A DNA stretch of 64,000 nucleotides from NCBI RefSeq assembly GCF_012863495.1, contig NZ_JAAVJL010000004.1, forward strand, positions 236,501-300,500, written 5' to 3'. This DNA is from Pseudanabaena yagii GIHE-NHR1 (GTDB lineage Bacteria > Cyanobacteriota > Cyanobacteriia > Pseudanabaenales > Pseudanabaenaceae). The notes under the pieces are model-generated. The model was not told the DNA's origin. It saw nothing but the letters and a program-made list of their open reading frames with translations, and ran no database searches. Position numbers and translations under genes: made by a program. Positions 1 to 64,000 of the stretch are shown here, piece by piece (the first letter of the stretch is position 1; every line of letters begins with the position of its first letter).

Positions 1-2
1 GT

Positions 3-311
3 GTACTGATCTGTCTTGCCAATTTTTTGCGTCAGAATCTTCGTGATTCCGACATATTAGGAAGATGGGGCGGCGAAGAATTTATCGTGATTTTGCAGAA
101 AACTGATTTGCAGACAGCCTGTCATTTAGCCGAGCGTCTATACGAACGAAATTCTGAATGGGTTTACGAAAAAGTTGGTCATGTGACGTTTAGTATTGGT
201 ATTGCTACATCAAGACCAGATGATACAACTGACTCATTGTTTAAACGTGCTGATGCGTCTCTATATCAAGCTAAACAGAATGGGCGCAATCGCTTTGAGA
301 TCGCCGTTTAA
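3..311 (+). CDS. Diguanylate cyclase (GGDEF domain), C-terminal part
   Basis: This is the C-terminal part of a GGDEF domain whose gene begins before the window; the frame is open from base 3. The active-site motif reads GGEEF, which is an active variant. An RxxD motif (RDSD) lies five residues before it, matching the inhibitory I-site that binds the product. Such enzymes make c-di-GMP from two GTP. The downstream signature FKRADASLYQAK and the terminal NGRNR are also typical. Sensor domains, if present, lie outside the window. An HD-GYP protein at 17100-18764 could degrade the product. The function of the domain is secure; its signal input is unknown. Confidence 0.9.
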   Translation, partial: VLICLANFLRQNLRDSDILGRWGGEEFIVILQKTDLQTACHLAERLYERNSEWVYEKVGHVTFSIGIATSRPDDTTDSLFKRADASLYQAKQNGRNRFEIAV

Positions 312-401
312 GTAACTCTAAATGTAAAGGATAATGTGCTGTGCCTAGCATTAAACATCATTACATTTCAATCATTAACAATAATCAGCTCAACTAAATT
401 C

Positions 402-1475
402 ATGCCCATTTTATATACTGCAATTACCAATCATGGCTTTGGTCATGCGACGCGCACTGCGGCTGTCCTTGCTGATCTGCAACAGCGATCGCCTGATATT
501 AAGTTAATCATTGCGACGACGGCTCCACGTTGGTTATTGGAGGAATATATCGCAGGTGATTTTATTTACCATCAACGAGTGTTTGATGTGGGCGTAATCC
601 AGATAGATAGTTTAGTTACTGATCAAGAAGCAACCTTTGCGGCATGGCAAAAAATTCACGAGCAACAGGCAGACTTAATTACTAAAGAAGTGAAATTTTT
701 GCAAGAGAACAAGGTTGATTTAATTTTTGGGGATATTCCTCCCATGCTGACGGAAATTGCCAAAGCAGCGAAGATTCCTTGTTGGATGGCAGGCAACTTT
801 GGCTGGGACTTTATCTATCGTGATTGGGGTGGTAAGTATGCAGAACTTGCCGATCGCCTATCGGAAAACTACAGCCATTGCGATCGCCTATTTCGCTTAC
901 CCTTTGCGGAACCCATGACTAGTTTCCCCAATATTCAAAATGTGGGACTAACTGGCGCAAAGCCGAACCATTCCCCTGAATATTTACGTGAAAAATTTAA
1001 TTTAGATGGCGATCGCCCTACGGCTCTGCTCACCTTTGGGGGGTTGAGTTTGCAATCGATTCCCTATCAAAATCTCGCTAAGTTTCCCGAATGGCAATTT
1101 ATCACTTTTGATCGAGGCGCTCCTGACCTACCAAATTTGACTAAAGCCAATTGCGATCGCCTTCGTCCTGTGGATCTGATGGTGGTATGCGATCGTGTCG
1201 TCACGAAACCGGGGTATGGCACATTAGCGGAAGCTCTGCGCGTTGGAGTTCCCGTTGTTTGTCTGACCCGTGAAGGATTTTTAGAGGCTGAAACCCTAAT
1301 AGCTGGAGTAAAGAACTACTCAGAACATTTGATTATTTCGCCCCAAGAGTTTTATGAAGGTGATTGGTCATTTCTCAATGCAACCTTCCTCCCTCCAGAT
1401 TTAGCAGAGGCAAAACAGCTAGATATGCATGGAGAAGAAACTATTAATCAAGCGATTTTGGACTATTTCGCCTAA
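402..1475 (+). CDS. MurG/UGT-like glycosyltransferase family protein
   Basis: A 357-residue protein with a GT-B-like layout. The N-terminal motif NHGFGHATR is a glycine-rich loop of the kind seen in MurG-like transferases and in the N-terminal domain of L-arabinokinase-like proteins. The C-terminal KPGYGTLAEAL resembles the nucleotide-sugar binding loop of family 28 transferases. I chose ATG 402 because the 22 codons of upstream open frame look like random sequence and the family motif starts directly after this ATG. Donor and acceptor are not predictable. No signal peptide or membrane segment is visible, so it is probably cytosolic or peripheral. HIP1 sites are frequent, as in resident genes. 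Confidence 0.7.
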   Translation: MPILYTAITNHGFGHATRTAAVLADLQQRSPDIKLIIATTAPRWLLEEYIAGDFIYHQRVFDVGVIQIDSLVTDQEATFAAWQKIHEQQADLITKEVKFLQENKVDLIFGDIPPMLTEIAKAAKIPCWMAGNFGWDFIYRDWGGKYAELADRLSENYSHCDRLFRLPFAEPMTSFPNIQNVGLTGAKPNHSPEYLREKFNLDGDRPTALLTFGGLSLQSIPYQNLAKFPEWQFITFDRGAPDLPNLTKANCDRLRPVDLMVVCDRVVTKPGYGTLAEALRVGVPVVCLTREGFLEAETLIAGVKNYSEHLIISPQEFYEGDWSFLNATFLPPDLAEAKQLDMHGEETINQAILDYFA

Positions 1476-1611
1476 ACTAAGAAATCCCAAGTTGTATCTC
1501 TATCTAACGAATTAAATTTGCCGAGGCATTTATGACTTGCCTGTTTTGATACACTTGGGATCGATCGCCAGCGTAAAATCAAAATCTCTGTCGCTGTGGA
1601 ATCGACAAACT

Positions 1612-2484
1612 ATGGAAATCGATCAATGCTACCAACTCTTCGGTTTGACATCTAACGCGACCTTAGAAGATGTCAACAAAGCTTATAAAGCGCTGGCTAT
1701 GCAATGGCATCCCGATCGCATCCCCAGAGAGAATGTGCAGCTACAACTACAAGCACAGGAAAAACTAAAAGAAATTAACCATGCAAGGGATAGCTTGCGA
1801 AAAGCTGCTGAACAAAAAGTATCAGGTTCCCAAAGATATTCGCATCAAAATAAACAAACTCATCAACACCAAACTAAATATCACAGTAAATACCAAAGTG
1901 CTTCTCAAGGCTATACTCAACAAAAAGCAGCAGACCGTACTTCAGATCGCACTTCGGAACGTACTTCGGAACGTTATTATTCCTATCAATCGCGATCGCA
2001 ATCTCAGTCCTATCAACCCTATCAGTCTTATCAAGCACGCCAGCAAACCAGTAAACATCCCCAGCCTGAGCCGCCCCAACGTAATCCATCATCAGAGCCA
2101 CAACAGAGTCCTAAAACGACGGATCTCACTGGAGCGGATTTCCGTGGAGCAAATTTACGCGAAAAATATCTTGAAGGTAGGAATCTCAGCTATGCCAATC
2201 TCAGTAATGCTGACTTAACCGATGCATTTCTCCACCGTGTCAACTTTCAAGGGGCAAATCTACAAGGGGCAAATCTATTTAGAGCTAATCTATTCCAAGC
2301 TAATCTCCAAAATGCGGATCTACGCGGAGCTAACTTAATTGGTGCAGACCTAAGTGGCGCAGACTTAAGTGGTGCAAACCTGACTGGAGCAAAGGTAGGT
2401 TTTGGCGAAAAAATAATGGTCAAGCTAACCAACGTTAAACTCAAGGGTGCAACGATGCCCAATGGCTCTCTCTACATGCCATAA
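1612..2484 (+). CDS. J-domain protein fused to pentapeptide repeats
   Basis: A 290-residue protein. Residues about 4-70 form a J domain with the HPD tripeptide (MQWHPDR) that stimulates Hsp70 ATPase. A linker of about 100 residues, rich in Gln, Ser, Tyr and Arg and including repeats of the type TSDRTSERTSER, leads to about 80 residues of pentapeptide repeats of the A(D/N)LxG type. Pentapeptide repeats fold as a right-handed quadrilateral beta helix. The fusion suggests a DnaK co-chaperone with a beta-helix client or scaffold module (inference). ATG 1612 is preferred over an upstream TTG because the J domain begins there. The stop is followed at once by repeat elements. Confidence 0.85.
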   Translation: MEIDQCYQLFGLTSNATLEDVNKAYKALAMQWHPDRIPRENVQLQLQAQEKLKEINHARDSLRKAAEQKVSGSQRYSHQNKQTHQHQTKYHSKYQSASQGYTQQKAADRTSDRTSERTSERYYSYQSRSQSQSYQPYQSYQARQQTSKHPQPEPPQRNPSSEPQQSPKTTDLTGADFRGANLREKYLEGRNLSYANLSNADLTDAFLHRVNFQGANLQGANLFRANLFQANLQNADLRGANLIGADLSGADLSGANLTGAKVGFGEKIMVKLTNVKLKGATMPNGSLYMP

Positions 2485-2486
2485 GG

Positions 2487-2584
2487 CTCTTGCGGATAGA
2501 AAAATCTCCCACCAAAGTTATCTAGCTTCGACTTCGCTCAGCTAAAGTTGGCTGAGCGGAGTCGAAGCCTCAGGTACTTCAATT
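2487..2584 (-). repeat. Family C palindromic element (copy C1)
   Basis: A roughly 98-bp element in reverse orientation. Its core is an inverted repeat with arms GCTTCGACTTCGCTCAGC and GCTGAGCGGAGTCGAAGC. The flanks match copies at 15945-16041 and 48725-48789, including AGTACCTG on one side and CTAGATAACTTTGGTG on the other. It lies directly after the J-domain gene and could also terminate transcription. Confidence 0.85.
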
Positions 2585-2588
2585 AACA

Positions 2589-2700
2589 TAGCAATGTAAG
2601 TTTTGCTTAGGACATAAGACCCAAATAAGTGAAGGCGGCACTTCGTGCCGCCTTCACTTATTTGGGTTTTGATTTGTCCTAGATATCTCCTACATTGCTA
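2589..2700. repeat. Family B palindromic element with terminal inverted repeats (copy B1)
   Basis: The element is bounded by TAGCAATGTA and its complement TACATTGCTA. The internal palindrome spans 2619-2667 (ACCCAAATAAGTGAAGG... with apex CACTTCGTG). The GGACATAA and TTTGTCC flanks of the palindrome recur at 10253-10325 and 59161-59237. The terminal repeats suggest a MITE-like mobile origin (inference). Confidence 0.85.
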
Positions 2701-2953
2701 TAGCAAAGCCCCAAGCTTAGCAGCAAAACATTTTGTCCCTTGAAATTTAGTGCTAATAAAAATAGCGGGTATTGCCAAGTTTGAGTTAGCAATCCACGCT
2801 ATAGAGGAATTATCCGAGACATTACAATAAGGTATCAACAAAAAATCGACTATACATCCGCAAAATTGCTTGACTTGCTGTAAAAAACATTAATTTGCAG
2901 CGATCGCAAAATCATGTGCAAAAGATTGAGTGGCTTTTGACAAAAACTTTAAC

Positions 2954-3058
2954 TAAGTAGGCAGGTGCAATTAAATAATAAAACCCCAAAACCTGTGGTG
3001 CACGCTGCGCGTGCACCACAGGTTTTGGCTCTGGTTTTTAATTATGCCAAGCTACTTA
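2954..3058. repeat. Family A 105-bp palindromic element (copy A1)
   Basis: Bounded by TAAGTAG and CTACTTA, with the palindromic core at 2986-3028 (CCAAAACCTGTGGTGCAC, apex, complement). AT-rich spacers similar to GGTTTTTAATTATGCC lie between core and ends. It has the same length and design as the copy inside the coding sequence at 34258-34362. Related copies are at 10177-10252, 43251-43325 and 53832-53918. Confidence 0.9.
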
Positions 3059-3545
3059 CGCAAATAACCCACAATTTTTGTATAAGCAGCCTACAAATTT
3101 AAGACAAATTTAATTTTGTGGGTTTGATATAGATGATGGGTTCGTTTAGCAGTCATAAATTATAGAAATGCCAAAGACTTAAACGACCAATAAATATAGG
3201 CTTCAATCATTATATATCAATAATTATTAAGCAGTTAAATACGATAACGGAAGGGATGTTTAACAAGTTTTAACTGAAGTATTGCAGTAATTAGAATAAT
3301 CCTATTTTTATATCTTTCTAAAGGATGATTTATGATCCCCGCTAATATCGTAGGTTAAAACAACAGTAATTATACTTAAACATTTTTCTGGCTTTAGATG
3401 CAATTTTTTCAAAAAAGAGATCATTTAATTTGTTCCTAATTGTTATCCCAAAACACTTATTTGGGAAATTCAAAATAAATGTTTTCTTATTATCTACAGT
3501 CTGATTTTTTTAACGAACATCTTTGCTTAATAATATTTACAATCT
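3059..3545. other. AT-rich gene-free stretch upstream of the RlpA-like gene
   Basis: About 490 bases with no credible open frame, no tRNA-like arm and no long palindrome. It is very AT-rich and presumably holds the promoter and leader of the RlpA-like gene at 3546. I could not assign a promoter with confidence. Confidence 0.5.
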
Positions 3546-4382
3546 ATGTCTAGTTTATCTAAATTATGGGCAATATCCTTGATTTCATTAGCTTCTAGCG
3601 TCACATCTCCAATATTTGCGGCAGATCTAGCTGACAATAAAATCAACTATGATCTCAATCAAATTTCGCCAGAGCAATCCTCGACAAATAAACAATCGAG
3701 TCAAAAACCCTCAAATGATGCTAAACCCAAATACATCATCGAATTTCAGGCAAAGACCGCTAATGAATGGATAATTACGGTCAATCAGCAGCCTACTTTT
3801 GAGGTTAAAGACTTGCCTAGAGCAGCGATCGCTACAGCTAAACTTGCTGTTATTCTCAACACACCTGACTTTGATCCCAGGCAACTTGAGCCATTGGTAG
3901 TGAATGGCGAATACCTTGGTAAATATAAAAATACAATCCTATTTAGAATTCCTAAATCCGAAGTGGTGAATCCTTCGCTGAGTCTAACCCAATGGATTAA
4001 TAATCTCAGAGTTGCGGCTGGGGCAGAGCCAATGACTCTCGTTGAAGCCCAAAAGCAAATGTATCAATTAACAGTTACTAACGAAAAAATTGATGGTATT
4101 GCTTCTTGGTATGGTCCTTATTTCCAAGGTAGACAGACTGCTTCAGGAGAACAGTTTGAACAACAGGATTTTACGGCTGCTCACCCCAGCTTGCCTTTTG
4201 ACACTTACCTCAAAGTTACTAATCGCCAAAATGGTAGATCTGTAGTTGTGAGAATCAATGATCGCGGTCCCTACGTGGGCGATCGCAGTCTCGATTTATC
4301 CCATGCCGCAGCGATCGCACTAAATAGCGATGAAGTTGGCGTTGTACCAGTTACGGCAACAATACTTGCACCATTGAGATAA
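3546..4382 (+). CDS. RlpA-like double-psi beta-barrel protein (septal ring lytic transglycosylase family)
   Basis: A 278-residue exported protein. A signal peptide (hydrophobic about residues 6-25, cleavage likely after IFA) has no lipobox cysteine, so it is predicted to be soluble rather than lipid-anchored. Residues about 180-275 are the double-psi beta-barrel, with GIASWYGPYFQGRQTASGE, AAHPSLPFDT and INDRGPYVGDRSLDLS. The Glu of TASGE, the His of AAH and the Asp of NDRGP, associated with catalysis in RlpA, are all present. The middle region has no recognised domain. RlpA enzymes cleave denuded peptidoglycan glycan strands. A strong hairpin terminator follows the stop. Confidence 0.85.
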   Translation: MSSLSKLWAISLISLASSVTSPIFAADLADNKINYDLNQISPEQSSTNKQSSQKPSNDAKPKYIIEFQAKTANEWIITVNQQPTFEVKDLPRAAIATAKLAVILNTPDFDPRQLEPLVVNGEYLGKYKNTILFRIPKSEVVNPSLSLTQWINNLRVAAGAEPMTLVEAQKQMYQLTVTNEKIDGIASWYGPYFQGRQTASGEQFEQQDFTAAHPSLPFDTYLKVTNRQNGRSVVVRINDRGPYVGDRSLDLSHAAAIALNSDEVGVVPVTATILAPLR

Positions 4383-4396
4383 TTGATATAAAAAAT

Positions 4397-4425
4397 AAAA
4401 ACGCGGCGCAATGCGCCGCGTTTTT
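4397..4425. terminator. Bidirectional hairpin terminator
   Basis: An ACGCGGCGCA/TGCGCCGCGT stem flanked by A-tract on one side and T-tract on the other, between convergent genes. Its right end touches the stop codon (4424-4426) of the minus-strand VWA gene. Confidence 0.85.
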
Positions 4426-5314
4426 ATCTGAGATTTTCAGTCCGAGTGCCAATATCGAGAAATTGAATTAACTTGACAGGATCAGCATTAAACATAAAAG
4501 CTCTAGCATCAGGCGCAATTTTATAACCTTCTTTCTCAGCCGCTTTTTGGGCAGCATAGGGAAGAGGACTTGATAGTTCAAACATTAACCGAGCATAGGG
4601 ATCGCTCAATACTTCCACAGTATTGGGAAAAGAAACTGGCTGAGTATACTCGGCAGATAGATGAATGTTATATAGCAGAACAGAACCATCGGAAGTACCC
4701 AATTTTTTGAGATGCATCGCCTCTTCCGTGGGATTACCATCCGTCGATTCGCCATCGGTAATGTTGATAATCGTTGGTGGATAGCTATTCGGATGTTTTT
4801 CAATCCATTCCTCTAACAAAAGTCGTGCCATCGCAAATACGCTGCACATCGCTGTACCACCACTTGCTACAGGCTTAAACCAAATCGGAAAGTCATTATA
4901 AACTTCAACTAAACCACCCATTCCATCGGGTAATTTTTGAGCGCGTTTCTCCAATTCGGCTGGATTTTCGTAGATTTTGCCAATGGGCGCGATCACCTGA
5001 TCGCCAGCAATACCATTGAGCGCTGAGGCAACTTCACTGTTATAACCAATGACACCCACATCAAAATAATCGTAAATCTCATTACCTTTAACACAGCGCT
5101 GTCCTAAAGAGTCAAGCAAACGATTGACCGCATCGGCAACAGCCTGAGCTTTTTGGATCGGTTCACTAGTTTTGTGTAAGCTTTCATTTGCGCCTTTGGC
5201 TGTTCCCTTACTTGCACTTTCACTAGAAAATGCGTCTGCCATCGATCCTGATTGATCGATTAGAAAAAGAAAACAACTAGGTTGGCGACGACTGATCTCT
5301 GCTGAGTAAGGCAT
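4424..5314 (-). CDS. von Willebrand factor A domain protein
   Basis: A 296-residue protein with a VWA domain from the N terminus onward. The metal-ion-dependent adhesion site is complete: DQSGSM, the Thr in SGGTAM, and the Asp in ITDGEST. There is no signal peptide or membrane segment, so it is probably an intracellular VWA protein of the kind found with kinases, phosphatases and FHA proteins. It lies near a second VWA gene (8005-9285) and an FHA gene (9360-10154) but on the opposite strand. Partner and function are unknown. The ATG at 5314 is the first in frame. Confidence 0.8.
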   Translation of the reverse strand: MPYSAEISRRQPSCFLFLIDQSGSMADAFSSESASKGTAKGANESLHKTSEPIQKAQAVADAVNRLLDSLGQRCVKGNEIYDYFDVGVIGYNSEVASALNGIAGDQVIAPIGKIYENPAELEKRAQKLPDGMGGLVEVYNDFPIWFKPVASGGTAMCSVFAMARLLLEEWIEKHPNSYPPTIINITDGESTDGNPTEEAMHLKKLGTSDGSVLLYNIHLSAEYTQPVSFPNTVEVLSDPYARLMFELSSPLPYAAQKAAEKEGYKIAPDARAFMFNADPVKLIQFLDIGTRTENLR

Positions 5315-5463
5315 ATTAAACTTACCCGATTCCTTAATTTATTTATGTCTCAAGAGTTAACCTCAGTCTAGCAAAGGTAAGCTCAATAAACCTTTTCCCA
5401 ATCAAAATTCAGCTATTTATCCTAAGCAATCTATTCACGGCAATCCTAGAGTAACTATCGATC

Positions 5464-5530
5464 AACCAAACCAAGAGATTTTTTAAAAGTGCTGCAAAGC
5501 AACACTTTTAAAAAATCTCTTGGTTTGGTT
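5464..5530. repeat. 67-bp palindrome
   Basis: Long inverted repeat with arms AACCAAACCAAGAGATTTTT and its complement, and a GCAAAGC-type apex. It lies in the 454-base gap between the divergent VWA and adenylate cyclase genes. A 62-codon frame that runs across it is not credible as a gene. Confidence 0.85.
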
Positions 5531-5593
5531 TTGAGTGCAAAGCTTTGTAAGAATCAATGCAGTACTATAACGAACAACCAAAATGCTATGGGA

Positions 5594-5630
5594 GAGTTTG
5601 TTTCCCCGCCTTCGGCGGGGAAACAAACTC
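5594..5630. repeat. 37-bp palindrome with TTC apex
   Basis: GAGTTTGTTTCCCCGCC and its complement around a TTC loop. It is a second, unrelated hairpin in the same intergenic gap. The remaining bases up to 5768 show nothing else that I can name. Confidence 0.8.
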
Positions 5631-5768
5631 GTAATTCACTTGAGCTATATCTGCTTTCTCAGCATTATGGCGATTGATTCTATTTTGTTAGTTATTATGA
5701 TGATAAGTAGGACAAGCAGCACCAAGCGGCACTAGTTTTCAACGTCATAACTATACAATTCTTAACCT

Positions 5769-7238
5769 ATGCCATCCATCAATCTCAGCAAGATTCTTCT
5801 AAAAGGAGAAGTATTGTCCCTATTGAGAGGATTAATTACAACACATACTTCCCCAATCACGATTCAAGATCAAAAAGGGAAAGTCCTAGTTGCAGACCTT
5901 GGCATAGAAGTAAATAAGTCATCACAAGCTGAATTTAATCACGCTTATGACTATCCAAGTAATGTCACCAAGGTTCCAATTTTACTGGATGAAGAAGTAT
6001 TAGGTTGGGTAATTGGAAATGAACAGACTAAGCAGGTTGCTGATTTTTTAAACTATATAGTTAAGCGTGAGTTTGAAAGAAAAACCCTTGCAGCAGATGC
6101 TCTAGATAAATATCGAGAGATTAGTCTGCTCTATACGATCGCTAGTAAAATGTCTAGCTGCCTAGATGTTAAGGAAATCGGGACTCTAGTAATAGAGGAA
6201 GCGAGTCGGTTGATCAGATGTACTAGTGCATCGGTTATGCTCCATAATCAGCACGATAATTCGCTAGAGATCATTGCGGCTAAAGGTACTGCTGAACGGA
6301 TAGGAAGTTTAAAATTTGCAGTTGATAAAGGAATTGCAGGGTATGTCTTTACCACGGGCAAACCAGAATTAGTTAATGATGCTACTAAAGACCCACGCTA
6401 TATCATCGTTAATGAGAATCACTCCTATGCGTTAATTTGTGCACCAATTCTCACTAAGGATCGCAGTTTAGGTGTCGTCAATATCAGTAATTCCGAGCCT
6501 ATTAGTTATACATCTCAAGATCTTAAGTTATTTACTGCATTGGTCACTCAAGCTTCTGGAGCCATTGAGAATGCCTTACTCCATGAAAGCAAACTGCAAG
6601 AAGAGAGAATCAAAAACAATTTAGAAAGATACCTCTCACCTCAGGTTGCTCAAGCTGTCATCAATGATGCAGGTGAAGTGTCCCTCACCACGAGTAAGCG
6701 AAGAATTGCTATGTTGTTTTCCGATATTCGCAATTTCACAACGAAATGTGAAGAACTAGAGCCAGAGCAACTAGTCGCATACTTGAATGAGTATTTCACC
6801 CAAATGGTGGATGTGATTTTTACGAATCAGGGAACAGTCAATAAGTTTGTAGGCGATATGATCGTCGCAATGTTTGGTGCACCTTCGGCGATCGCCGATC
6901 GGGAATATTGGGCGATCGCAGCCGCGATTAATATGCAAAAGCGTATCAAAGAATTGCCGATTGATTGGATTCGGGAAAACTTTATTACAGGGATTGGGAT
7001 TAGCTCTGGAGATGTGATTGTGGGTAATATCGGCTCACCACAACATATGGACTACACTGCGATCGGCGATGAGATGAATATTGCTTCACGTTTGCAAGGC
7101 TTGGCGCAAGGAGGACAAATTTTAGTAACCCGTAGTGTTTATGAAGCAACACAGTCCAGTTTTCAATTTCGCGAGTTTGGAACTTTACCCGTCAAAGGTA
7201 AAAAGAATTTAGTAGAAATTTTTGAAGTTATTTACTAG
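5769..7238 (+). CDS. GAF-domain class III adenylate cyclase
   Basis: A 489-residue cytosolic protein. Residues about 1-110 show no firm domain, and residues about 115-270 are a GAF domain. A short coiled segment leads to a class III nucleotide cyclase domain (about 290-489). Both metal aspartates are visible (LFSDIRNFT and NKFVGDMIVAMFG). The Lys of NKFVGD and the Thr of YTAIGDEMNIASRL fit ATP rather than GTP use, and the Asn and Arg of NIASR fit transition-state binding. It should make cAMP under control of the GAF ligand. It lies upstream of a receiver, a VWA and an FHA gene on the same strand, but about 380 bases with hairpins separate it from them. The start follows from the first ATG. 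Confidence 0.9.
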   Translation: MPSINLSKILLKGEVLSLLRGLITTHTSPITIQDQKGKVLVADLGIEVNKSSQAEFNHAYDYPSNVTKVPILLDEEVLGWVIGNEQTKQVADFLNYIVKREFERKTLAADALDKYREISLLYTIASKMSSCLDVKEIGTLVIEEASRLIRCTSASVMLHNQHDNSLEIIAAKGTAERIGSLKFAVDKGIAGYVFTTGKPELVNDATKDPRYIIVNENHSYALICAPILTKDRSLGVVNISNSEPISYTSQDLKLFTALVTQASGAIENALLHESKLQEERIKNNLERYLSPQVAQAVINDAGEVSLTTSKRRIAMLFSDIRNFTTKCEELEPEQLVAYLNEYFTQMVDVIFTNQGTVNKFVGDMIVAMFGAPSAIADREYWAIAAAINMQKRIKELPIDWIRENFITGIGISSGDVIVGNIGSPQHMDYTAIGDEMNIASRLQGLAQGGQILVTRSVYEATQSSFQFREFGTLPVKGKKNLVEIFEVIY

Positions 7239-7259
7239 TACTTAACTTCAGTTCGAGTT

Positions 7260-7394
7260 AAGCTTGCAAATTTTACAACCCCAAAATCAAAAGCCTTGCT
7301 AAGCAAGGCTTTTGATTTCGGGCTTTGAGAGAGGGTTTGCTACGCAAACCCTCTCTCAAAGCCTATTTTAAATTTTTCCAAACTCACATTACTT
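7260..7394 (+). repeat. Family D double-hairpin element (copy D1)
   Basis: Two adjacent palindromes: 7281-7321 (apex TTGCTAAGCAA) and 7321-7363 (apex TTGCTACGCAA), with shared flanks. The same two-hairpin arrangement recurs at 32151-32286 with paired substitutions in the arms. It lies after the cyclase stop and may act as a terminator. Confidence 0.9.
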
Positions 7395-7423
7395 ACAGTC
7401 TATTTAGGTTTTATGTCGTATAG

Positions 7424-7468
7424 ATAAATTTTCAAAAAGCTTGCAAAGCAAGCTTTTTGAAAATTTAT
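7424..7468. repeat. 45-bp palindrome with GCAAAGC apex
   Basis: ATAAATTTTCAAAAAGCTT and its complement around TGCAAAGCA. It is an independent hairpin just after the D1 element. The 7469-7620 stretch after it holds only a short GAGCGCAAAGCGCT hairpin before the receiver gene. Confidence 0.85.
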
Positions 7469-7620
7469 TGGGGTTTTAAGAAAATGTAAATTACTGTATT
7501 CAGGAACCAAGACAAATTGTCATAGTCAATTGCATTAGTTAATCAGGTCAAACAGATTATTTTTGAGCGCAAAGCGCTGTAAGTGATACATTAGTTTTGA
7601 GAAACCTCAAAGTCTTTAAA

Positions 7621-8004
7621 ATGTCTAAGAAGCTATTAATCGTTGATGATGAGCCTCACATTCGTTTGCTGTTAGAGCAAACCTTGGAAGAGTTGGAAGA
7701 TTATGACGTAGAGCTATTAACCGCAACCAATGGTGTAGAAGCACTAGAGGTAATTCAGAGGGAAAAACCGAACCTAGTCTTCTTAGATGTCATGATGCCT
7801 AAGATGAATGGGTATGAAGTATGTCAAACCGTCAAAAGTGATGCCAGCTTAAGCGATGTCTACATTATTATGCTGACTGCTAAGGGGCAAGAGTTCGATC
7901 GCGATCGGGGTAAGGATGTTGGGGCAGATATTTATATGACTAAACCCTTTGACCCTGATGAAATTTTAGAAAAGTCCTGTGAAATTCTAGGGATAGAAGC
8001 TTAA
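7621..8004 (+). CDS. CheY-like single-domain response regulator
   Basis: A 127-residue stand-alone receiver domain. The acidic pair is DD at residues 9-10, the phospho-acceptor Asp is D56 (FLDVMMP), the switch Thr is in MLTAKG (T86) and the conserved Lys is K108 (TKPF). There is no output domain, so it must act on a partner protein. ATG 7621 is chosen over a TTG eight codons upstream because the receiver fold begins there. Its stop abuts the ATG of the VWA gene at 8005 with no gap, so the two are surely cotranscribed and probably translationally coupled. No histidine kinase is nearby. Confidence 0.9.
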   Translation: MSKKLLIVDDEPHIRLLLEQTLEELEDYDVELLTATNGVEALEVIQREKPNLVFLDVMMPKMNGYEVCQTVKSDASLSDVYIIMLTAKGQEFDRDRGKDVGADIYMTKPFDPDEILEKSCEILGIEA

Positions 8005-9285
8005 ATGAGCGTAAACCTGACCTGTAAGTTAAGCGATCGCCATCTCGATAGCCATCAAGGCAGTAGTCAGCGCCAATTAGCGATCGCTGTATCCGCTAGC
8101 TCTTCTAGTACTAGCAGCAATGCTCCTTTAAACCTGTGTCTTGTACTAGATCATAGTGGTTCCATGGGGGGACAGCCGCTAGAGACGGTCAAACGCGCTG
8201 CCCAAGATCTAGTCGATCAAATGTATCCACAGGATCGCATTAGTGTAATTGGCTTTGACCATAAGGCTAAGGTCGTAGTGGAAAATCAGCTAGTTGAGCG
8301 GATCGCTTCCATCAAAGAGAAGATTCAATCCCTCAAAGCATCAGGGGGGACTTGCATTGATGACGGTATTAAACTGGGTTTACAAGAAACCAGTAAGGGC
8401 AAAGATGGCACTGTAAGTCAGCTATTCGTGTTAACGGATGGCGAAAATGAGCATGGGGATAATGAACGCTGTTTCCAGTTTTCACGCTTAGCCACAGAAT
8501 ACAACATGACTCTACATAGTCTCGGTTTTGGTGATAGCTGGAATCAGGATGTGCTAGAACGTATTGCTGATGCTGGTGGTGGCGCAATGGCATATATTCC
8601 ATCACCTGAAGCGGCTGGAGCAGAATTTCAGAAATTATTAAGGCGTGTTCAAGCGATCGGCTTGACCAATGCCCATTTAATTTTGCAACTTGCCCCCCAT
8701 GTCAGGCTTGCCGAATTAAAGCCGATCGCCCAAGTTGCCCCAGACACCATCGAGCTATCCTATCAAACCGAAGGTGATGCCATTATTGTCAGGTTGGGAG
8801 ATTTGATGACTGATGTGGAACGAGTGGTGCTATTTAATCTCTACATCAGCCCTGCTAGCTATATTACGAGTTATCCAGATAGCTCAGAAATTCCTATTTT
8901 GTCCGCTCAAGTCCGTTATGACATACCCTCGCAAGGACAAGTTAATACGCTCTCACCATCTGTGGCGATCGCCGCCGAGCTAGTTCAAGACTTTAATCCT
9001 CAGGTCGATCCACAGGTACAAAATTATGTATTGGCTCTAGCCAAATATCGACAGACTCAGCTTGCGGAACAAAAACTGCAAGAAGGCGATCGTACTGGTG
9101 CAGCAACAATGTTGCAGTCTGCGGCAAAAACCGCATTGCAAATGGGTGATCATAATGCCTCGACAATCTTGCAGAATAACGCTACCCGTCTACAATCAGG
9201 TACATTCCTCAGTGAAGCCGATCGCAAAAAGACACGAATTGCTTCCAAAACTGTACTGCAAGCACCGCCCGAGCCTAATACATAG
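8005..9285 (+). CDS. von Willebrand factor A domain protein, receiver-linked
   Basis: A 426-residue protein. After about 45 residues comes a VWA domain (about 45-215) with a complete metal site: DHSGSMGG, the GGT motif and LTDGENEHG. The following about 200 residues resemble the beta-rich and helical tail common in bacterial VWA proteins and end in a polar tail. There is no signal peptide. The gene begins directly at the stop of a response-regulator gene and is followed 74 bases later by a zinc-ribbon/FHA gene. VWA plus FHA combinations typically take part in phosphothreonine-dependent assembly, so a regulatory or scaffolding role is inferred. Partners are unknown. Confidence 0.85.
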   Translation: MSVNLTCKLSDRHLDSHQGSSQRQLAIAVSASSSSTSSNAPLNLCLVLDHSGSMGGQPLETVKRAAQDLVDQMYPQDRISVIGFDHKAKVVVENQLVERIASIKEKIQSLKASGGTCIDDGIKLGLQETSKGKDGTVSQLFVLTDGENEHGDNERCFQFSRLATEYNMTLHSLGFGDSWNQDVLERIADAGGGAMAYIPSPEAAGAEFQKLLRRVQAIGLTNAHLILQLAPHVRLAELKPIAQVAPDTIELSYQTEGDAIIVRLGDLMTDVERVVLFNLYISPASYITSYPDSSEIPILSAQVRYDIPSQGQVNTLSPSVAIAAELVQDFNPQVDPQVQNYVLALAKYRQTQLAEQKLQEGDRTGAATMLQSAAKTALQMGDHNASTILQNNATRLQSGTFLSEADRKKTRIASKTVLQAPPEPNT

Positions 9286-9359
9286 AAATTGCTACAGAAA
9301 TTTCTTTCTCTTTCCTGTTGTCAGTTTTCCTTCAAGTTTTATTTATTTAAGTTGCTCTT

Positions 9360-10154
9360 ATGATCACCTGCCCTAACTGTGCTCATTCCAATCCTGACGG
9401 AGCGGTAAACTGTGAAGCCTGCTTTACTCCATTACCCATTGTCAAAAGCGTGCAATGTCCTAGCTGTAATGCAACAGTATTATCGGATGCGAAGTTTTGT
9501 GGTCATTGTGGATTTAATTTGAGTACAGCTAAGGTTGGGAGTCATCCGCCAGAAGTTAATTTAGGAAGCGGCACAACCGATCCATCGCCATCCATCAATC
9601 TGTCAACTGAAATTTTCCCTGTAATCCCCACTTCAAGCGCTATGTCTAATTCTCTACCCGACGAGACAACTGAAGGCAATGCTGCGGCAAACTTAGCCGC
9701 GAATAGCCAAGAGGTACAAACTGCTCCCAATATTCACGAGGAAGAACTATTTGTAGCTGTTGAGCCAAGTACTGCTCCTGCAAATATTCCTGCATCTGTA
9801 AGCCCAAAAACTCAGTTACAGCAATTTGCTGCTTCGTTGCTCCATGTACAGACCAACCTAACTATTGAAATTCCTCCCCATTTACCTGTTGTGCATATCG
9901 GCAAGCCCAATACGGTAATTCCACCTGATATAGATGTCTCTGGCTTTCCTGATTCTGATATTGTTTCGCGGATTCATGCGGATATTCGCACCGAGGGTGG
10001 ATCTTTTTATTTTGAAGATACGGGTAGCTCTAATGGAACTTATATCAATAACTTGCCCCTACCTGCGGGCAATCGTCATAAGCTCAGAGCAGGCGATCGC
10101 ATTTCTCTAGGCAAGGGTGATAAAGTCAGTTTTATTTTCCAACTTAATTCTTGA
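9360..10154 (+). CDS. Double zinc-ribbon and FHA domain protein
   Basis: A 264-residue protein. Residues 1-55 hold two zinc ribbons with four CxxC pairs (CPNC, CEAC, CPSC, CGHC). A low-complexity Ser/Pro/Thr/Ala linker of about 110 residues follows, and residues about 175-264 are an FHA domain with the hallmarks SRIHADI and SSNGTYINN. FHA domains bind phosphothreonine peptides. The gene lies 74 bases after the VWA gene and is the last of the receiver-VWA-FHA set. Ser/Thr kinases of the Pkn type are natural sources of the phosphopeptide; one candidate lies at 24414-26342 but a link is only inference. Confidence 0.9.
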   Translation: MITCPNCAHSNPDGAVNCEACFTPLPIVKSVQCPSCNATVLSDAKFCGHCGFNLSTAKVGSHPPEVNLGSGTTDPSPSINLSTEIFPVIPTSSAMSNSLPDETTEGNAAANLAANSQEVQTAPNIHEEELFVAVEPSTAPANIPASVSPKTQLQQFAASLLHVQTNLTIEIPPHLPVVHIGKPNTVIPPDIDVSGFPDSDIVSRIHADIRTEGGSFYFEDTGSSNGTYINNLPLPAGNRHKLRAGDRISLGKGDKVSFIFQLNS

Positions 10155-10176
10155 TTTTCAGCTTTAGCAATTTTTA

Positions 10177-10252
10177 TAAGTAGCTGGGCATAATTAAAAA
10201 CCAGAGTCAAAAGCTGTGGCGCACGCTACGCGTGCGCCACAGCTTTTGGGGT
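10177..10252. repeat. Family A palindromic element (copy A2, truncated)
   Basis: Starts TAAGTAGCTGGGCATAATTA, the same left end as the copy at 34258, with the core at 10208-10248 (CAAAAGCTGTGGCGCACG and complement). The right half after the core is missing; a family B element starts at once, as if B was inserted into or joined to A. Confidence 0.85.
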
Positions 10253-10325
10253 TGCTTAGGACATAAAACCCAAAATAAAAGTGGCGCAAAGCGCCACTTT
10301 TATTTTGGGTTTTGATTTGTCTCAT
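10253..10325. repeat. Family B palindromic element (copy B2)
   Basis: TTAGGACATAAAACCCAAAA leads into a palindrome with GGCGCAAAGCGCC apex and ends with TTTTGATTTGTCTCA. The flanks match B1 at 2589-2700 while the arm sequence differs but remains self-complementary. Confidence 0.85.
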
Positions 10326-10617
10326 CTATCTCTGTAATTAATTTGTTAAATAAAGAAAACTATTTAATAAACAACTTTTATAAGCGTTATCATATACTTA
10401 AATTTAATTCGATATTGATGTAATACCTGTATTCTCAATCACATTAGTTGTATTACAGAATAATACAGTTTATCGTTGAAAAATTATTGGTTTAGATGAT
10501 GTCCAAATATAAATTCATCAATTCCTAAAACACCAAAATCATAAGCATTGTATTCTTAGTCAGTTGAGGCTTCATTCTATAGATTTGCTAGTCCTATCGT
10601 TGCTGGAGATATTAGTT
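10326..10617. other. Gene-free AT-rich leader before a small gene
   Basis: I see no gene, tRNA or long palindrome here. It presumably carries the promoter of the small protein gene at 10618. No promoter can be assigned with confidence. Confidence 0.4.
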
Positions 10618-10824
10618 ATGGATACGCAGCTACTCAAACTCGAAATTGACATGCATAATCACTACACAGTTTCAACGCTCTATCAAGCGATTCAAGATGA
10701 GCTAAAACAGCATGGAAGAGTTATTAACTGGATTGTGTCTGGAGTTGATAAGGATAATCAAAAAGTTTACGTTAACGCGATTTTTTTAGCTGCGGAATTG
10801 AACTGGCGTAATTGCTTAAACTAA
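10618..10824 (+). CDS. Small hypothetical protein, 68 residues
   Basis: An acidic and hydrophobic small protein that I do not recognise. It has no membrane segment, no cysteine motif and no signal peptide; its one Cys is four residues from the end. The start is set by ATG 10618, preceded by GGAGAT about eight bases upstream, a good Shine-Dalgarno match. An in-frame TTG 18 codons earlier lacks such a site. It stands alone, about 290 bases after repeats and about 220 bases before the CHAD gene. The ribosome site and codon use favour a real gene, but function is unknown. Confidence 0.6.
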   Translation: MDTQLLKLEIDMHNHYTVSTLYQAIQDELKQHGRVINWIVSGVDKDNQKVYVNAIFLAAELNWRNCLN

Positions 10825-11044
10825 TTTTGATTAGTCCTAAAGATATGACGATGTAATAGATTCTGAGCATTACATCATCACATCTTTAATATTTTGTTTC
10901 GCAATTATTACAACACTTTATCCTGCATTTAAAACCAAAGAAATTTTTTAAATTTTAGATAAGCCCCGCTTTTAAAAATTTCTCTGAACCATTTTAGACC
11001 TGAACAGGCTAAAACTCTTTAGAAACTAAAAAAGGTCAAATTGT

Positions 11045-12016
11045 ATGAAAGAAACTCAGTTTGATCGATCGCTACTAGTTAGTGATTATGCCTACCATAT
11101 CATCCAGCAAAGCTTTCAGAGATTTGTTGATCAAGAGGAAGAAGTTTTCCAAGATCAAGATCCTGAAGCTTTGCATCAGATGCGAGTAGGAATGCGTCGT
11201 TTTAGAACAGCTATTCAAGTATTTGGCAAAGCGATCGCCCTACCCCAAGGAGTAAATAATTCCTCAATTGGCAAAATCGCTAGGATTTTAGGAGAGACAA
11301 GGGATCTAGATGTCCTAAAGCAAGATCTGATCACGCGCTATCAGCCTCTATTGCAGAATTCAGAGCAAGCTAAGTTTGAGAAAGTAATTCATCATTTACA
11401 TCAGAAACGAGGTCAGAGCTTTCTGAAATTAAAGAAAACCTTGAAAAGCGATCGTTACCAAACTCTCAAGCAATCTATGCAAGATTGGCTAGCCCAACCC
11501 ACCTATACAAAAATTGGGGATTTACCAGTCTTAGAAATCTTGCCAGATTTACTACTACCTTTGATTTGCCAGCTTTTTATCCATTCAGGATGGCTAGTTG
11601 GGACAACGATACAAACAGGTACAGTCTCTTTAATCCCATTTGAGAATTCTGACGAATTACATCAACAATTAAGGAAGTTCAGTCATTTTTTGCACGATCT
11701 ACGCAAGCAAATTAAAGGAGTGCGTTATCAGTCAGAATTTTTTGCTGATTTCTATGCAGAATCATATCGTGAAAGAGTTCAAGAGTTTAAGCAGATCCAA
11801 GAAATTTTGGGAACACTCCAAGATCATGTAGTTCTCCGTAATTTTCTTGAAACTACATTAAAGGAAAGTTTAGATAAGGTACTTCCCAGCATTGAGCAGG
11901 CAATCCAAGAAGATGCGAATGTATTTTGGCAAATTTGGCAGCCTTTACAAGCACAATACCTATCTTCTGAATTCCGAAAATCATTGCGATCATTCCTTAC
12001 AGAGCCTCTTACCTGA
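11045..12016 (+). CDS. CHAD domain protein
   Basis: A 323-residue all-helical protein. The conserved CHAD start motif EALHQMRVGMRRFRTA is at about residues 43-58, followed by the second signature LGETRDLDVL and later LHDLRKQIKGVRYQSEFF. These basic and histidine positions are the ones that line the polyphosphate-binding channel in CHAD proteins. It has no CYTH domain fused to it, so it is probably a polyphosphate-binding protein rather than an enzyme. It is single, and is followed by a repeat element. The start ATG is the first in frame. Confidence 0.85.
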   Translation: MKETQFDRSLLVSDYAYHIIQQSFQRFVDQEEEVFQDQDPEALHQMRVGMRRFRTAIQVFGKAIALPQGVNNSSIGKIARILGETRDLDVLKQDLITRYQPLLQNSEQAKFEKVIHHLHQKRGQSFLKLKKTLKSDRYQTLKQSMQDWLAQPTYTKIGDLPVLEILPDLLLPLICQLFIHSGWLVGTTIQTGTVSLIPFENSDELHQQLRKFSHFLHDLRKQIKGVRYQSEFFADFYAESYRERVQEFKQIQEILGTLQDHVVLRNFLETTLKESLDKVLPSIEQAIQEDANVFWQIWQPLQAQYLSSEFRKSLRSFLTEPLT

Positions 12017-12130
12017 TATAGCAGTCCTAAATCATTTATGAGAAAAATAGGGCTTCGACTTCGCTCAGCCATCGGGATACGATGGCTGAGCGAAGTCGAA
12101 GCCTCTCTCAACTCATTTAGGATTGCTATA
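12017..12130. repeat. 114-bp element with TATAGC terminal inverted repeats and family C core (C4)
   Basis: The ends are TATAGCAGTCCTAAAT and ATTTAGGATTGCTATA, which are near-perfect inverted copies. The interior has a GCTTCGACTTCGCTCAGCCA inverted repeat, the same core as the family C copies but with different flanks. The structure is that of a non-autonomous mobile element (inference). It sits after the CHAD stop. Confidence 0.85.
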
Positions 12131-12220
12131 GAAGGGATGCTGTCTATAAACAGAATGAAGATATATCAATACCATGCAAAATTATCGATGGTTAACAAAC
12201 GCTCGCCAAAAGAGCGCTTA

Positions 12221-13495
12221 TTAATTTTGTATCTGTAAAATTAAATTGACTTTTCCTGTCGTGGAACTAGGCGATCGCCATTTGCGAATAATATTTTCTA
12301 ATTCAGCGATCGCATTACCATCTTTTAATGTCGAGTTTTGGCTATAGGTTGATATATTGCTAATGCGATCGCCATTAATCTCAAGATCGAGAGAGATTGT
12401 TCCAGAGGTCGGAATGGTAATACGTTGGGATTGTAAGTAACGTACTAGATCCGTAGTTATGTCACTAGGGACTTCAGATTTAATTTGCAAAATTTTGATA
12501 TTAGCAGTTGTAGCCATATCACTATTAGCAGCACGGGATGCGGCCGCAGGGACTGACAGTTTAGTAGATGGGGAAAGAGCAGGAGCAGGTTTTGCAGCCT
12601 CAGCACTAACTGGAGCTTGCAAGGTATCTTTATTGGGTAGTTCCAATCGCCTTTGTGGTGCAGTCTTTGCTGCGGTCATACCATCATTCATCGCAGTAGA
12701 ACCTGCGGTAGAGCCTTGGCGATAACGATCTACATTCCCAATCGGGCTATTGATTGGTTCAGGAGCGATCGCTACTTTATCTGTTCTCTCACGAGGTTTC
12801 GCCACAGGATTGATTTCCTGTGCAGATTTAGGAGCAGGTGCGATCGCTGAGTTCGGAGTTGCAGGATTTGCCGACTTTGATGAACCCACAACTTTAGCAG
12901 AACTTTCTGCCTTATCTAATTTATTATCTGAGCTAACGGCAGGTGGTGCAGCAGCCTGCTCAGGGGGAGCCGCATTGGGGGTAGAGGCAATTTGATAACT
13001 AGGTTGTTCACCAAAGGGAGGAGAAATCAGACGGATTGCACCAATACTGACTCCAACAATGGCGATCACCCCTGCCATAATCTTGAGCCAATTGAGATTG
13101 AGGCGACGTACCTCTAGCAACACATTCGGCAAAATTACAAACTCATTGGCACAGAGTTCGATACTTTCATAAAGATCAAATAATTGTAAGGTTGTTAGTT
13201 TTAGTCTTGATAATTTCGGAATTTCAATCACATGATCAAGGGTTTCAAAATCATCCTGAGCTAACCAGCGATCGCAATAGCTAGTTACAGCCTCAATGAG
13301 ATTCGCAATTTGCTGTTGATTGCCTTTAATTACTTTGCGACTATTCGCGAGCTGCAAGCAAAAGCGTAAATTCTGAGCCACAATTTGCGCTTGCCAGTCA
13401 GATAAAGGCGATCGCTCTGTCCAGACCTCTAGTAAGCAGGTTGGCAGTTCATAGCGACGACTGAAGATATTTGATTCTGACGGGGAGTAGCTCAT
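12221..13495 (-). CDS. DUF4335 family protein, single membrane helix
   Basis: A 424-residue protein. The N-terminal about 140 residues (RRYELPTCLLEVWTE, LRFCLQLAN) match what I know as DUF4335, a cyanobacterial family. One membrane helix follows at about residues 140-162, then a long Pro/Ala/Ser-rich linker of about 180 residues. A C-terminal TonB-like tail of about 90 residues (SGTISLDLEINGDRISNIST) ends the protein. ATG 13495 is preferred over an in-frame TTG upstream, which would overlap the previous gene. It is third in the ycf46-DUF3038-DUF4335 operon, 11 bases after the DUF3038 stop. Function unknown. Confidence 0.75.
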   Translation of the reverse strand: MSYSPSESNIFSRRYELPTCLLEVWTERSPLSDWQAQIVAQNLRFCLQLANSRKVIKGNQQQIANLIEAVTSYCDRWLAQDDFETLDHVIEIPKLSRLKLTTLQLFDLYESIELCANEFVILPNVLLEVRRLNLNWLKIMAGVIAIVGVSIGAIRLISPPFGEQPSYQIASTPNAAPPEQAAAPPAVSSDNKLDKAESSAKVVGSSKSANPATPNSAIAPAPKSAQEINPVAKPRERTDKVAIAPEPINSPIGNVDRYRQGSTAGSTAMNDGMTAAKTAPQRRLELPNKDTLQAPVSAEAAKPAPALSPSTKLSVPAAASRAANSDMATTANIKILQIKSEVPSDITTDLVRYLQSQRITIPTSGTISLDLEINGDRISNISTYSQNSTLKDGNAIAELENIIRKWRSPSSTTGKVNLILQIQN

Positions 13496-13506
13496 AATAC
13501 TAAAAA

Positions 13507-14064
13507 CTAACCACTCTGGCTTCGCTCGAATAGGGCAACCCAAAGGCGGCGCGATCCGATTTGGGAACTGTAAAAAAGTAGATCTATTAGTAATTTTAAC
13601 GCTAATTTCTGAATTGCGTCAGGTTTTGCTTGCTCCTCCTCTGCCATCCGTTCTTGATACAGCGTATTAAAGCGATCAAGATAGTCACCGAGGATAGGCT
13701 CGCGATAGGGAGGACGTTTGAGAGCCGTACATTTTTCTAGCTGGGCTACGGCATTGCGAATGGCAAATTGTTGCTGGGCAGCTAGGGTACAACTGATTAG
13801 AGTCATTGCCCTCGCTTCATCCACATCTAACTTTTTACGTCCCTTCCCCTTGCGAAGAGGGCTAGCCTGTCGCAACCGCCAAAGAGTAATGCGATCGCTT
13901 AAAATCTCCTCTAAACCAAGCTTTTCGGCAACCGCCAACATCTCATCGGAACCCAGACCCGTCAACGACTCTAAGGCAAGCAACACTAAATCCAAATGCG
14001 CCTTAATTGCCTGCAATTGTGGCAAATCTGGGTTATCAAAGGATGTGGCGGAATGGGGAGTCAT
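13507..14064 (-). CDS. DUF3038 family protein
   Basis: A 185-residue, mostly helical soluble protein that matches DUF3038, a cyanobacterial family. No catalytic motif is apparent. Its ATG overlaps the stop of the Ycf46-like gene by four bases (14061-14064), a typical coupling arrangement, and the DUF4335 gene follows 11 bases after. DUF3038 and DUF4335 genes are commonly neighbours in cyanobacteria, from memory, so the proteins probably work together. Coupling to an AAA ATPase hints at a shared complex (inference). Confidence 0.8.
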   Translation of the reverse strand: MTPHSATSFDNPDLPQLQAIKAHLDLVLLALESLTGLGSDEMLAVAEKLGLEEILSDRITLWRLRQASPLRKGKGRKKLDVDEARAMTLISCTLAAQQQFAIRNAVAQLEKCTALKRPPYREPILGDYLDRFNTLYQERMAEEEQAKPDAIQKLALKLLIDLLFYSSQIGSRRLWVALFERSQSG

Positions 14065-15785
14065 GAGTCTGAGGTTGATTTAATTTGAGGCAGAGGTGGA
14101 GGTGGTAGAGGACGACGCTTAGTAGTTGCCAGATCACTGGTTTTTGACATGGACAAGTCAATTGACTTCTCGATCGCAGCTTTAGTTGCCTGCTTAATCA
14201 CACTAATATCTCTTGAGCTATTAGTGGCACTATTGCTAGAGCTATTGGAATTATTATTCCCCTGATTAACTATTTCACCGCGTGAATTATTTTCGCCACG
14301 CGAAGCACTTCTCGCCCTTCCTTGAGTTGCCCATGCCTGCATAAAGCTAATCTGTTCTCTTGCAGTACTAGCCAAGGGATAGGTTTCTTTAATTGCGCCA
14401 ATAATATCTTCAGTAGTGACATCCCTTTGTTCATGGAAGGCACGATACATTCCTTCTACAATTGCCTGTTCAATTTCCGCACCACTAAATTCCTTCGAGA
14501 TAGAAGCCATTTTATCAATATCAAAGTTTCTCAATTCCATTGGACGAAATCTTTTCAAATGGAGTTGAAAAATTTCCTTGCGCTCTTCATAGGTTGGTAA
14601 ATTGATAAAGAACAATTCATCAAACCTGCCTTTTCGCAGGAGTTCAGGGGGGAGAGCATGGATATTATTTGCTGTTGCTACTACAAATACAGGACTAGAT
14701 TTCTCCTGCATCCAAGTTAATAGGGTTCCCAATACACGCTGACTAGTTCCCGAATCCCCCATACTATTAGCAATTCCCCCAAAAGCCTTATCAATCTCAT
14801 CAATCCAGAGAATACAAGGTGCAAGGGCTTCAGCTAGCTGAATCGTTTGACGAGTACGGCTTTCAGACTGCCCCACTAAGCTACCAAACAAACGCCCCAC
14901 ATCTAGCCGCAACAATGGTAAACGCCAAAGATTGGCGATCGCTTTAGCACAGAGACTTTTCCCCGTTCCTTGAATCCCTAATAACAAAACCCCCCTTGGA
15001 TTCGGTAAACCATAGGCTCTTGCTTCATCGGAAAAGGCTAACTGACGCTGCATTAGCCACAGCTTGAAATTATCTAAACCACCGATACTATCTAAGGTTT
15101 CATTGGGTGTGAAAAATTCTAAGAACTCTGTTTGGCGAATCCGCTTTTGTTTTTCAAGGAGGACGCGATCAATATCTGATTCATTCAAATAATGCTTCTG
15201 GACGATGGATTTAGATAATGTGTGACAAATGCGATCGCGTGTCATCCCCATGCAAGCTTTCACCAGTTGGTCGAGGCTATTCCCTGCCAAGCGCAACTGT
15301 TCAGCAGGAATCATCTGCTCGATAATATTACGGATTTCTTTATTTTCAGGTAAAGGGAAATAGAGGACTGCCACCTGTTCTTCAAGTTCAGAGGGCATTT
15401 CCAGAAGCGGACTAAGTAGAATCAAAGTCTTGCGCGTATTGCGAAAGCTACGATAGAGATTTCGCAGTTGACGCACAAAAATTTCATCAAGACGTTGTGA
15501 GGCTAAGCGACGATGCAGATCGCGAAAGACATAAATACTAGCTGTTTGGCGATCGCCATTTTCTACAACCTGCAAAGCTTGTAATAAATTATTTTTACCC
15601 TCCTGATTATGCTCAAAGCCCCGCACCAAATCGTAATAGAGCATTTGCCGTGGTGGGCTACATTCTTGAGCAACTTGGGCGATCGCCCTCTCCGCACGCT
15701 CTTCTTCCCATGTCACGACATAAATAATCGGGCATTTGGCACGGATGAGTAAGCTCAGTTCTTCTTGAAAATTAAGAGATTTCAT
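14061..15785 (-). CDS. ycf46: Ycf46-like AAA ATPase
   Basis: A 574-residue protein with a degenerate N-terminal AAA-like half (about 1-220) and an intact C-terminal AAA module. Walker A is GIQGTGKS at about residue 270, Walker B is LWIDEID at about 327, and an arginine-rich second region of homology follows (LLRKGRFDELFF). The tail is low-complexity Asn/Ser and Pro. This is the layout of the plastid and cyanobacterial Ycf46 family, for which a role in CO2 use and photosynthesis regulation has been proposed. ATG 15785 is chosen because the family begins KSLNFQEELSLLI. It overlaps the next gene by four bases. An intergenic hairpin at 15853-15903 lies upstream. Confidence 0.85.
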   Translation of the reverse strand: MKSLNFQEELSLLIRAKCPIIYVVTWEEERAERAIAQVAQECSPPRQMLYYDLVRGFEHNQEGKNNLLQALQVVENGDRQTASIYVFRDLHRRLASQRLDEIFVRQLRNLYRSFRNTRKTLILLSPLLEMPSELEEQVAVLYFPLPENKEIRNIIEQMIPAEQLRLAGNSLDQLVKACMGMTRDRICHTLSKSIVQKHYLNESDIDRVLLEKQKRIRQTEFLEFFTPNETLDSIGGLDNFKLWLMQRQLAFSDEARAYGLPNPRGVLLLGIQGTGKSLCAKAIANLWRLPLLRLDVGRLFGSLVGQSESRTRQTIQLAEALAPCILWIDEIDKAFGGIANSMGDSGTSQRVLGTLLTWMQEKSSPVFVVATANNIHALPPELLRKGRFDELFFINLPTYEERKEIFQLHLKRFRPMELRNFDIDKMASISKEFSGAEIEQAIVEGMYRAFHEQRDVTTEDIIGAIKETYPLASTAREQISFMQAWATQGRARSASRGENNSRGEIVNQGNNNSNSSSNSATNSSRDISVIKQATKAAIEKSIDLSMSKTSDLATTKRRPLPPPPLPQIKSTSDS

Positions 15786-15852
15786 TATGGCGGAATGTCT
15801 GGGATTAATCAAAATACGCAAAGCATACAGTGCTTTGCGCTTCAGTAAAACC

Positions 15853-15903
15853 CAATAAATTTTGAGAAAGTGTCATAAAACAACACTTTCTCAAAATTTA
15901 TTG
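15853..15903. repeat. 51-bp palindrome upstream of ycf46
   Basis: CAATAAATTTTGAGAAAGTG and its complement around a loop of about nine bases. It lies in the leader region of ycf46, so it could affect its transcription; the remaining bases from 15904 to 16136 contain only the family C copy C2. Confidence 0.8.
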
Positions 15904-15944
15904 CTTTTTGATCGATGACAAGTTGCTGTAAGGGACTTGCTATT

Positions 15945-16041
15945 AATTAAAGTACCTGTGGCTTCGACTCCGCTCAGCCAACGTTAGCTGAGCGAAGTCG
16001 AAGCTAGATAACTTTGGTGCGACATTTTTTATCTGCAAGAG
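15945..16041 (+). repeat. Family C palindromic element (copy C2)
   Basis: AATTAAAGTACCTGTGGCTT begins the element; the core is GCTTCGACTCCGCTCAGCCA, short centre, complement. The tail CTAGATAACTTTGGTGCGA through ATCTGCAAGAG matches C1 at 2487-2584 in reverse. It lies between two minus-strand genes. Confidence 0.85.
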
Positions 16042-16136
16042 ACTAAGAGCATATTCTGCATATTTAGAGAATAGGTCGCATCTTACTAGCACATCCTATA
16101 GATAATTATGCCCGTCTATTTATTTGAAGCTCCAAT

Positions 16137-16889
16137 TTAGAAGAAATCGTCATTATTGGCTGGTTGACGATAGGGCGTTGGCAAGGATTTGAGATGGCTG
16201 AGAAATTGCAATAACTCATCATTGGTTAATTGCTGTCGAGATTTTTTATCAAAGGTACGGACTAAATAATCACGCCCCTGTGTCTTTGTCCAATTAAGTC
16301 GATCCATCTCCACATCAATTTTAGAAATTGCATCGGATAGATCAATTGGCTCTGGTGCGATCGTCGGAGTGGACGATTTACTGGGCGTGGGGACAGGGTC
16401 AGAAGGGCGAGTTAGGATTTCTTCGTGGGATCTACTAGGCGGCTCGATAGACGCATATTGCAAACTATCATCGGTATAGTCATTCGCCCCATATTCATTG
16501 GCATATTCTAGGGCTGGTTCCGATTGAATCGTATGTGTTGTTGTGTGGTGTCCTGCCCCTAAACTGCCTAGATTATTTAAATTTGCGGAGGGTAACGAAT
16601 TGACCGACGCAGGCTCACGGGAAACCTGTGTCAAAATCGGCGATCGCCCTGCATAGTTGCCATAGTTACTATCAAACCCATTATCAAAGGCAATCCCTGC
16701 GATCGTCAAAGCACGCTTCACTGCCCGATCTTCCGCTATCTCCAGATCGCTATCAACAGCCGTAGCCGTGCCCATGATCGCATCACCTTGAGACACGATC
16801 GCCCTAAAAGCATGAAGACCATCAATTTTAGGGAGCATCTCAGTCTGGATGCGCCCCTGTGGATATTGAGAGCGAAACTGAGCGAACAT
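16137..16889 (-). CDS. Conserved cyanobacterial hypothetical protein
   Basis: A 250-residue protein that I recognise only as a cyanobacterial type. The N-terminal about 80 residues (FRSQYPQGRIQTEML through EDRAVKRALTIAGI) form one small domain. The C-terminal about 45 residues (DRLNWTKTQGRDYLVRTF, then QQLTNDELLQFLSHL) look like the short helical tail seen in some cyanobacterial and phage single-strand annealing proteins. The middle is disordered Ser/Pro/Thr. A DNA-repair role is possible but weakly supported. ATG 16889 fits the domain start; a further-upstream alternative start would add unrelated residues. Confidence 0.55.
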   Translation of the reverse strand: MFAQFRSQYPQGRIQTEMLPKIDGLHAFRAIVSQGDAIMGTATAVDSDLEIAEDRAVKRALTIAGIAFDNGFDSNYGNYAGRSPILTQVSREPASVNSLPSANLNNLGSLGAGHHTTTHTIQSEPALEYANEYGANDYTDDSLQYASIEPPSRSHEEILTRPSDPVPTPSKSSTPTIAPEPIDLSDAISKIDVEMDRLNWTKTQGRDYLVRTFDKKSRQQLTNDELLQFLSHLKSLPTPYRQPANNDDFF

Positions 16890-17099
16890 AAGTAAGTACA
16901 AAATCAAATTCTTGAAAAATTTTGAGCAACAATGCTTTGGGGGGGCAATGCACCACGCAAAGCGCATTCCATCGTCTCATTTTTATGGTAAAAAATATGG
17001 CAAAAAATTAGGTTTCTGCGATTTAATAAATAACCTAATTGTTATGGCTCGACAAAGCTACACCACAAAAAATCAATTCTTTATTTTAATGCACCTCCC

Positions 17100-18764
17100 T
17101 TAACTAGTACCGAAAAAATAAGCAAAAGGTGGTGTATACCCGGGGATATTATTTTCATCTACCTCATCGATCTGATCGGGATCGAGATATTCATGGGCAT
17201 AGCGTAAATAAACCTTTTCGCTGACAAATAGATCAAACAGGTCGGGATCAATGTGATTGTCTATCTTCATCTTCCCGAGGATATGAAGACATTCGGTCAA
17301 GGTTTTACCCTTCTTATAGGGACGATCTTTTGCGCTAAGAGCTTCAAAGATATCGGCAATTCCCATCATTCTGGCAGGCAGAGACATTTGCTCGCGGGTT
17401 AAGCCTTTAGGATATCCCTTACCATCCATGCGCTCATGATGCCCACCCGCATACTCAGGCACACGACGGAGATTACGAGGATAGGGCAATTGCTCCAACA
17501 TTTCGATCGTAACAACAATGTGATCGTTAATGATTTTGCGCTCTTCCGCAGTCAGTGTTCCCCTTGAAATATTCAGGTTATAAACTTCATTGTCAGTGAG
17601 GAAATTTGTCTCTACGCCTTGGGGATCAATCCATCGATATTTAGCAATTTGCTGGAGTCTTTCTTTGTATTCATCGCGCATGAATTCTCCGCCAATATTG
17701 CAAATTCGTAGGAAATCCTGATCGCTAGAATATTGGGCTAGTTTTTGTTGCAAAGCTGCTTCGAGATCGGGAATGATGCTGAGATTACCTGATTCGATCG
17801 CTGCAATTTTTTGGTTGAGAAAACTAATTTCCGCATCCCGCTTCAGCACTTCAAAGCGTGTATTCACTAAATGAATGCGATCAAAAATAGTCTCTAATTT
17901 TGTTGCCTTATCAATCACATGGACAGGGGTAGTCACCTTACCGCAATCGTGCAGCAATCCAGCAATTCGTAATTCGTAGCGTTCGTCTTCATCCAAGGCA
18001 AAATCTTTAAAAATGCCATAGTCAGCCTTACAAGCTGCATCGGCGATCATCATCGTTAAATTGGGGACGCGGCGACAGTGTGCGCCATTGTAGGGCGATT
18101 TTTTATCGATCACCTCAGACATGAGATTAATAAACGATTCAAATAGCTCACGAAACTGACCGATTAGCTTGTTGTTAGTTAAAGCGATCGCAGCTTGGGA
18201 TGCTAAGGATTCCGCGATGCGTTGGGAGATTTGCGAAAATTCAATAATCTTATTCGTCTCTGGATCTTTAGCATTAATTAACTGCAATACCCCAATCAGT
18301 TCATTTTCATGATTGAGCATCGGCAAGGTGAGAAATGACTGCGATCGATAGCCCGTTCTCGTATCAAAGGCTCTAGTCCCTGCAAAGTCAAACCCCTCCG
18401 CAACATAGGCATCAGGGATATTAATTGTTTTTTTATCAAGCGCGGCGCGGGCTGCCACCATTGTCTCGTTAGGTTTGCCATGATCATCATAGAGAGGTAA
18501 GGCAGGAAAGGGGATCGGCTCATTTGGCTTAGATACGAGAATAGTGCCAAGGGAGTCATTCATCATAATTTCAAATTGCAGATATCTCTTATCCTCAGTC
18601 GCAAGATAAAGCGTTCCAGCATCAGCATTTAAAATTGTTTTTGCACCCCTCAAAATCATCTCCAAAAGCTTAGGCGTATTTTTCTCCGCCGATAGCGCAA
18701 TCCCAATTTCATTTAGCTTTTCGATTAATGCAAATGATTCTGATTTGGTGTCGCCAATTTCCAT
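17100..18764 (-). CDS. GAF and HD-GYP domain protein, likely c-di-GMP phosphodiesterase
   Basis: A 554-residue cytosolic protein. Residues about 10-190 are a GAF domain. Residues about 215-530 are an HD-GYP-type domain: LLHDCGKV at about 272, and HHERMDGKGYPKGL at about 446 with the GYP triad intact, then DIFEALSAKDRPYK. HD-GYP enzymes hydrolyse c-di-GMP. An insertion of about 110 residues between the HD motif and the HHE segment is longer than in minimal HD-GYP domains. The N-terminal GAF suggests control by a small ligand or light. It is monocistronic, with about 200 bases before the next gene downstream. The start ATG is 18764. Confidence 0.85.
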   Translation of the reverse strand: MEIGDTKSESFALIEKLNEIGIALSAEKNTPKLLEMILRGAKTILNADAGTLYLATEDKRYLQFEIMMNDSLGTILVSKPNEPIPFPALPLYDDHGKPNETMVAARAALDKKTINIPDAYVAEGFDFAGTRAFDTRTGYRSQSFLTLPMLNHENELIGVLQLINAKDPETNKIIEFSQISQRIAESLASQAAIALTNNKLIGQFRELFESFINLMSEVIDKKSPYNGAHCRRVPNLTMMIADAACKADYGIFKDFALDEDERYELRIAGLLHDCGKVTTPVHVIDKATKLETIFDRIHLVNTRFEVLKRDAEISFLNQKIAAIESGNLSIIPDLEAALQQKLAQYSSDQDFLRICNIGGEFMRDEYKERLQQIAKYRWIDPQGVETNFLTDNEVYNLNISRGTLTAEERKIINDHIVVTIEMLEQLPYPRNLRRVPEYAGGHHERMDGKGYPKGLTREQMSLPARMMGIADIFEALSAKDRPYKKGKTLTECLHILGKMKIDNHIDPDLFDLFVSEKVYLRYAHEYLDPDQIDEVDENNIPGYTPPFAYFFGTS

Positions 18765-19401
18765 AATTTACGTCCCTATTTGTCAACAGTATCTTTTTCT
18801 AAATTTCTAAAAGGGAATATTTCCTCAAATATGATGAGGTTGACTGAGGTCAATAAATATCTCTGACAAAGGCGAAAACCCATTTTTGTGTGAGAGCTGT
18901 TGACATATTTGTAGATGAAGCCACCGCCATCTAAACAGTAGAATTTTAGCTAAATGAGTTGTTATTATTCCAAATTTCATAAGACTTATTGCTATTTGTC
19001 GATGCTTTAGGTGATCTCTTTGAAGGTTTTGGGTGATAAATTTGGCGCAACTCGCCCAAAGAGGAACTGAACTATAAATTTGGAATTTAAACAACTTAAC
19101 TCTATGTTATCGGTTTGATGAGGCGATTGCCTAACTGTTTAATCTAGTTGTAACTGTTTTTTTGATGAACTATTGAATAATAAGTGAAGAATTAATGAGT
19201 CTTGATTTGGTGTTAGCTAAAAGAGCTTGCATCAAAAGCTATGACTAACTGACATAGCACTTTCGGAGTATAAACAACTCCCATCAGATCATGAACAATG
19301 ATTGAAGATTAATTTTGCCTTACGACTTAGATTTTGACTAGCCTTAAGTACGAAATCACTTCCTTGTCAAATCGCTATAAGCATGATCAATGTGTTGGCT
19401 T
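18765..19401. other. 637-base stretch without a recognisable gene
   Basis: Between two minus-strand genes. An 89-codon open frame at 18825-19094 on the minus strand does not resemble a protein family, has no good ribosome site and is Leu/Ile/His/Gln-rich as in random AT-rich frames. I see no long palindrome and no tRNA. It may hold the promoter of the HD-GYP gene near 18765-18850. Confidence 0.5.
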
Positions 19402-20055
19402 TTATTTTGACATACGCGAGCCTTGCCAATTACCAAAGTTACTAGTACTTTCACCAGTCCCATAACTGCCATAAAATTCTTTGCAGCCTTCACCAAAAAT
19501 AAGAATCCCCTTTCCTTGTTGTTTGGTTTGCTGTTTGGGAGTTTCCTGCCAATCAAAATTAATGACATTATTATTCAATTTGCCTGTAAACTCACCGATG
19601 ATCTTGCCGCGATCAAAGTTGGTATATTCATATTTGCCTGAAATCATATCCCCACGCTCCTCTTGCAAAGTTAACTTGCCAATAGGGGTTTGCCAATCGC
19701 CACTGACTTTCGATCTACAGGTAAGGGTGCTATCAGGTGTCGCTTCAGGAGCAGTTAGATACTGCATTCCGAGCATTGTAACTATGCCTATTCCACCTAC
19801 TCCCAATGACAAAATCACCCAAGTAGGTGAAATTTGCCATTCTGGAGATTTTTGAGGGATTTGGGAAGAATATTTTAAAATTCCCTGTTTCGTCAATGCA
19901 AACTTCTCAGTCTCTTGACCTACTGTTTCGGAAGTACTGAGATCAGGAGCAGTGGATGTCTGTTGAGAATCCTTTGTTGCTGGAGAAGAGCTATGGATAT
20001 CTTCTTCTGGTAGCAATGGTTGCGATCGCTTGCTTTTAAACCAAAGTTTTTGCAT
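19402..20055 (-). CDS. Hypothetical membrane-anchored protein
   Basis: A 217-residue protein that I do not recognise. A cytosolic, polar, Ser/Thr/Gln-rich segment of about 85 residues precedes one membrane helix (WVILSLGVGGIGIVTMLGMQ), followed by about 110 residues with a lipocalin-like or beta-sandwich look: TCRSKVSGDWQTPIGKLTL, MISGKYEYTN, GEFTGKLNNN, FYGSYGTGES. The Gly/Tyr/Asp-rich beta pattern suggests a small extracytoplasmic barrel. ATG 20055 is preferred over a TTG nine codons upstream. A palindrome at 20170-20232 lies between this gene and divergent menG. Function unknown. Confidence 0.6.
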   Translation of the reverse strand: MQKLWFKSKRSQPLLPEEDIHSSSPATKDSQQTSTAPDLSTSETVGQETEKFALTKQGILKYSSQIPQKSPEWQISPTWVILSLGVGGIGIVTMLGMQYLTAPEATPDSTLTCRSKVSGDWQTPIGKLTLQEERGDMISGKYEYTNFDRGKIIGEFTGKLNNNVINFDWQETPKQQTKQQGKGILIFGEGCKEFYGSYGTGESTSNFGNWQGSRMSK

Positions 20056-20169
20056 AGTTAGGCAAAATTTCGCTGCCGACAATGAACCTACTGTTTACTA
20101 TTGTCGCACGAGGACAAAACTCTCGGTGATGAATTCGCTCAGCGATTGTGCTGATATCGCAATCCTCAA

Positions 20170-20232
20170 AATAAAGAACCAGATTTTTGGTGGTGTGGCG
20201 AAGCCACACCACCAAAAATCTGGTTCTTTATT
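20170..20232. repeat. 63-bp perfect palindrome between divergent genes
   Basis: AATAAAGAACCAGATTTTTG and on to GGTGGTGTGGC, a GAA loop and the complete complement: a 30-bp stem. It lies 60 bases upstream of menG and is not at a gene end, unlike most palindromes here, so it would be transcribed in a leader if either promoter is distal. Confidence 0.9.
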
Positions 20233-20292
20233 AAATCACTGACCCCTTATGATGATTTCTATAACTATTCGGTAAAAGTTTTAGGTAAATCC

Positions 20293-21000
20293 ATGTCTCA
20301 ACCTTCGGAAACTGATGTCCAACAGATTTTCGATCGCATTGCCCCAGTTTACGATCGCTTTAATGATCTCCTCAGTTTAGGTCAGCATCGCATCTGGAAA
20401 AAAATGGCTTTGCGTTGGTGTGAGCCGAAGCAGGGAGAAACATGGCTTGATCTCTGTTGTGGTTCTGGAGATATGACTGCTTTACTTGCCCAAAAAGTCG
20501 CCCCAACGGGTCAAGCGATCGGCGTAGATTTTTCTAAAGAGCTTTTAGCGATCGCAGCGGACAAAGCACGGAACTATTTGCCCAAAATTCAAAAAAGTTT
20601 GACATGGCAAGAGGGCAATGTATTGAGCTTGCCTTTTGGCGACAATAGCTTTGATGGGGCGACTTTAGCCTATGGGTTACGCAATGTGAACAATATTCCT
20701 CAGTGTCTATCCGAGCTACGTCGAGTTTTAAAAAATGGCGCAAAGGCGGCAATTTTAGATTTTCATCGTCCTAGCGATCTCCTGATGCAAGCTTTTCAAA
20801 ATTTTTATCTAGATCGCATAGTCGTCCCCCTAGCTGATCGCTTTGCCATGACTGCCGAGTATGCCTATATTGCGCCAAGTTTAGCAAGATTTCCGATTGG
20901 TGCAGAACAGGTCAAACTCGCCAAAGCCGCAGGTTTTTCTAGTGCCACCCATTATGCGATCGCCAATGGCATGATGGGAATATTAGTTTTACAAAAGTAG
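20293..21000 (+). CDS. menG: Demethylphylloquinone/demethylmenaquinone methyltransferase (UbiE/MenG family)
   Basis: A 235-residue class I SAM methyltransferase. The SAM loop is LDLCCGSGDMT; GVDFSKELL and DFHRP follow, and the UbiE signatures YDRFNDLLSLGQHRIWKK and YGLRNV are present. In cyanobacteria this enzyme carries out the final methylation of phylloquinone, the photosystem I cofactor, or of menaquinone. Length and motifs are typical of the family. It is followed 20 bases later by a Uma2-family gene on the same strand. The start ATG is standard. Confidence 0.92.
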   Translation: MSQPSETDVQQIFDRIAPVYDRFNDLLSLGQHRIWKKMALRWCEPKQGETWLDLCCGSGDMTALLAQKVAPTGQAIGVDFSKELLAIAADKARNYLPKIQKSLTWQEGNVLSLPFGDNSFDGATLAYGLRNVNNIPQCLSELRRVLKNGAKAAILDFHRPSDLLMQAFQNFYLDRIVVPLADRFAMTAEYAYIAPSLARFPIGAEQVKLAKAAGFSSATHYAIANGMMGILVLQK

Positions 21001-21020
21001 CATCGGGACTCTAGATTTCC

Positions 21021-21584
21021 ATGGTACAAACAATCAGCAATCCCATCACCTTAGCTGAGTTTCTCCAACAACCAGAGACGAAACCCGCCAGTGAATATAT
21101 TAACGGTCAGATTTTACAAAAGCCAATGCCCCAAGGAAAGCACAGCATTTTGCAAGGTGAACTTGTCCCCCAAATTAATGGCATCTTAAGAACAAAGCAA
21201 ATTGCATGGGCTTTTCCTGAATTGCGTTGTACCTTCGGTGGACGCTCAACTGTACCAGATATCGCAGTTTTTACATGGGAGCGCATTCCCAGTGATGAAA
21301 ATGGCGAAGTCGCAAATAACTTTGCGATCGCTCCAGATTGGACAATCGAAATTTTATCGCCCGATCAAAGTCAAACTAGAGTTACCAAAAATATCCTGCA
21401 TTGTTTAAAATACGGGACGCAAATGGGCTGGCTAATTTTTCCCCATGAAAGAACGGTGTTTATATATCGTCCAAAGCAAGAAATTGAAGTGTTTGATGAA
21501 CCAGATTCCGTGATTCCCGTGCCATTATTTGCCAGTGAAATTCGACTTACAGTAAGAGATTTGTTTTATTGGTTACTAAAATAA
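21021..21584 (+). CDS. Uma2 family (DUF820) putative endonuclease
   Basis: A 187-residue protein of the Uma2/DUF820 family, PD-(D/E)xK-like fold. VPDIAVFTW gives the Asp, EILSPDQSQTRVTKN the Glu and Lys. The family is greatly expanded in cyanobacteria, and its role is not settled. It lies 20 bases after menG, probably cotranscribed by chance. Two further members lie at 42535-43221 and, frameshifted, at 60550-61189. The protein is complete. Confidence 0.88.
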   Translation: MVQTISNPITLAEFLQQPETKPASEYINGQILQKPMPQGKHSILQGELVPQINGILRTKQIAWAFPELRCTFGGRSTVPDIAVFTWERIPSDENGEVANNFAIAPDWTIEILSPDQSQTRVTKNILHCLKYGTQMGWLIFPHERTVFIYRPKQEIEVFDEPDSVIPVPLFASEIRLTVRDLFYWLLK

Positions 21585-21700
21585 GATCATGGAGATCATG
21601 GCTTCGTAATTAGAAACCAAGTTTAAATCGCTAGAAAGTTTGTATTACCAGATTTTTGGCAACGGTTTAAGGTATCGATAAAAATCTAGTACTAAATTTT

Positions 21701-22957
21701 ATGATTGTAAAAGGTTTAGAACTGCCAAATTGGGAAAATATCAAACGGGAATGGCGTGATGCCGATCCTATGTTGTTGTTATTTCCAATTTTATTGACAG
21801 TTTTAGGTGGTATCGCCATCTATAGTTCCGACTATAGTGCTAAGCGCACGGAATGGTGGCAGCATTGGGTAACAGGTGTGGTTGGTTTAACTGCGATGTT
21901 CTCAATCGCTCGTTTTCATTATGATCGCCTGTTACGATTGCATTGGATTACCTATGCAATCACCAATATTTCTTTGATTTTAGTACTAGCGATCGGTACA
22001 ACTGCCCTCGGAGCAGAGCGCTGGATTACCATCGGTGGATTTAATATCCAGCCTTCGGAATTTGCCAAGGTGGGGATTATTATTTCCCTTGCTGCGGTCA
22101 TGCAAGATCGCCCCATCCAAAATCCCATCGATGCCTTTAAGGTCGCTTGGGTGACATTGCCACCTTGGATTTTGATCTTTTTACAGCCAAATTTAGGAAC
22201 CGCCCTCGTATTTGCCGCAATTACAATTGGGATGTTGTACTGGGCAGGGGCAAGTGGTGGCTGGCTAGCGCTGATATTCTCACCTATTGTTTCGGCAGTA
22301 TTGTTTTCACTCTATTTACCTGCATGGATTGTGTGGGTCATTCTCATGGGTGTTGCCGCATGGGTTTCCCTACCTTGGTTTCGAGTTGTCAGCACAGTAA
22401 TTGCAGTAGTAGTTAATCTCGTCGCAGGTCAAGCGGGACTCCTACTCTGGAATATTCTCCATGACTATCAAAAAAGACGCTTGTTACTCTTTATCGATCC
22501 CAACCAAGATCCATTGGGCGCAGGCTATCACGTTATTCAATCCCGTATTGCGATCGGCGCAGGTAAGCTTTGGGGGCAGGGTTGGCTTAAGGGCACACAG
22601 ACCCAATTAAATTTCATTCCTGAGCAGCATACTGACTTTATTTTTTCGGCGATCGGTGAGGAATTTGGTTTTATTGGTTGCATCTGCGTTCTGTTGCTAT
22701 TTGTAGGCATTTGCTGGCGTTTATTGGTAATTGCGGTAAATGCGCGGGATAATTTTGGTTCCCTATTAGCGATCGGCGTATTTTCCTTTGTGCTGTTTCA
22801 AACCTTTGTAAATATTGGAATGAACATCAATGTTGCGCCTGTAACTGGCATTCCTCTACCTTGGCTCAGTTATGGACGCTCAGCATTAATTGCGAATTTT
22901 ATGGCGATCGGTCTCGTTGAATCCGTTGCTGCCCATCGCCGCACGATCAAGTTTTAA
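21701..22957 (+). CDS. rodA: Peptidoglycan glycosyltransferase RodA (SEDS family)
   Basis: A 418-residue membrane protein with about ten membrane helices. SEDS family marks are GAERWITIGGFNIQPSEFAK, LGTALVF, and LNFIPEQHTDFIFSAIGEEFGFIG. RodA polymerises lipid II glycan strands with a class B penicillin-binding protein in the elongation machinery. The mreBCD genes lie 33 kb downstream, and no PBP gene is present here. It is 116 bases after the Uma2 gene, so it probably has its own promoter. Length and start are normal. Confidence 0.92.
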   Translation: MIVKGLELPNWENIKREWRDADPMLLLFPILLTVLGGIAIYSSDYSAKRTEWWQHWVTGVVGLTAMFSIARFHYDRLLRLHWITYAITNISLILVLAIGTTALGAERWITIGGFNIQPSEFAKVGIIISLAAVMQDRPIQNPIDAFKVAWVTLPPWILIFLQPNLGTALVFAAITIGMLYWAGASGGWLALIFSPIVSAVLFSLYLPAWIVWVILMGVAAWVSLPWFRVVSTVIAVVVNLVAGQAGLLLWNILHDYQKRRLLLFIDPNQDPLGAGYHVIQSRIAIGAGKLWGQGWLKGTQTQLNFIPEQHTDFIFSAIGEEFGFIGCICVLLLFVGICWRLLVIAVNARDNFGSLLAIGVFSFVLFQTFVNIGMNINVAPVTGIPLPWLSYGRSALIANFMAIGLVESVAAHRRTIKF

Positions 22958-23001
22958 GTCAGGCTTTACAAGCTTGACGCAACAATCATTTGGAAAATTC
23001 T

Positions 23002-23958
23002 ATGTTGACCTTGCCAGTGCCAAATATGCGATCGCCTAAAGTCTGTATCATCGGAGCTGGCAATGTTGGCGGAACCCTCGCCCATCGGCTTGTCGAAAAT
23101 GATTTAGCAGATGTCGTGCTATATGACATTGTGCAAGGTAAACCACAGGGGATTGCCCTAGACCTAATGCAGGCAAGAGCGATCGCTAATCACGATCGCC
23201 AAATTATCGGTACAAATGACTTTAGCGATACAAAGGATGCGGATATTATTGTCCTCACCGCAGGCTTACCACGCAAAGAGGGCATGAGCCGAGATGATTT
23301 ATTGCGGATTAATGCCTCTATTGTTAAGGATGTCATTCCCAAGGCGATCGCCCAATCCCCTGACGCAATTTTGATTGTGGTGACTAATCCCCTCGATATC
23401 ATGACCTATTTAGCATGGCAGGTAAGTGGTTTGCCACCGCATCGAGTTATGGGCATGGCGGGAGTTTTAGATGCAGCAAGGTTTCAGGCTTTTATTGGCA
23501 TGGAGCTAGGTATCTCTGATGCGGATATCAGAGCCACGGTTTTAGGAGGACATGGGGATACGATGGTTCCATTACCAAGATTTTCGACAGTGAATGGTGT
23601 GCCAATTACGGAGTTAATGAGTCAGAATGCGATCGCTAGCATCATCCAAAGAACTCGACATGGTGGAGCAGAGGTAGTCAAATTAATGCAAACTAGCGCT
23701 TATTTTGCCCCATCAGCAGCAGCCTGTGCCATGATCAGGGCGATCCTATATGATCAGCATCGGCTCATGTTTACCGCCGCATATCTTACGGGGAAATATG
23801 GGTTAACCGATCTATTTATTGGTGTACCTGTACAGTTAGGAAGACGTGGGATTGAAAAAGTAATTGAACTACAATTAACATCTGACGAAACTAGCGCATT
23901 ACATAATTCAGCTACATCAATTCGAGAAAGCATTAACCTACTCCCACAAATATCATAA
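23002..23958 (+). CDS. mdh: Malate dehydrogenase (NAD-dependent)
   Basis: A 318-residue LDH/MDH family enzyme. The NAD loop is IGAGNVGGTLA. The substrate loop reads PRKEGMSRDDLL, with Arg at the specificity site where lactate dehydrogenase has Gln, so malate is the likely substrate. The catalytic His is in GGHGDTMVPL and the partner Asp is in MAGVLDAARF. ATG 23002 is preferred over TTG four codons earlier. It lies 44 bases after rodA. The downstream gap to the kinase gene has a hairpin at 24106-24162. Confidence 0.9.
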   Translation: MLTLPVPNMRSPKVCIIGAGNVGGTLAHRLVENDLADVVLYDIVQGKPQGIALDLMQARAIANHDRQIIGTNDFSDTKDADIIVLTAGLPRKEGMSRDDLLRINASIVKDVIPKAIAQSPDAILIVVTNPLDIMTYLAWQVSGLPPHRVMGMAGVLDAARFQAFIGMELGISDADIRATVLGGHGDTMVPLPRFSTVNGVPITELMSQNAIASIIQRTRHGGAEVVKLMQTSAYFAPSAAACAMIRAILYDQHRLMFTAAYLTGKYGLTDLFIGVPVQLGRRGIEKVIELQLTSDETSALHNSATSIRESINLLPQIS

Positions 23959-24105
23959 TAATTGTGAGGCTGTTGTGAGGCTGAGATATCAAATTATTTC
24001 TATGGAAAAATATATTTTTTGAAAGACGGAAAAATATAATCCCTAAAACGTCTTTTTGATAGTCCTGATCAGGAAATGACTTACAGCACTTTGCTCTACC
24101 ATAGA

Positions 24106-24162
24106 AACTAAATAAATTCTTGAAATTGTCGCGAAGTGGCAATTTCAAGAATTTATTTAGTT
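24106..24162. repeat. 57-bp palindrome with degenerate apex
   Basis: AACTAAATAAATTCTTGAAA and complement around TTGTCGCGAAGTGGCAA, with mismatches in the loop region. It lies in the 455-base gap between mdh and the kinase gene; the other 250 bases up to 24413 show no gene or further repeat. Confidence 0.8.
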
Positions 24163-24413
24163 CTTAGACTCAAGTTTTGGTCTTACGGTTAATGATGATT
24201 TCTAACTCTTTAGGAAAATCTTGAAGAATACCAAATTCGCATATAGGAATTAAGTGATTTACACTATTAATCACTTTTAGCTATTGATCTCCGTTAATAC
24301 AATAGGATATAGATAACTTCTAGCTTTAAAGCAGCTTTAATCAATTTACGATCGCTGCGCCATTCCTAAAGTTACTACTCAGATAAACTCCCAGTCCATC
24401 CCAGACACCAACC

Positions 24414-26342
24414 ATGACCAATGCGAAGGTAATCCTTGCAGGACGATATCAAATAGTTAAACCACTTGGTGGTGGTGGTTTTGGGCAGACTTTTTTGGCG
24501 ATTGATCTACAACTCCCAAATTTCCCCAAATGTGTAGTCAAACAACTCAAGCCGCAGTTTAACAAACCTCAAGAATTAGCGATCGCAAAACGATTATTTG
24601 ATAATGAGGCAAATACTTTACATGATTTAGGAGTTCACGATCAGATTCCTCGACTATTTGCCCATTTTGAACAAAACGGTGAGTTTTATTTAGTTCAAGA
24701 ATTTATTGAAGGTCATACCTTAGATCGCGAGATTAGCGCTGGACAACAATGGTCACAAAAGAAGCTAGTTTCTGGCTTGCGAGATATTCTCAAGGTGCTG
24801 TCGTTTGTCCATAGTTGCCAAGTAATCCATCGCGACATCAAACCCACAAACTTGATCCGCCGTCAAAGCGATCGCAAAATCGTGCTCATTGACTTTGGTG
24901 CAGTCAAAGCTCTGAGTACTGATTCTTTAGAGCAACTGATGGCAGACAACAACCCAACCCGCAGCATTGTGGTGGGTTCCCTTGTGTATATGCCCAATGA
25001 GCAATTAGCGGGACAGCCGAGATTTTGTAGTGATATCTATGCTTTGGGGATCATGTGCTTGCAAGCTTTCACAGGACTAGCATTTAAGGAATTACCAAAA
25101 GATCCACAAACCAATGAATATAGTTGTGCCTTAGCAAGTGCAAAAGCTAATGTCAAAATCCATGCAGGGCTAGCAGCAATTATTGACAAAATGGTGCGCT
25201 ATGACTACCGACAACGATTCATGGACGCAACCGAAGCGTTACAAGCCCTTGAACGCCTTCTCAGCAACTCCAACGCAGTCACAACTATTTCTACGCAAAC
25301 TTCTACCCTAAAACCAAAACAGCAGCAAATCCAACTAGAAGAGCCTGAGGGACAAGTAGAATTAGGCTCTCGCTTTTATATTCAACGTCCCCCCATCGAA
25401 AAAGATAGTTGTGAAACAGTTCTGAAGCCAGGGGCTTTGATTCGGATTAAAGCTCCCAGACAAATGGGCAAATCATCCTTACTATCACGGACTCTTGCCT
25501 ATGCCAAATATAAAGGCAATCAAGTTGCTCACCTATATTTTCAAGAAGCAGATAGTGACGTATTTAGTGAACTAGATTCTTTTTTGCAATGGTTTTGTGC
25601 CAGTATCGCTTCCGAGCTAAATCTAAATGATAATTTGGATGAATATTGGCAAGGAGTGCTGGGCAGTAAAAACAAATGTACTAAATATTTTCAGAGGTAT
25701 TTACTAACAGCAATAGAAGCTCCCTTAGTATTAGGACTAGATGAAGTGGATTTGATTTTCCAATATCCTAAAATAGCTTCCGATTTTTTCGGATTGTTAC
25801 GCGCTTGGCATGAAAAGGCAAAAAATGAAGATATTTGGAAAAAGCTCAGATTGGTAATTGTACATTCCAAGGAAGTCTATATTCCCTTAAATATTAATCA
25901 ATCTCCCTTTAACGTCGGCTTACCCATTGAATTGCCTGAACTAACGCAGTTACAAATTTCAGATTTGGTCAATCGCCATCAGCTAGACTGGCAACCTGCG
26001 GATGTAGAAAAGTTAATGACCCTGACAGGTGGACATCCTTATCTAGTGAGGCAAGCTCTTTATCAAATTGCCCGTGGTCGCATTGATTTGGACAAGTTAC
26101 TCCAATTAGCGCCCACCGAAGAAGGAATTTATGGCGATCATCTCCGACGGCAGCTCAGTTATTTACGAGAAGATCCCGAAATGATGGAAACTTTTAAAGA
26201 TTTAGTGGCTAGCGATCGCCCTTTGCATGTGGAGAGTCATTTAGCTTTTAAGTTGCGTAGTTTAGGTTTAGTTAAGTTACAAGGAAATCAGATCATCCCG
26301 ATGTGTAGTCTGTATTATCAATATTTTCGAGAATGTATTTAG
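24414..26342 (+). CDS. Serine/threonine kinase fused to AAA-like ATPase domain
   Basis: A 642-residue protein. Residues about 10-280 are a Pkn2/Hanks-type kinase: glycine loop GGGGFGQT, Lys in VVKQLKP, catalytic loop HRDIKPTN (about 139) and DFGAVK (about 160), all intact. Residues about 310-640 are an AAA-like module (PF14516 type) with P-loop PRQMGKSS at about 348 and DEVDLIF as Walker B. There is no membrane segment. The next gene, 78 bases downstream, carries the same AAA-like module fused to WD40 repeats, so the pair probably shares a pathway. Such kinase-ATPase proteins are abundant in filamentous cyanobacteria; roles are mostly unknown. Confidence 0.85.
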   Translation: MTNAKVILAGRYQIVKPLGGGGFGQTFLAIDLQLPNFPKCVVKQLKPQFNKPQELAIAKRLFDNEANTLHDLGVHDQIPRLFAHFEQNGEFYLVQEFIEGHTLDREISAGQQWSQKKLVSGLRDILKVLSFVHSCQVIHRDIKPTNLIRRQSDRKIVLIDFGAVKALSTDSLEQLMADNNPTRSIVVGSLVYMPNEQLAGQPRFCSDIYALGIMCLQAFTGLAFKELPKDPQTNEYSCALASAKANVKIHAGLAAIIDKMVRYDYRQRFMDATEALQALERLLSNSNAVTTISTQTSTLKPKQQQIQLEEPEGQVELGSRFYIQRPPIEKDSCETVLKPGALIRIKAPRQMGKSSLLSRTLAYAKYKGNQVAHLYFQEADSDVFSELDSFLQWFCASIASELNLNDNLDEYWQGVLGSKNKCTKYFQRYLLTAIEAPLVLGLDEVDLIFQYPKIASDFFGLLRAWHEKAKNEDIWKKLRLVIVHSKEVYIPLNINQSPFNVGLPIELPELTQLQISDLVNRHQLDWQPADVEKLMTLTGGHPYLVRQALYQIARGRIDLDKLLQLAPTEEGIYGDHLRRQLSYLREDPEMMETFKDLVASDRPLHVESHLAFKLRSLGLVKLQGNQIIPMCSLYYQYFRECI

Positions 26343-26420
26343 GAATAAATATGGATAACGCTAATTAACATCAACTAGAGCCAGATAGCCAAACTTAGAG
26401 CCAAATAACATCATACCAAA

Positions 26421-29400
26421 ATGATGAATGTCGAACAGAAAACCAATTATCTCTATCAAGTTGGCGGCAGTCTATCCATAGATGCACCTACCTATGTGGA
26501 AAGACAGGCGGATAGTGATCTTTATGAAAGCTTAAAGGCAGGAGAGTTTTGCTACATCCTCAACTCACGACAAATGGGGAAATCAAGTTTGCGAGTGCGG
26601 ACAATGCAACGATTACAGCAGGAAAACTTCACCTGTGCGGCAATTGATATTACTGCGATCGGCACATCTGACATTAATCCCGAACAATGGTATGCAGGAC
26701 TCATTGACAGCATTATTAGTAGTCTTGATTTATACGAAACCTTCGATTTGGAAGAATGGTGGGAGCGCAACCGCTTACTATCACCTGTGCAACGCTTTGG
26801 TAAATTTCTTGATGAAGGCTTACTCAAAAAAATCTCTTCACCAATCATTCTATTTGTCGATGAAATCGATAGCATCCTCAGTTTGAATTTTCCTGTCGAT
26901 GATTTTTTTGCCTTAATTCGCGAATTATTCAATCGTCGCGCCGATCGCATTGCCTATAATCGCTTAACCTTTGCTCTATTTGGAGTTGCCACACCTGCAG
27001 ATCTGATTCGGGATAAGCAACGGACTCCTTTTAACATTGGTCGGGCGATCGAGCTAAGGGGATTTCAACTCAAAGAAGCTAAACCACTAATGCGCGGCTT
27101 GGTATCTAAGTCGCAAAATCCTGTTGCTGTGCTCAAGGCAATCATCTCCTATACAGGTGGACAACCCTTTCTCACCCAGAAAATTTGTCAACTGATTATC
27201 AATTCACAGGAGATGATTCCTGCCCAGCATGAACTCGTCTGGGTCAGCAATTTAGTGCGATCGCAATTAATCTCTAACTGGGAAATCCACGATCAGCCAG
27301 AACATTTCAAAACAATTCGCGATCGTATTCTCTGGAGTAGCGAGAATCGTCAAGGAAAACTACTGGGCTTATACCAACAGATCTTAGCTTCCGAACCATC
27401 TTTAAAAAAGAATCTAGAGGGCGGGATTATTGCGGATGATAGTCCTGAACAGACGGAATTACGCATCACGGGTTTAGTAGTCAAGCGTGAAGGCAAGTTA
27501 CGGGTTTACAATCCCATTTATGCCGCTATTTTCAATCAAAATTGGGTAAATCAAGCACTCGCTAATTTACGCCCCTATGGTGAAGCCTTTAAAGCTTGGG
27601 TCGATTCTAATTACCAAGATGAGTCGAGATTACTACGTGGACAGGCTCTACAGGATGCTCTAGCATGGTCGGCTGACAAGAATTTAAGTAATCGCGATTA
27701 TCATTTCTTTTCGGCGAGTCAAGAGCTAGAAAAACGTGAAGTAGAAACCGCGCTCATTGCCCAAGCGGAAGCTAATCAAATTCTTTCGGCTGCTAAGCGA
27801 CGGTTAGAACAGACCCTAGTTGCCGAACAGGAGGCAAAAGTTAGACTCGTTGAAATGCAACAGAGATTGCAAGCCAGCTTAACAGAAGCCGAAGTCGTAC
27901 TCAAAAGTGCCTCAGCAAAAGCGACATTTATTCTCAATCAACAATTTGAAGCTTTGCTTGAGGCAATGGAAGCTGCTAAACAATTACATGACTTAGAGAC
28001 TTCTATATCTGAAAAAGTGGGTTTGCGAATGCATGGTATTACAGCTTTGCACCAAGCTATCTACAATTTGCAGGAATATAATTACCTTGAAGCACATTTA
28101 GATATCGTCACCTGTATTACGATCCAAGCGAACGATCGCTTAATTGCATCAGGAAGTAGCGATCGCACGATTAAAATTTGGGATGGCAAAGGTAACTTAC
28201 TGCAAACCCTTGTTGGGCATACCAATTGGATTACCAGCCTCAGCTTTAGCAATGATGGACAATATCTAGTATCAGCCAGTCGTGATAGTACAATCCGACT
28301 CTGGAAAATGGATCGTTCCAAAAAATTCTATTTGGAACACCCAATTCAAATCATTAAGGATCATCAAGCTCCTGTTTTAGCAGTCAGATTCAGTCCCACA
28401 GCCGCCATCTTTGCATCCTCTGGCGAAGATGCCAAAATTAGGCTATGGCGCAATGATGGTACACCTTTTAATACGTTTGGCAGTGGACATCACAAATGGA
28501 TCACCTGTCTTTGTTTTAGTCCTGATGGAGAACGTCTAATTACAGGGAGCGCTGATCGCACATTAATCATTTGGAATATTGACGGCACTTTGATCAGAAC
28601 TATTAAAGCCCATGATAGCTTTATCGAAGATGTTGATATCTCGCCATCAGGTAGACTGATTGCTTCAGCAAGTCGTGGGCGCGATATCAAAATTTGGAAT
28701 ATGGAAGGAAGCCTCCTTGCCATTCTCGAAGGACATACTGATAAAGTTTTGGGAGTCCGTTTTCATCCTCATGGTCAATCCCTTGCTTCGATTAGTAGCG
28801 ATCGCACAATTAGGGTGTGGGATATTAAAGGTAATTTACTCAAAACGCTCTATGGGCATAAGGGAGCGATCCATAGCATTACATTTAATAGCAATGGTCA
28901 AAAAATGCTTACAGGAAGCCAAGATACTACGATCAAGTTTTGGTGGTCTCAAGGCAACTTCTTACCGCAGTTAATTGGACATTCAGATGAGGTTAATTGC
29001 GTTGCCTATAGTTCCGATAGTCGGTTTATCGCATCGGCTAGTAGTGATTTGACAGTGAAAGTCTGGATGGCAATTTCTACCAAGATGCTAACTTCTCTCG
29101 AAGGGCATAAAGAGAGCATTAATAGTATTTGCTTTAGTCCCGACAATCGTTTACTCGTATCAGTTAGTAGCGATCGCGCCATTAAAATTTGGAATTCCAA
29201 AGGAAATTTACTCAAAACCATTTACAACGAGCATGGAGCAACAATTTATAGCGTTACCTATCGTAGTGATGGAGAGTTATTTGCCACTGCGAGTGGAGAT
29301 AGTACAGTCAAATTATGGACGAAGGAAGGAGACTGGATACATACCTTAGTTGGTCATGCCAATGCGGTTTATCAGGTTTGTTTTAGTCCCGATGGGAATA

Positions 29401-29891
29401 TGATCGCTACCGCTAGTCAAGATAAAACTGTCAAAATATGGCATTGGGACGGAACTTTGCTCAATACCTTTGTTGGACATACAGGAGAGGTTTATAGCGT
29501 GTGCTTTAGCCCTGACAACAACACTGTAGCTAGCAGCAGCAAAGATGGCAGCATTAAACTCTGGAATATTGAAGGTAAATTATTACGCACTCTCAATGAA
29601 CATAATGCAGAAGTCAGAAGTGTTTGCTTCAGTCCCGATGGCAAAAATTTAGCATCGGGCGGTAGCGATCGCTTAGTAAAAATATGGAGTATTGATGGGA
29701 AAGAACTCCTAACTTTGCAAGGACATCAAGCAACTGTAAAGTCTGTTTGCTTCAGCCCTGATGGTGAAAATCTCGTTTCAGGAAGTGTCAATGGACGGAT
29801 TATTTTATGGGATTTTAATTTAGGTAATCTTCTGCAATTAGGAAATAACTGGATTAAGGATTATTTGGAAACCCATGAACCTGTGAACTAA
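26421..29891 (+). CDS. AAA-like ATPase and 14 WD40 repeats (STAND-like protein)
   Basis: An 1156-residue protein. Residues about 10-360 are an AAA-like ATPase with P-loop SRQMGKSS (about 49-56) and Walker [10 protein letters not shown] helical, Glu/Ala/Gln-rich coiled segment lies at about 430-530. Then 14 WD40 repeats (about 555-1135) run to the end, the right number for two seven-bladed propellers. The pattern ATPase plus repeat sensor resembles STAND signalling ATPases, in which the propeller senses a ligand. There is no effector domain visible at the N terminus. A hairpin overlaps its stop codon. Paired with the kinase-ATPase gene 78 bases upstream. Confidence 0.88.
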
Positions 29892-29935
29892 TCTCTATGG
29901 CTCGGTAAAGCCGAGCCATAGAGATTAGTTCACAG
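29881..29935. terminator. 25-bp perfect-stem hairpin spanning the WD40 stop codon
   Basis: CTGTGAACTAATCTCTATGG plus CTCGG, a TAAAG loop, and the exact complement. The left arm includes the last codons and TAA of the WD40 gene, so it can terminate it and perhaps the opposing SpoU gene. It has no T-tract. Confidence 0.8.
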
Positions 29936-29960
29936 CCAAAGCCGATGAATCACTTCCCTA

Positions 29961-30758
29961 CTACTTTCTGCCCATTTCTCTCTGACGTTTTGCCTCGTAA
30001 AGTAGTAATGATGCACAAATAGCCACATTCAATGACTCAACCCGATCGCTTTGGGGAATAGCCACCGCTTCATCGGCAAGTTCAATTAATTCCTGAGATA
30101 AGCCATTGCCTTCATTTCCCAACAAAATCAGAGTTGGCTGCGTAAAATCATAATCCCAATAGGTTTGCTTCGCATTTGCCAGAGTCGCGATCGCTTTAAC
30201 ACCTTTAGCTTGCAAGTTGCGAATATCATCGGCAATATGGGTGGCAGTTTGCATGGGACAGCGAAACCATTGTCCTGCGGTAGCCCGAATAATTTTAGGA
30301 TTCGTCAAATCTACACTATCGCTACTTACTAACATGCCATCAATTCCCACAGCCACAGCAGATCGAATCATTGCCCCGATATTACCAGGATCTTGAATAG
30401 TTTCTAATGCTAAGCCTAAGCTATTAATCGGAGCAACTTCACGAGATGGTAAGAAGGCTGCCGCGATCGCCCCATCGGGATTTTTGGTAGTAGCGATCGC
30501 TTGTAGTACTTCTTCTGAAACAATTTCTATACGTTCGATTTCATCTACAGATGCTTCAATTTGCTGATATAAGTCAGGATTAGTTGTCATCCATTTCTCA
30601 GTACAGCAGACTATCGAGAGGGGATAAGCTGTAGCGATCGCCTCAGTCAATGCATGAGTTCCTTCCACCAAAAACAGTCCCTGTTCTTTGCGATTTTTCG
30701 CACTCTCTCCAAGCGATCGTAATTGTTTAACTAATGGATTTCTAGTACTTGTAAGCAA
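29961..30758 (-). CDS. TrmH/SpoU family RNA methyltransferase
   Basis: A 265-residue protein with an N-terminal substrate-binding segment (LFLVEGTHALTEA) and a C-terminal SPOUT fold. Three family motifs are visible: DPGNIGAMIRSA, LLGNEGNGLS and SLNVAICASLLLYE. It transfers a methyl group to a ribose 2'-OH of rRNA or tRNA; the exact target is unknown. The start codon is a TTG at 30756-30758, supported by AAGGAG about seven bases upstream and by the MLTSTRNPLVK start usual for this family. It converges with the WD40 gene. Confidence 0.88.
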   Translation of the reverse strand: MLTSTRNPLVKQLRSLGESAKNRKEQGLFLVEGTHALTEAIATAYPLSIVCCTEKWMTTNPDLYQQIEASVDEIERIEIVSEEVLQAIATTKNPDGAIAAAFLPSREVAPINSLGLALETIQDPGNIGAMIRSAVAVGIDGMLVSSDSVDLTNPKIIRATAGQWFRCPMQTATHIADDIRNLQAKGVKAIATLANAKQTYWDYDFTQPTLILLGNEGNGLSQELIELADEAVAIPQSDRVESLNVAICASLLLYEAKRQREMGRK

Positions 30759-30887
30759 TTTGTAACTCCTTCGAGATGCTTAAGCATTATTTAAGTTAAG
30801 ACTTCGCAACCTATTCAGTCTGACCCTTATGGGCGCATTAACATAGATATATAGGGTCTCACAGAAGCCCTCAGGAGGACAAGGATT

Positions 30888-31277
30888 ATGTCTAAAAACT
30901 TCTGGAATGCTTTATTAATCGCAGCCATTGTTCCCACAATGGCTATAGGGGGACTAGAAGCCATAGCTCAAAGCTATGGCGCAATTGCACGCTCTCCCTC
31001 AACTCACGATAAAGGTTACTCTTGGAATTATCGTTCGCTTAATGCTGCGGAACACAGAGCTATCAGTGAATGTGAAAGTGTTTCTGGTGCAGGAGACTGT
31101 GAAGTGTTGATATGGGCTAAAAATGCCTGTATGTCACTATCTGAAAGTAGGAATGGTGCAGCAGGAAGTGGTTGGTCAGTCGATGAGGATCAAGCGGAAA
31201 GAATCGCTCGTCAGGTTTGCTACGATTACGGCGGCACAAATTGCTACATAACTCGCACAATTTGTTTGCCATACTAG
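30888..31277 (+). CDS. DUF4189 secreted protein
   Basis: A 129-residue exported protein. A signal peptide (hydrophobic about 8-27) precedes a DUF4189-type domain: YGAIARSP, a central W, and cysteines at positions typical of two disulfides (SECE, GDCEVL, NACMSL, VCYDY, NCYIT, ICLPY). The function of the family is unknown. A strong AGGAGG at 30873-30878 sets the ATG. It is followed by pilD 34 bases later on the same strand; cotranscription is possible but no functional link is evident. Confidence 0.8.
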   Translation: MSKNFWNALLIAAIVPTMAIGGLEAIAQSYGAIARSPSTHDKGYSWNYRSLNAAEHRAISECESVSGAGDCEVLIWAKNACMSLSESRNGAAGSGWSVDEDQAERIARQVCYDYGGTNCYITRTICLPY

Positions 31278-31311
31278 TAAGAAATCAAATTACTAGACTT
31301 CGCTAACCTTT

Positions 31312-32136
31312 TTGCTATTCATCGAATCTCTTTTTTTACAACTTTTAGCGATCGCGATCGGAGCTTGCATTGGCAGCTTCTTGAACGTGGTGATTTATCG
31401 TGTGCCTGCGGGACTGTCAATTCTGCATCCACCCTCACGTTGTCCCCATTGTCTGCGCCAACTTGCGCCACGTGATAATATTCCGATTATTGGTTGGTTT
31501 TTAATCAGAGGTAAATGTCGTTATTGCCATACACCAGTATCTTGGCGCTATCCTGCGATCGAGGCCTTCACAGCGTTCTTGTTCTGGTGTGTGGCAGCAT
31601 ATTTTGGAACTTCACAACCACCTTTGGTTTTAGGATTTTATGCCTTGTTTCTCAGTTGGTTATTGGCATTGTCAATGATCGATTTCGATACGATGACTTT
31701 ACCAAATTCCTTAACTCAGTCAGGACTGGTACTAGGTTTGGTCTATCAGGGCAGTTTAGCGTTTGCCAATAGCGATCGCACTAGTTTTGCAGCACATTTA
31801 CTATTAGGAATTGGTGGTGCTGTGCTTGGCATTTGGCTACTCGACATAATGCGAATCGCTGGCAGAATTTTCTTACAAAAGGAAGCGATGGGCGGCGGCG
31901 ACCCAAAACTTGCTGCCATGATTGGTATGTGGTTGGGATGGCAACAGGTTTTGCTCACAATTTTACTCGCCTCAGCGATCGGTACTTGTGTGGGAGCGAT
32001 CGCTTTACTATTTAGCAAAGTCGGCAAACAACAGCCTATTCCCTTTGGTCCTTTTTTAGCGATCGGCGGCGCAATTTCCCTGTTTTTTGGCAAATCGATT
32101 CTGACTACCTATCTCGGCTGGTTTGGACTTGCTTAA
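31312..32136 (+). CDS. pilD: Prepilin peptidase/leader methylase (type IV pilus)
   Basis: A 274-residue polytopic membrane protein. The N-terminal domain has GSFLNVVIYRVP and four Cys of two CxxC motifs (CPHC, CRYC), the zinc-binding site of the methylase half. Catalytic aspartates of the aspartic peptidase are in MIDFDTMTLPN and GGGDPKLA. It cleaves and N-methylates type IV prepilins. The start is TTG 31312: an in-frame stop lies 18 bases upstream and no ATG or GTG fits before the conserved N-terminal block. It has no visible Shine-Dalgarno site. No other pilus gene is in the window. Confidence 0.9.
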   Translation: MLFIESLFLQLLAIAIGACIGSFLNVVIYRVPAGLSILHPPSRCPHCLRQLAPRDNIPIIGWFLIRGKCRYCHTPVSWRYPAIEAFTAFLFWCVAAYFGTSQPPLVLGFYALFLSWLLALSMIDFDTMTLPNSLTQSGLVLGLVYQGSLAFANSDRTSFAAHLLLGIGGAVLGIWLLDIMRIAGRIFLQKEAMGGGDPKLAAMIGMWLGWQQVLLTILLASAIGTCVGAIALLFSKVGKQQPIPFGPFLAIGGAISLFFGKSILTTYLGWFGLA

Positions 32137-32150
32137 CGACCGTGTCGATT

Positions 32151-32286
32151 AATCTAGCAAATTTTAAAATCCCAAAAGTAAAAGCCTTGCTAAGCAAGGC
32201 TTTTACTTTTGGGATTTGAGAGATGGTTTGCTACGCAAACCATCTCTCAAATCCCGTTTTAAATGATCCCGAACTCAAGTTGCTTA
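32151..32286 (+). repeat. Family D double-hairpin element (copy D2)
   Basis: Two palindromes at 32170-32214 and 32211-32255 with apexes TTGCTAAGCAA and TTGCTACGCAA, in the same order and with the same flanks as D1 at 7260-7394. Arm bases differ from D1 in complementary pairs. It lies after the pilD stop. Confidence 0.9.
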
Positions 32287-32313
32287 AACAAACGCACAAA
32301 GTGCGTTTGTTTA
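32286..32313. terminator. Hairpin terminator with M23 stop codon in its arm
   Basis: AAACAAACGCAC, an AAA loop region and GTGCGTTTGTTT. The right arm contains the stop codon of the minus-strand M23 gene (32311-32313) and the A/T tracts suit both directions. Confidence 0.75.
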
Positions 32314-33192
32314 TTCCACACCTTCGTATCGCCAGGCTACAGGATTAATCGACTCACCATTCACATAAAGTCCCCAATGCAGATGGGGACCAGTTGCCGC
32401 CCCCGTTGCCCCGACTGCACCAATCGCTTGCCCCGCCTTCACAAAATCTCCCTCTTTTACATAAATTTCGCTGAGGTGGAGAAATATACTCTCTACGCCT
32501 TGCCCGTGATCGACTCCAACCGTATTGCCATGCAAGCGAAATCCCTGTGACACTGTTCCTACTAAGCGCACATATCCAGCCGCAGGCGCAATCACAGGTG
32601 AGCCATAGCCACCCGCATAGTCAATGCCGCGATGGTAATAGTCATTAGCAAATTCGCCATTGTAGTAGCGGCGCACCCCAAAGCCTGTGGTAATTTCGCC
32701 TTCATTGGGTTTCAAAAATGCCCCATTCCAGAACTTTTGGGGTGTCACTAATTTCTTAAATGCGGAGACCTTGTCCCATTCATAATCCGTTGGCTCTAAA
32801 TCACTACCAGAACCACTCAGCCAAATACTCTGTGTCGGAAAGTCGCGATCGCCTAATTGCATCGCTAAAGTTTGCTGCAAGCCATCGCCTGTGACCACCA
32901 CCTGCTTTAGTCCCGCTTGATCAAGAGGGGTTGTGGGAATAAACGCCCGCCAGCGATTGGCTGACATTTGAAAAGCAGGAAACTGCTTGCGATCAACCGA
33001 TACTGTTGGTGGCACGCCTGTTTTTTGATCAGTGGCAATCCATACCGATACCGTATCCCCAAGTACAGGTGGATTTGGCTTCAGCATTACTTGCAAAGCA
33101 TCTGCCTTGGCTACACCAAATATCACCGCCGCGATCGCCGAAAGTAAGCTCAAACCAATGAGTAAAGTCAATTTAAAAGGACGAATAACCAT
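32311..33192 (-). CDS. M23 family peptidase (LytM domain)
   Basis: A 293-residue exported protein. A membrane or signal segment is at about residues 8-28. The C-terminal about 130 residues are an M23 domain with the zinc motifs HRGIDYAGG and HLHWG. The N-terminal part resembles a beta-domain (TVSVWIATDQ). M23 enzymes cleave peptidoglycan cross-bridges or activate amidases. Because both zinc motifs are intact the enzyme is probably active. It is convergent with pilD; a small gap separates its start from the degenerate metallo-beta-lactamase gene upstream. Confidence 0.88.
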   Translation of the reverse strand: MVIRPFKLTLLIGLSLLSAIAAVIFGVAKADALQVMLKPNPPVLGDTVSVWIATDQKTGVPPTVSVDRKQFPAFQMSANRWRAFIPTTPLDQAGLKQVVVTGDGLQQTLAMQLGDRDFPTQSIWLSGSGSDLEPTDYEWDKVSAFKKLVTPQKFWNGAFLKPNEGEITTGFGVRRYYNGEFANDYYHRGIDYAGGYGSPVIAPAAGYVRLVGTVSQGFRLHGNTVGVDHGQGVESIFLHLSEIYVKEGDFVKAGQAIGAVGATGAATGPHLHWGLYVNGESINPVAWRYEGVE

Positions 33193-33249
33193 AACAACAG
33201 GGAATAAAGGAATGTAAGTAAGGATCGTGACACCTGATTTGCTTCAGAT

Positions 33250-34404
33250 TTAGGGAATCAAGGGAATATTTTGGCTCCGCGTAAATTGTTCATAGGCTGA
33301 GACTAAGGTTAGGCTATATAAGCTTTGAAATTTGTAGTCTTTGTAAGCATCGGGCACTTTGGCAAATTTCTCTAGGACTTGTTCCTTAGTCAAGTTTTGC
33401 GCTTTCCATTGAAATGCTAAATTTTCTAACCAGCTAAAGTAAGTTTGCTGATCTTTTACACCAGTCACATCCGTAACTTCTCCTTCTCCGGGCACAACTT
33501 TAGCATTGGGGAAATTCGTAATTAAGCGAGCTAAGCTACCTTGCCACTTACGAATATCACTATCACCAGTGTAGGGAATTCGTTTATGAAAAACCATATC
33601 CCCAGTAAATAAAACCTTAGCATCAGGTACATAAACGACCAAATCAGTGCCAGCCGCATGACCATCTACAGGCTCAATTTTGACTTGGCGATCGCCTAAC
33701 CAAAGATCGAGGGTGACTTGACTATTGAGGACTAAATTAGGAGGTGTAAAGCCCTTTGTCCCATCTTTGCCCATGTAAATATATTCACGAATTGCCCCAC
33801 GTCCAATCACAGGAATACCCAACTTGATAAAAGTGGTGTTGCCCCCAGTGCGCGCAAAATGATAATGCGTATTTAAAACATATTTAATGGGTTTATCTGT
33901 GAGTGATTTCACCGTTGCGATCATCAGTTCTGCTAATTGTGGTGAATGAAAGGGATCGATCACCAAAACGCTATCACTACCAATGACAATCCCCCCATTA
34001 CAAATTGCCACCGTCTGTATTACTGGTGGAATATCAGCATTAGCAACTAGGGCATAAACTCCTTGCCCCACCTTTTGTAATTTTAAGCCAGCATCTTGTA
34101 AACCAATTTTTTTAACCACTGGCAATGGTTTATCTTTCGATGTTGGTTTCGGTGTTTGCGTAGGTGCTGCTTTAGGTGCTTGTTTTTGCGCCTGCGCTTG
34201 AGATGTCGCAGGAAGCAAACTATCGCTCATCAACATCATGATGGTAGCGATCGCTGTTAAGTAGCTGGGCATAGTTAAAACCCAGAACCCAAAACTGTGG
34301 CGCACGCTGCGCGATCGCCACAGTTTTGGGGGTTTTATATTTAATTGCGTCCAGTTACTTAGTACTAGATCTATATAGCTTGGTTTTTTGAAATTTTTTA
34401 GCAT
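33250..34404 (-). CDS. Degenerate metallo-beta-lactamase-fold paralogue with an in-frame repeat insertion
   Basis: A 384-residue MBL-fold protein, clearly a paralogue of the next gene (34484-35506), with about 300 residues that align well. The family HxHxDH motif reads HYHFAR here against HYHFDH in the paralogue, and the later PGHG is PGEG. So at least three metal ligands are lost, and it is unlikely to be a normal hydrolase. Residues 15-49 are encoded by a family A repeat, which splits the signal region. An ATG at residue 45, inside the repeat, could restart translation with MPSYLTAIAT and restore a signal peptide. I list the full open frame; the true start is uncertain. Confidence 0.75.
   Translation of the reverse strand: MLKNFKKPSYIDLVLSNWTQLNIKPPKLWRSRSVRHSFGFWVLTMPSYLTAIATIMMLMSDSLLPATSQAQAQKQAPKAAPTQTPKPTSKDKPLPVVKKIGLQDAGLKLQKVGQGVYALVANADIPPVIQTVAICNGGIVIGSDSVLVIDPFHSPQLAELMIATVKSLTDKPIKYVLNTHYHFARTGGNTTFIKLGIPVIGRGAIREYIYMGKDGTKGFTPPNLVLNSQVTLDLWLGDRQVKIEPVDGHAAGTDLVVYVPDAKVLFTGDMVFHKRIPYTGDSDIRKWQGSLARLITNFPNAKVVPGEGEVTDVTGVKDQQTYFSWLENLAFQWKAQNLTKEQVLEKFAKVPDAYKDYKFQSLYSLTLVSAYEQFTRSQNIPLIP
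34258..34362 (-). repeat. Family A 105-bp palindromic element inside a coding sequence (copy A3)
   Basis: Bounded by TAAGTAG and a TTACTTAG-like end, with core GTGGCGCACGCTGCGCGATCG and its complement slightly broken by a HIP1-like site. It is exactly 105 bp, 35 codons, so the host reading frame stays open. It lies inside the region encoding the signal peptide of the degenerate MBL gene. Removing it leaves MLKNFKKPSYIDLV followed by TAIATIMMLM. Confidence 0.85.
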
Positions 34405-34483
34405 AATGCTTCCTTAGAACTAGATCATGAAGCTCTATTAGCAAAACAATAAAGAGCGTCTTTTAGGGACGCTCTTTAATAGT

Positions 34484-35506
34484 TTAAGGAATCAAGGGAA
34501 TAGTTCTGCTACGAGTAAATTGCTCATAGGCGGACTCTAAATTTAGAGTATAGATCCCTTTAAATTTGTAGTCTTTGTAAGCATCAGGTACTTTCGCGAA
34601 TTTCTCTAATACTTGCTCCTTAGTTAAAATCTGAGCTTTCCATTCCAAGGCTGTGCGCTCTAACCAACTGAAATAAGCTTGCTGAGCTTGTAAGCCAGTG
34701 ACATCAGTGACATCACCATGTCCGGGGACAACCTTCGCTTCAGGGAAAGTGGCGATCAAGCGATACAAGCTGCCTTGCCATTGACGAATATCACTATCAC
34801 CAGTGTAGGGAATCCGCTTATTGAAAACCATATCGCCTGTGAATAAAACCTTGGCATCGGGAACATAGGCAACCAGATCCGTACCCGCCGAATGTCCATC
34901 GACACGTTCAATGCGGACTTGGCGATCGCCTAGCCAAATATCAGTCTGGCTATTGACAATCACCGTTGGTGGGGTAATGCCATTAGTATTATTTTTTCCG
35001 CTCTGGATATATTCACGAATTACACCACGTCCAATCACAGGAATATTTTGCTTTACAAAGGCAACGTTACCGCCTGTATGGTCAAAGTGATAGTGGGTAT
35101 TCAAAACATACTTGATTGGCTTATCTGTCAGGGATTTTACTGTCGCAATCAATAGTTCAGCTAAATCTGAGGTTTGAAATGGGTCAATCACTAACACACT
35201 CTCGCTACCGATGACAATCCCACCATTAGCGATCGCTACCGCAGGACTCGCAGGTGGAAAATCAGTACTAGCAATCAGTGCATATACACCTTGAGCAACC
35301 TCTTGCAACTGTAAACCAGCATTTTGCAAACTAATAGTTTGAAGCGGTGCTTCCGCAGGTTTTTGGGCTTGCTTTTGAACTTGATTTTGTGACTGATTTT
35401 GAGCTACCACAGGCTCCCAACTTTGCCCAATTGTCATTGACATGATGGCTGCGATCGCCGCAAGAGCAAAGGCAAGAAGGTGATTAAGCTTTAGCTTTTT
35501 CAGCAT
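34484..35506 (-). CDS. MBL-fold metallo-hydrolase, exported
   Basis: A 340-residue exported protein. Signal peptide about residues 1-36 (FALAAIAAIMSMTIG, then VAQN), followed by a Gln/Ala linker. The MBL domain has an intact HYHFDHTGG motif, DGHSAGTD, TGDMVFNKR and PGHGDVTD, the set of ligands for two zinc ions. The substrate is unknown; similar exported MBL proteins in cyanobacteria are unassigned. It is 79 bases upstream of the degenerate paralogue, in the same direction, so the pair arose by tandem duplication (inference). Confidence 0.88.
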   Translation of the reverse strand: MLKKLKLNHLLAFALAAIAAIMSMTIGQSWEPVVAQNQSQNQVQKQAQKPAEAPLQTISLQNAGLQLQEVAQGVYALIASTDFPPASPAVAIANGGIVIGSESVLVIDPFQTSDLAELLIATVKSLTDKPIKYVLNTHYHFDHTGGNVAFVKQNIPVIGRGVIREYIQSGKNNTNGITPPTVIVNSQTDIWLGDRQVRIERVDGHSAGTDLVAYVPDAKVLFTGDMVFNKRIPYTGDSDIRQWQGSLYRLIATFPEAKVVPGHGDVTDVTGLQAQQAYFSWLERTALEWKAQILTKEQVLEKFAKVPDAYKDYKFKGIYTLNLESAYEQFTRSRTIPLIP

Positions 35507-35675
35507 TTTTATTCCGTATATATTTCACTAATATTTACTAATAACCAGAAAACCAGAAACTTCCTGCTTCAGTATAGGAAAACGGCTCTTTTTCCATTAC
35601 AAATAAAACCATATTTGTGACGAAATATAAGTTCTGCAAATGACAGGGATTTACTTTAATCCCAAATCTTAAAGT

Positions 35676-35726
35676 AGTAATACCAAAACTAAAAATGGCT
35701 ACACCATTTTTAGTTTTGGTATTACT
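35676..35726. repeat. 51-bp palindrome
   Basis: AGTAATACCAAAACTAAAAA TGG, centre CTACA, complement. The first of three hairpins in the 348-base gap between the MBL gene start and rpsJ end. Confidence 0.85.
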
Positions 35727-35734
35727 TGGTAAGC

Positions 35735-35773
35735 AATAAAATAAGGGAGGTGCTACACCTCCCTTATTTTATT
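35735..35773. repeat. 39-bp palindrome
   Basis: AATAAAATAAGGGAGGTG, centre CTA, and complement. It follows the previous palindrome with only eight bases between and shares the GTG-CTA-CAC apex. Confidence 0.8.
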
Positions 35774-35784
35774 ACTTTGATGAG

Positions 35785-35838
35785 AAAAACCCAGAGTTAT
35801 GAAAGCAATACTTGAATACTTCCATAATTCTGGGCTTT
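35785..35838 (-). terminator. Likely rpsJ terminator hairpin
   Basis: AAAACCCAGAGTTATG and CATAATTCTGGGCTTTT arms around a long loop, about 20 bases after the rpsJ stop. Read on the minus strand, the stem is GC-containing and followed by a T-rich run, as expected for an intrinsic terminator. Confidence 0.6.
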
Positions 35839-35854
35839 TCTTGAAGGTTGAACT

Positions 35855-36169
35855 TTAGAGTTTTACTTCGATATCGACACCAGCAGCAAGATCGAGCTTC
35901 ATGAGAGCATCGATGGTTTTTGCCGAGGGTTGATAAATGTCGATAATCCGACTATGGGTACGAGTTTCAAAATGTTCGCGAGAGTCCTTATCTACGTGGG
36001 GCGATCTGAGAACGCAGTAGATACGACGGCGTGTTGGCAGAGGAATAGGGCCAACGGCAGCCGCGTTTGTACGATTAGCAGTTTCGACGATTTTTTCGCA
36101 GGAAGAATCTAGCAGGCGATGATCGAAAGCTTTGAGACGAATCCGAATCTTTTGTTGTTGAGGTGCCAC
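35855..36169 (-). CDS. rpsJ: 30S ribosomal protein S10
   Basis: A 104-residue S10 protein with typical text: [46 protein letters not shown]. Its complete length is the normal one. In most cyanobacteria rpsJ follows rpsL, rpsG, fusA and tuf; here it stands alone, with a palindrome and then divergent ndhL on its 5' side. The start fits the first ATG with an additional few basic residues. A likely terminator hairpin is at 35785-35838. Confidence 0.95.
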
Positions 36170-36284
36170 AGTCTTAGGGATGTATTCGGGTAAAATTTTC
36201 AGCGTTTCTTATGTTAGCACCCTAACAAACTAAAATCAAACACAAATTTTGCTAGATTCTATGCAACCTAAAAATCTGGTAGTC

Positions 36285-36336
36285 CGATTTTCTGTGTTAG
36301 GGATGGGCGGCCGCCCATCCCTAACACAGAAAATCG
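36285..36336. repeat. 52-bp loopless perfect palindrome
   Basis: CGATTTTCTGTGTTAGGGAT GGGCGG and its exact complement with no spacer; the centre is GGCGGCCGCC. It lies between divergent rpsJ and ndhL, about 115 bases from the rpsJ start. Confidence 0.9.
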
Positions 36337-36432
36337 AGATGGAACTTTGGTCATCTTGATTTTTTGAGTTGCGCGATTACTATACTGTTACAATCTATTA
36401 ACAGATACACCTACACAATCCTGTATAGAAAT

Positions 36433-36663
36433 ATGTCGTTTCTTCTCTCTGCCCCAATGCTTGCCGCAATTGTGTATGCCGCGATCGCAGGTACATATTT
36501 ACTTGTTCTACCTCTGATCATTTTGTTTTATTTCAAGGCACGTTGGTATAAAACAGGCTCTCTTGAAAGAGTATTCATTTGTTTCTTAGCCTTTTTCTTC
36601 TTCCCCGGTTTATTAGTACTCTCACCCTTCTTTAACTTCCGCCCTGAAGCACGCACTATTTAA
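36433..36663 (+). CDS. ndhL: NAD(P)H-quinone oxidoreductase subunit L
   Basis: A 76-residue membrane protein with two helices. The NdhL signatures LLVLPLIILFYFKARWYK, SLERVFICFLAFFFFPG and the C-terminal LSPFFNFRPEAR are clear. It belongs to the cyanobacterial and chloroplast NDH-1 complex of thylakoid cyclic electron flow. ATG 36433 is chosen because an upstream TTG would add 23 unrelated residues. A DUF3007 gene follows, as is common in cyanobacteria. Confidence 0.92.
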   Translation: MSFLLSAPMLAAIVYAAIAGTYLLVLPLIILFYFKARWYKTGSLERVFICFLAFFFFPGLLVLSPFFNFRPEARTI

Positions 36664-36682
36664 AGCACTAGTTAAAAATGCC

Positions 36683-36711
36683 TTTAAATCAGCGCTTAGC
36701 GCTGATTTAAA
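36683..36711. repeat. Short palindrome between ndhL and DUF3007
   Basis: TTTAAATCAGCGC, TTA, GCGCTGATTTAAA. It is a hairpin with a GCTTAGC-type apex lying in the 72-base gap between two genes expected to be cotranscribed. Confidence 0.8.
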
Positions 36712-36735
36712 TCAATATTTGAGAGATTGAAGATT

Positions 36736-37065
36736 ATGCGCCGCATTGATGCCATAGCAATTATGGTTGCTTTTTTTGGATTTGGTGGAGTTGCCTTTTG
36801 GGCGTTTCGCGCCTACGGCTTCGATGCAACCAATGCAGGCGTTTGGAGTCAGGTTGTCCTTGTCGGTGTGTTGCTAGCTTGGATTTCTACCTATGTCTTT
36901 CGAGCCGTCACACAAACCATGACCTACAATCAGCAACTTGATGATTACAAAAAGGCAGTTTTGGCAAAGCAACTTGAGGAAATGTCTCCCGAAGATCGCG
37001 AAAAGTTGCTTGCTGAGGTAGAGGCAGAAAAGAAACTAACTCAAAATGCCGTCAAAGATGAATGA
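36736..37065 (+). CDS. DUF3007 family membrane protein
   Basis: A 109-residue protein with two membrane helices at about residues 8-25 and 42-60 and a Lys/Glu-rich cytoplasmic helix at the C terminus. It matches DUF3007, a cyanobacterial family usually next to ndhL. ATG 36736 is preferred over TTG three codons earlier. Its TGA overlaps the ATG of the next gene in ATGA (37062-37065). Function unknown; position suggests a link to NDH-1. Confidence 0.85.
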   Translation: MRRIDAIAIMVAFFGFGGVAFWAFRAYGFDATNAGVWSQVVLVGVLLAWISTYVFRAVTQTMTYNQQLDDYKKAVLAKQLEEMSPEDREKLLAEVEAEKKLTQNAVKDE

Positions 37066-38738
37066 ATCAGCGATCGCCCTATTATTCTCTGTTTCATCCT
37101 AAGCCGCTTGCGAGGCGGGTTAGTTCCTTTGGCTTTCCGAGAGACTTGGGCGATCGCTTTCAAATTATTCAACGATGGTTATGCTTTGCTAATGATGGCG
37201 AACCGTCGAATCTAATTGCAGAAGCGCAGTTTTTACACGATATTTTTGTTGATATTTTGGGGTATAAATCCCCCTTTGAGACGGCGGGTGGGGCTTGGGA
37301 ACTAGAGCTACATCCCAAACCTGCCGTAGGTTTTTTTACAGAAACTTCAGTTAATGTCATTGCCGAAATTATTGTCAATGCTGCCGAAGAAGGGGCGATC
37401 GTCAAGCCTGAGCCGCAGCATGAGACGACTGAATGGATGATCGTACTGGACTATCGTGAGATTTGCCTTTACCATCGCGATGTTTCAGGACTGTTTTGCC
37501 AAAGATTTGCGTGGGAATCGCTGGCGGATTTAGAACAACTTAAGGCTTTTTATTTTTTACTATCGCGGCGGACACTTTTGCGGGGCATTGCTAACAGTGA
37601 GGAGCGATCGCGTACCACTCAGCTATTAGAAGAATCGCACCAACTGGAAGCTGAAGTTCTTAAAAATTTTCACAGTCACTATTACAAAATTCGTAGTCAG
37701 TTAATCAAAGATTTTCGCTATCGGTTGCTTTTGCTAGCTCAAGCTCCCAATACAGGCAATTTGGACTCACATCTGCAAATTAATCCTGAAGATGTCATTG
37801 CGATCGCGATTTATCAAGCCCAGAAATTGTTGAATCGCATCTTATTTGTCGCTTGTTGTGAAGATCGCGGGTTACTACCTGAACATCTGATAAAAGATGC
37901 TTACGAGTTTATCAATCCCTATATAGAGCAACATATTTGGGAAAATTACAAGGCGATTTTTCGTTGGGTACAAAAGGGGAATCCCAATTACCACAGTCCG
38001 ATTAATGCTTATCCATCGGGTTTATTTGAAAGCGATCGCATTTTAGATGGTGCGCTGTTTGTGGGGGATGAGCTATGTCGGCAGATTAAAGAGATTGCGC
38101 GGTTTGACTTTGGGGAAGATATTACGCGCCATATTTTGACCGCACTTTTTGATGATTCCATTAAAGAATTGTCGCAATATCGCAAAGATCTGGGTAATCT
38201 CAGCAAAAGACGTACTCCCAAGTTACCTTGCAAAGCGATTCTCCACAGTGAGTCCGTTATTCGCACTTTACAGCAGCATTTGTCTCTAGGAAATAAAGAT
38301 GACGATCGCGATCGCCAGTTTGCTCAAGACACCTTGGCATATTGCAAGGCATATCAAGAGCGCTTACTCAATATCAAAATTGTGCATCCCAAATGTGGTG
38401 CAGGCGTATTTCTGACTACGGCACTGGAGTTTTTAATTTCTGAACATGAGCGTATCCATCATCTCTTAACCAAATTCTCTCCCCATCCTGAAGCGCTAGT
38501 TCACAAAACGCCAACGGAGATAATCACGCATATTTTGCAGCATAATCTCTTTGGCTGTGATGTGGTCGAGGAATCTATCGAAATTACCCGTCTATCCCTA
38601 TGTCTGCGATCGCTCGAAATCAATCCCGCCATTCCCAATTTTGAGCAGAATATTCAATTAGGTGAGTTGGCAAATTGTGATTTTGGTGAAGAGTTTCAGC
38701 AAGCAAGCGATCGCGATGAGATCGTAATTCTAAAATAA
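37062..38738 (+). CDS. Degenerate or truncated restriction-modification-like methyltransferase protein
   Basis: A 558-residue protein. The N-terminal about 200 residues (FLHDIFVDILGY, PKPAVGFFTE) resemble the N-terminal part of type IIG restriction-methyltransferase and BREX PglX-like proteins. At about residues 440-455 a methyltransferase motif I is changed from the usual DPACGSGAFL to HPKCGAGVFL, and the adjacent region ends with NLFGCDVVEESIEI. No NPPY motif is present and the reading frame stops soon after, so the methyltransferase is incomplete. It is coupled to DUF3007 by a four-base overlap. Function unknown, probably non-catalytic. Confidence 0.7.
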   Translation: MNQRSPYYSLFHPKPLARRVSSFGFPRDLGDRFQIIQRWLCFANDGEPSNLIAEAQFLHDIFVDILGYKSPFETAGGAWELELHPKPAVGFFTETSVNVIAEIIVNAAEEGAIVKPEPQHETTEWMIVLDYREICLYHRDVSGLFCQRFAWESLADLEQLKAFYFLLSRRTLLRGIANSEERSRTTQLLEESHQLEAEVLKNFHSHYYKIRSQLIKDFRYRLLLLAQAPNTGNLDSHLQINPEDVIAIAIYQAQKLLNRILFVACCEDRGLLPEHLIKDAYEFINPYIEQHIWENYKAIFRWVQKGNPNYHSPINAYPSGLFESDRILDGALFVGDELCRQIKEIARFDFGEDITRHILTALFDDSIKELSQYRKDLGNLSKRRTPKLPCKAILHSESVIRTLQQHLSLGNKDDDRDRQFAQDTLAYCKAYQERLLNIKIVHPKCGAGVFLTTALEFLISEHERIHHLLTKFSPHPEALVHKTPTEIITHILQHNLFGCDVVEESIEITRLSLCLRSLEINPAIPNFEQNIQLGELANCDFGEEFQQASDRDEIVILK

Positions 38739-38771
38739 GGCAATGGCGGCGCTTCGCGCCGCCATTGCCTT
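38737..38771. terminator. Hairpin terminator after the degenerate methyltransferase gene
   Basis: AAGGCAATGGCGGCGC, TTC, and the exact complement: a 16-bp GC-rich stem that begins at the stop codon and is followed by a short T-run. It is one of the GC-TTC-GC apex palindromes. Confidence 0.8.
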
Positions 38772-38822
38772 TTAAGGTAGAATATTCACTCTTACCGTGA
38801 TTGTGGAATAGTTGAAGGGCTT

Positions 38823-39593
38823 ATGCTGGCGAAACGGATTTTGCCTTGTCTTGATGTAAAAGCAGGTCGAGTCGTCAAAGGGGTGAACTTTGTCGATCTC
38901 AAGGATGCTGGCGATCCCGTAGAACTAGCACAGGCTTATAACCAAGCAGGAGCGGATGAACTGGTATTTCTTGACATCACGGCTACCCATGAAGATCGCG
39001 GCACGATTTTAGATGTGGTCTATCGCACTGCCGAACAAGTTTTTATCCCCCTCACTGTTGGTGGTGGTGTCCGCAATCTCGACAATATTCGCGAACTGTT
39101 ACGGGCAGGAGCCGATAAGGTCAGCATGAATTCCGCCGCCGTTCATGATCCTGACCTCATTAATCGCAGTAGCGATCGCTTTGGTAATCAGTGCATTGTT
39201 GTAGCGATCGATGCCCGACGCAGAAACGATCCCCAGAATTTAGGTTGGGATGTATATGTACGGGGTGGGCGCGAAAATACAGGTATTGATGCGCTCTGGT
39301 GGGCACAGGAAGTCGTTAAACGAGGGGCAGGGGAAATCTTGCTGACCAGTATGGATGCTGATGGAACCAAAGCTGGTTACGATCTCGAACTTACTCGTCA
39401 AGTTGCGGATTTAGTAGAAGTGCCTGTAATTGCTTCAGGTGGGGCAGGTAATTGTGAGCATATTCTGCAAGCAGTAACAGAAGGTAGAGCCGAAGCAGCA
39501 TTGCTAGCCTCATTACTGCACTATGGCGAATTAACGATCACTGAAATTAAAGAATATCTCAGCGCTTATCAAGTGCCAGTGCGATCGCTTTAG
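38823..39593 (+). CDS. hisF: Imidazole glycerol phosphate synthase cyclase subunit
   Basis: A 256-residue TIM barrel. The active-site Asp is in [12 protein letters not shown] (residue 11) and the second is in [18 protein letters not shown] and the phosphate-binding GGAGN segment complete the HisF pattern. It takes ammonia from HisH and converts PRFAR to IGP and AICAR in histidine synthesis. It is monocistronic; hisH is not in the window. The gene overlaps a short hairpin terminator. Confidence 0.95.
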
Positions 39594-39620
39594 AAAAAAT
39601 TCTGCTACGCAGAATTTTTT
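39594..39620. terminator. Bidirectional hairpin terminator between hisF and nadE
   Basis: AAAAAATTCTG, CTACG, CAGAATTTTTT. It starts at the base after hisF, and its right arm contains part of the nadE stop codon (39619-39621). A- and T-tracts suit both directions. Confidence 0.85.
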
Positions 39621-41322
39621 AGGGGGTAACTTTACTGGCGATCGGCATTCTCCAACCAGAGCCAAAGGCGCGATCGGTAATTTTTAAACCGGGGGCAGCT
39701 TGGCGGCGTTTGAATTCGGCAATTTTGACCAGACGCACTACGCGATCGACTGTTGCTTGCTCATGTCCTGAGGCAATGATTTCGGCTGCCGATAAATGCT
39801 GGTTAATTAATTTATGCAAAATATCATCGAGAATATCGTAGGGCGGTAGGGAATCTTGATCGACTTGATCGGGCTTTAGCTCTGCACTAGGGGGCTTTGT
39901 GATGATATTGACAGGAATTACTTCGGCAACACCATGCTTAATCGCTAGCGGTGAATCAGAACGATTGAGCCATTCGCAAATCGAAAATACTCGCGTTTTC
40001 GGGACATCAGCGATCGCCGCCAGACCACCATTCATATCCCCATAGAGAGTGCAGTAGCCCACGGACACCTCAGATTTATTCCCCGTAGAAATTAGCAAAT
40101 GCCCGAATTTATTGGAGATCGCCATGAGCAAGCTCCCCCGAATCCGCGATTGTAAATTCTCTTCAGTGACATCACTAGCACGTCCTGCAAATAGATGCGC
40201 CAAACTATGATCAAAAGCCGACATCATAGGCTGAATGGGAATCGTTTCTGTCGTAATTCCTAAATTTTGGGCAAGGGCGATCGCATCGCTAATCGAATGC
40301 TCGGAACTATAAAGAGAAGGCATCAGCACACCCAAGACATTCTCTTTGCCGATCGCTTCTGTTGCGATCGCCGCAACTAGCGCTGAGTCAATACCGCCAC
40401 TTAAACCAATGACGACCTTCCGAAAGCGACATTTCTGCACATAGTCCCGCACACCAAGAACCAAAGCCGCAAAAATTTCCGCATCGTCACTTTCATAGCT
40501 TGATAAATTTGGACTCTGACCAACTTGCTCAAAATCAATTACAAGCAAATCTTCATCAAAACCTTTGCCCCGCGCCACAATTTCGCCATCGCGATTAAAC
40601 GCCATACTGCGCCCATCAAAAATCAGATCGTCATTTGCGCCGACTTGATTGGCATAGAGCAAGGGCAAGTTATGCACGATCGCACTATGGCTGAGCATGG
40701 CTTCACGTAATTTCTGCTTACCGACCGCATAGGGAGAAGCGGATAAATTAACCAGCAAATCTACTTCTTTTTGCGCTAGTTCTGCAACGGGATCATCCGC
40801 ATAGTTCCGTTTTCCCCAAAACTTTTCATCATTCCAAATATCCTCGCAAATGGTCACGCCCACTCGCAATGAAGCTTGGTCTGACAGCTTTAATGTAAAA
40901 ACTTGACTCCCCTCACCCACCTCAAAATAACGATCTTCATCAAATACGTCATAGGTCGGCAACAATCGCTTATGGAAAATTTGCTGCACTTTGCCATCTT
41001 GTAACAAAGCGGCACTATTAAACAGAGGCTTGCCCCCCATCTGACTTGCCTGCGGATTTATGGAAACTGTCCCCACTAGTACTGCCACATTATGGGGAAG
41101 TTTCTGGGCTAAATCGGCGATCGCTAAGTCCATATCGCGCACAAACTGACGACTCATCAATAAATCGCGAGGCGGATAGCCACAGACTGAAAGTTCAGGT
41201 GTCAGGACTAACTGCACACCTTGCGCCGCTAATTTTTGGACAGCAGACAACAGGCGATCGCAGTTACCTACCAAATCACCAATGATCGGATTAAGCTGTG
41301 CGATCCCAAACTTTAAGGTCAT
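39619..41322 (-). CDS. nadE: Glutamine-dependent NAD+ synthetase
   Basis: A 567-residue two-domain enzyme. The N-terminal nitrilase-like glutaminase (about 1-265) has the Glu (TPELSVCGYP), Lys (FHKRLLPTYDVF) and Cys (GVTICEDIW). The C-terminal synthetase domain has the pyrophosphate loop GLSGGIDSALVAAIA and the ISTGNKSEVSVGYCTLYGDMNGG block. It amidates NaAD to NAD+ with ATP and glutamine. Convergent with hisF. The ATG start is normal. Confidence 0.93.
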   Translation of the reverse strand: MTLKFGIAQLNPIIGDLVGNCDRLLSAVQKLAAQGVQLVLTPELSVCGYPPRDLLMSRQFVRDMDLAIADLAQKLPHNVAVLVGTVSINPQASQMGGKPLFNSAALLQDGKVQQIFHKRLLPTYDVFDEDRYFEVGEGSQVFTLKLSDQASLRVGVTICEDIWNDEKFWGKRNYADDPVAELAQKEVDLLVNLSASPYAVGKQKLREAMLSHSAIVHNLPLLYANQVGANDDLIFDGRSMAFNRDGEIVARGKGFDEDLLVIDFEQVGQSPNLSSYESDDAEIFAALVLGVRDYVQKCRFRKVVIGLSGGIDSALVAAIATEAIGKENVLGVLMPSLYSSEHSISDAIALAQNLGITTETIPIQPMMSAFDHSLAHLFAGRASDVTEENLQSRIRGSLLMAISNKFGHLLISTGNKSEVSVGYCTLYGDMNGGLAAIADVPKTRVFSICEWLNRSDSPLAIKHGVAEVIPVNIITKPPSAELKPDQVDQDSLPPYDILDDILHKLINQHLSAAEIIASGHEQATVDRVVRLVKIAEFKRRQAAPGLKITDRAFGSGWRMPIASKVTP

Positions 41323-41350
41323 ATCGGTATATCTCGTTGGAAAGTAGCTT

Positions 41351-41524
41351 TTGGCTGTTAGCGATTAGCTTTTAGCTTTTGGATTGCTATATCTTAAAAA
41401 AGGTATTGTGAGATGCTTGTCTTGCAATATCCTCACAATACCTTTTTACCTTTTTAGTCATTCATAGCAACAGCTACTCTCCATAGCCAAAAGCTAACAG
41501 CTAACAGCTAATCGCTAACAGCTA
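41351..41524. repeat. 174-bp element with long terminal inverted repeats
   Basis: The left end TTGGCTGTTAGCGATTAGC (41351 on) and the right end GCTAATCGCTAACAGCTA are inverted copies, each about 30 bases and built from GCTAACAG-like short direct repeats. The middle holds a hairpin AAAAAAGGTATTGTGAG ... CTCACAATACC (41396-41446). The layout is MITE-like. It ends two bases before the CPP1-like stop. Confidence 0.75.
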
Positions 41525-41526
41525 AA

Positions 41527-42147
41527 TTAACGCAAGAAACAAGCATGGAGCCACATGACTAACAAAATAATTGCCATTTGGATTGGACTAGGGAAAAATC
41601 CATCGCTTACCAAACGGGACAATACCAAAACTTGGTTAGTCAAAGCCGCAAGCACTACCCCCACAGTGATCCCCGACAAGGAAATCAACAGAGCGCGTCC
41701 AAAACGATTTTCTTTGCGGGTGAGTAAATAGACACTAACAATCAAGCCAAATGATAGCCAAGTGGTGGTGGCGGTTGGTACAAAAAAGCTGATTGCCCCA
41801 AGTCCAGTAAAAATCCCCAGAGAAATATAAATGTCTTTTTGACTAGGACTGTCTAGTAATCTTGATAACCAAGAGGGAGCGCGACGTTGGGGATTATTTT
41901 GTAAAGCCGCAGGAATCGCTGTCGATAGGCGTTCAGGATAGCGAATCCGATCAGGAACAGCTATCTTGCCTTCTTTACGGGCGCGTAAACGATCCATAAG
42001 GATGGCATCGTAGGCAACCTCGATCACTTCTTGTTGAGACTCATCCCCCTCATATTCGCGCAATAGGCGATCACGTGCATCACGCACTTCTTCAAAGGAG
42101 GCTTCGTCATGGACTCCTAGTTTTTCGTAGGGAGTTGGTTCGCTCAT
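41527..42147 (-). CDS. CPP1-like family protein (J-like domain and membrane helices)
   Basis: A 206-residue protein. Residues about 5-70 form a J-like helical domain (PYEKLGVHDEASFEEVRDAR) without an HPD motif, and three to four membrane helices follow (about 105-205). This matches the CPP1/cell growth defect family, for which a chaperone role in protochlorophyllide oxidoreductase stability is known in plants. ATG 42147 is chosen because the longer open frame adds 25 residues of unrelated sequence. No operon partner. Confidence 0.8.
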   Translation of the reverse strand: MSEPTPYEKLGVHDEASFEEVRDARDRLLREYEGDESQQEVIEVAYDAILMDRLRARKEGKIAVPDRIRYPERLSTAIPAALQNNPQRRAPSWLSRLLDSPSQKDIYISLGIFTGLGAISFFVPTATTTWLSFGLIVSVYLLTRKENRFGRALLISLSGITVGVVLAALTNQVLVLSRLVSDGFFPSPIQMAIILLVMWLHACFLR

Positions 42148-42302
42148 TTTTCCAACTGTAATTTCTAACTTTAAGTGTTTGTAGAATTCACTATGGAATT
42201 CACGCAAAAGACAGCCTAGCAACTAATCAGAAAATAGTATGCAGCCTATATCTAACCATAGTATAACGCTTGATTTAAAATCCTTATGTGAATTTTTAGA
42301 TA

Positions 42303-42396
42303 TATAGCGATCGCTAGTCTAATGATGCAAATTTCCCCTCTTCGGCGAGAAATTTGTCCTATCTGCTTGAAAATCGCTAACTAGCAATCGCTATAT
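42303..42396. repeat. Element with TATAGCGATCGCTAG terminal inverted repeats
   Basis: ATATAGCGATCGCTAGT on the left and CTAGCAATCGCTATAT on the right. An internal hairpin AAATTTCCCCTCTTCGGCGA GAAATTT has a CTTCGG apex. It forms the outer part of a repeat cluster that continues to 42575. Confidence 0.7.
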
Positions 42397-42575
42397 TTCT
42401 ATAAAAGGCATGTTCAAAATCTGTAGTTACTACACTTCGCGCAGTAACTATAGTAGAAATAGAGATCGCTATATTTCTATAAAAGTTATGCCCCAATCAT
42501 GTATCTACTGCGCTTCGCGCAGTAGATACATAAACTAGCGATCGCTATATTTTTGTAAAAGCCATGCTCCAACTT
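42383..42575 (-). repeat. Three tandem copies of a Uma2 gene 3' end with interspersed hairpins
   Basis: The segment ending TATAGCGATCG on the minus strand, which encodes the last residues (AWLLQKYSDR) of the Uma2 protein, occurs at 42537-42575 and again, degenerate, at 42462-42500 and 42383-42420. Spacing is 76 and 78 bases. Palindromes GTAGTTACT... (apex CTTCGCGCAG) and GTATCTACTGCGCTTCGCGC lie between copies. Confidence 0.8.
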
Positions 42576-43221
42576 CAGATTGAGATTTTTCGCGGCTGAG
42601 TCTTAGGGCAAATTCGAGATCAGCGATCGCTAAACCACCTAACAACTTCGACTCTGTAATCTGACGACTGCCTCCATCGATCATTTCAAAGGCAATGATT
42701 TTTACTTCTTGGACATCAACAACCCAATATTCACTAGCCCCCAATTGCTCATAAAGTAATCGTTTCTTGCCTAAGTCGTCGCCTAGTGTAGAACTAGATA
42801 TTTCAATCACCAAATTAGGAACGGCAAATTCATCAAGATTTACTACAGAGTTGCTGCGTGGAGCTAAACTTGCAGATTCACCGATGTAGTAAGAGATATC
42901 GGGCTGACACCCTTGAACTCCTGTTTTTGTATAGCTGCAATTGATCAAACCTCTTGCAGGAATAGCTGCCAATGTGCAGTACAAGCTAATTGCAAAAAGA
43001 GTCATGCCATGATCGAGTGCGTGTGCAGAGTTAACTAACTCTGTTTCAATCCTCATTTGCCTAAATTGATTTTTGTCGTAATAACATCGCGAGTCTGCAT
43101 ATAGAGGATTTTCGAGAATCTGCACAAACTCTTCCCATGTTGCGCTAATCCATTGATCGGTAATGAGTGGCTGGGATATTGGCTCTTGATTTTTGAGACG
43201 AGGAGTAGCGATCGCTGTCAT
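42535..43221 (-). CDS. Uma2 family (DUF820) putative endonuclease
   Basis: A 228-residue protein. PD-(D/E)xK positions are visible: PDISYYIGES, the Glu in LVIEISSSTL and the Lys in GDDLGKKRLLYEQLG; the tail EYWVVDVQEVKI is typical. Family function is unclear. Its stop codon lies in a TATAGCGATCGCTAG repeat, and copies of its last about 36 bases recur twice downstream. The N-terminal 40 residues are extra compared with the 187-residue copy at 21021. Confidence 0.88.
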   Translation of the reverse strand: MTAIATPRLKNQEPISQPLITDQWISATWEEFVQILENPLYADSRCYYDKNQFRQMRIETELVNSAHALDHGMTLFAISLYCTLAAIPARGLINCSYTKTGVQGCQPDISYYIGESASLAPRSNSVVNLDEFAVPNLVIEISSSTLGDDLGKKRLLYEQLGASEYWVVDVQEVKIIAFEMIDGGSRQITESKLLGGLAIADLEFALRLSREKSQSEVGAWLLQKYSDR

Positions 43222-43250
43222 CTTGATAATCTCCCAAAGACAAAACTTTG

Positions 43251-43325
43251 ATAAAACCCAAAAAGCTGTGGCGCACGCTGCGCGTGCGCCACAGCTTTTT
43301 GGGTTTTATATTTGCGCCTAGCTAG
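43251..43325. repeat. Family A palindromic element (copy A4)
   Basis: ATAAAACCCAAAAAGCTGTG GCGCACG and complement, ending TTTGGGTTTTATATTTGCGCC. The core matches A1 and A2; the outer TAAGTAG end is not clear on the left. It lies upstream of both the Uma2 gene and sbtA. Confidence 0.8.
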
Positions 43326-43545
43326 TCATATGCTATCAAACCAAAGCAGTGAAAAGAGCCACCTTGCAAGAGTTTTCATTTCTTTGAGTTGATGAAATCT
43401 GTAAGCATGTGACCCTAATAACGCATTTGCGATTGAGATCGCCATACAATTCTGTAGACTGACATCAGGTATTAATTATTTAAAAAATTACTTCTGCACA
43501 ATTTGTTTCTAAAAAAATCTTTTATTTTTATATGGATCTGTCCAC
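43326..43545. other. Upstream region of sbtA
   Basis: About 220 bases with no gene or long palindrome, AT-rich, directly before sbtA. In other cyanobacteria this gene is induced under low CO2 by LysR-type regulators. I could not identify the operator with confidence. Confidence 0.4.
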
Positions 43546-44532
43546 ATGGATTTAGACCTAATTGTTTCTAATGTTCTCAATCCGCCGATCTTGTTCTTTT
43601 TCTTAGGCATGATGGCAGTATTGATTAAGTCGGATTTAGAAATTCCGCCGCCAATTCCGAAATTATTCTCACTATATTTACTTCTAGCGATCGGCTTTAA
43701 GGGTGGTGTCGAGCTTGTCAAAAGTGGGATTAGCCAAGAAGTAGTACTGACAATGGTTGCAGCAATCCTCATGGCTTGCCTTGTCCCCGTCTATTCATTT
43801 TTCATTCTCAGGATCAAGCTTGATGCATATAACGCTGCCGCGATCGCCGCAACCTATGGCTCGATTAGTGCTGTTACCTTCATCACCGCTAGCTCATTTT
43901 TGGGACAGTTAAATATTCCCTTTGATGGCTATATGGTCGCCGCTTTGGCACTGATGGAGTCCCCCGCAATTATTGTCGGATTGATCCTCGTCAGTCTATT
44001 CACCGCCGCAGAGAAAGCCGAAAAAGGGGAAGAACGAGAATTTGCATGGGGGGAAGTCCTCCGTGAAGCTTTTCTGAATAGCTCCGTATTTTTGCTAGTT
44101 GGTAGTTTAATTATTGGCTGCCTCACGGGGGAGAGAGGTTGGCATGTCCTGTCACCCTTTACCCAAGATATGTTTTATGGCGTGTTGACTTTCTTCTTGA
44201 TGGATATGGGATTAGTCGCCGCAAAACGTATTAAAGATTTACAAAAAACAGGCGTATTTTTAATTGCCTTTGCGATTTTGATGCCAATCTTAAATTCGGG
44301 TGTGGGGATTGCGATCGCTAGATTAATTTCGATGTCGCAGGGAGATGCCCTTCTATTTGCAGTGCTATGTGCTAGTGCATCTTATATCGCTGTACCTGCT
44401 GCGATGCGTCTGACCGTGCCAGAAGCAAATCCTAGCCTCTATGTCTCGACTGCCCTAGCCGTCACATTCCCCTTCAACATTATTGTCGGAATTCCTTTAT
44501 ATTTATATGTAATCAATTTATTTTGGGTCTAG
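43546..44532 (+). CDS. sbtA: Sodium-dependent bicarbonate transporter SbtA
   Basis: A 328-residue membrane protein with about ten helices. The text MDLDLIVSNVLNPPILFFFLGM and the ending SLYVSTALAVTFPFNIIVGIPLY matches SbtA (DUF897). It imports bicarbonate with Na+ as part of the CO2-concentrating mechanism. The partner sbtB follows after 402 bases, much more than the usual short gap, with a repeat element between. The ATG start agrees with the family. Confidence 0.92.
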   Translation: MDLDLIVSNVLNPPILFFFLGMMAVLIKSDLEIPPPIPKLFSLYLLLAIGFKGGVELVKSGISQEVVLTMVAAILMACLVPVYSFFILRIKLDAYNAAAIAATYGSISAVTFITASSFLGQLNIPFDGYMVAALALMESPAIIVGLILVSLFTAAEKAEKGEEREFAWGEVLREAFLNSSVFLLVGSLIIGCLTGERGWHVLSPFTQDMFYGVLTFFLMDMGLVAAKRIKDLQKTGVFLIAFAILMPILNSGVGIAIARLISMSQGDALLFAVLCASASYIAVPAAMRLTVPEANPSLYVSTALAVTFPFNIIVGIPLYLYVINLFWV

Positions 44533-44561
44533 ACTCAAAATAATCTTCTAAATACCTATTG

Positions 44562-44659
44562 ATATAGCGTTTTTCAAGCAAGCGAGGTACAGAGAGTTGT
44601 GTCCTCTCTAAAGGCGAGGACACAAACCCTTACTTCCCTAAAACTAGGAAACGCTATAT
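44562..44659. repeat. Element with ATATAGCG terminal inverted repeats between sbtA and sbtB
   Basis: ATATAGCGTTTTTC on the left, GGAAACGCTATAT on the right. An inner hairpin TTGTGTCCTC, TCTAAAGGC, GAGGACACAA lies at about 44597-44626. It belongs with the TATAGC-ended elements at 12017 and 42303. Confidence 0.75.
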
Positions 44660-44934
44660 TTGCCAGTAAGGTGATTTTTTGAAAAGCTTGTAAAGCAAGT
44701 CTTTGAAGAAATCACTAGGGTTTCTATTAGTACAAAGCAATGTAAACAGTCTTGCCATGCAAGGCTGTTTTTTTAACCAAATGTTAACTAGTCCGAACTT
44801 ACGTTAAATAAAATGCAAAATTATCCACCTTACGAATAAAAGCACCCATAATTTAGGTGGATCTCCATATTTAGAATCGATAGCGCCAAGCGTTAGCCAT
44901 TCTAGAATTTATTATTTTTAGTCGAGATAAAACT

Positions 44935-45249
44935 ATGCACGCGGTGAAACGGATCGAAATTGTATCTGATTCTGTCGAATCCCATAAAATTATCAAGGTT
45001 TTAGAAACCGTTGGGGTTTTGAACTATACAGTTATCCGCAATGTGATCGGTAAAGGGGTCAGTGGCACTAATTCGGGCGATTTAGATATGAGCATGTTGG
45101 AAAACGACTATGTGATTGCCTTCTTTTTGGCTGATAAGACTAAGCCTCTGGTCGAACAACTAAGACCAATCATCAATAAATTTGGTGGTGCTTGTTATAT
45201 TTCCGATGCTATGGAAATTAAATCGATTCAATGTGTTGCCTCCCTTTAA
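44935..45249 (+). CDS. sbtB: PII-like regulator SbtB
   Basis: A 104-residue PII-superfamily protein (VKRIEIVSDS, NYTVIRNVIGKG, NDYVIAFFLAD) with the T-loop segment VSGTNSGDLD. SbtB proteins bind adenine nucleotides including cAMP and regulate SbtA. The C terminus ends IKSIQCVASL; the redox motif with two cysteines (CGPxGC) known from other SbtB proteins is absent, so only one terminal Cys remains. A hairpin terminator follows the stop. It is the partner of sbtA. Confidence 0.88.
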   Translation: MHAVKRIEIVSDSVESHKIIKVLETVGVLNYTVIRNVIGKGVSGTNSGDLDMSMLENDYVIAFFLADKTKPLVEQLRPIINKFGGACYISDAMEIKSIQCVASL

Positions 45250-45284
45250 AAACAAAAGGCTTCACTAAGCGAAGCCTTTTGTTT
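45250..45284 (+). terminator. Intrinsic terminator of sbtB
   Basis: AAACAAAAGGCTTC, ACTAAGC, GAAGCCTTTTGTTT just after the sbtB stop, ending in a T-rich run. Confidence 0.85.
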
Positions 45285-45332
45285 AAAGAGTTGAAGGCGC
45301 TATAGTAAGAAGCAAATGTAATTTGAGTAGCT

Positions 45333-45761
45333 ATGACTCCATTACCGAAATATCGACCGAAACAGTTATCGCTTGGTCCCTTAGAGTCGGAACTCCTCAA
45401 TATTATTTGGGATAGCACAAGGATTAGTGCGACGGATATCCACGATCGCATTCTTGCCGATCCCGATCGCGAGTTAGCCTATGGCTCAGTGATGACCGTA
45501 TTGCGCCGCCTCGAGCAAAAGGGTTGGATCGCTTGTGACAAAGAGGGACGCACTTTCTATTGGCAGACCCTAATTTCTCGCGAGGAGGCACAAGCCTTAA
45601 CTGCTTATCACCAACTCAATCGTTTCTTAGAAGTGGGTGATGCGGACATTGTGGCAGCCTTTGCTAATGATCTTGATCGCGCCAGTATGGACAAGCTCGA
45701 AGAGATCGCGACACGCCTCAAAACTATTCGCCAATCTAGAGAACAGTCACAGGAAGGTTAG
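45333..45761 (+). CDS. BlaI/MecI/CopY family transcriptional regulator
   Basis: A 142-residue protein with a winged-helix N terminus (LGPLESELLNIIWD, YGSVMTVLRRLEQKGW, DKEGRTFYW). It should be a repressor that is released by proteolysis. Its stop is two bases before the start of an M56 peptidase, the usual partner order (blaI-blaR-like), so the two form an inducible pair. No beta-lactamase gene is adjacent; the regulated genes are unknown. Confidence 0.88.
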   Translation: MTPLPKYRPKQLSLGPLESELLNIIWDSTRISATDIHDRILADPDRELAYGSVMTVLRRLEQKGWIACDKEGRTFYWQTLISREEAQALTAYHQLNRFLEVGDADIVAAFANDLDRASMDKLEEIATRLKTIRQSREQSQEG

Positions 45762-45763
45762 CC

Positions 45764-46639
45764 ATGCTATTTTTCTCGATGCATTCTGTGATGCTTTTAG
45801 GTTCTCTCGGCTTAGCGTGGGGTTTGCGTTACGGTTGGCAGAGTAGCCATAATTCATCATTAACTTGGCAAATGCGTTGGCATAGAGCCTTATTTTGCTT
45901 TGTACTGCCACCGATGCTAGTCGTCACGACTGCGATCGCCGTGCTATGTATGGGAGCCGAAGGTCAAATGGTCGGTTTGCAAGCTGGCTATGTCAGCTAT
46001 GCGATCGCCCTAATATTTTTGATTTATAGCATTTTCCGCAGTGGACAACTTGCCTTGATTGGCTGGCAATCTTTACAAAAATTGCAAAAGTTAGTTATCA
46101 ATAGCGAAGCAGCAAATAGCTCAGATTCCATGCAGTTACTGAATATCCAAATGTTGTTTGCCGCGCAAATTGGTTTCTGGCGATCAAAGCTTTTTGTGAG
46201 CCAAGGTTTGCTCGATACCCTTGATGCCGAACATCTCGAAGCAGTTTTACTTCATGAACGCGCCCATGCCCATTACCACGATACATTCTGGTTCTTCTGG
46301 CTAGGCTGTCTCCGTCAAATCATGCCTTGGTTGCCCAATACCCAAGAGCTTTGGGAAGAGTTGCTACTATTACGTGAACTACGTGCCGATCGCTGGGCAG
46401 CTCAATATTTAGATGGGTTATTACTTGCCGAATCACTATTAGAAATGGTCAGCCATAATATGCTGCCATCAGAAACCTTTGCCGCCGCTTTTGGTTCAAC
46501 AAATACAAGCGATCGCCTAGAAGAACGGATTAACTTTTTATTAGCTGAGCCTGAGCCGCTGACTAAATTTTCTTGGCGATCGCTCTTTTGGCTAGGATTT
46601 TCGCTCTTACCGCTTGCAGTACTCCCGTTACATTCTTAA
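45764..46639 (+). CDS. M56 family membrane metallopeptidase (BlaR1-like)
   Basis: A 291-residue membrane protein with helices at both ends and the zinc motif HERAHAHYHD in the middle, a full HExxH. It has no extracellular penicillin-binding sensor domain, so the inducer differs from beta-lactams. It lies two bases after the BlaI-like regulator; the peptidase likely inactivates the repressor. A degenerate hairpin at 46644-46682 follows. Confidence 0.85.
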   Translation: MLFFSMHSVMLLGSLGLAWGLRYGWQSSHNSSLTWQMRWHRALFCFVLPPMLVVTTAIAVLCMGAEGQMVGLQAGYVSYAIALIFLIYSIFRSGQLALIGWQSLQKLQKLVINSEAANSSDSMQLLNIQMLFAAQIGFWRSKLFVSQGLLDTLDAEHLEAVLLHERAHAHYHDTFWFFWLGCLRQIMPWLPNTQELWEELLLLRELRADRWAAQYLDGLLLAESLLEMVSHNMLPSETFAAAFGSTNTSDRLEERINFLLAEPEPLTKFSWRSLFWLGFSLLPLAVLPLHS

Positions 46640-46643
46640 ACAT

Positions 46644-46682
46644 AAAAAAATAGAGGCGGTGCGATGCACTGTCTTTATTTTT
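46644..46682. terminator. Degenerate hairpin after the M56 gene
   Basis: AAAAAATAGAGGCGGTGC, GAT, GCACTGTCTTTATTTTTT with two mismatches in the stem. It is close to the stop and ends in T-rich sequence. Confidence 0.65.
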
Positions 46683-46778
46683 TGGGTTTAGAGTTAAAGT
46701 ATGTAATAGATTATCCGAGCAAAATGACAATTTAGCTATGCTCAAGGCTATTACAGCGCGTTGCGCTGAATTAAACAC

Positions 46779-46829
46779 CAGAGAAATTTTTGAAAGAGTT
46801 GCTTCACCACTCTCTCAAAAATTTCTCTG
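46779..46829. repeat. 51-bp palindrome before the J-domain/TPR gene
   Basis: CAGAGAAATTTTTGAAAGAG, short centre, and CTCTCTCAAAAATTTCTCTG. One or two mismatches. It lies 31 bases before the next ATG. Confidence 0.8.
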
Positions 46830-46859
46830 TACTACTTCAAGCTTCAATAGGCTGTAACT

Positions 46860-47987
46860 ATGAATCAACTGCCAAAGGAGCAAAAACTCCAGTTTATCCG
46901 CATTGATCGAGGCATTAGTCAGTTTAACCATGACTATTACGCGGCTTTGGGCTTACCGATTATCACTAGTCCCATTTATATTCGTCATGTTTATCTGAGT
47001 ATTGTCCGCATATTGCATCCTGATGTTTACGGCTTTTCGCCAGAAGAAAAGGCAGTCGCTACTCAGTATCTTGCAAAATTGGTCAATCCTGCCTATGACA
47101 CCTTAATGCAAGAGCAAGAACGCCAAGCCTATCAAGGGATCTTTAAATTATTGGCGAAGCGACTCATGCAAAAATCGCGCAATGTTCCAATTTATTCGGC
47201 AATTGCCTGTGAATTACTCTTCGCTCCCAATGATGGTCTATACGAGCGTTCTGTTTCTGCGATCGCCAAAAAGCAATATGAGTCCCTCAGTACGATCCTC
47301 AAATATACAGCGCAAATCAGTGAACTCAATCTGGTTTATATTCTCTACAAAGAGGGATACATATACGGCGCACCGAACATGCCACCTGTCCTAGCGCCCA
47401 TGGTGCAGCCTAAAAATGCATATTTTCCTCCAGCCTATCCCAGTCCTGAAACCTACCCAACTCCAACAGCTAAGCCGACTTACGGAAATTCCAACTATGC
47501 AAATCCTAACTATGCAAACATAAGAGCTACATATTCAACCTATCAACCAAGTAGCCAAAATGACGATGATGCAACTGTAATTCAGAGCAGAAGTGATGTA
47601 CGTGATAATGGTGCGATCGCTGCTCGATTGAAAGCATGTGAAGCATATATTAGTCAAAACGATTGGCAAACTGCACTTAAGGAACTTCGCGATATTTCGC
47701 AAATCGATAAAGACAATAGTAAATGTCTGGCGATGCTCGGCGTAGTTTACAAAAACATCAATCAGCCTCAAATGGCGAAAATTAGTTTGCAGCGATCGCT
47801 TCAGATCAACCCCCAAGAACCATTGGCGCTAAAACATATTAAAGATCTCATTAATCCAAATCCCGATCAAAAAAGCGATCCTAAACCTAAGCCTTCTACT
47901 ACCCAGAAAAAAGCACTCCCACCACCTCAACAACGTGGCTGGTTATCCAACCTCCTTGGATGGGCTTCACCCAATGATCCTAAGTAA
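46860..47987 (+). CDS. J-domain and TPR protein
   Basis: A 375-residue protein. Residues about 25-80 are a J-like domain with HPD in ILHPDVYGF. The middle has a Pro/Tyr/Asn-rich linker with repeated NYANPNYAN. Residues about 260-320 have two TPR-like units (ALKELRDISQIDKDN, AKISLQRSLQINPQEP). The tail is Pro/Lys-rich and ends GWLSNLLGWAS. It could be a DnaK co-chaperone or scaffold. It is monocistronic; a hairpin overlaps its stop. Confidence 0.8.
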   Translation: MNQLPKEQKLQFIRIDRGISQFNHDYYAALGLPIITSPIYIRHVYLSIVRILHPDVYGFSPEEKAVATQYLAKLVNPAYDTLMQEQERQAYQGIFKLLAKRLMQKSRNVPIYSAIACELLFAPNDGLYERSVSAIAKKQYESLSTILKYTAQISELNLVYILYKEGYIYGAPNMPPVLAPMVQPKNAYFPPAYPSPETYPTPTAKPTYGNSNYANPNYANIRATYSTYQPSSQNDDDATVIQSRSDVRDNGAIAARLKACEAYISQNDWQTALKELRDISQIDKDNSKCLAMLGVVYKNINQPQMAKISLQRSLQINPQEPLALKHIKDLINPNPDQKSDPKPKPSTTQKKALPPPQQRGWLSNLLGWASPNDPK

Positions 47988-48021
47988 ATGATGGGTGGCA
48001 CTTTGTACCGCCCATCATTTA
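47985..48021. terminator. Hairpin starting at the stop codon of the J-domain/TPR gene
   Basis: TAAATGATGGGTGGCA, CTTTG, TACCGCCCATCATTTA with one wobble or mismatch. The first three bases are the stop codon. Confidence 0.75.
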
Positions 48022-48066
48022 TTCATACCTGATAAAATATTCGATAAGCGATCCCCCCTTTAGGTT

Positions 48067-48624
48067 ATGTCCAAAATCAATTTAGCAACGATTACTTTAA
48101 TAGTTAGTTCTTTGATTGGGATTAGTGAGTTATTTGTCAATCAATCGAACCTTGCTAATCACGCAAATGCTCAAACTTCAGATTGCTTTATGGTTAATTC
48201 TAAAGGGCGGCGTATTGATCTCAGTGGTTTATGTAATGGGAACCAAAATGAAATAGTCAGAATTCCCATCAAGAGACGTATGCGTGGTATTCCCATTGTT
48301 GAAGTCACTTTTAATGGTAATCGTATCTATGAAATGATGTTGGATACTGGGGCAAGTAGAACTTTAATTACCGCCGAAATGGCGCAAATGCTGAATGTTG
48401 TACCCGACACTTCAGAGGAGTTTGATATTGCTGACGGAAGTAAAGTGAGCTTTCCTATCGGCAAAGTAAAATCAATTTCATTGGGTTCTCTCAAAGTTCA
48501 AATGATGCCTGTACCAATCGCCACGAAAGCAAATATGGGATTATTAGGTCATGATTTCTTCGGCAATCTCGATATCAAAATCGGACAGAATATGATTGAG
48601 TTATCTCCTCGTAGATTCTTTTAA
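48067..48624 (+). CDS. Retropepsin-like aspartic protease, exported
   Basis: A 185-residue protein. A signal peptide (residues about 5-30) is followed by a retroviral-type aspartic protease domain with LDTGASRTLI as active-site motif and MGLLGHDFFGNLDI as the flap-side hydrophobic-Gly motif. It probably acts as a dimer in the periplasm. The target is unknown. Two hairpin elements follow the gene. Confidence 0.85.
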   Translation: MSKINLATITLIVSSLIGISELFVNQSNLANHANAQTSDCFMVNSKGRRIDLSGLCNGNQNEIVRIPIKRRMRGIPIVEVTFNGNRIYEMMLDTGASRTLITAEMAQMLNVVPDTSEEFDIADGSKVSFPIGKVKSISLGSLKVQMMPVPIATKANMGLLGHDFFGNLDIKIGQNMIELSPRRFF

Positions 48625-48662
48625 AATTGCTACAGTTGAGCAAAACTAGGTTATTGGTTTTT

Positions 48663-48703
48663 GGGTAGATGAGGCGCGGGCGAAGCCCGCGCCTCATCTA
48701 CCC
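48663..48703. repeat. 41-bp perfect palindrome with GAA loop
   Basis: GGGTAGATGAGGCGCGGGC, GAA, and complement: a 19-bp perfect stem. It lies after the protease stop. Confidence 0.9.
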
Positions 48704-48724
48704 GATGCGTAATTCTTATAAGGG

Positions 48725-48789
48725 ACTAAAGTACCTGTGGCTTCGACTTCGCTTAGCCAACGTTAGCTGAGCGAAGTCGAAGCTAGATC
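48725..48789 (+). repeat. Family C palindromic element (copy C3, truncated)
   Basis: ACTAAAGTACCTGTGGCTTC GAC with the core and CGAAGCTAGATCACT. It ends before the ACTTTGGTG segment found in C1 and C2. It lies next to the K+ channel gene stop. Confidence 0.85.
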
Positions 48790-48794
48790 ACTCT

Positions 48795-51233
48795 CTATAA
48801 AGGATAGATTTTAATTGGCAGAAGTCTCATGAGGGCTTGTCCTAAACGATAGGCTTGAGTGTCATACATGGGAAGCTCGATCGCCGCAGGTAGTTTTTGC
48901 ATAAAGCGACGGGCAAGATCAAGATCACAACCTGAAATATTTTTGAGTTGATTCCCTGCATCAAGTAACACACTGGCGTTAAGAGGTGGTTTGGCTCGTA
49001 ACTGCCAAAGTTTCGGAGTATGGAGGTTACCTAATTCAATGCGGCGTAGTCCTGAAATAGAAGCTAATACCGTTAAGCGATCGCCTGCCTGCATCACATC
49101 ATCATCTGACGGCATAAAGAACTCACTAATTCCATTAACTTTTGGCTCACTGGTTTTTAAGTAAATAGGCACAACCGTATAGCCATAGGCAATTTGCGAT
49201 AAATTTTTGCCCACTAAAGTGTCATTCTCTGAAATTAGATATTCAGCAACTAAAACTGTGCGTTGATTCAGCCGAAATAGACTTAACATATTTTCGCCAA
49301 AGGCTGCTCCTGCAAATGCTTCTGCGGAGAGCGCATAGGCACAAAAAGATTGAGATTTTGGCAATAGCTCGGCTAAGTTTTCGCTAAAGTAGCGATCGTA
49401 AGTACGAATAGCTAAATTGATTTCACGGCTTACCTTTTTAGCAGCGTCACGAGCTAATAGAGCCGCTTCGAGGTTGAGCATTTGATCGTCAGTGACTGTG
49501 AGAATACTCTTAGCTTGTGCGAGGTTAGTTTTAGATAATTCTTCAATGATATTGCCAGTGAACCAAGGAACCTTGTCGGCAAGGTCGCAATCATAAGTAT
49601 GTTCACTGACGATTACAAGAGGAATTTGCAGTTTAAATAGCAGGTCAGCAATACGTTGTCCGAGTCTGCCAAACCCGATGAGGACTATGTGATCATGAGT
49701 TGGCAAAGGTAGCGATCGCTTAAAAAATTCAAATTTAGAACTGAGAATACTATCGGCAATTAGTCCAATTACTCCCAAAACGAATAGTAAGCTGACGAGC
49801 GTAATGGCGATACAAAACAGCATTAACCATAGAGGAACTTGGTCTTCACCAACCAGCCCCCCAAACACATCACCATAGCCGCCTAAAAGTAAGATCACGC
49901 TGGTGGAGATAGCTTTTTGCAAAGAGATATTAGGTACGTTGAAATACAAGATTGTGGAACTCAGCCCTAATAGAATGATTGCGGTAATGATTCCCCATAG
50001 CACTAAACTTCGAGATCGCTTTGCTTGAATCCAAGTAAAAAGCTGTTTCCATTTGGATTTGCAGATAGATATCAAAAAAGAAGGATGGATCAATCTTTGA
50101 ACTAATTGATAAATTCTTTGGATGGTAGAAAAGTGATTACTTTCTAACTCAGAATGAGACTTTCCTTTATCAAGAAAATTAGAAGCAAAGTTATGCTCAA
50201 CATATTCAATAATTGTCACCTTATCGCCAACTTGCACAAGCTGATCGGGTTGCCATTGAAAAAATAAGCGATCAGGATTAAGTTCAGCAATACTCAAAAG
50301 TCGCGATTGTTTTTTATGCAATAGATAGGCGGGAGTTCTCACAAGACGATAGTCATCGGGATTAACGATGGATTCCACTACACGCAATTTGCGATCGCCG
50401 ATTTGAAACAATCCTAATGTTCCCTTGCCTAAACCTGCTACAGCAAACGAGGCGGCAGGTAAATCAACGGGATCGAGGGCAACAAAATTTCCTAATTGCT
50501 CTTTTAAGAGCTGATTGAGATTTTGGCGGGATGAGCGTACTACGATATGGATATTGGGATTAAGGCGACGAGCAGCGATCGCTGCTTCAATATTGACATT
50601 CTCATTACTAGTGACTAGTAAAATTGCGCGACAATTATGGATGCCAGCCTTGATTAAAATTTCGGAACGACGGCAATCCCCTAAAATTAGTGGTTCATCA
50701 AGCAGTTCTGAGAAATGATCAAGTTCCATTATTTCTGGTTGTACTTTATTGATCGCACAAATTTTGACTTCATATTCACCATAGGCAAATTTCTTGAGAT
50801 TAAATACTGAATATTGTCCTAAGCTACCCAAACCACATACGATAAAGCGATCGCATATATTCGTCCCAGTCAGTGCTTCTACTGCATCTAAGTTTCTATT
50901 AGAATCTAAAGCTTCTTTTTGAGCTACAGTTTCTTTCTCTTCTTCTTTCTCTGTATGAGCAATATTTTCAAGTTTATGATAGTTTAACTTAAATTTTTCT
51001 GACCATATCGGCAATGGCTGACCGAATAAAAAAGCATAAACTTTAGCTATCTCTAAATAATCATCAAGATCGTCAAAACATTTGGAGATTTCAGCTAATA
51101 AAGTGGTGCGATCGCCAAAGTAGGTAGACTCTAGCAAAATATGTATTTCTTGACGCTTTTGTCTAACGGTGACATTTACTTTAATCCCCAAATCAAGCAG
51201 GTGATTTTTGATGAGAGTAGCAAGCGATCGCAT
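48795..51233 (-). CDS. K+ channel-like protein with two RCK (TrkA-N) domains
   Basis: An 812-residue protein. An N-terminal segment of about 120 residues precedes a first Rossmann NAD-binding domain with CGLGSLGQYSVF (about 133). Two membrane helices follow at about 405-430 and 465-490, between them a pore segment reading GGYGDVFGG at about 451. Then a second Rossmann domain begins VLIGFGRLGQRIADLL (about 515), with a TrkA-C-like part. The filter is GYGD but lacks the usual Thr-Val before it. The double RCK with one pore half may need dimers to form a complete gating ring. An ion-conducting role is inferred. Confidence 0.8.
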   Translation of the reverse strand: MRSLATLIKNHLLDLGIKVNVTVRQKRQEIHILLESTYFGDRTTLLAEISKCFDDLDDYLEIAKVYAFLFGQPLPIWSEKFKLNYHKLENIAHTEKEEEKETVAQKEALDSNRNLDAVEALTGTNICDRFIVCGLGSLGQYSVFNLKKFAYGEYEVKICAINKVQPEIMELDHFSELLDEPLILGDCRRSEILIKAGIHNCRAILLVTSNENVNIEAAIAARRLNPNIHIVVRSSRQNLNQLLKEQLGNFVALDPVDLPAASFAVAGLGKGTLGLFQIGDRKLRVVESIVNPDDYRLVRTPAYLLHKKQSRLLSIAELNPDRLFFQWQPDQLVQVGDKVTIIEYVEHNFASNFLDKGKSHSELESNHFSTIQRIYQLVQRLIHPSFLISICKSKWKQLFTWIQAKRSRSLVLWGIITAIILLGLSSTILYFNVPNISLQKAISTSVILLLGGYGDVFGGLVGEDQVPLWLMLFCIAITLVSLLFVLGVIGLIADSILSSKFEFFKRSLPLPTHDHIVLIGFGRLGQRIADLLFKLQIPLVIVSEHTYDCDLADKVPWFTGNIIEELSKTNLAQAKSILTVTDDQMLNLEAALLARDAAKKVSREINLAIRTYDRYFSENLAELLPKSQSFCAYALSAEAFAGAAFGENMLSLFRLNQRTVLVAEYLISENDTLVGKNLSQIAYGYTVVPIYLKTSEPKVNGISEFFMPSDDDVMQAGDRLTVLASISGLRRIELGNLHTPKLWQLRAKPPLNASVLLDAGNQLKNISGCDLDLARRFMQKLPAAIELPMYDTQAYRLGQALMRLLPIKIYPL

Positions 51234-51317
51234 TATTTATGTTTAAAAATTTGGATGAATTGTCAAAGGCTGATCATAGACTATAAATATTAATAGAAGG
51301 TTATAAGGATATAGAAC

Positions 51318-51373
51318 TCCAAAGAAGTAATGAAGTACCTTGCTCTGCAAGGTACTTCATTACTTCTTTGGGA
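51318..51373. repeat. 56-bp palindrome between the channel gene and purS
   Basis: TCCAAAGAAGTAATGAAGTA CCTTGC, TC, TGCAAGG, and complement. It lies in the divergent interval between the channel gene start and purS. Confidence 0.9.
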
Positions 51374-51443
51374 TCTTCTTGCTATATGATCGATCTTATA
51401 GTCTCGCGATAAAATCTATGGTGGTCTTCTCACCATTCACTAT

Positions 51444-51495
51444 TCAGCATGAAGTATCAAGCCCGTATATCAGCATGAAGTATCAAGCCCGTATA
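51444..51495 (+). repeat. 26-bp tandem duplication of the purS start
   Basis: The 26-base unit that begins TCAGCATGAAGTATCAAGCC is present twice in direct tandem, 51444-51469 and 51470-51495, without mismatch. It covers the purS start codon and the following 17 bases. Confidence 0.95.
51449..51478 (+). CDS. Nine-codon upstream ORF overlapping purS
   Basis: The first copy of the duplicated purS start encodes MKYQARISA and ends in TGA at 51476-51478, which overlaps the purS ATG (51475-51477) as ATGA. Because the repeat unit is 26 bases the copy is out of frame. It has no strong Shine-Dalgarno site. Whether it is translated is unknown. Confidence 0.5.
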   Translation: MKYQARISA

Positions 51496-51726
51496 TTTGT
51501 TACCTTACGTCCATCGGTTCTCGATCCCGCAGGCACTGCTGTACAGTCTGCTCTCAAACAAATGGATTATCACGTTGACTCAGTTCGCATCGGTAAGTAT
51601 GTGGAAATAGTCCTAGATGCCGATAATGAAGCTGAAGCATCCCAGAAGCTAGATGAAGCTGCGGACAAGCTGTTGGCAAATCCTGTCATCGAAAATTACC
51701 GTGTTGAATTAACCCCGATCGCTTAG
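51475..51726 (+). CDS. purS: Phosphoribosylformylglycinamidine synthase subunit PurS
   Basis: An 83-residue PurS protein (YQARIFVTLRPSVLDPAGTA, IGKYVEIVLDADNEAEA). PurS links PurL and PurQ in the FGAM synthase complex of purine synthesis. The true start is the second ATG, 51475, since the first copy ends in an early stop. It is followed by purQ 11 bases later. purL is outside this window. Length normal. Confidence 0.93.
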   Translation: MKYQARIFVTLRPSVLDPAGTAVQSALKQMDYHVDSVRIGKYVEIVLDADNEAEASQKLDEAADKLLANPVIENYRVELTPIA

Positions 51727-51737
51727 GAATTGACAAT

Positions 51738-52436
51738 ATGAAATTTGGTATTCTCGTATTCCCCGGTTCCAACTGCGATCGCGATGTTGCCACGGTTACT
51801 AGCGGAATTCTGCAACAGCCCACGAGATTAATTTGGCATAGTGACACCGATATTAGCGATTGTGATGTAATTGTTGTACCTGGGGGATTTAGCTACGGTG
51901 ATTACTTACGCTGTGGAGCGATCGCTCGATTTGCACCTGTAATGAAATCTTTGCAAGAACATGCCGCTAAAGGTAAGTATGTATTAGGCATTTGTAATGG
52001 ATTCCAGATCTTGACAGAATCAGGCTTATTGCAAGGTGCATTAGTCAGAAATCGCGATTTGCACTTTATTTGCGATCGCGCACCTTTGCGAGTTGAGCGT
52101 AATGATTTAGCTTTCACCAAGAAATATCAAAAGCAGCAGGTAATCTCTTTACCAATCGCCCATGGGGAAGGTTGCTATTTCGCGGATGCGGATACGCTCA
52201 AGGAACTGGAAGATAATAATCAAGTTGTATTCCGTTATAGCGATGCGATCGGCAATATCACTGATGACGCTAATCCTAACGGCTCAGTATCTAACATTGC
52301 AGGGATTTGCAACAAGCAAGGTAACGTTTTGGGGATGATGCCCCATCCTGAACGTGCTGCTGAAGGGATTTTGGGCAGTACTGATGGCAAGGCTTTATTT
52401 GAAGGACTTCTTGAAGGGTTGTTAGTCAATGCCTAG
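51738..52436 (+). CDS. purQ: Phosphoribosylformylglycinamidine synthase subunit PurQ (glutaminase)
   Basis: A 232-residue class I glutamine amidotransferase. The nucleophile Cys lies in GICNGFQIL, and the His and Glu of the triad lie in MMPHPERAAE. PurQ provides ammonia to PurL. It starts 11 bases after purS and ends eight bases inside the next gene, sixA. Confidence 0.94.
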   Translation: MKFGILVFPGSNCDRDVATVTSGILQQPTRLIWHSDTDISDCDVIVVPGGFSYGDYLRCGAIARFAPVMKSLQEHAAKGKYVLGICNGFQILTESGLLQGALVRNRDLHFICDRAPLRVERNDLAFTKKYQKQQVISLPIAHGEGCYFADADTLKELEDNNQVVFRYSDAIGNITDDANPNGSVSNIAGICNKQGNVLGMMPHPERAAEGILGSTDGKALFEGLLEGLLVNA

Positions 52437-52932
52437 CCTCTATTTAATCCGTCACGGCATTGCTGAAGATCGTGAGAATTACGAGGATGATACCCTCCGT
52501 CCTCTCACCGACGAGGGTCGCAAAAAGACTAAGCAAGTTGCGAAGCGTCTCTATGATTTAGGCTTGCGCTTTGACCTATTGCAAACTAGCCCCCTAGTTC
52601 GCGCTCAGCAGACAGCCGAGATATTTACAAATGTCTTTAGTAGTCCTGTGCAGCAATCCTCAGAACTTGCCCCCGAAGGAAGTTTTGAAGCATGGCTCCA
52701 GTGGGTTACGGAATGGATCAGTCAACATCCTCAACCTGCTAGGGCATCCCTAGGAATAATTGGTCATGAACCTGACCTGACTACATGGGCAGAAACTTTG
52801 CTCTGGGGAGAGTCTAAGGGAGCATTGGTATTAAAAAAGGCTGGCATCATTGGTTTAGTGTTACCAGAGTCTCAACCTTGGACTGCCAACGGAATTCTCT
52901 TTTTATCGATTCCACCCAAGTTGCTCATATAA
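52429..52932 (+). CDS. sixA: Phosphohistidine phosphatase SixA-like
   Basis: A 167-residue histidine phosphatase superfamily protein with LIRHGIAED and RAQQTAEIF, and the second His in GHEPDL. SixA removes phosphate from His in phosphorelays. Its start overlaps purQ by eight bases, so it is translated with the purine genes, though no link in function is known. A hairpin terminator follows. Confidence 0.87.
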   Translation: MPSLYLIRHGIAEDRENYEDDTLRPLTDEGRKKTKQVAKRLYDLGLRFDLLQTSPLVRAQQTAEIFTNVFSSPVQQSSELAPEGSFEAWLQWVTEWISQHPQPARASLGIIGHEPDLTTWAETLLWGESKGALVLKKAGIIGLVLPESQPWTANGILFLSIPPKLLI

Positions 52933-52967
52933 GAAAGAAGCAGTGCAATGCACCGCTTCTTTCTTAT
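52929..52967. terminator. Terminator after sixA
   Basis: ATAAGAAAGAAGCAGTGCA, ATG, and a near-complement with one bulge. It begins at the sixA stop, with T-rich flank on the + strand. A second short hairpin, GAGCGCAAAGCGCT, is at about 52977-52991. Confidence 0.75.
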
Positions 52968-52996
52968 GGTTAGTTTGAGCGCAAAGCGCTGGTAAT

Positions 52997-53686
52997 TTAT
53001 GCTGTTACCAACTCAGGACGCTTACTGTTGCGAATACCATCGATCGCTTTAGCATAGTCAGGGGCATTAAATACCGCCGAACCAGCAACGATCGCATTAG
53101 CACCAGCTTCTAGAACCTGCCAAGTATTATTTGCCTTCAGACCACCATCAACTTCGATCCAAGGATCAAGTCCGCGATCGTCACACATTTGACGCAACTT
53201 CGCAATCTTAGGAATGACGTTAGGAATAAAGCTCTGACCACCAAATCCTGGGTTAACACTCATGATCAAGACCAAATCGCACAAATCGAGAACATATTCA
53301 ATGAAGCTCAAAGGTGTGGAAGGATTGAGGGATACACCAGCTAATTTACCAAGTTCTTTGATTTGGCAAAGATTACGATGTAAATGAGGGCAAGCGGTAT
53401 GCTCTGCATGAACAGTGATGATATCTGCACCAGCTTTAGCGAAATCAGGTACATATCTCTCTGGCTCAGCAATCATCAAATGCACATCTAAAATTTTGGT
53501 GGTTACAGGACGGATTGCCGACACAACCAATGGACCAATGGTGATATTTGGAACGAAACGACCATCCATCACATCAACGTGAATCCAATCCGCACCCGCC
53601 GCATCAACTGCACGAATGTCGTCACCCAAACGGCTAAAGTCAGCAGAAAGGATCGAGGGAGAAATAACTGTGGACTTCTTAGGCAT
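52997..53686 (-). CDS. rpe: Ribulose-phosphate 3-epimerase
   Basis: A 229-residue TIM barrel. Metal and acid-base residues are seen in [34 protein letters not shown] and IEVDGGL. It interconverts Ru5P and Xu5P in the Calvin cycle and pentose phosphate pathway. It stands alone on the minus strand, converging with sixA. Start and length normal. Confidence 0.94.
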
Positions 53687-53831
53687 ATGATTTACGGGGG
53701 GCTTAGCTTTACAAAGATCTAAAAAACAGCAGAAAAGTGTAGTTTTAACTACATCCTTGTATTAATTATTAATTAAATTTAGCAGTTTTGAACGTAAGGA
53801 TGACAATTAATATTCAATTAGGTTTTGTGTC

Positions 53832-53918
53832 CTTACTTACAGACCCAAAAACTGTGGCGCACGCTGTGCGTGCGCCACAGTTTTTGGGGTTTATATTTAA
53901 TTGCACCCATTTACTTAG
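53832..53918. repeat. Family A palindromic element (copy A5)
   Basis: Core 53845-53887 (CCAAAAACTGTGGCGCACG and complement), with GGTTTATATTTAATTGCACC and CTTAG at the right end. It lies between rpe and the PiT gene. Confidence 0.85.
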
Positions 53919-53923
53919 TTGAT

Positions 53924-55396
53924 TTAGAAGGCTGCCGATTTAAGTGTAAATAAACCAATAATGTAAGTCGTAAAACCAAGCAAAATACAACTTGGTAAAG
54001 TCAATAGCCAAGCTAGCAAAAGATTTCTTAAAGTATCGACTTGCACGCCTGAACGGTTGGCAACCATCGAGCCAGCAATACCTGAGGAAAGAATGTGCGT
54101 AGTACTCACAGGTAATCCGAAATAATCAGCCGCACTAATTGTCGTCATCGTGATTAGCTCGGCGGATGCTCCTTGGGCATAATTCAGATGCTCTTTACCA
54201 ATTTTCTCGCCTACAGTAACGACAACTCTCTTCCAACCAATCATTGTTCCTAAACCGAGAGCCAGAGCAATTGTGATTTTGATCCAATAGGGGATAAATT
54301 TGGTGAGATGATCCAATTGATTGCGATAGTTAGTGATTATTTCTGGATGATCAAAATTAGCTAAGTATTGTTGTTTTTCTAACTTGGTAATAGTACTGGC
54401 GACAAGATAAATATCATCTCTAACTCGGCGACGATCGCTTGCAGCAATATCCAGCAAATTGTTATTAATTGATAACTTCTCAGCAATGATTTGACTCTCA
54501 GCAACCAGCGATCGCCAAATATTTTCATTCACATGTCCCTGTGGTTTGAGAAACTGACTAAGTTCATCACGACTGTTTGGGAAAGAGGGATCTTGATTAG
54601 TATTGATAATAAATTGCGAAGATAAAACGGGAATCACAGAATTTGATGAGGCGACTAATTGCGCGATCGCTTGAGGACTGGTCTGCAAATTTAAAGAAAA
54701 AAAGCTAGGTAAAATCGCTACTAAAATCAGCATCATTAAACCCATCCCCTTCTGCCCATCATTAGACCCGTGGGCAAAACTTACACCCGAACAGGTCAAA
54801 ATCAACACAGTACGAATCCATATCGAAGGAACATTCTCTTCTGGTGCGGTATAAAGTTCCTCTTGGCGGATTAAATATTTAGCAATTAGAAATAGAATTG
54901 CTGCTCCGCAAAATCCTAGCAATGGCGAAATTACAAGCGAAATCACGATTTCCTGCATCTTCAGCCAATTAATCCCATCCCACCAATAGCTATTTGTCGA
55001 AGAGAAAGAATTTATTACAGAATTAGCAATCCCAATGCCAGTAATTGAGCCAATTAAAGTATGGGTGCTGGATACAGGCAATCCCAAATACCAAGTTCCT
55101 AAATTCCAGATAATTGCCGACAGGAGTAAAGCGATCGCCATGACCAAGCTTTGTGATGTTGAGCTATTCACCACCAGATCTACAGGCAACAGGGCAATAA
55201 TCGCAAAGGCAACCGTTCCGCTCGAAGTGAGTACTCCCAGCAAATTACAAATTCCCGATAGAACAACTGCATAGGTTGGCTTTAGCGTATTTGTATAAAT
55301 AACAGTAGCCACAGCATTAGCCGTGTCATGAAACCCATTCACAAACTCAAAGCCAATGACTAAAGCGATCGCTAAACCAAAAAATAGATATTCCAT
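53924..55396 (-). CDS. PiT family inorganic phosphate transporter
   Basis: A 490-residue membrane protein with about ten helices. The PiT repeats are seen as GFHDTANAVATVI near the N terminus and FAHGSNDGQKGMG in the middle, plus GLPVSSTHT and GLPVSTTHI in each half. It is a cation-coupled phosphate symporter. A polar cytoplasmic loop of about 150 residues separates the halves, as in other PiT proteins. A 68-bp repeat cluster lies upstream, after mreD. Confidence 0.9.
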   Translation of the reverse strand: MEYLFFGLAIALVIGFEFVNGFHDTANAVATVIYTNTLKPTYAVVLSGICNLLGVLTSSGTVAFAIIALLPVDLVVNSSTSQSLVMAIALLLSAIIWNLGTWYLGLPVSSTHTLIGSITGIGIANSVINSFSSTNSYWWDGINWLKMQEIVISLVISPLLGFCGAAILFLIAKYLIRQEELYTAPEENVPSIWIRTVLILTCSGVSFAHGSNDGQKGMGLMMLILVAILPSFFSLNLQTSPQAIAQLVASSNSVIPVLSSQFIINTNQDPSFPNSRDELSQFLKPQGHVNENIWRSLVAESQIIAEKLSINNNLLDIAASDRRRVRDDIYLVASTITKLEKQQYLANFDHPEIITNYRNQLDHLTKFIPYWIKITIALALGLGTMIGWKRVVVTVGEKIGKEHLNYAQGASAELITMTTISAADYFGLPVSTTHILSSGIAGSMVANRSGVQVDTLRNLLLAWLLTLPSCILLGFTTYIIGLFTLKSAAF

Positions 55397-55400
55397 CTGC

Positions 55401-55603
55401 TTATTCTAAAAGCTGTGCAAAGCACCGCTTTTAATCTTCTTATCTTTGTGATGATTGCCACCAACGCATTATTCTAAAATCTTTGCAAAGCAAAATTTCT
55501 AATCTTCTTATCTTTGTGATGATTGCCACCAACGCATTATTCCAAAACCTTTGCAAAGCAAAGGTTTTAATCTTCTTGCCTATCCATAGATCGCCACCAA
55601 CGG
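55401..55603 (-). repeat. Three tandem 68-bp units repeating the mreD 3' end with hairpins
   Basis: Units at 55401-55468, 55469-55536 and 55537-55603. Each contains a hairpin with GCAAAGC apex and a copy of the last bases of mreD, on the minus strand TTGGTGGC...AGAAGATTA. The last unit overlaps the true mreD end. The hairpin arms differ between units but remain paired. Confidence 0.9.
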
Positions 55604-56112
55604 CTAAGCGGGAAATAAATTACTGGCGACCATAAGCTACTTAAAATTGCGGAACTTAGGGCAATTCTTTGCTGCAAAATCCATACATTATCCATTTTTG
55701 CGCCCATCATAGTTAGCTGGACTGCGTGCATTGTCTCCACAATTACCGCCATTCCAAACACAATTAAGGCGATCGAAATGAAATCTTCCTGTACATAGCG
55801 TTGCTTTTGCAAGAGCGATGTAATCCCACCAGCGATCGCTAGTCCTAGAACATGAGTCGGTGCAACTCGTACATCGGCAAAGGTCATCCCATCCTGCACC
55901 ATGCCTAGAGCAATCCCAACCATCACCGATAGAAAAACAGGACGATTCACACTCCAAGCTACTAACCAAATGAGTAACCAGTTAGGAGCAATTCCCATCA
56001 AAGTCATTCCCGGAAATCGGGTATACATCGCTAAGACACACAATACCAATGAACCAAGGGTTATCGCCCAGTTCAAAAGCTTTTTAGATAAAGACGTATT
56101 GCGATCGAGCAT
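55567..56112 (-). CDS. mreD: Rod shape-determining protein MreD
   Basis: A 181-residue membrane protein with about five helices (residues about 13-170). It is weakly conserved, but position right after mreC and size fit MreD. It works with MreB and MreC in the elongation machinery. Its start abuts the mreC stop with no gap. Its last bases (RWWRSMDRQED) are repeated in tandem downstream, which does not change the protein. Confidence 0.88.
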   Translation of the reverse strand: MLDRNTSLSKKLLNWAITLGSLVLCVLAMYTRFPGMTLMGIAPNWLLIWLVAWSVNRPVFLSVMVGIALGMVQDGMTFADVRVAPTHVLGLAIAGGITSLLQKQRYVQEDFISIALIVFGMAVIVETMHAVQLTMMGAKMDNVWILQQRIALSSAILSSLWSPVIYFPLSRWWRSMDRQED

Positions 56113-56859
56113 TTAACGCTTGTCTTGAAAAGGATAAACTTTTACATATTCTAGTAGCCCAAGAGGACTCGAAAACTCAACGATCGCTTCAGGTGAAGGC
56201 TGCTTATCGAGGTTAATAGATTTAATACGACCTACGGGCACATTCTCAGGAAATAGCGTACTAAATTGCGAAGTATGGACAATATCACCCACCTTAACAT
56301 CAGGATCTCGCTCAAAAAATTCTAAGATCGCTGTGTTTTGGCTTTGTCCCTTCAACATTCCACTAAAACGACTGCGGCTAACGATTACACCAACTTGGCT
56401 ATTAGGATCGCTGACTAGCAAGATTTGGCTGCTATTAGGAGAAACATGAGTCACTCGCCCCACTAATCCACCAGGGGCAACCACTACTGCCCCTGCTCTG
56501 ATGCCATCATTACTGCCTTTACCAATCAAGATTTGATTCCACCAAGAATCAGCTCCACGACCAATTACCGTCGCCCAAACACCAACATCCGTAGAACTAG
56601 CTTTGACTTTGAGCAGTTCTTTCATGCGTTGATTTTGTGACTCTAGTTCAGTCAAGCGATATTTCAACTCTCGCACTTGGGCATCTTGCAATAGCTCTTG
56701 CTTAGATACTGATGACTGGAAAGGCTTGCTGAGAAACTGATAGGTTTCCATAATCGCCACCCCTTGCGTTTGGCGAATTACCCAAGCCAAACCAATGCCA
56801 ACAGTAACAATGGCTGTCTGAAAGCTATAGCGCTCCCACCAACTCCGAATTGAATCCAT
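56113..56859 (-). CDS. mreC: Rod shape-determining protein MreC
   Basis: A 248-residue protein. One N-terminal membrane helix (about residues 13-30) is followed by a coiled coil (KQELLQDAQVRELKYRLTEL) and the beta-rich MreC domain (WATVIGRGADSWWNQILIG, SRFSGMLKGQ, VVGDIVHTSQ-like). It stabilises the MreB-linked cell wall complex from the periplasmic side. Eleven bases after mreB. Confidence 0.93.
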   Translation of the reverse strand: MDSIRSWWERYSFQTAIVTVGIGLAWVIRQTQGVAIMETYQFLSKPFQSSVSKQELLQDAQVRELKYRLTELESQNQRMKELLKVKASSTDVGVWATVIGRGADSWWNQILIGKGSNDGIRAGAVVVAPGGLVGRVTHVSPNSSQILLVSDPNSQVGVIVSRSRFSGMLKGQSQNTAILEFFERDPDVKVGDIVHTSQFSTLFPENVPVGRIKSINLDKQPSPEAIVEFSSPLGLLEYVKVYPFQDKR

Positions 56860-56870
56860 GAAAAAGTTAC

Positions 56871-57896
56871 CTATAAACTTTTCAAACGGCTGGTTAATAC
56901 ACGACCAAGATTCTTGTAATCTTCGAGTACACGACCAGCGCCAATGACAACACAGTTAAGGGGTGCTGGGGCAATATGCGTCACAATTCCAGTTTCGTGA
57001 CTGATGAGAGTGTCAATGCCATTTAGCAACGCACCACCACCAGCTAACATGATGCCGCGATCGATAATATCGGCAGCAAGTTCAGGAGGTGTGCGTTCGA
57101 GAGTGCGCTTAACTGCTTCGATAATGACTGAGAGTGGCTCACTCATACTCTCACGAATTTCCGAAGACTTGACAGTAACGGTACGAGGCAAACCTGACAA
57201 TAGGTGTAAACCTCTTACTTCCATCGAAGTTTCTTCTTTAATGGGATAAGCAGAGCCAATTTTAATTTTGATTTCTTCGGAAGTACGTTCCCCGACAACA
57301 AGGTTATGTACAGTCTTCATGTACTTCATGATCGCTTCGCTGAGTTCATCCCCTGCAACACGCACAGATTCACTCAAAACAATACCTTGCAAACTCATGA
57401 CAGCAACTTCAGTAGTACCACCACCTATATCGATGATCATGTTACCTGTCGCTTCAGTTACAGGCAAACCTGCACCGATCGCAGCGGCAATGGGTTCATC
57501 AATTGGGTAAACTTCGCTAGCTCCAGCGCGACGAGCAGCATCCATGACTGCGCGCCATTCCACCCCTGTAACCCCGCTAGGAATACCGATCGCAATGCGC
57601 GGATTGAAAACACCTTTTTTGACTTTCTGGATGAAGGCTCGTAACATTAGCTCCGCAGAGTCAAAATCGGCAATTACACCGTCTTTGAGAGGACGCACGG
57701 CAATGATGTCACCTGGTGTGCGCCCGATCATTTTGTTTGCTTCATCTCCAACTGCGTAGGCAGTTTTGTCTCGTTGATCGATCGCAACAACTGATGGCTC
57801 TTGCAACACGATACCTTCCCCAGACACATATATAAGTGTGTTGGCAGTACCGAGGTCAATGCCGATGTCTTTTGTAAAATGGCGTAATAAACCCAC
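56871..57896 (-). CDS. mreB: Rod shape-determining protein MreB (actin-like)
   Basis: A 341-residue actin-fold ATPase. DLGTANTLIYVSGEGIV, the phosphate-2 segment IDIGGGTTEVAVMSL, and the adenosine motif LAGGGALLNGIDTL are clear. MreB forms filaments that guide cell wall elongation; RodA is encoded at 21701. It begins the mreB-mreC-mreD operon, with a palindrome in its upstream region at 58002-58060. Confidence 0.95.
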   Translation of the reverse strand: MGLLRHFTKDIGIDLGTANTLIYVSGEGIVLQEPSVVAIDQRDKTAYAVGDEANKMIGRTPGDIIAVRPLKDGVIADFDSAELMLRAFIQKVKKGVFNPRIAIGIPSGVTGVEWRAVMDAARRAGASEVYPIDEPIAAAIGAGLPVTEATGNMIIDIGGGTTEVAVMSLQGIVLSESVRVAGDELSEAIMKYMKTVHNLVVGERTSEEIKIKIGSAYPIKEETSMEVRGLHLLSGLPRTVTVKSSEIRESMSEPLSVIIEAVKRTLERTPPELAADIIDRGIMLAGGGALLNGIDTLISHETGIVTHIAPAPLNCVVIGAGRVLEDYKNLGRVLTSRLKSL

Positions 57897-58001
57897 AGTA
57901 AACTCTTCCAGTGGTCAAACTAGCTATATCGTCTTAACATTTTATTACGATTGATGTCACTTAGTCTAGTCTTATAACTATTCCCTAAGCGGTACATTCA
58001 G

Positions 58002-58060
58002 TCCCCAATAATTGATGAGAGTGCGCCCCGTCGGGGTGCACTCTCATCAATTATTGGGGA
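58002..58060. repeat. 59-bp palindrome upstream of mreB
   Basis: TCCCCAATAATTGATGAGAG TGCGCCCCG, TCGGGGTGCA, complement. A further short hairpin GCCCTTTGAGGGC at 58063-58075 follows it. It lies in the divergent interval between mreB and the SRPBCC gene. Confidence 0.9.
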
Positions 58061-58144
58061 ACGCCCTTTGAGGGCACTCCTCTGCAAACGTGATTGCGAT
58101 ATGATTGGTATAGATAACAATTATTAACAATTAACTATTATCCA

Positions 58145-58606
58145 ATGAGTGACTGGCTAGAACATACCGTCCAAACTGAAGTAACTATTCCCGTGGAATA
58201 TGCGTGGTCGTTATGGTCAGACTTAAGCGCAATGCCCCGTTGGATGAAGTGGATTGACTCCGTAGTCATAACAGATGATCCTGAAATATCAGCTTGGAAA
58301 CTTGGCACAAATGGTTTAACTTTTACGTGGAAATCTCGCATTCTCAAACAAATTCCTAATCAAATTATGCAGTGGGAATCGATTGGGGGATTACCTAATC
58401 GTGGTGCAGTGCGCTTTTACGGTCGCCCCAATAATGTAACAATTGTGAAGCTAAGCATTGCCTACGCCATACCTGCGATCGGGCAGCTTATGGATAATTT
58501 GTTTTTAGGGCAGTTAGTAGAATCGACCCTGCAAGAAGACTTAGAGCGATTTCGCGTTTATGCTCAAGCGGATTTTGCCAAACAAAATCAAGCAGCAGCT
58601 AGTTAG
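58145..58606 (+). CDS. SRPBCC/polyketide cyclase-like protein
   Basis: A 153-residue START/Bet v 1-like protein (TVQTEVTIPVEYAWSLWSDL, MPRWMKWIDSV). Such proteins bind hydrophobic ligands. Some cyanobacterial members are linked to carotenoid or lipid binding, but the ligand here is not predictable. It is divergent from mreB and convergent with fur, 12 bases between stops. Confidence 0.75.
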   Translation: MSDWLEHTVQTEVTIPVEYAWSLWSDLSAMPRWMKWIDSVVITDDPEISAWKLGTNGLTFTWKSRILKQIPNQIMQWESIGGLPNRGAVRFYGRPNNVTIVKLSIAYAIPAIGQLMDNLFLGQLVESTLQEDLERFRVYAQADFAKQNQAAAS

Positions 58607-58617
58607 TTAGAAATTAT

Positions 58618-59079
58618 TTAAAAAATCGAGCGTTGCCCTTCTGGGCTGACACCAATAATTGTCAATTGGCAATCTAAAACTGAGAAACCATATTTATCCG
58701 CCACTTTCTTGCTAATAGTGAGGATTTGATCGTTTTTAAACTCGATCACACGGTTAGTTTTGACACAAACCAAATGGTGATGGTGGTGTGGTTTAGGCTG
58801 ATTAATTTCGTAGTGTTTATGGTCTTCGGTAAGCTCTAATTCACGCAAAATCCCCATGCGTGCCATCATTTTGACCGTGCGATAGATTGTGGAAAGGCTA
58901 ATATTTTCACCTTGAGTTTTTAAGCGCTCATAGAGATCTTCGGCGCTAAGATGTTCCCCTTCGGGTAGGGTTTGGAATGTATTGAGGATCACCTCGCGCT
59001 GGGGTGTCATCCGACAACCTTTTGAGTTGAGTTCAGCCTTGAGGGCTTCAGGTGAATAGGTGGTCTCCACAGAAGTCAT
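58618..59079 (-). CDS. Fur family transcriptional regulator lacking CxxC motifs
   Basis: A 153-residue Fur protein. The N-terminal winged helix is clear (CRMTPQREVILNTF, SLSTIYRTVKMMARMG), and the HHHHHLVC segment provides histidine metal ligands. The usual CxxC in that place reads CVKTN, and the second CxxC near the end is SPEGQRS. So neither structural zinc Cys pair is complete; a Cys remains in HLVC and another in LDCQLT. It most resembles cyanobacterial FurA by text, but this assignment is from memory. The promoter lies at about 59080-59160. Confidence 0.85.
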   Translation of the reverse strand: MTSVETTYSPEALKAELNSKGCRMTPQREVILNTFQTLPEGEHLSAEDLYERLKTQGENISLSTIYRTVKMMARMGILRELELTEDHKHYEINQPKPHHHHHLVCVKTNRVIEFKNDQILTISKKVADKYGFSVLDCQLTIIGVSPEGQRSIF

Positions 59080-59160
59080 AGCATTATCAATAACGATAGC
59101 TTCTTGAGAATAGCATAATTAAAAGCAGCGCTTAGCAACGCTTTTATAGCTATTGCCATT

Positions 59161-59275
59161 CTTGAGAACATAAAGTCCAAATATCGTGAGGTGGCGCGAA
59201 GCGTCGCCTCACGATATTTGGACTTTAATTTGTCTTTTGCGCGTGCGCCGCAGCTATTGGAGTGTAGCTACTTAT
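59161..59275. repeat. Family B element (copy B3) with a family A remnant
   Basis: B3 spans 59161-59237, with CTTGAGAACATAAAGTCC and the TTTGGACTTTAATTTGTC end around a palindrome (core 59172-59226). It runs into a family A right half at about 59235-59275 (GCGCGTGCGCCGCAGCTATT and GTAGCTACTTA). B and A elements are next to each other as at 10177-10325. Confidence 0.75.
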
Positions 59276-59314
59276 GCTATGGTTAAAAACCTGTGTAAAT
59301 TAAAGTAATTAGCC

Positions 59315-60514
59315 ATGCCATCGTTGCCTCGTGCGATTATTCATCGCAAAAAAGTCGATGCGGTTCAGCGTTTTCACCCTTGGATCTTTTCGGGCGCGAT
59401 CGCTAAACTCCAAGGTGACGTTCATGATGGCGACTTGGTCGAAGCCTATAGCGAGGATGGCAGATTTTTAGCAATCGGCTTGTGGGGCTTGGGTAGCATT
59501 GCGATTAAGGTGCTATCGTTTCAGCCTGTGGAGTCGATGCAGAGCTTATTGCGCGATCGCCTGAAGCAAGCATTTATTTTGAGACAGCAATTAGGTTTAA
59601 TTGATAATCCAGAAACCAATTGTTATCGGTTAATTAATTCGGAAGGGGATGGTCTAGCAGGATTAATTATTGATGTGTATGGGGATACGGCGGTTTTGCA
59701 GTGCCATTCGTTAGGAACTTATCGCTATCGTCAAGATATTGCGGAAATTTTGAAGGATATCTACGGCGATCGCTTGCAAGCAGTTTATGACAAAAGCTCG
59801 GCGACCCTTTCGCGCAAATCACAAACCCAGTCTCAGGATGGTTTATTAATTGGCGAGAAATCTGCCGATAGCGCTGAGGTTTTGGAATATGGGCATCGAT
59901 TTATTGTCGATTGGGAAAAAGGTCAGAAAACAGGCTTTTTCTTAGATCAAAGAGAAAATCGGCGGATGTTTGGGAAGTATGCGGCTGGCAAAAAAGTTTT
60001 AAATACCTTCTGCTATTCTGGCGGCTTCTCGGTTTATGCATTGGCGGCAGGTGCGACGGAAGTCCATTCGATCGATAGTTCTGTAAAGGCGATGGAATGG
60101 ACAGAGCGCAATATTGCCGCAAATTTTGATCGCGATCGCCAAGCAATTCATCAATCCTTTACAGGCGATGTCTTTGATTTCTTAAAGCAATGCGAATCTG
60201 ATTATGAGGCGATTGTGCTTGACCCTCCTGCATTTGCCAAGAGCCTATCCGCAAGGCATTCGGCGATGCAGGCATACAAGCGATTAAATTTACAGGCGAT
60301 GTCTAAGCTAAAAAGTGGTGGATTGCTATTTACTTTTTCCTGCTCGCAAGTGGTGAATGTGGAGAATTTCACAGGTGCAGTCACGGCGGCGGCGATCGAG
60401 TCGGGTCGGTCAATTCGCATTTTGGATCATCTCAATCATCCCGCCGATCATCCTACAAGTATTTTTCATCCTGAAGGTGCTTATCTTAAGGGTTTAGTTT
60501 TGAGCGTGACCTAA
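59315..60514 (+). CDS. RlmI-like class I SAM rRNA methyltransferase with PUA domain
   Basis: A 399-residue protein. The PUA-like N-terminal region (about 1-80, HRKKVDAVQRFHPWIFSGAI) and the C-terminal Rossmann methyltransferase (KVLNTFCYSGGFSVYA, SIDSS, VLDPPAFAKS) match RlmI/RlmK-type m5C 23S rRNA methyltransferases. The catalytic Cys lies in FTFSCSQVV. It is followed by a hairpin that begins at its stop codon. Confidence 0.87.
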   Translation: MPSLPRAIIHRKKVDAVQRFHPWIFSGAIAKLQGDVHDGDLVEAYSEDGRFLAIGLWGLGSIAIKVLSFQPVESMQSLLRDRLKQAFILRQQLGLIDNPETNCYRLINSEGDGLAGLIIDVYGDTAVLQCHSLGTYRYRQDIAEILKDIYGDRLQAVYDKSSATLSRKSQTQSQDGLLIGEKSADSAEVLEYGHRFIVDWEKGQKTGFFLDQRENRRMFGKYAAGKKVLNTFCYSGGFSVYALAAGATEVHSIDSSVKAMEWTERNIAANFDRDRQAIHQSFTGDVFDFLKQCESDYEAIVLDPPAFAKSLSARHSAMQAYKRLNLQAMSKLKSGGLLFTFSCSQVVNVENFTGAVTAAAIESGRSIRILDHLNHPADHPTSIFHPEGAYLKGLVLSVT

Positions 60515-60546
60515 TGAGTGGCGGCGCAAAGCGCCGCCACTCATTA
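60512..60546. terminator. Bidirectional hairpin starting at the RlmI-like stop codon
   Basis: TAATGAGTGGCGGCGC, AAA, and exact complement: a 16-bp stem whose first three bases are the stop codon of the RlmI-like gene. It also ends four bases before the end of the opposing Uma2 pseudogene. Confidence 0.85.
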
Positions 60547-60549
60547 GCT

Positions 60550-61189
60550 TTAGGCAGCCATAATTTGCTCGACAGTGAGATTTAATTCTGGAAATGTTGC
60601 CGAAATTAGGCGATCGCTATTTTGAAATCTGGTCATTTGATATTTGCCTTCTGCATTTAAGGTAAATATCAGTACAGAAGGAAGTTTAGGTTCTCCTAAA
60701 TAGTTGCGCGAACCGATCGCTAAATAATCAACGATCCAATATTCGGGAATCCCTAAACGCTCATATTCTTCGAGCTTATCAATATAGTCATCTTCCCAAT
60801 TGGTTGATACCACCTCAACCGCAAGCTGAATTGGTTCGCGAATACCCCGATGATCTAGGCGATCGCTCCGCCACAGATCGCGATTAATTACACTGACATC
60901 TGGTTGTCTGTCCTGTTCTTTACCTTTTTTATTTATCGTTAAGACTGCGGCTACGTCATTAACCACGTAGTTTAAATTTAGTCGCTCAATCTCGTCACTC
61001 ATTGAGTCCATGACTAAGCCCAGCAACATCGTAATGAAGTCTAGTTGCTGGTATTTTTAGCATCTTGCCATCCACTAATTCATAGCGACCATCTTCAGGA
61101 CATTGCGCTAAGAACTGGTCAAAATCCAGCTCTAGATTCATCTCTTGAGATGTTTCTGAATCAGATCTTGGTTGCGTGAGTGTAATCAT
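60550..61189 (-). pseudogene. Uma2 family gene interrupted by a frameshift
   Basis: Two adjacent reading frames together make a Uma2 protein. The first, 60995-61189, has QFLAQCPEDGRYELVDGKML and stops after HYDVAGLSHGLNE. The second, 60550-61029, continues from MLLGLVMDSM through RQPDVSVINRD, LAVEVVSTNWEDDYIDKLEEY and IPEYWIVD. The frame change is near 61022-61035. Unless programmed, the product is broken. If the second part is translated alone it would lack the N-terminal strand. Confidence 0.75.
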
Positions 61190-61238
61190 AGATTTCCTCA
61201 AAATGCTTAGCCTAAATTATACCAAAGCCTTATTACAT

Positions 61239-61268
61239 GGATGAGTAGCGCTTCGCGCTACTCATCCA
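61239..61268. repeat. 30-bp palindrome with TTC apex
   Basis: ATGGATGAGTAGCGC, TTC, GCGCTACTCATCCAT. It is upstream of the Uma2 pseudogene and of the TPR gene. Confidence 0.85.
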
Positions 61269-61362
61269 TTTGGGTTATGTCATAAAAAGTCAGAAAACTT
61301 CTAGAAAAAACTGCTTTTATGTCGCTACAATATGTCCACCTTATTGGTGAGGATGTAGGGAT

Positions 61363-62391
61363 ATGTATAGAAAGCGTCAGAAAATGTCGGTTGCTAACAT
61401 TGGGGCGACGATTTTGGCAGCCTTTGTTGGGGCGATCGTAGTGCCAATGCCAATGCAGTCACAACAAGTAACGATCAATCCCGAAAATCGGGCGGTACGA
61501 GATGAAGCCGATCGCTTACTGGATGTTGGCTATACGCAGCTTAAGGACGGCAAAACCCGTGAAGCAATTAAAACTTGGCTCTATGCGATCGGTTACTATC
61601 GGCGCGTTAATGACCAAGCAGCAATTTCCTATACTCTGGCGCGAGTGAGTGATGCCTACGAATTATTGGGAGCAAGCAATGCGGCTCAAGATACCAGTCG
61701 TCAGCGCATCGGCTATGCCAATACTTTGCAAGATAATGGGGCAAAGCTCGAAAGCTCGAACAACTTAGTAAGCTTTGAGATTGCTCAAGGCAAGTTAGAA
61801 TCTGCCTCAAAACTCAACAAGGCAACCCTTGAGTTATCTACCAAAAACGAGCAAGGGCTGAATACAGCGATCGCTTTAAATAACAAAGGTTTAATTGCAG
61901 AGCGCTATGGCAATCATTTAGAAGCTCTCAAACAATATTACGCATCGATTAAAGTGCATCCCATCCGTGAAGCGATCGGCGAGGGCTATACATACATCAA
62001 TAGTGGCGATAGTTTGATGGCTTTGGACAATTACAAAGCTGCAATCACCGACTATGGCATGGCGCTAACGATCGCTCGTCAACATCGCAATTACAAACTG
62101 ATGTCGGTAGCTAGCGATCGCATTATTGCCGCTTATCTCGAAGTGCCTAACTTCTATCGCATTGAAGAGCTATTGCAAAATCGATCTAGCTTGGCTTTGG
62201 TGATGGGCGATCAAGAAACCGCCGCGATCGTGCAGCGATATCTAGGTGATTTGTATCTATCTTTTGGAAATCTGCCAAAAGCACGCGCTGCGTACCAAGA
62301 GTCCTATGATTTTGCTGCTATGCTAGGAGATAATACAAGCTTGCCCCTGCGAGAAGCTTATTACAAATTGCAGGAACTAGAAAGATTGTAA
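61363..62391 (+). CDS. Exported tetratricopeptide repeat protein
   Basis: A 342-residue protein. A signal-like segment (about residues 8-30, ending MQSQQ) precedes helical TPR-like pairs in a row from about 45 to 340 (AIKTWLYAIGYYRRV, ALKQYYASIKVHP, AITDYGMALTIARQ, ARAAYQESYDFA). It is likely a periplasmic scaffold. No enzyme domain. Neighbouring genes do not suggest its job. The first ATG is taken. Confidence 0.75.
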   Translation: MYRKRQKMSVANIGATILAAFVGAIVVPMPMQSQQVTINPENRAVRDEADRLLDVGYTQLKDGKTREAIKTWLYAIGYYRRVNDQAAISYTLARVSDAYELLGASNAAQDTSRQRIGYANTLQDNGAKLESSNNLVSFEIAQGKLESASKLNKATLELSTKNEQGLNTAIALNNKGLIAERYGNHLEALKQYYASIKVHPIREAIGEGYTYINSGDSLMALDNYKAAITDYGMALTIARQHRNYKLMSVASDRIIAAYLEVPNFYRIEELLQNRSSLALVMGDQETAAIVQRYLGDLYLSFGNLPKARAAYQESYDFAAMLGDNTSLPLREAYYKLQELERL

Positions 62392-62507
62392 ATATTGAAC
62401 GATTTTGCCTCGCAAATTCTGTCGATGTGTATTTTTTAATTCAGCTAACAAGAACTTGATTTGAGGAGATTGTAACAACACCTCCCTGAATTGGTATAAC
62501 TTTAAAT

Positions 62508-62553
62508 TAGTATCAGGATGGGCGACACTTAGTGTCGTCCATCCTGATACTAA
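62508..62553. repeat. 46-bp palindrome before the M16 gene
   Basis: TTAGTATCAGGATGGGCGAC A, CTTAG, TGTCGTCC and complement. One G-T mismatch in the arms. It lies in the 239-base gap between the TPR and M16 genes; nothing else is seen there. Confidence 0.85.
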
Positions 62554-62630
62554 AACCCTGATATAAAAAACTTAATTTCACTCGATTCTGCTTTTTAATT
62601 TAAAAAATTTAGTAAAACCCTAATTTTGCC

Positions 62631-63950
62631 ATGCCAGCGATCGTCGTTCCGCGTCGGTTAGATGTAGCTGTGACCGATCATGCACTCAATGATCTAGCTA
62701 CTAGAGCGCAGCTATCTGCGCCTACTCAACATGTTCTACCCAATGGAATTAAGATTATTGCCGAACAGATTCCTGTAGATGCGGTCAACCTGAGTATTTG
62801 GGTTGATGTTGGCTCTGCCGTAGAGAGCGATGACATCAATGGGATGGCGCATTTCCTTGAACATATGGTTTTCAAGGGTAGCGATCGCCTTGCATTGGGA
62901 GAATTTGAACAGGCGATCGAGTCGCACGGTGGCAACACCAATGCGGCAACCAGTCAGGACTACACGCATTTTTATATTAATGTTGCACCTAAAGATTTCG
63001 CAAAACTCGCACCCTTGCAACTGGATGTAGTCCTAAAAGCTAGCATTCCCGATGAAGAGTTTCAGCGCGAACGTCATGTGGTGCTAGAGGAAATCCGCCG
63101 CAGCGAAGACAATCCCGATCGCCGCATTTATCGCCACATTTCCGAATTGGTATATGAGCAGTTGCCCTATCGCCGTGCGGTATTAGGTCCCGTTGATGTC
63201 ATTGAAAAAGTCACATCTGAGCAGATGAAAGCTTTCCATCGTCAGTGGTATGCACCGCAAAACATGACGATCGCTGTGGTTGGCAATTTACCCGTGAGCG
63301 AGATGATTGGTGTAATTGCTAATTACTTTGAAGGAGATGCGATCGCCGATAAACCTCAGCCTAAGACTTTCACTCCCGAAAAGCCCTTTACAGAAATTGT
63401 GCGGCGCGAAGTAACTGATACCAGTCTCAAGCAAGCCCGATTGAGCATGACATGGCGCGTTTCTGGCTTGACAGAGCTATCAGAAACCTATCCTCTGAGT
63501 ATTCTGGCAAATATTCTCGGTAGTGGACGTACTTCGCGGATGGTACAGGACTTACGCGAAAATCGCCGCATCGTTGATCGCATTTCTGTCAGTAATTCGG
63601 CAATGCGTTGGCAGGGCAATTTCCAAGTATTTGCCAAGTTAAATGTGGAGGATGTAGCGATCGTGGAGGAAGCAATTCGTGAGCATATCCGCCAACTCCA
63701 TGAAGTACCTGTCACCGATGAGGAACTCGCCAAAATTCGCACTCAAGTCAGTAATCGCTTTATCTTCGGCAATGAGTCACCGAAGGAACGAGCAGGTATA
63801 TACGGCTATTACGATCGCATTGTCGGTTCCCTAGAGCCAGCTTTAAATTATCCCGATTTAATCAAATCCATCACCAAAGAGGACATCCAGGCCGCCGTTC
63901 GCAAATACCTCAATCCTGATGCCTACGGTATTTTGATTGTCAAACCTTAA
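62631..63950 (+). CDS. M16 family zinc peptidase
   Basis: A 439-residue protein. The inverted zinc motif HFLEHMVFKG (HxxEH, about residues 74-78) and the distal Glu in HVVLEEIRRSED are intact, so this is a catalytic subunit. The C-terminal half is the usual inactive M16 half. It degrades peptides or processes proteins. A partner M16 gene, if present, lies beyond the window. The start ATG gives a 35-residue N-terminal extension before the domain. Confidence 0.88.
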   Translation: MPAIVVPRRLDVAVTDHALNDLATRAQLSAPTQHVLPNGIKIIAEQIPVDAVNLSIWVDVGSAVESDDINGMAHFLEHMVFKGSDRLALGEFEQAIESHGGNTNAATSQDYTHFYINVAPKDFAKLAPLQLDVVLKASIPDEEFQRERHVVLEEIRRSEDNPDRRIYRHISELVYEQLPYRRAVLGPVDVIEKVTSEQMKAFHRQWYAPQNMTIAVVGNLPVSEMIGVIANYFEGDAIADKPQPKTFTPEKPFTEIVRREVTDTSLKQARLSMTWRVSGLTELSETYPLSILANILGSGRTSRMVQDLRENRRIVDRISVSNSAMRWQGNFQVFAKLNVEDVAIVEEAIREHIRQLHEVPVTDEELAKIRTQVSNRFIFGNESPKERAGIYGYYDRIVGSLEPALNYPDLIKSITKEDIQAAVRKYLNPDAYGILIVKP

Positions 63951-63971
63951 GTGTGAAATTGTGCGATCGCT

Positions 63972-64000
63972 ATGCTTAAACACATCAGCATCAAAGGCTT
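63972..64000 (+). CDS. Start of a possible gene cut by the window end
   Basis: An ATG starts MLKHISIKG and runs to the window end. It lies 21 bases after the M16 stop on the same strand. This text resembles the start of an AAA- or RecF-like ATPase, but nine residues are too few to assign it. Confidence 0.3.

Follow-up and report, generated by a model that had tools for sequence, protein, structure and literature searches.

The locus raises the question of how a palindromic repeat came to lie, in frame, within the signal-peptide region of a protein gene, and how that gene has fared since. The window analysed here is the whole stretch of 64,000 nt; the rest of its own genome (G000) and other Pseudanabaena genomes were searched alongside it. 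The repeat is best described as an IS630-type MITE, which very probably inserted in frame into an MBL-fold gene in the common ancestor of G000 and the sister species G002; the signal peptide was likely kept and the gene has remained under selection. The features are collected in Table 1.

Table 1. Features of the insertion locus and other copies of the MITE family, in positions of the window
Feature	Position	Strand	Remarks
IS630-type MITE, palindromic, 104 bp	34258..34361	-	imperfect terminal inverted repeats TAAGTAGCTGGGCATA.. / TAAGTAACTGGACGCA..; TA duplication; net 102 bp = 34 codons
Left copy of TA target-site duplication	34258..34259		empty sites hold exactly one TA
Right copy of TA target-site duplication	34360..34361		empty sites hold exactly one TA
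Inner hairpin core CCCAAAACTGTGGCG...CGCCACAGTTTTGGG	34288..34332		compensatory changes among copies
Host gene, 384-aa probably secreted MBL-fold protein (Pfam Lactamase_B)	33250..34404	-	metal-ligand motifs degraded: HYHFAR; VPGEGE
Tandem paralogue, no insert, intact HYHFDH / VPGHGD	34484..35506	-	
Full-length copy, same MITE family, intergenic, 105 bp	2954..3058		
Partial copy: left end and core, right end absent	10177..10253		
Partial copy: core and right end	53837..53917		repeat families D5, D16
Copy with core alone	43251..43305		repeat families D4, D5

The sequence of the element is TAAGTAGCTGGGCATAGTTAAAACC...GGTTTTATATTTAATTGCGTCCAGTTACTTA, with the outermost bases TAAGTAG...TTACTTA. 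An earlier note on this DNA had described a palindromic repeat of 105 bp at 34258-34362; it is indeed a palindrome, but is 104 bp long and ends one base sooner, at 34361. The added residues are 16-49 (SNWTQLNIKPPKLWRSRSVRHSFGFWVLTMPSYL, 34 codons), since one TA of the pair is target sequence; the previous count of exactly 35 codons (residues 15-49) has to be corrected to this net gain of 102 bp. Two further statements of that note stand: the frame runs through the MITE without a stop, within the 384-aa ORF, and the MITE brings a new ATG at codon 45. The MITE itself has no evident function. At 34311-34318 the copy in the MBL gene has GCGATCGC, the HIP1 octamer of cyanobacteria; other copies have GCGTGCGC, and GCGATCGC was found in 0 of the 37 others compared.

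Insertion was examined by joining both flanks of the G000 copies with one TA and comparing the result with the sister species. Four occupied/empty pairs were obtained, each with exactly one TA at the empty site: the MBL site and L058 are empty in G021, and L021 and L102 are empty in G002. The G021 orthologue at the MBL site reads GCGATCGCAGT-TA-AACC and contains no MITE. At several other loci, G000 and G002 both carry the MITE. Duplication of a TA target is a hallmark of IS630/Tc1-mariner elements, and the four empty sites are direct evidence of insertion with TA duplication. The proposal that these elements (termed family A in the earlier note) move or are copied is thereby borne out, and the empty site that was to be sought in orthologues is present in G021.

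The MITE family is large. A 22-nt pattern of its ends occurred 3 times in the window vs 0 expected, and 91 times in the whole of G000 at up to three mismatches vs 0 for a reversed control pattern; this occurrence is not by chance. The blastn search with the MITE found 40 distinct places in G000, and the union of these with the close end matches gave about 59 sites. Matches were present in all 26 Pseudanabaena genomes searched, and plasmids of Pseudanabaena sp. ABRG5-3 also carry the MITE, with no feature annotated under the match. The copies are short (mostly 93-105 bp), numerous and devoid of a transposase gene, as is usual for MITEs of the IS630 type. The 104-bp copies share a mean identity of 81% (best pair 95%), and so give no sign of a very recent burst. 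Within the window, the same ends and core had been assigned to copies at 2954-3058 and 10177-10252; the former is complete, whereas the latter has the left end and core but misses the right end. The palindrome centre occurs in two orientations among the G000 copies (CACGCTGCGCGTG, n=12; CACGCGCAGCGTG, n=7) and differs at the MBL site between G000 and G002 (L062). The centre seems to invert, perhaps through template switching in the hairpin. Other MITE subfamilies with TAAGTAGCTAGGCATAA-like ends and different cores were also observed (L095 3333-3432, L096 2880-2974, and L098 3093-3197), which suggests that several MITE lines derived from related IS630 elements.

The ends also connect this hairpin family to IS elements. 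A 1109-bp IS630-family element with split, degenerate ORFs (L350; C1:2882871-2883979 of G000) matches the MITE at both ends: its ends are TAAGTAGGTAGGCAGAATTAAATATAA and TAAGTAGTTAGGCAGAAATAAATATAAAAC, and typical MITE ends are TAAGTAGCTGGGCATAATTAAA and TAAGTAGCTGGGCGCAATTAAATATAAAAC. An IS relic in G002, with the end TAAGTAGCTAGGCATAATTAAATATAAAAC, is nearer still to the MITE over one end. The ends of these two elements are identical to those of the MBL-gene copy at 19-25 of the 30 outer positions, and AATTAAATATAAAAC is identical in the right end of that copy and the G002 relic. The terminal inverted repeats are thus common to the MITE and IS630 elements. The related IS also carry IS630 transposase sequences: their split ORFs match NF033545 (IS630) with E values of 9e-17 to 2e-25, although none reaches the cutoff for the whole protein, and the DDE part of the G000 element matches the same model (E 3.7e-19, under the curated cutoff). 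The 26 genomes yielded no intact copy of the IS that matches the MITE best, and those in G000 and G002 are both broken. A second IS630 element (L091, L093, and L094) has longer ORFs in two reading frames and a match to Pfam DDE_3. It was rejected as the parent of the MITE; its ends match only over the outer ~17 bp, and the L350 element fits both MITE ends better. The MBL-site case links a large Pseudanabaena hairpin family to IS630.

The host gene is one of a tandem pair. Among the relatives of the MBL protein, named Pseudanabaena genomes ranked first, by which the window was assigned to this genus. Its product has lost the aspartate and last histidine of HxHxDH (HYHFAR) and the histidine of GHG (GEG) in G000, G002 and G021. 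These changes predate the insertion, because they are present in all three species, including G021 with the empty site. The insert-bearing paralogue is likely a pseudoenzyme, as judged from its motifs. A similar pattern (HYHAVR / GRG) is seen in PDB 8d2z. G002 has the MITE at the same base of the gene, with the frame open, so the insertion is not specific to one strain. The G021 orthologue has the same start region (MLKNF...) and a signal peptide of normal length, in agreement with the earlier reading of the N terminus without the repeat. Most simply, the insertion would have occurred on the branch to G000 and G002, unless G021 lost the element precisely; a gain in this ancestor seems the better reading. 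The dN/dS of the mature domain is 0.048 between G000 and G002 and about 0.09 from the insert-bearing species to G021, and that of the intact paralogue is 0.018. Purifying selection has continued to act on the gene while it carried the insert. Between G000 and G002 the dN/dS of the adjoining linker is 0.68 and that of the insert is 0.6, a value with little power for or against constraint, because the insert holds just 7 substitutions. G038 at first seemed to share the MBL insert (match to query 27-384, with stops), but this was rejected: what it has is an independent, divergent copy of a related MITE (L363, about 1466-1560), which lies in the leader some 40 bp upstream of its intact MBL gene.

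The insertion is best explained as follows. An IS630-type transposase acting in trans would have placed the MITE at a TA in codon 15. The target was a duplicated MBL-fold gene whose product is probably non-catalytic, and the event would date to the common ancestor of G000 and its sister G002. The net length of 102 bp and the open frame would then have kept the reading through the MITE. In the frame and orientation used in the MBL gene, 11 of the 21 copies of 104 bp have no stop codon (15 of 126 frames are open when all six are counted); a net length that is a multiple of three, together with a frame open in about half of these copies, accounts for the preserved reading frame. The peptide in this frame is basic and then hydrophobic (consensus RTRSVRHRFWFWFLIMPSYL). 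The MITE-encoded residues of the MBL protein are KLWRSRSVRHS-FGFWVLTMPSYL, and their join with the host h-region gives FGFWVLTMPSYLTAIATIMMLM. The best 18-residue hydropathy falls from 1.94 to 1.67 with the insert. Since the insert is basic and then hydrophobic and this drop is small, the N terminus is predicted to remain a signal peptide, its basic n-region now extended. By eye and by hydropathy, the likeliest product keeps its signal peptide, with the n-region lengthened and in part MITE-derived, and the MITE segment plausibly replaced part of the original one. That the segment has been domesticated, so that its translation is now a working signal-peptide segment of a secreted pseudoenzyme, is a doubtful further step; if true, a bacterial MITE would be the source of a functional protein-targeting module.

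Other readings of the same data were considered. Translation may start at the MITE ATG (residue 45) or at later ATGs, which would leave the first 44 codons as a leader outside the product. The codon-45 ATG is kept in G000 and G002, and the coding strand of the MITE folds strongly (MFE -47.8 kcal/mol, z -7.4) and could hinder ribosomes; however, in the G021 gene, which lacks the MITE, both the original start and the context upstream of it are conserved, and no stop interrupts the frame from M1 in either insert-bearing species. Moreover, a signal peptide is expected to have a basic n-region; the full product does, and MPSYLTAIATIMMLM does not. We regard such a start as unlikely. The lost metal-ligand motifs and the fast evolution of the insert and neighbouring linker (dN/dS 0.6-0.7) could instead mean that the gene is a decaying pseudogene, in which the insert survives for want of selection. 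The low dN/dS of the mature domain argues against decay, both between the insert-bearing species and towards G021, and neither stops nor frameshifts were found in the gene in the three species; this explanation is very improbable.

The strength of the hairpin bears on the remaining alternative, a REPIN or an RNA element (terminator, sRNA or riboswitch) in place of a MITE. The folding is strong on both strands (z -7.4 and -9.2), and compensatory changes in the core stem were found among the copies (19 double-change cells and 26 broken, of 760). These changes fit selection on the hairpin and copying between the palindrome arms alike. Against an RNA element or REPIN stand the TA duplications with their clean empty sites and the ends common to the MITE and IS630 elements; the search of Rfam gave no match near the gathering score, all being far below it. 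The REPIN/RAYT type shows no target-site duplication and goes with a linked RAYT (Y1) transposase, whereas the present family duplicates TA and has DDE-type IS630 relatives. Such an origin is the least probable of the readings weighed here, and the IS630-type MITE is preferred.

In-frame residence within genes proved to be rare among the copies tested. Open frames spanning the MITE were examined for 35 copies in G000 and for 36 copies in 1.74 Mb of G002. Among the 35, the MBL copy alone is flanked on either side by a long host frame that belongs to a recognised gene. At L027 a 150-aa frame spans the MITE, and its conserved part appears to start after the element; the spanning frames at L006 and L013 are short. 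The MBL site is also the only clear in-gene case among the 36 copies of G002, where one more frame that spans the element (E2880k 78509) seems to reflect a MITE just upstream of a gene starting with MQDFNW. Candidate in-gene insertions at G021 C1:824164, G009 C509:6606, G002 C1:1359411 and C1:2729339 of the own genome were rejected as MITEs just upstream of genes, with open frames running into the element, and that at G014 C36:6369 as a MITE just past a gene, again with an open frame running into it. Tolerance in coding sequence, which the earlier note had claimed for these elements, thus holds at the MBL site but not as a general trait (1 site among the 35 and 36 copies); among the copies tested it is the exception.

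Similar elements have been described in other bacteria. Cyanobacterial MITEs, especially those of the IS630 type (examples are Nezha and the MITEs of Anabaena PCC 7120 and Microcystis), are of the same short, palindromic, non-autonomous type, share inverted repeats with IS elements, and occur in many copies, mostly outside genes. The MITEs of Anabaena PCC 7120 and Microcystis are cited in the review PMC10969869. In contrast to these MITEs, the Pseudanabaena sequence family was seen only in Pseudanabaena (26 genomes and the ABRG5-3 plasmids; other genera were covered through a plasmid collection). The same review cites MITEs of Anabaena PCC 7120 that have intragenic ORFs (J. Bacteriol. 2010, 192:5289) and which, like the present one, are cyanobacterial MITEs contributing ORF sequence; those elements carry other names there (MITEb and MITEe) and are set apart by name. 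The literature searched contained no paper joining Pseudanabaena, MITE and transposable.

The Rickettsia palindromic elements (Ogata 2000, 2002, as cited in PMC10969869) are about 100-150 bp long, lie in frame in protein genes and are translated as an added peptide; according to this review, in-frame MITE fusions are not unusual, and the Rickettsia elements are the extreme case. The palindrome at the MBL site is likewise in frame in a protein gene and read as an added peptide. However, the Rickettsia elements are often found in genes, whereas the Pseudanabaena MITE is in a gene and in frame only at the MBL site among the copies tested; it also differs from them in having a known related transposase. 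The view of the MBL-site insertion as ordinary transposition, a well-bracketed case of a known phenomenon, is well supported. The site is cleanly bracketed: G000 and G002 carry the MITE, G021 lacks it, and the adjoining tandem paralogue is unoccupied. It shows that a MITE can enter a gene in frame and stay there while purifying selection acts on that gene, and it suggests a reason why insertion into the signal-peptide region is tolerated; the point of interest is a possible export role of the MITE-derived residues.

The window also contains a second hairpin repeat family (GGCTTCGACT...AGTCGAAGC) in several copies (2512-2577, 12083-12141, 15948-16013, and 48727-48792), and short tandem repeats at 55401-55604 (68 bp, 3 copies) and 42379-42600 (about 77 bp, 3 copies).
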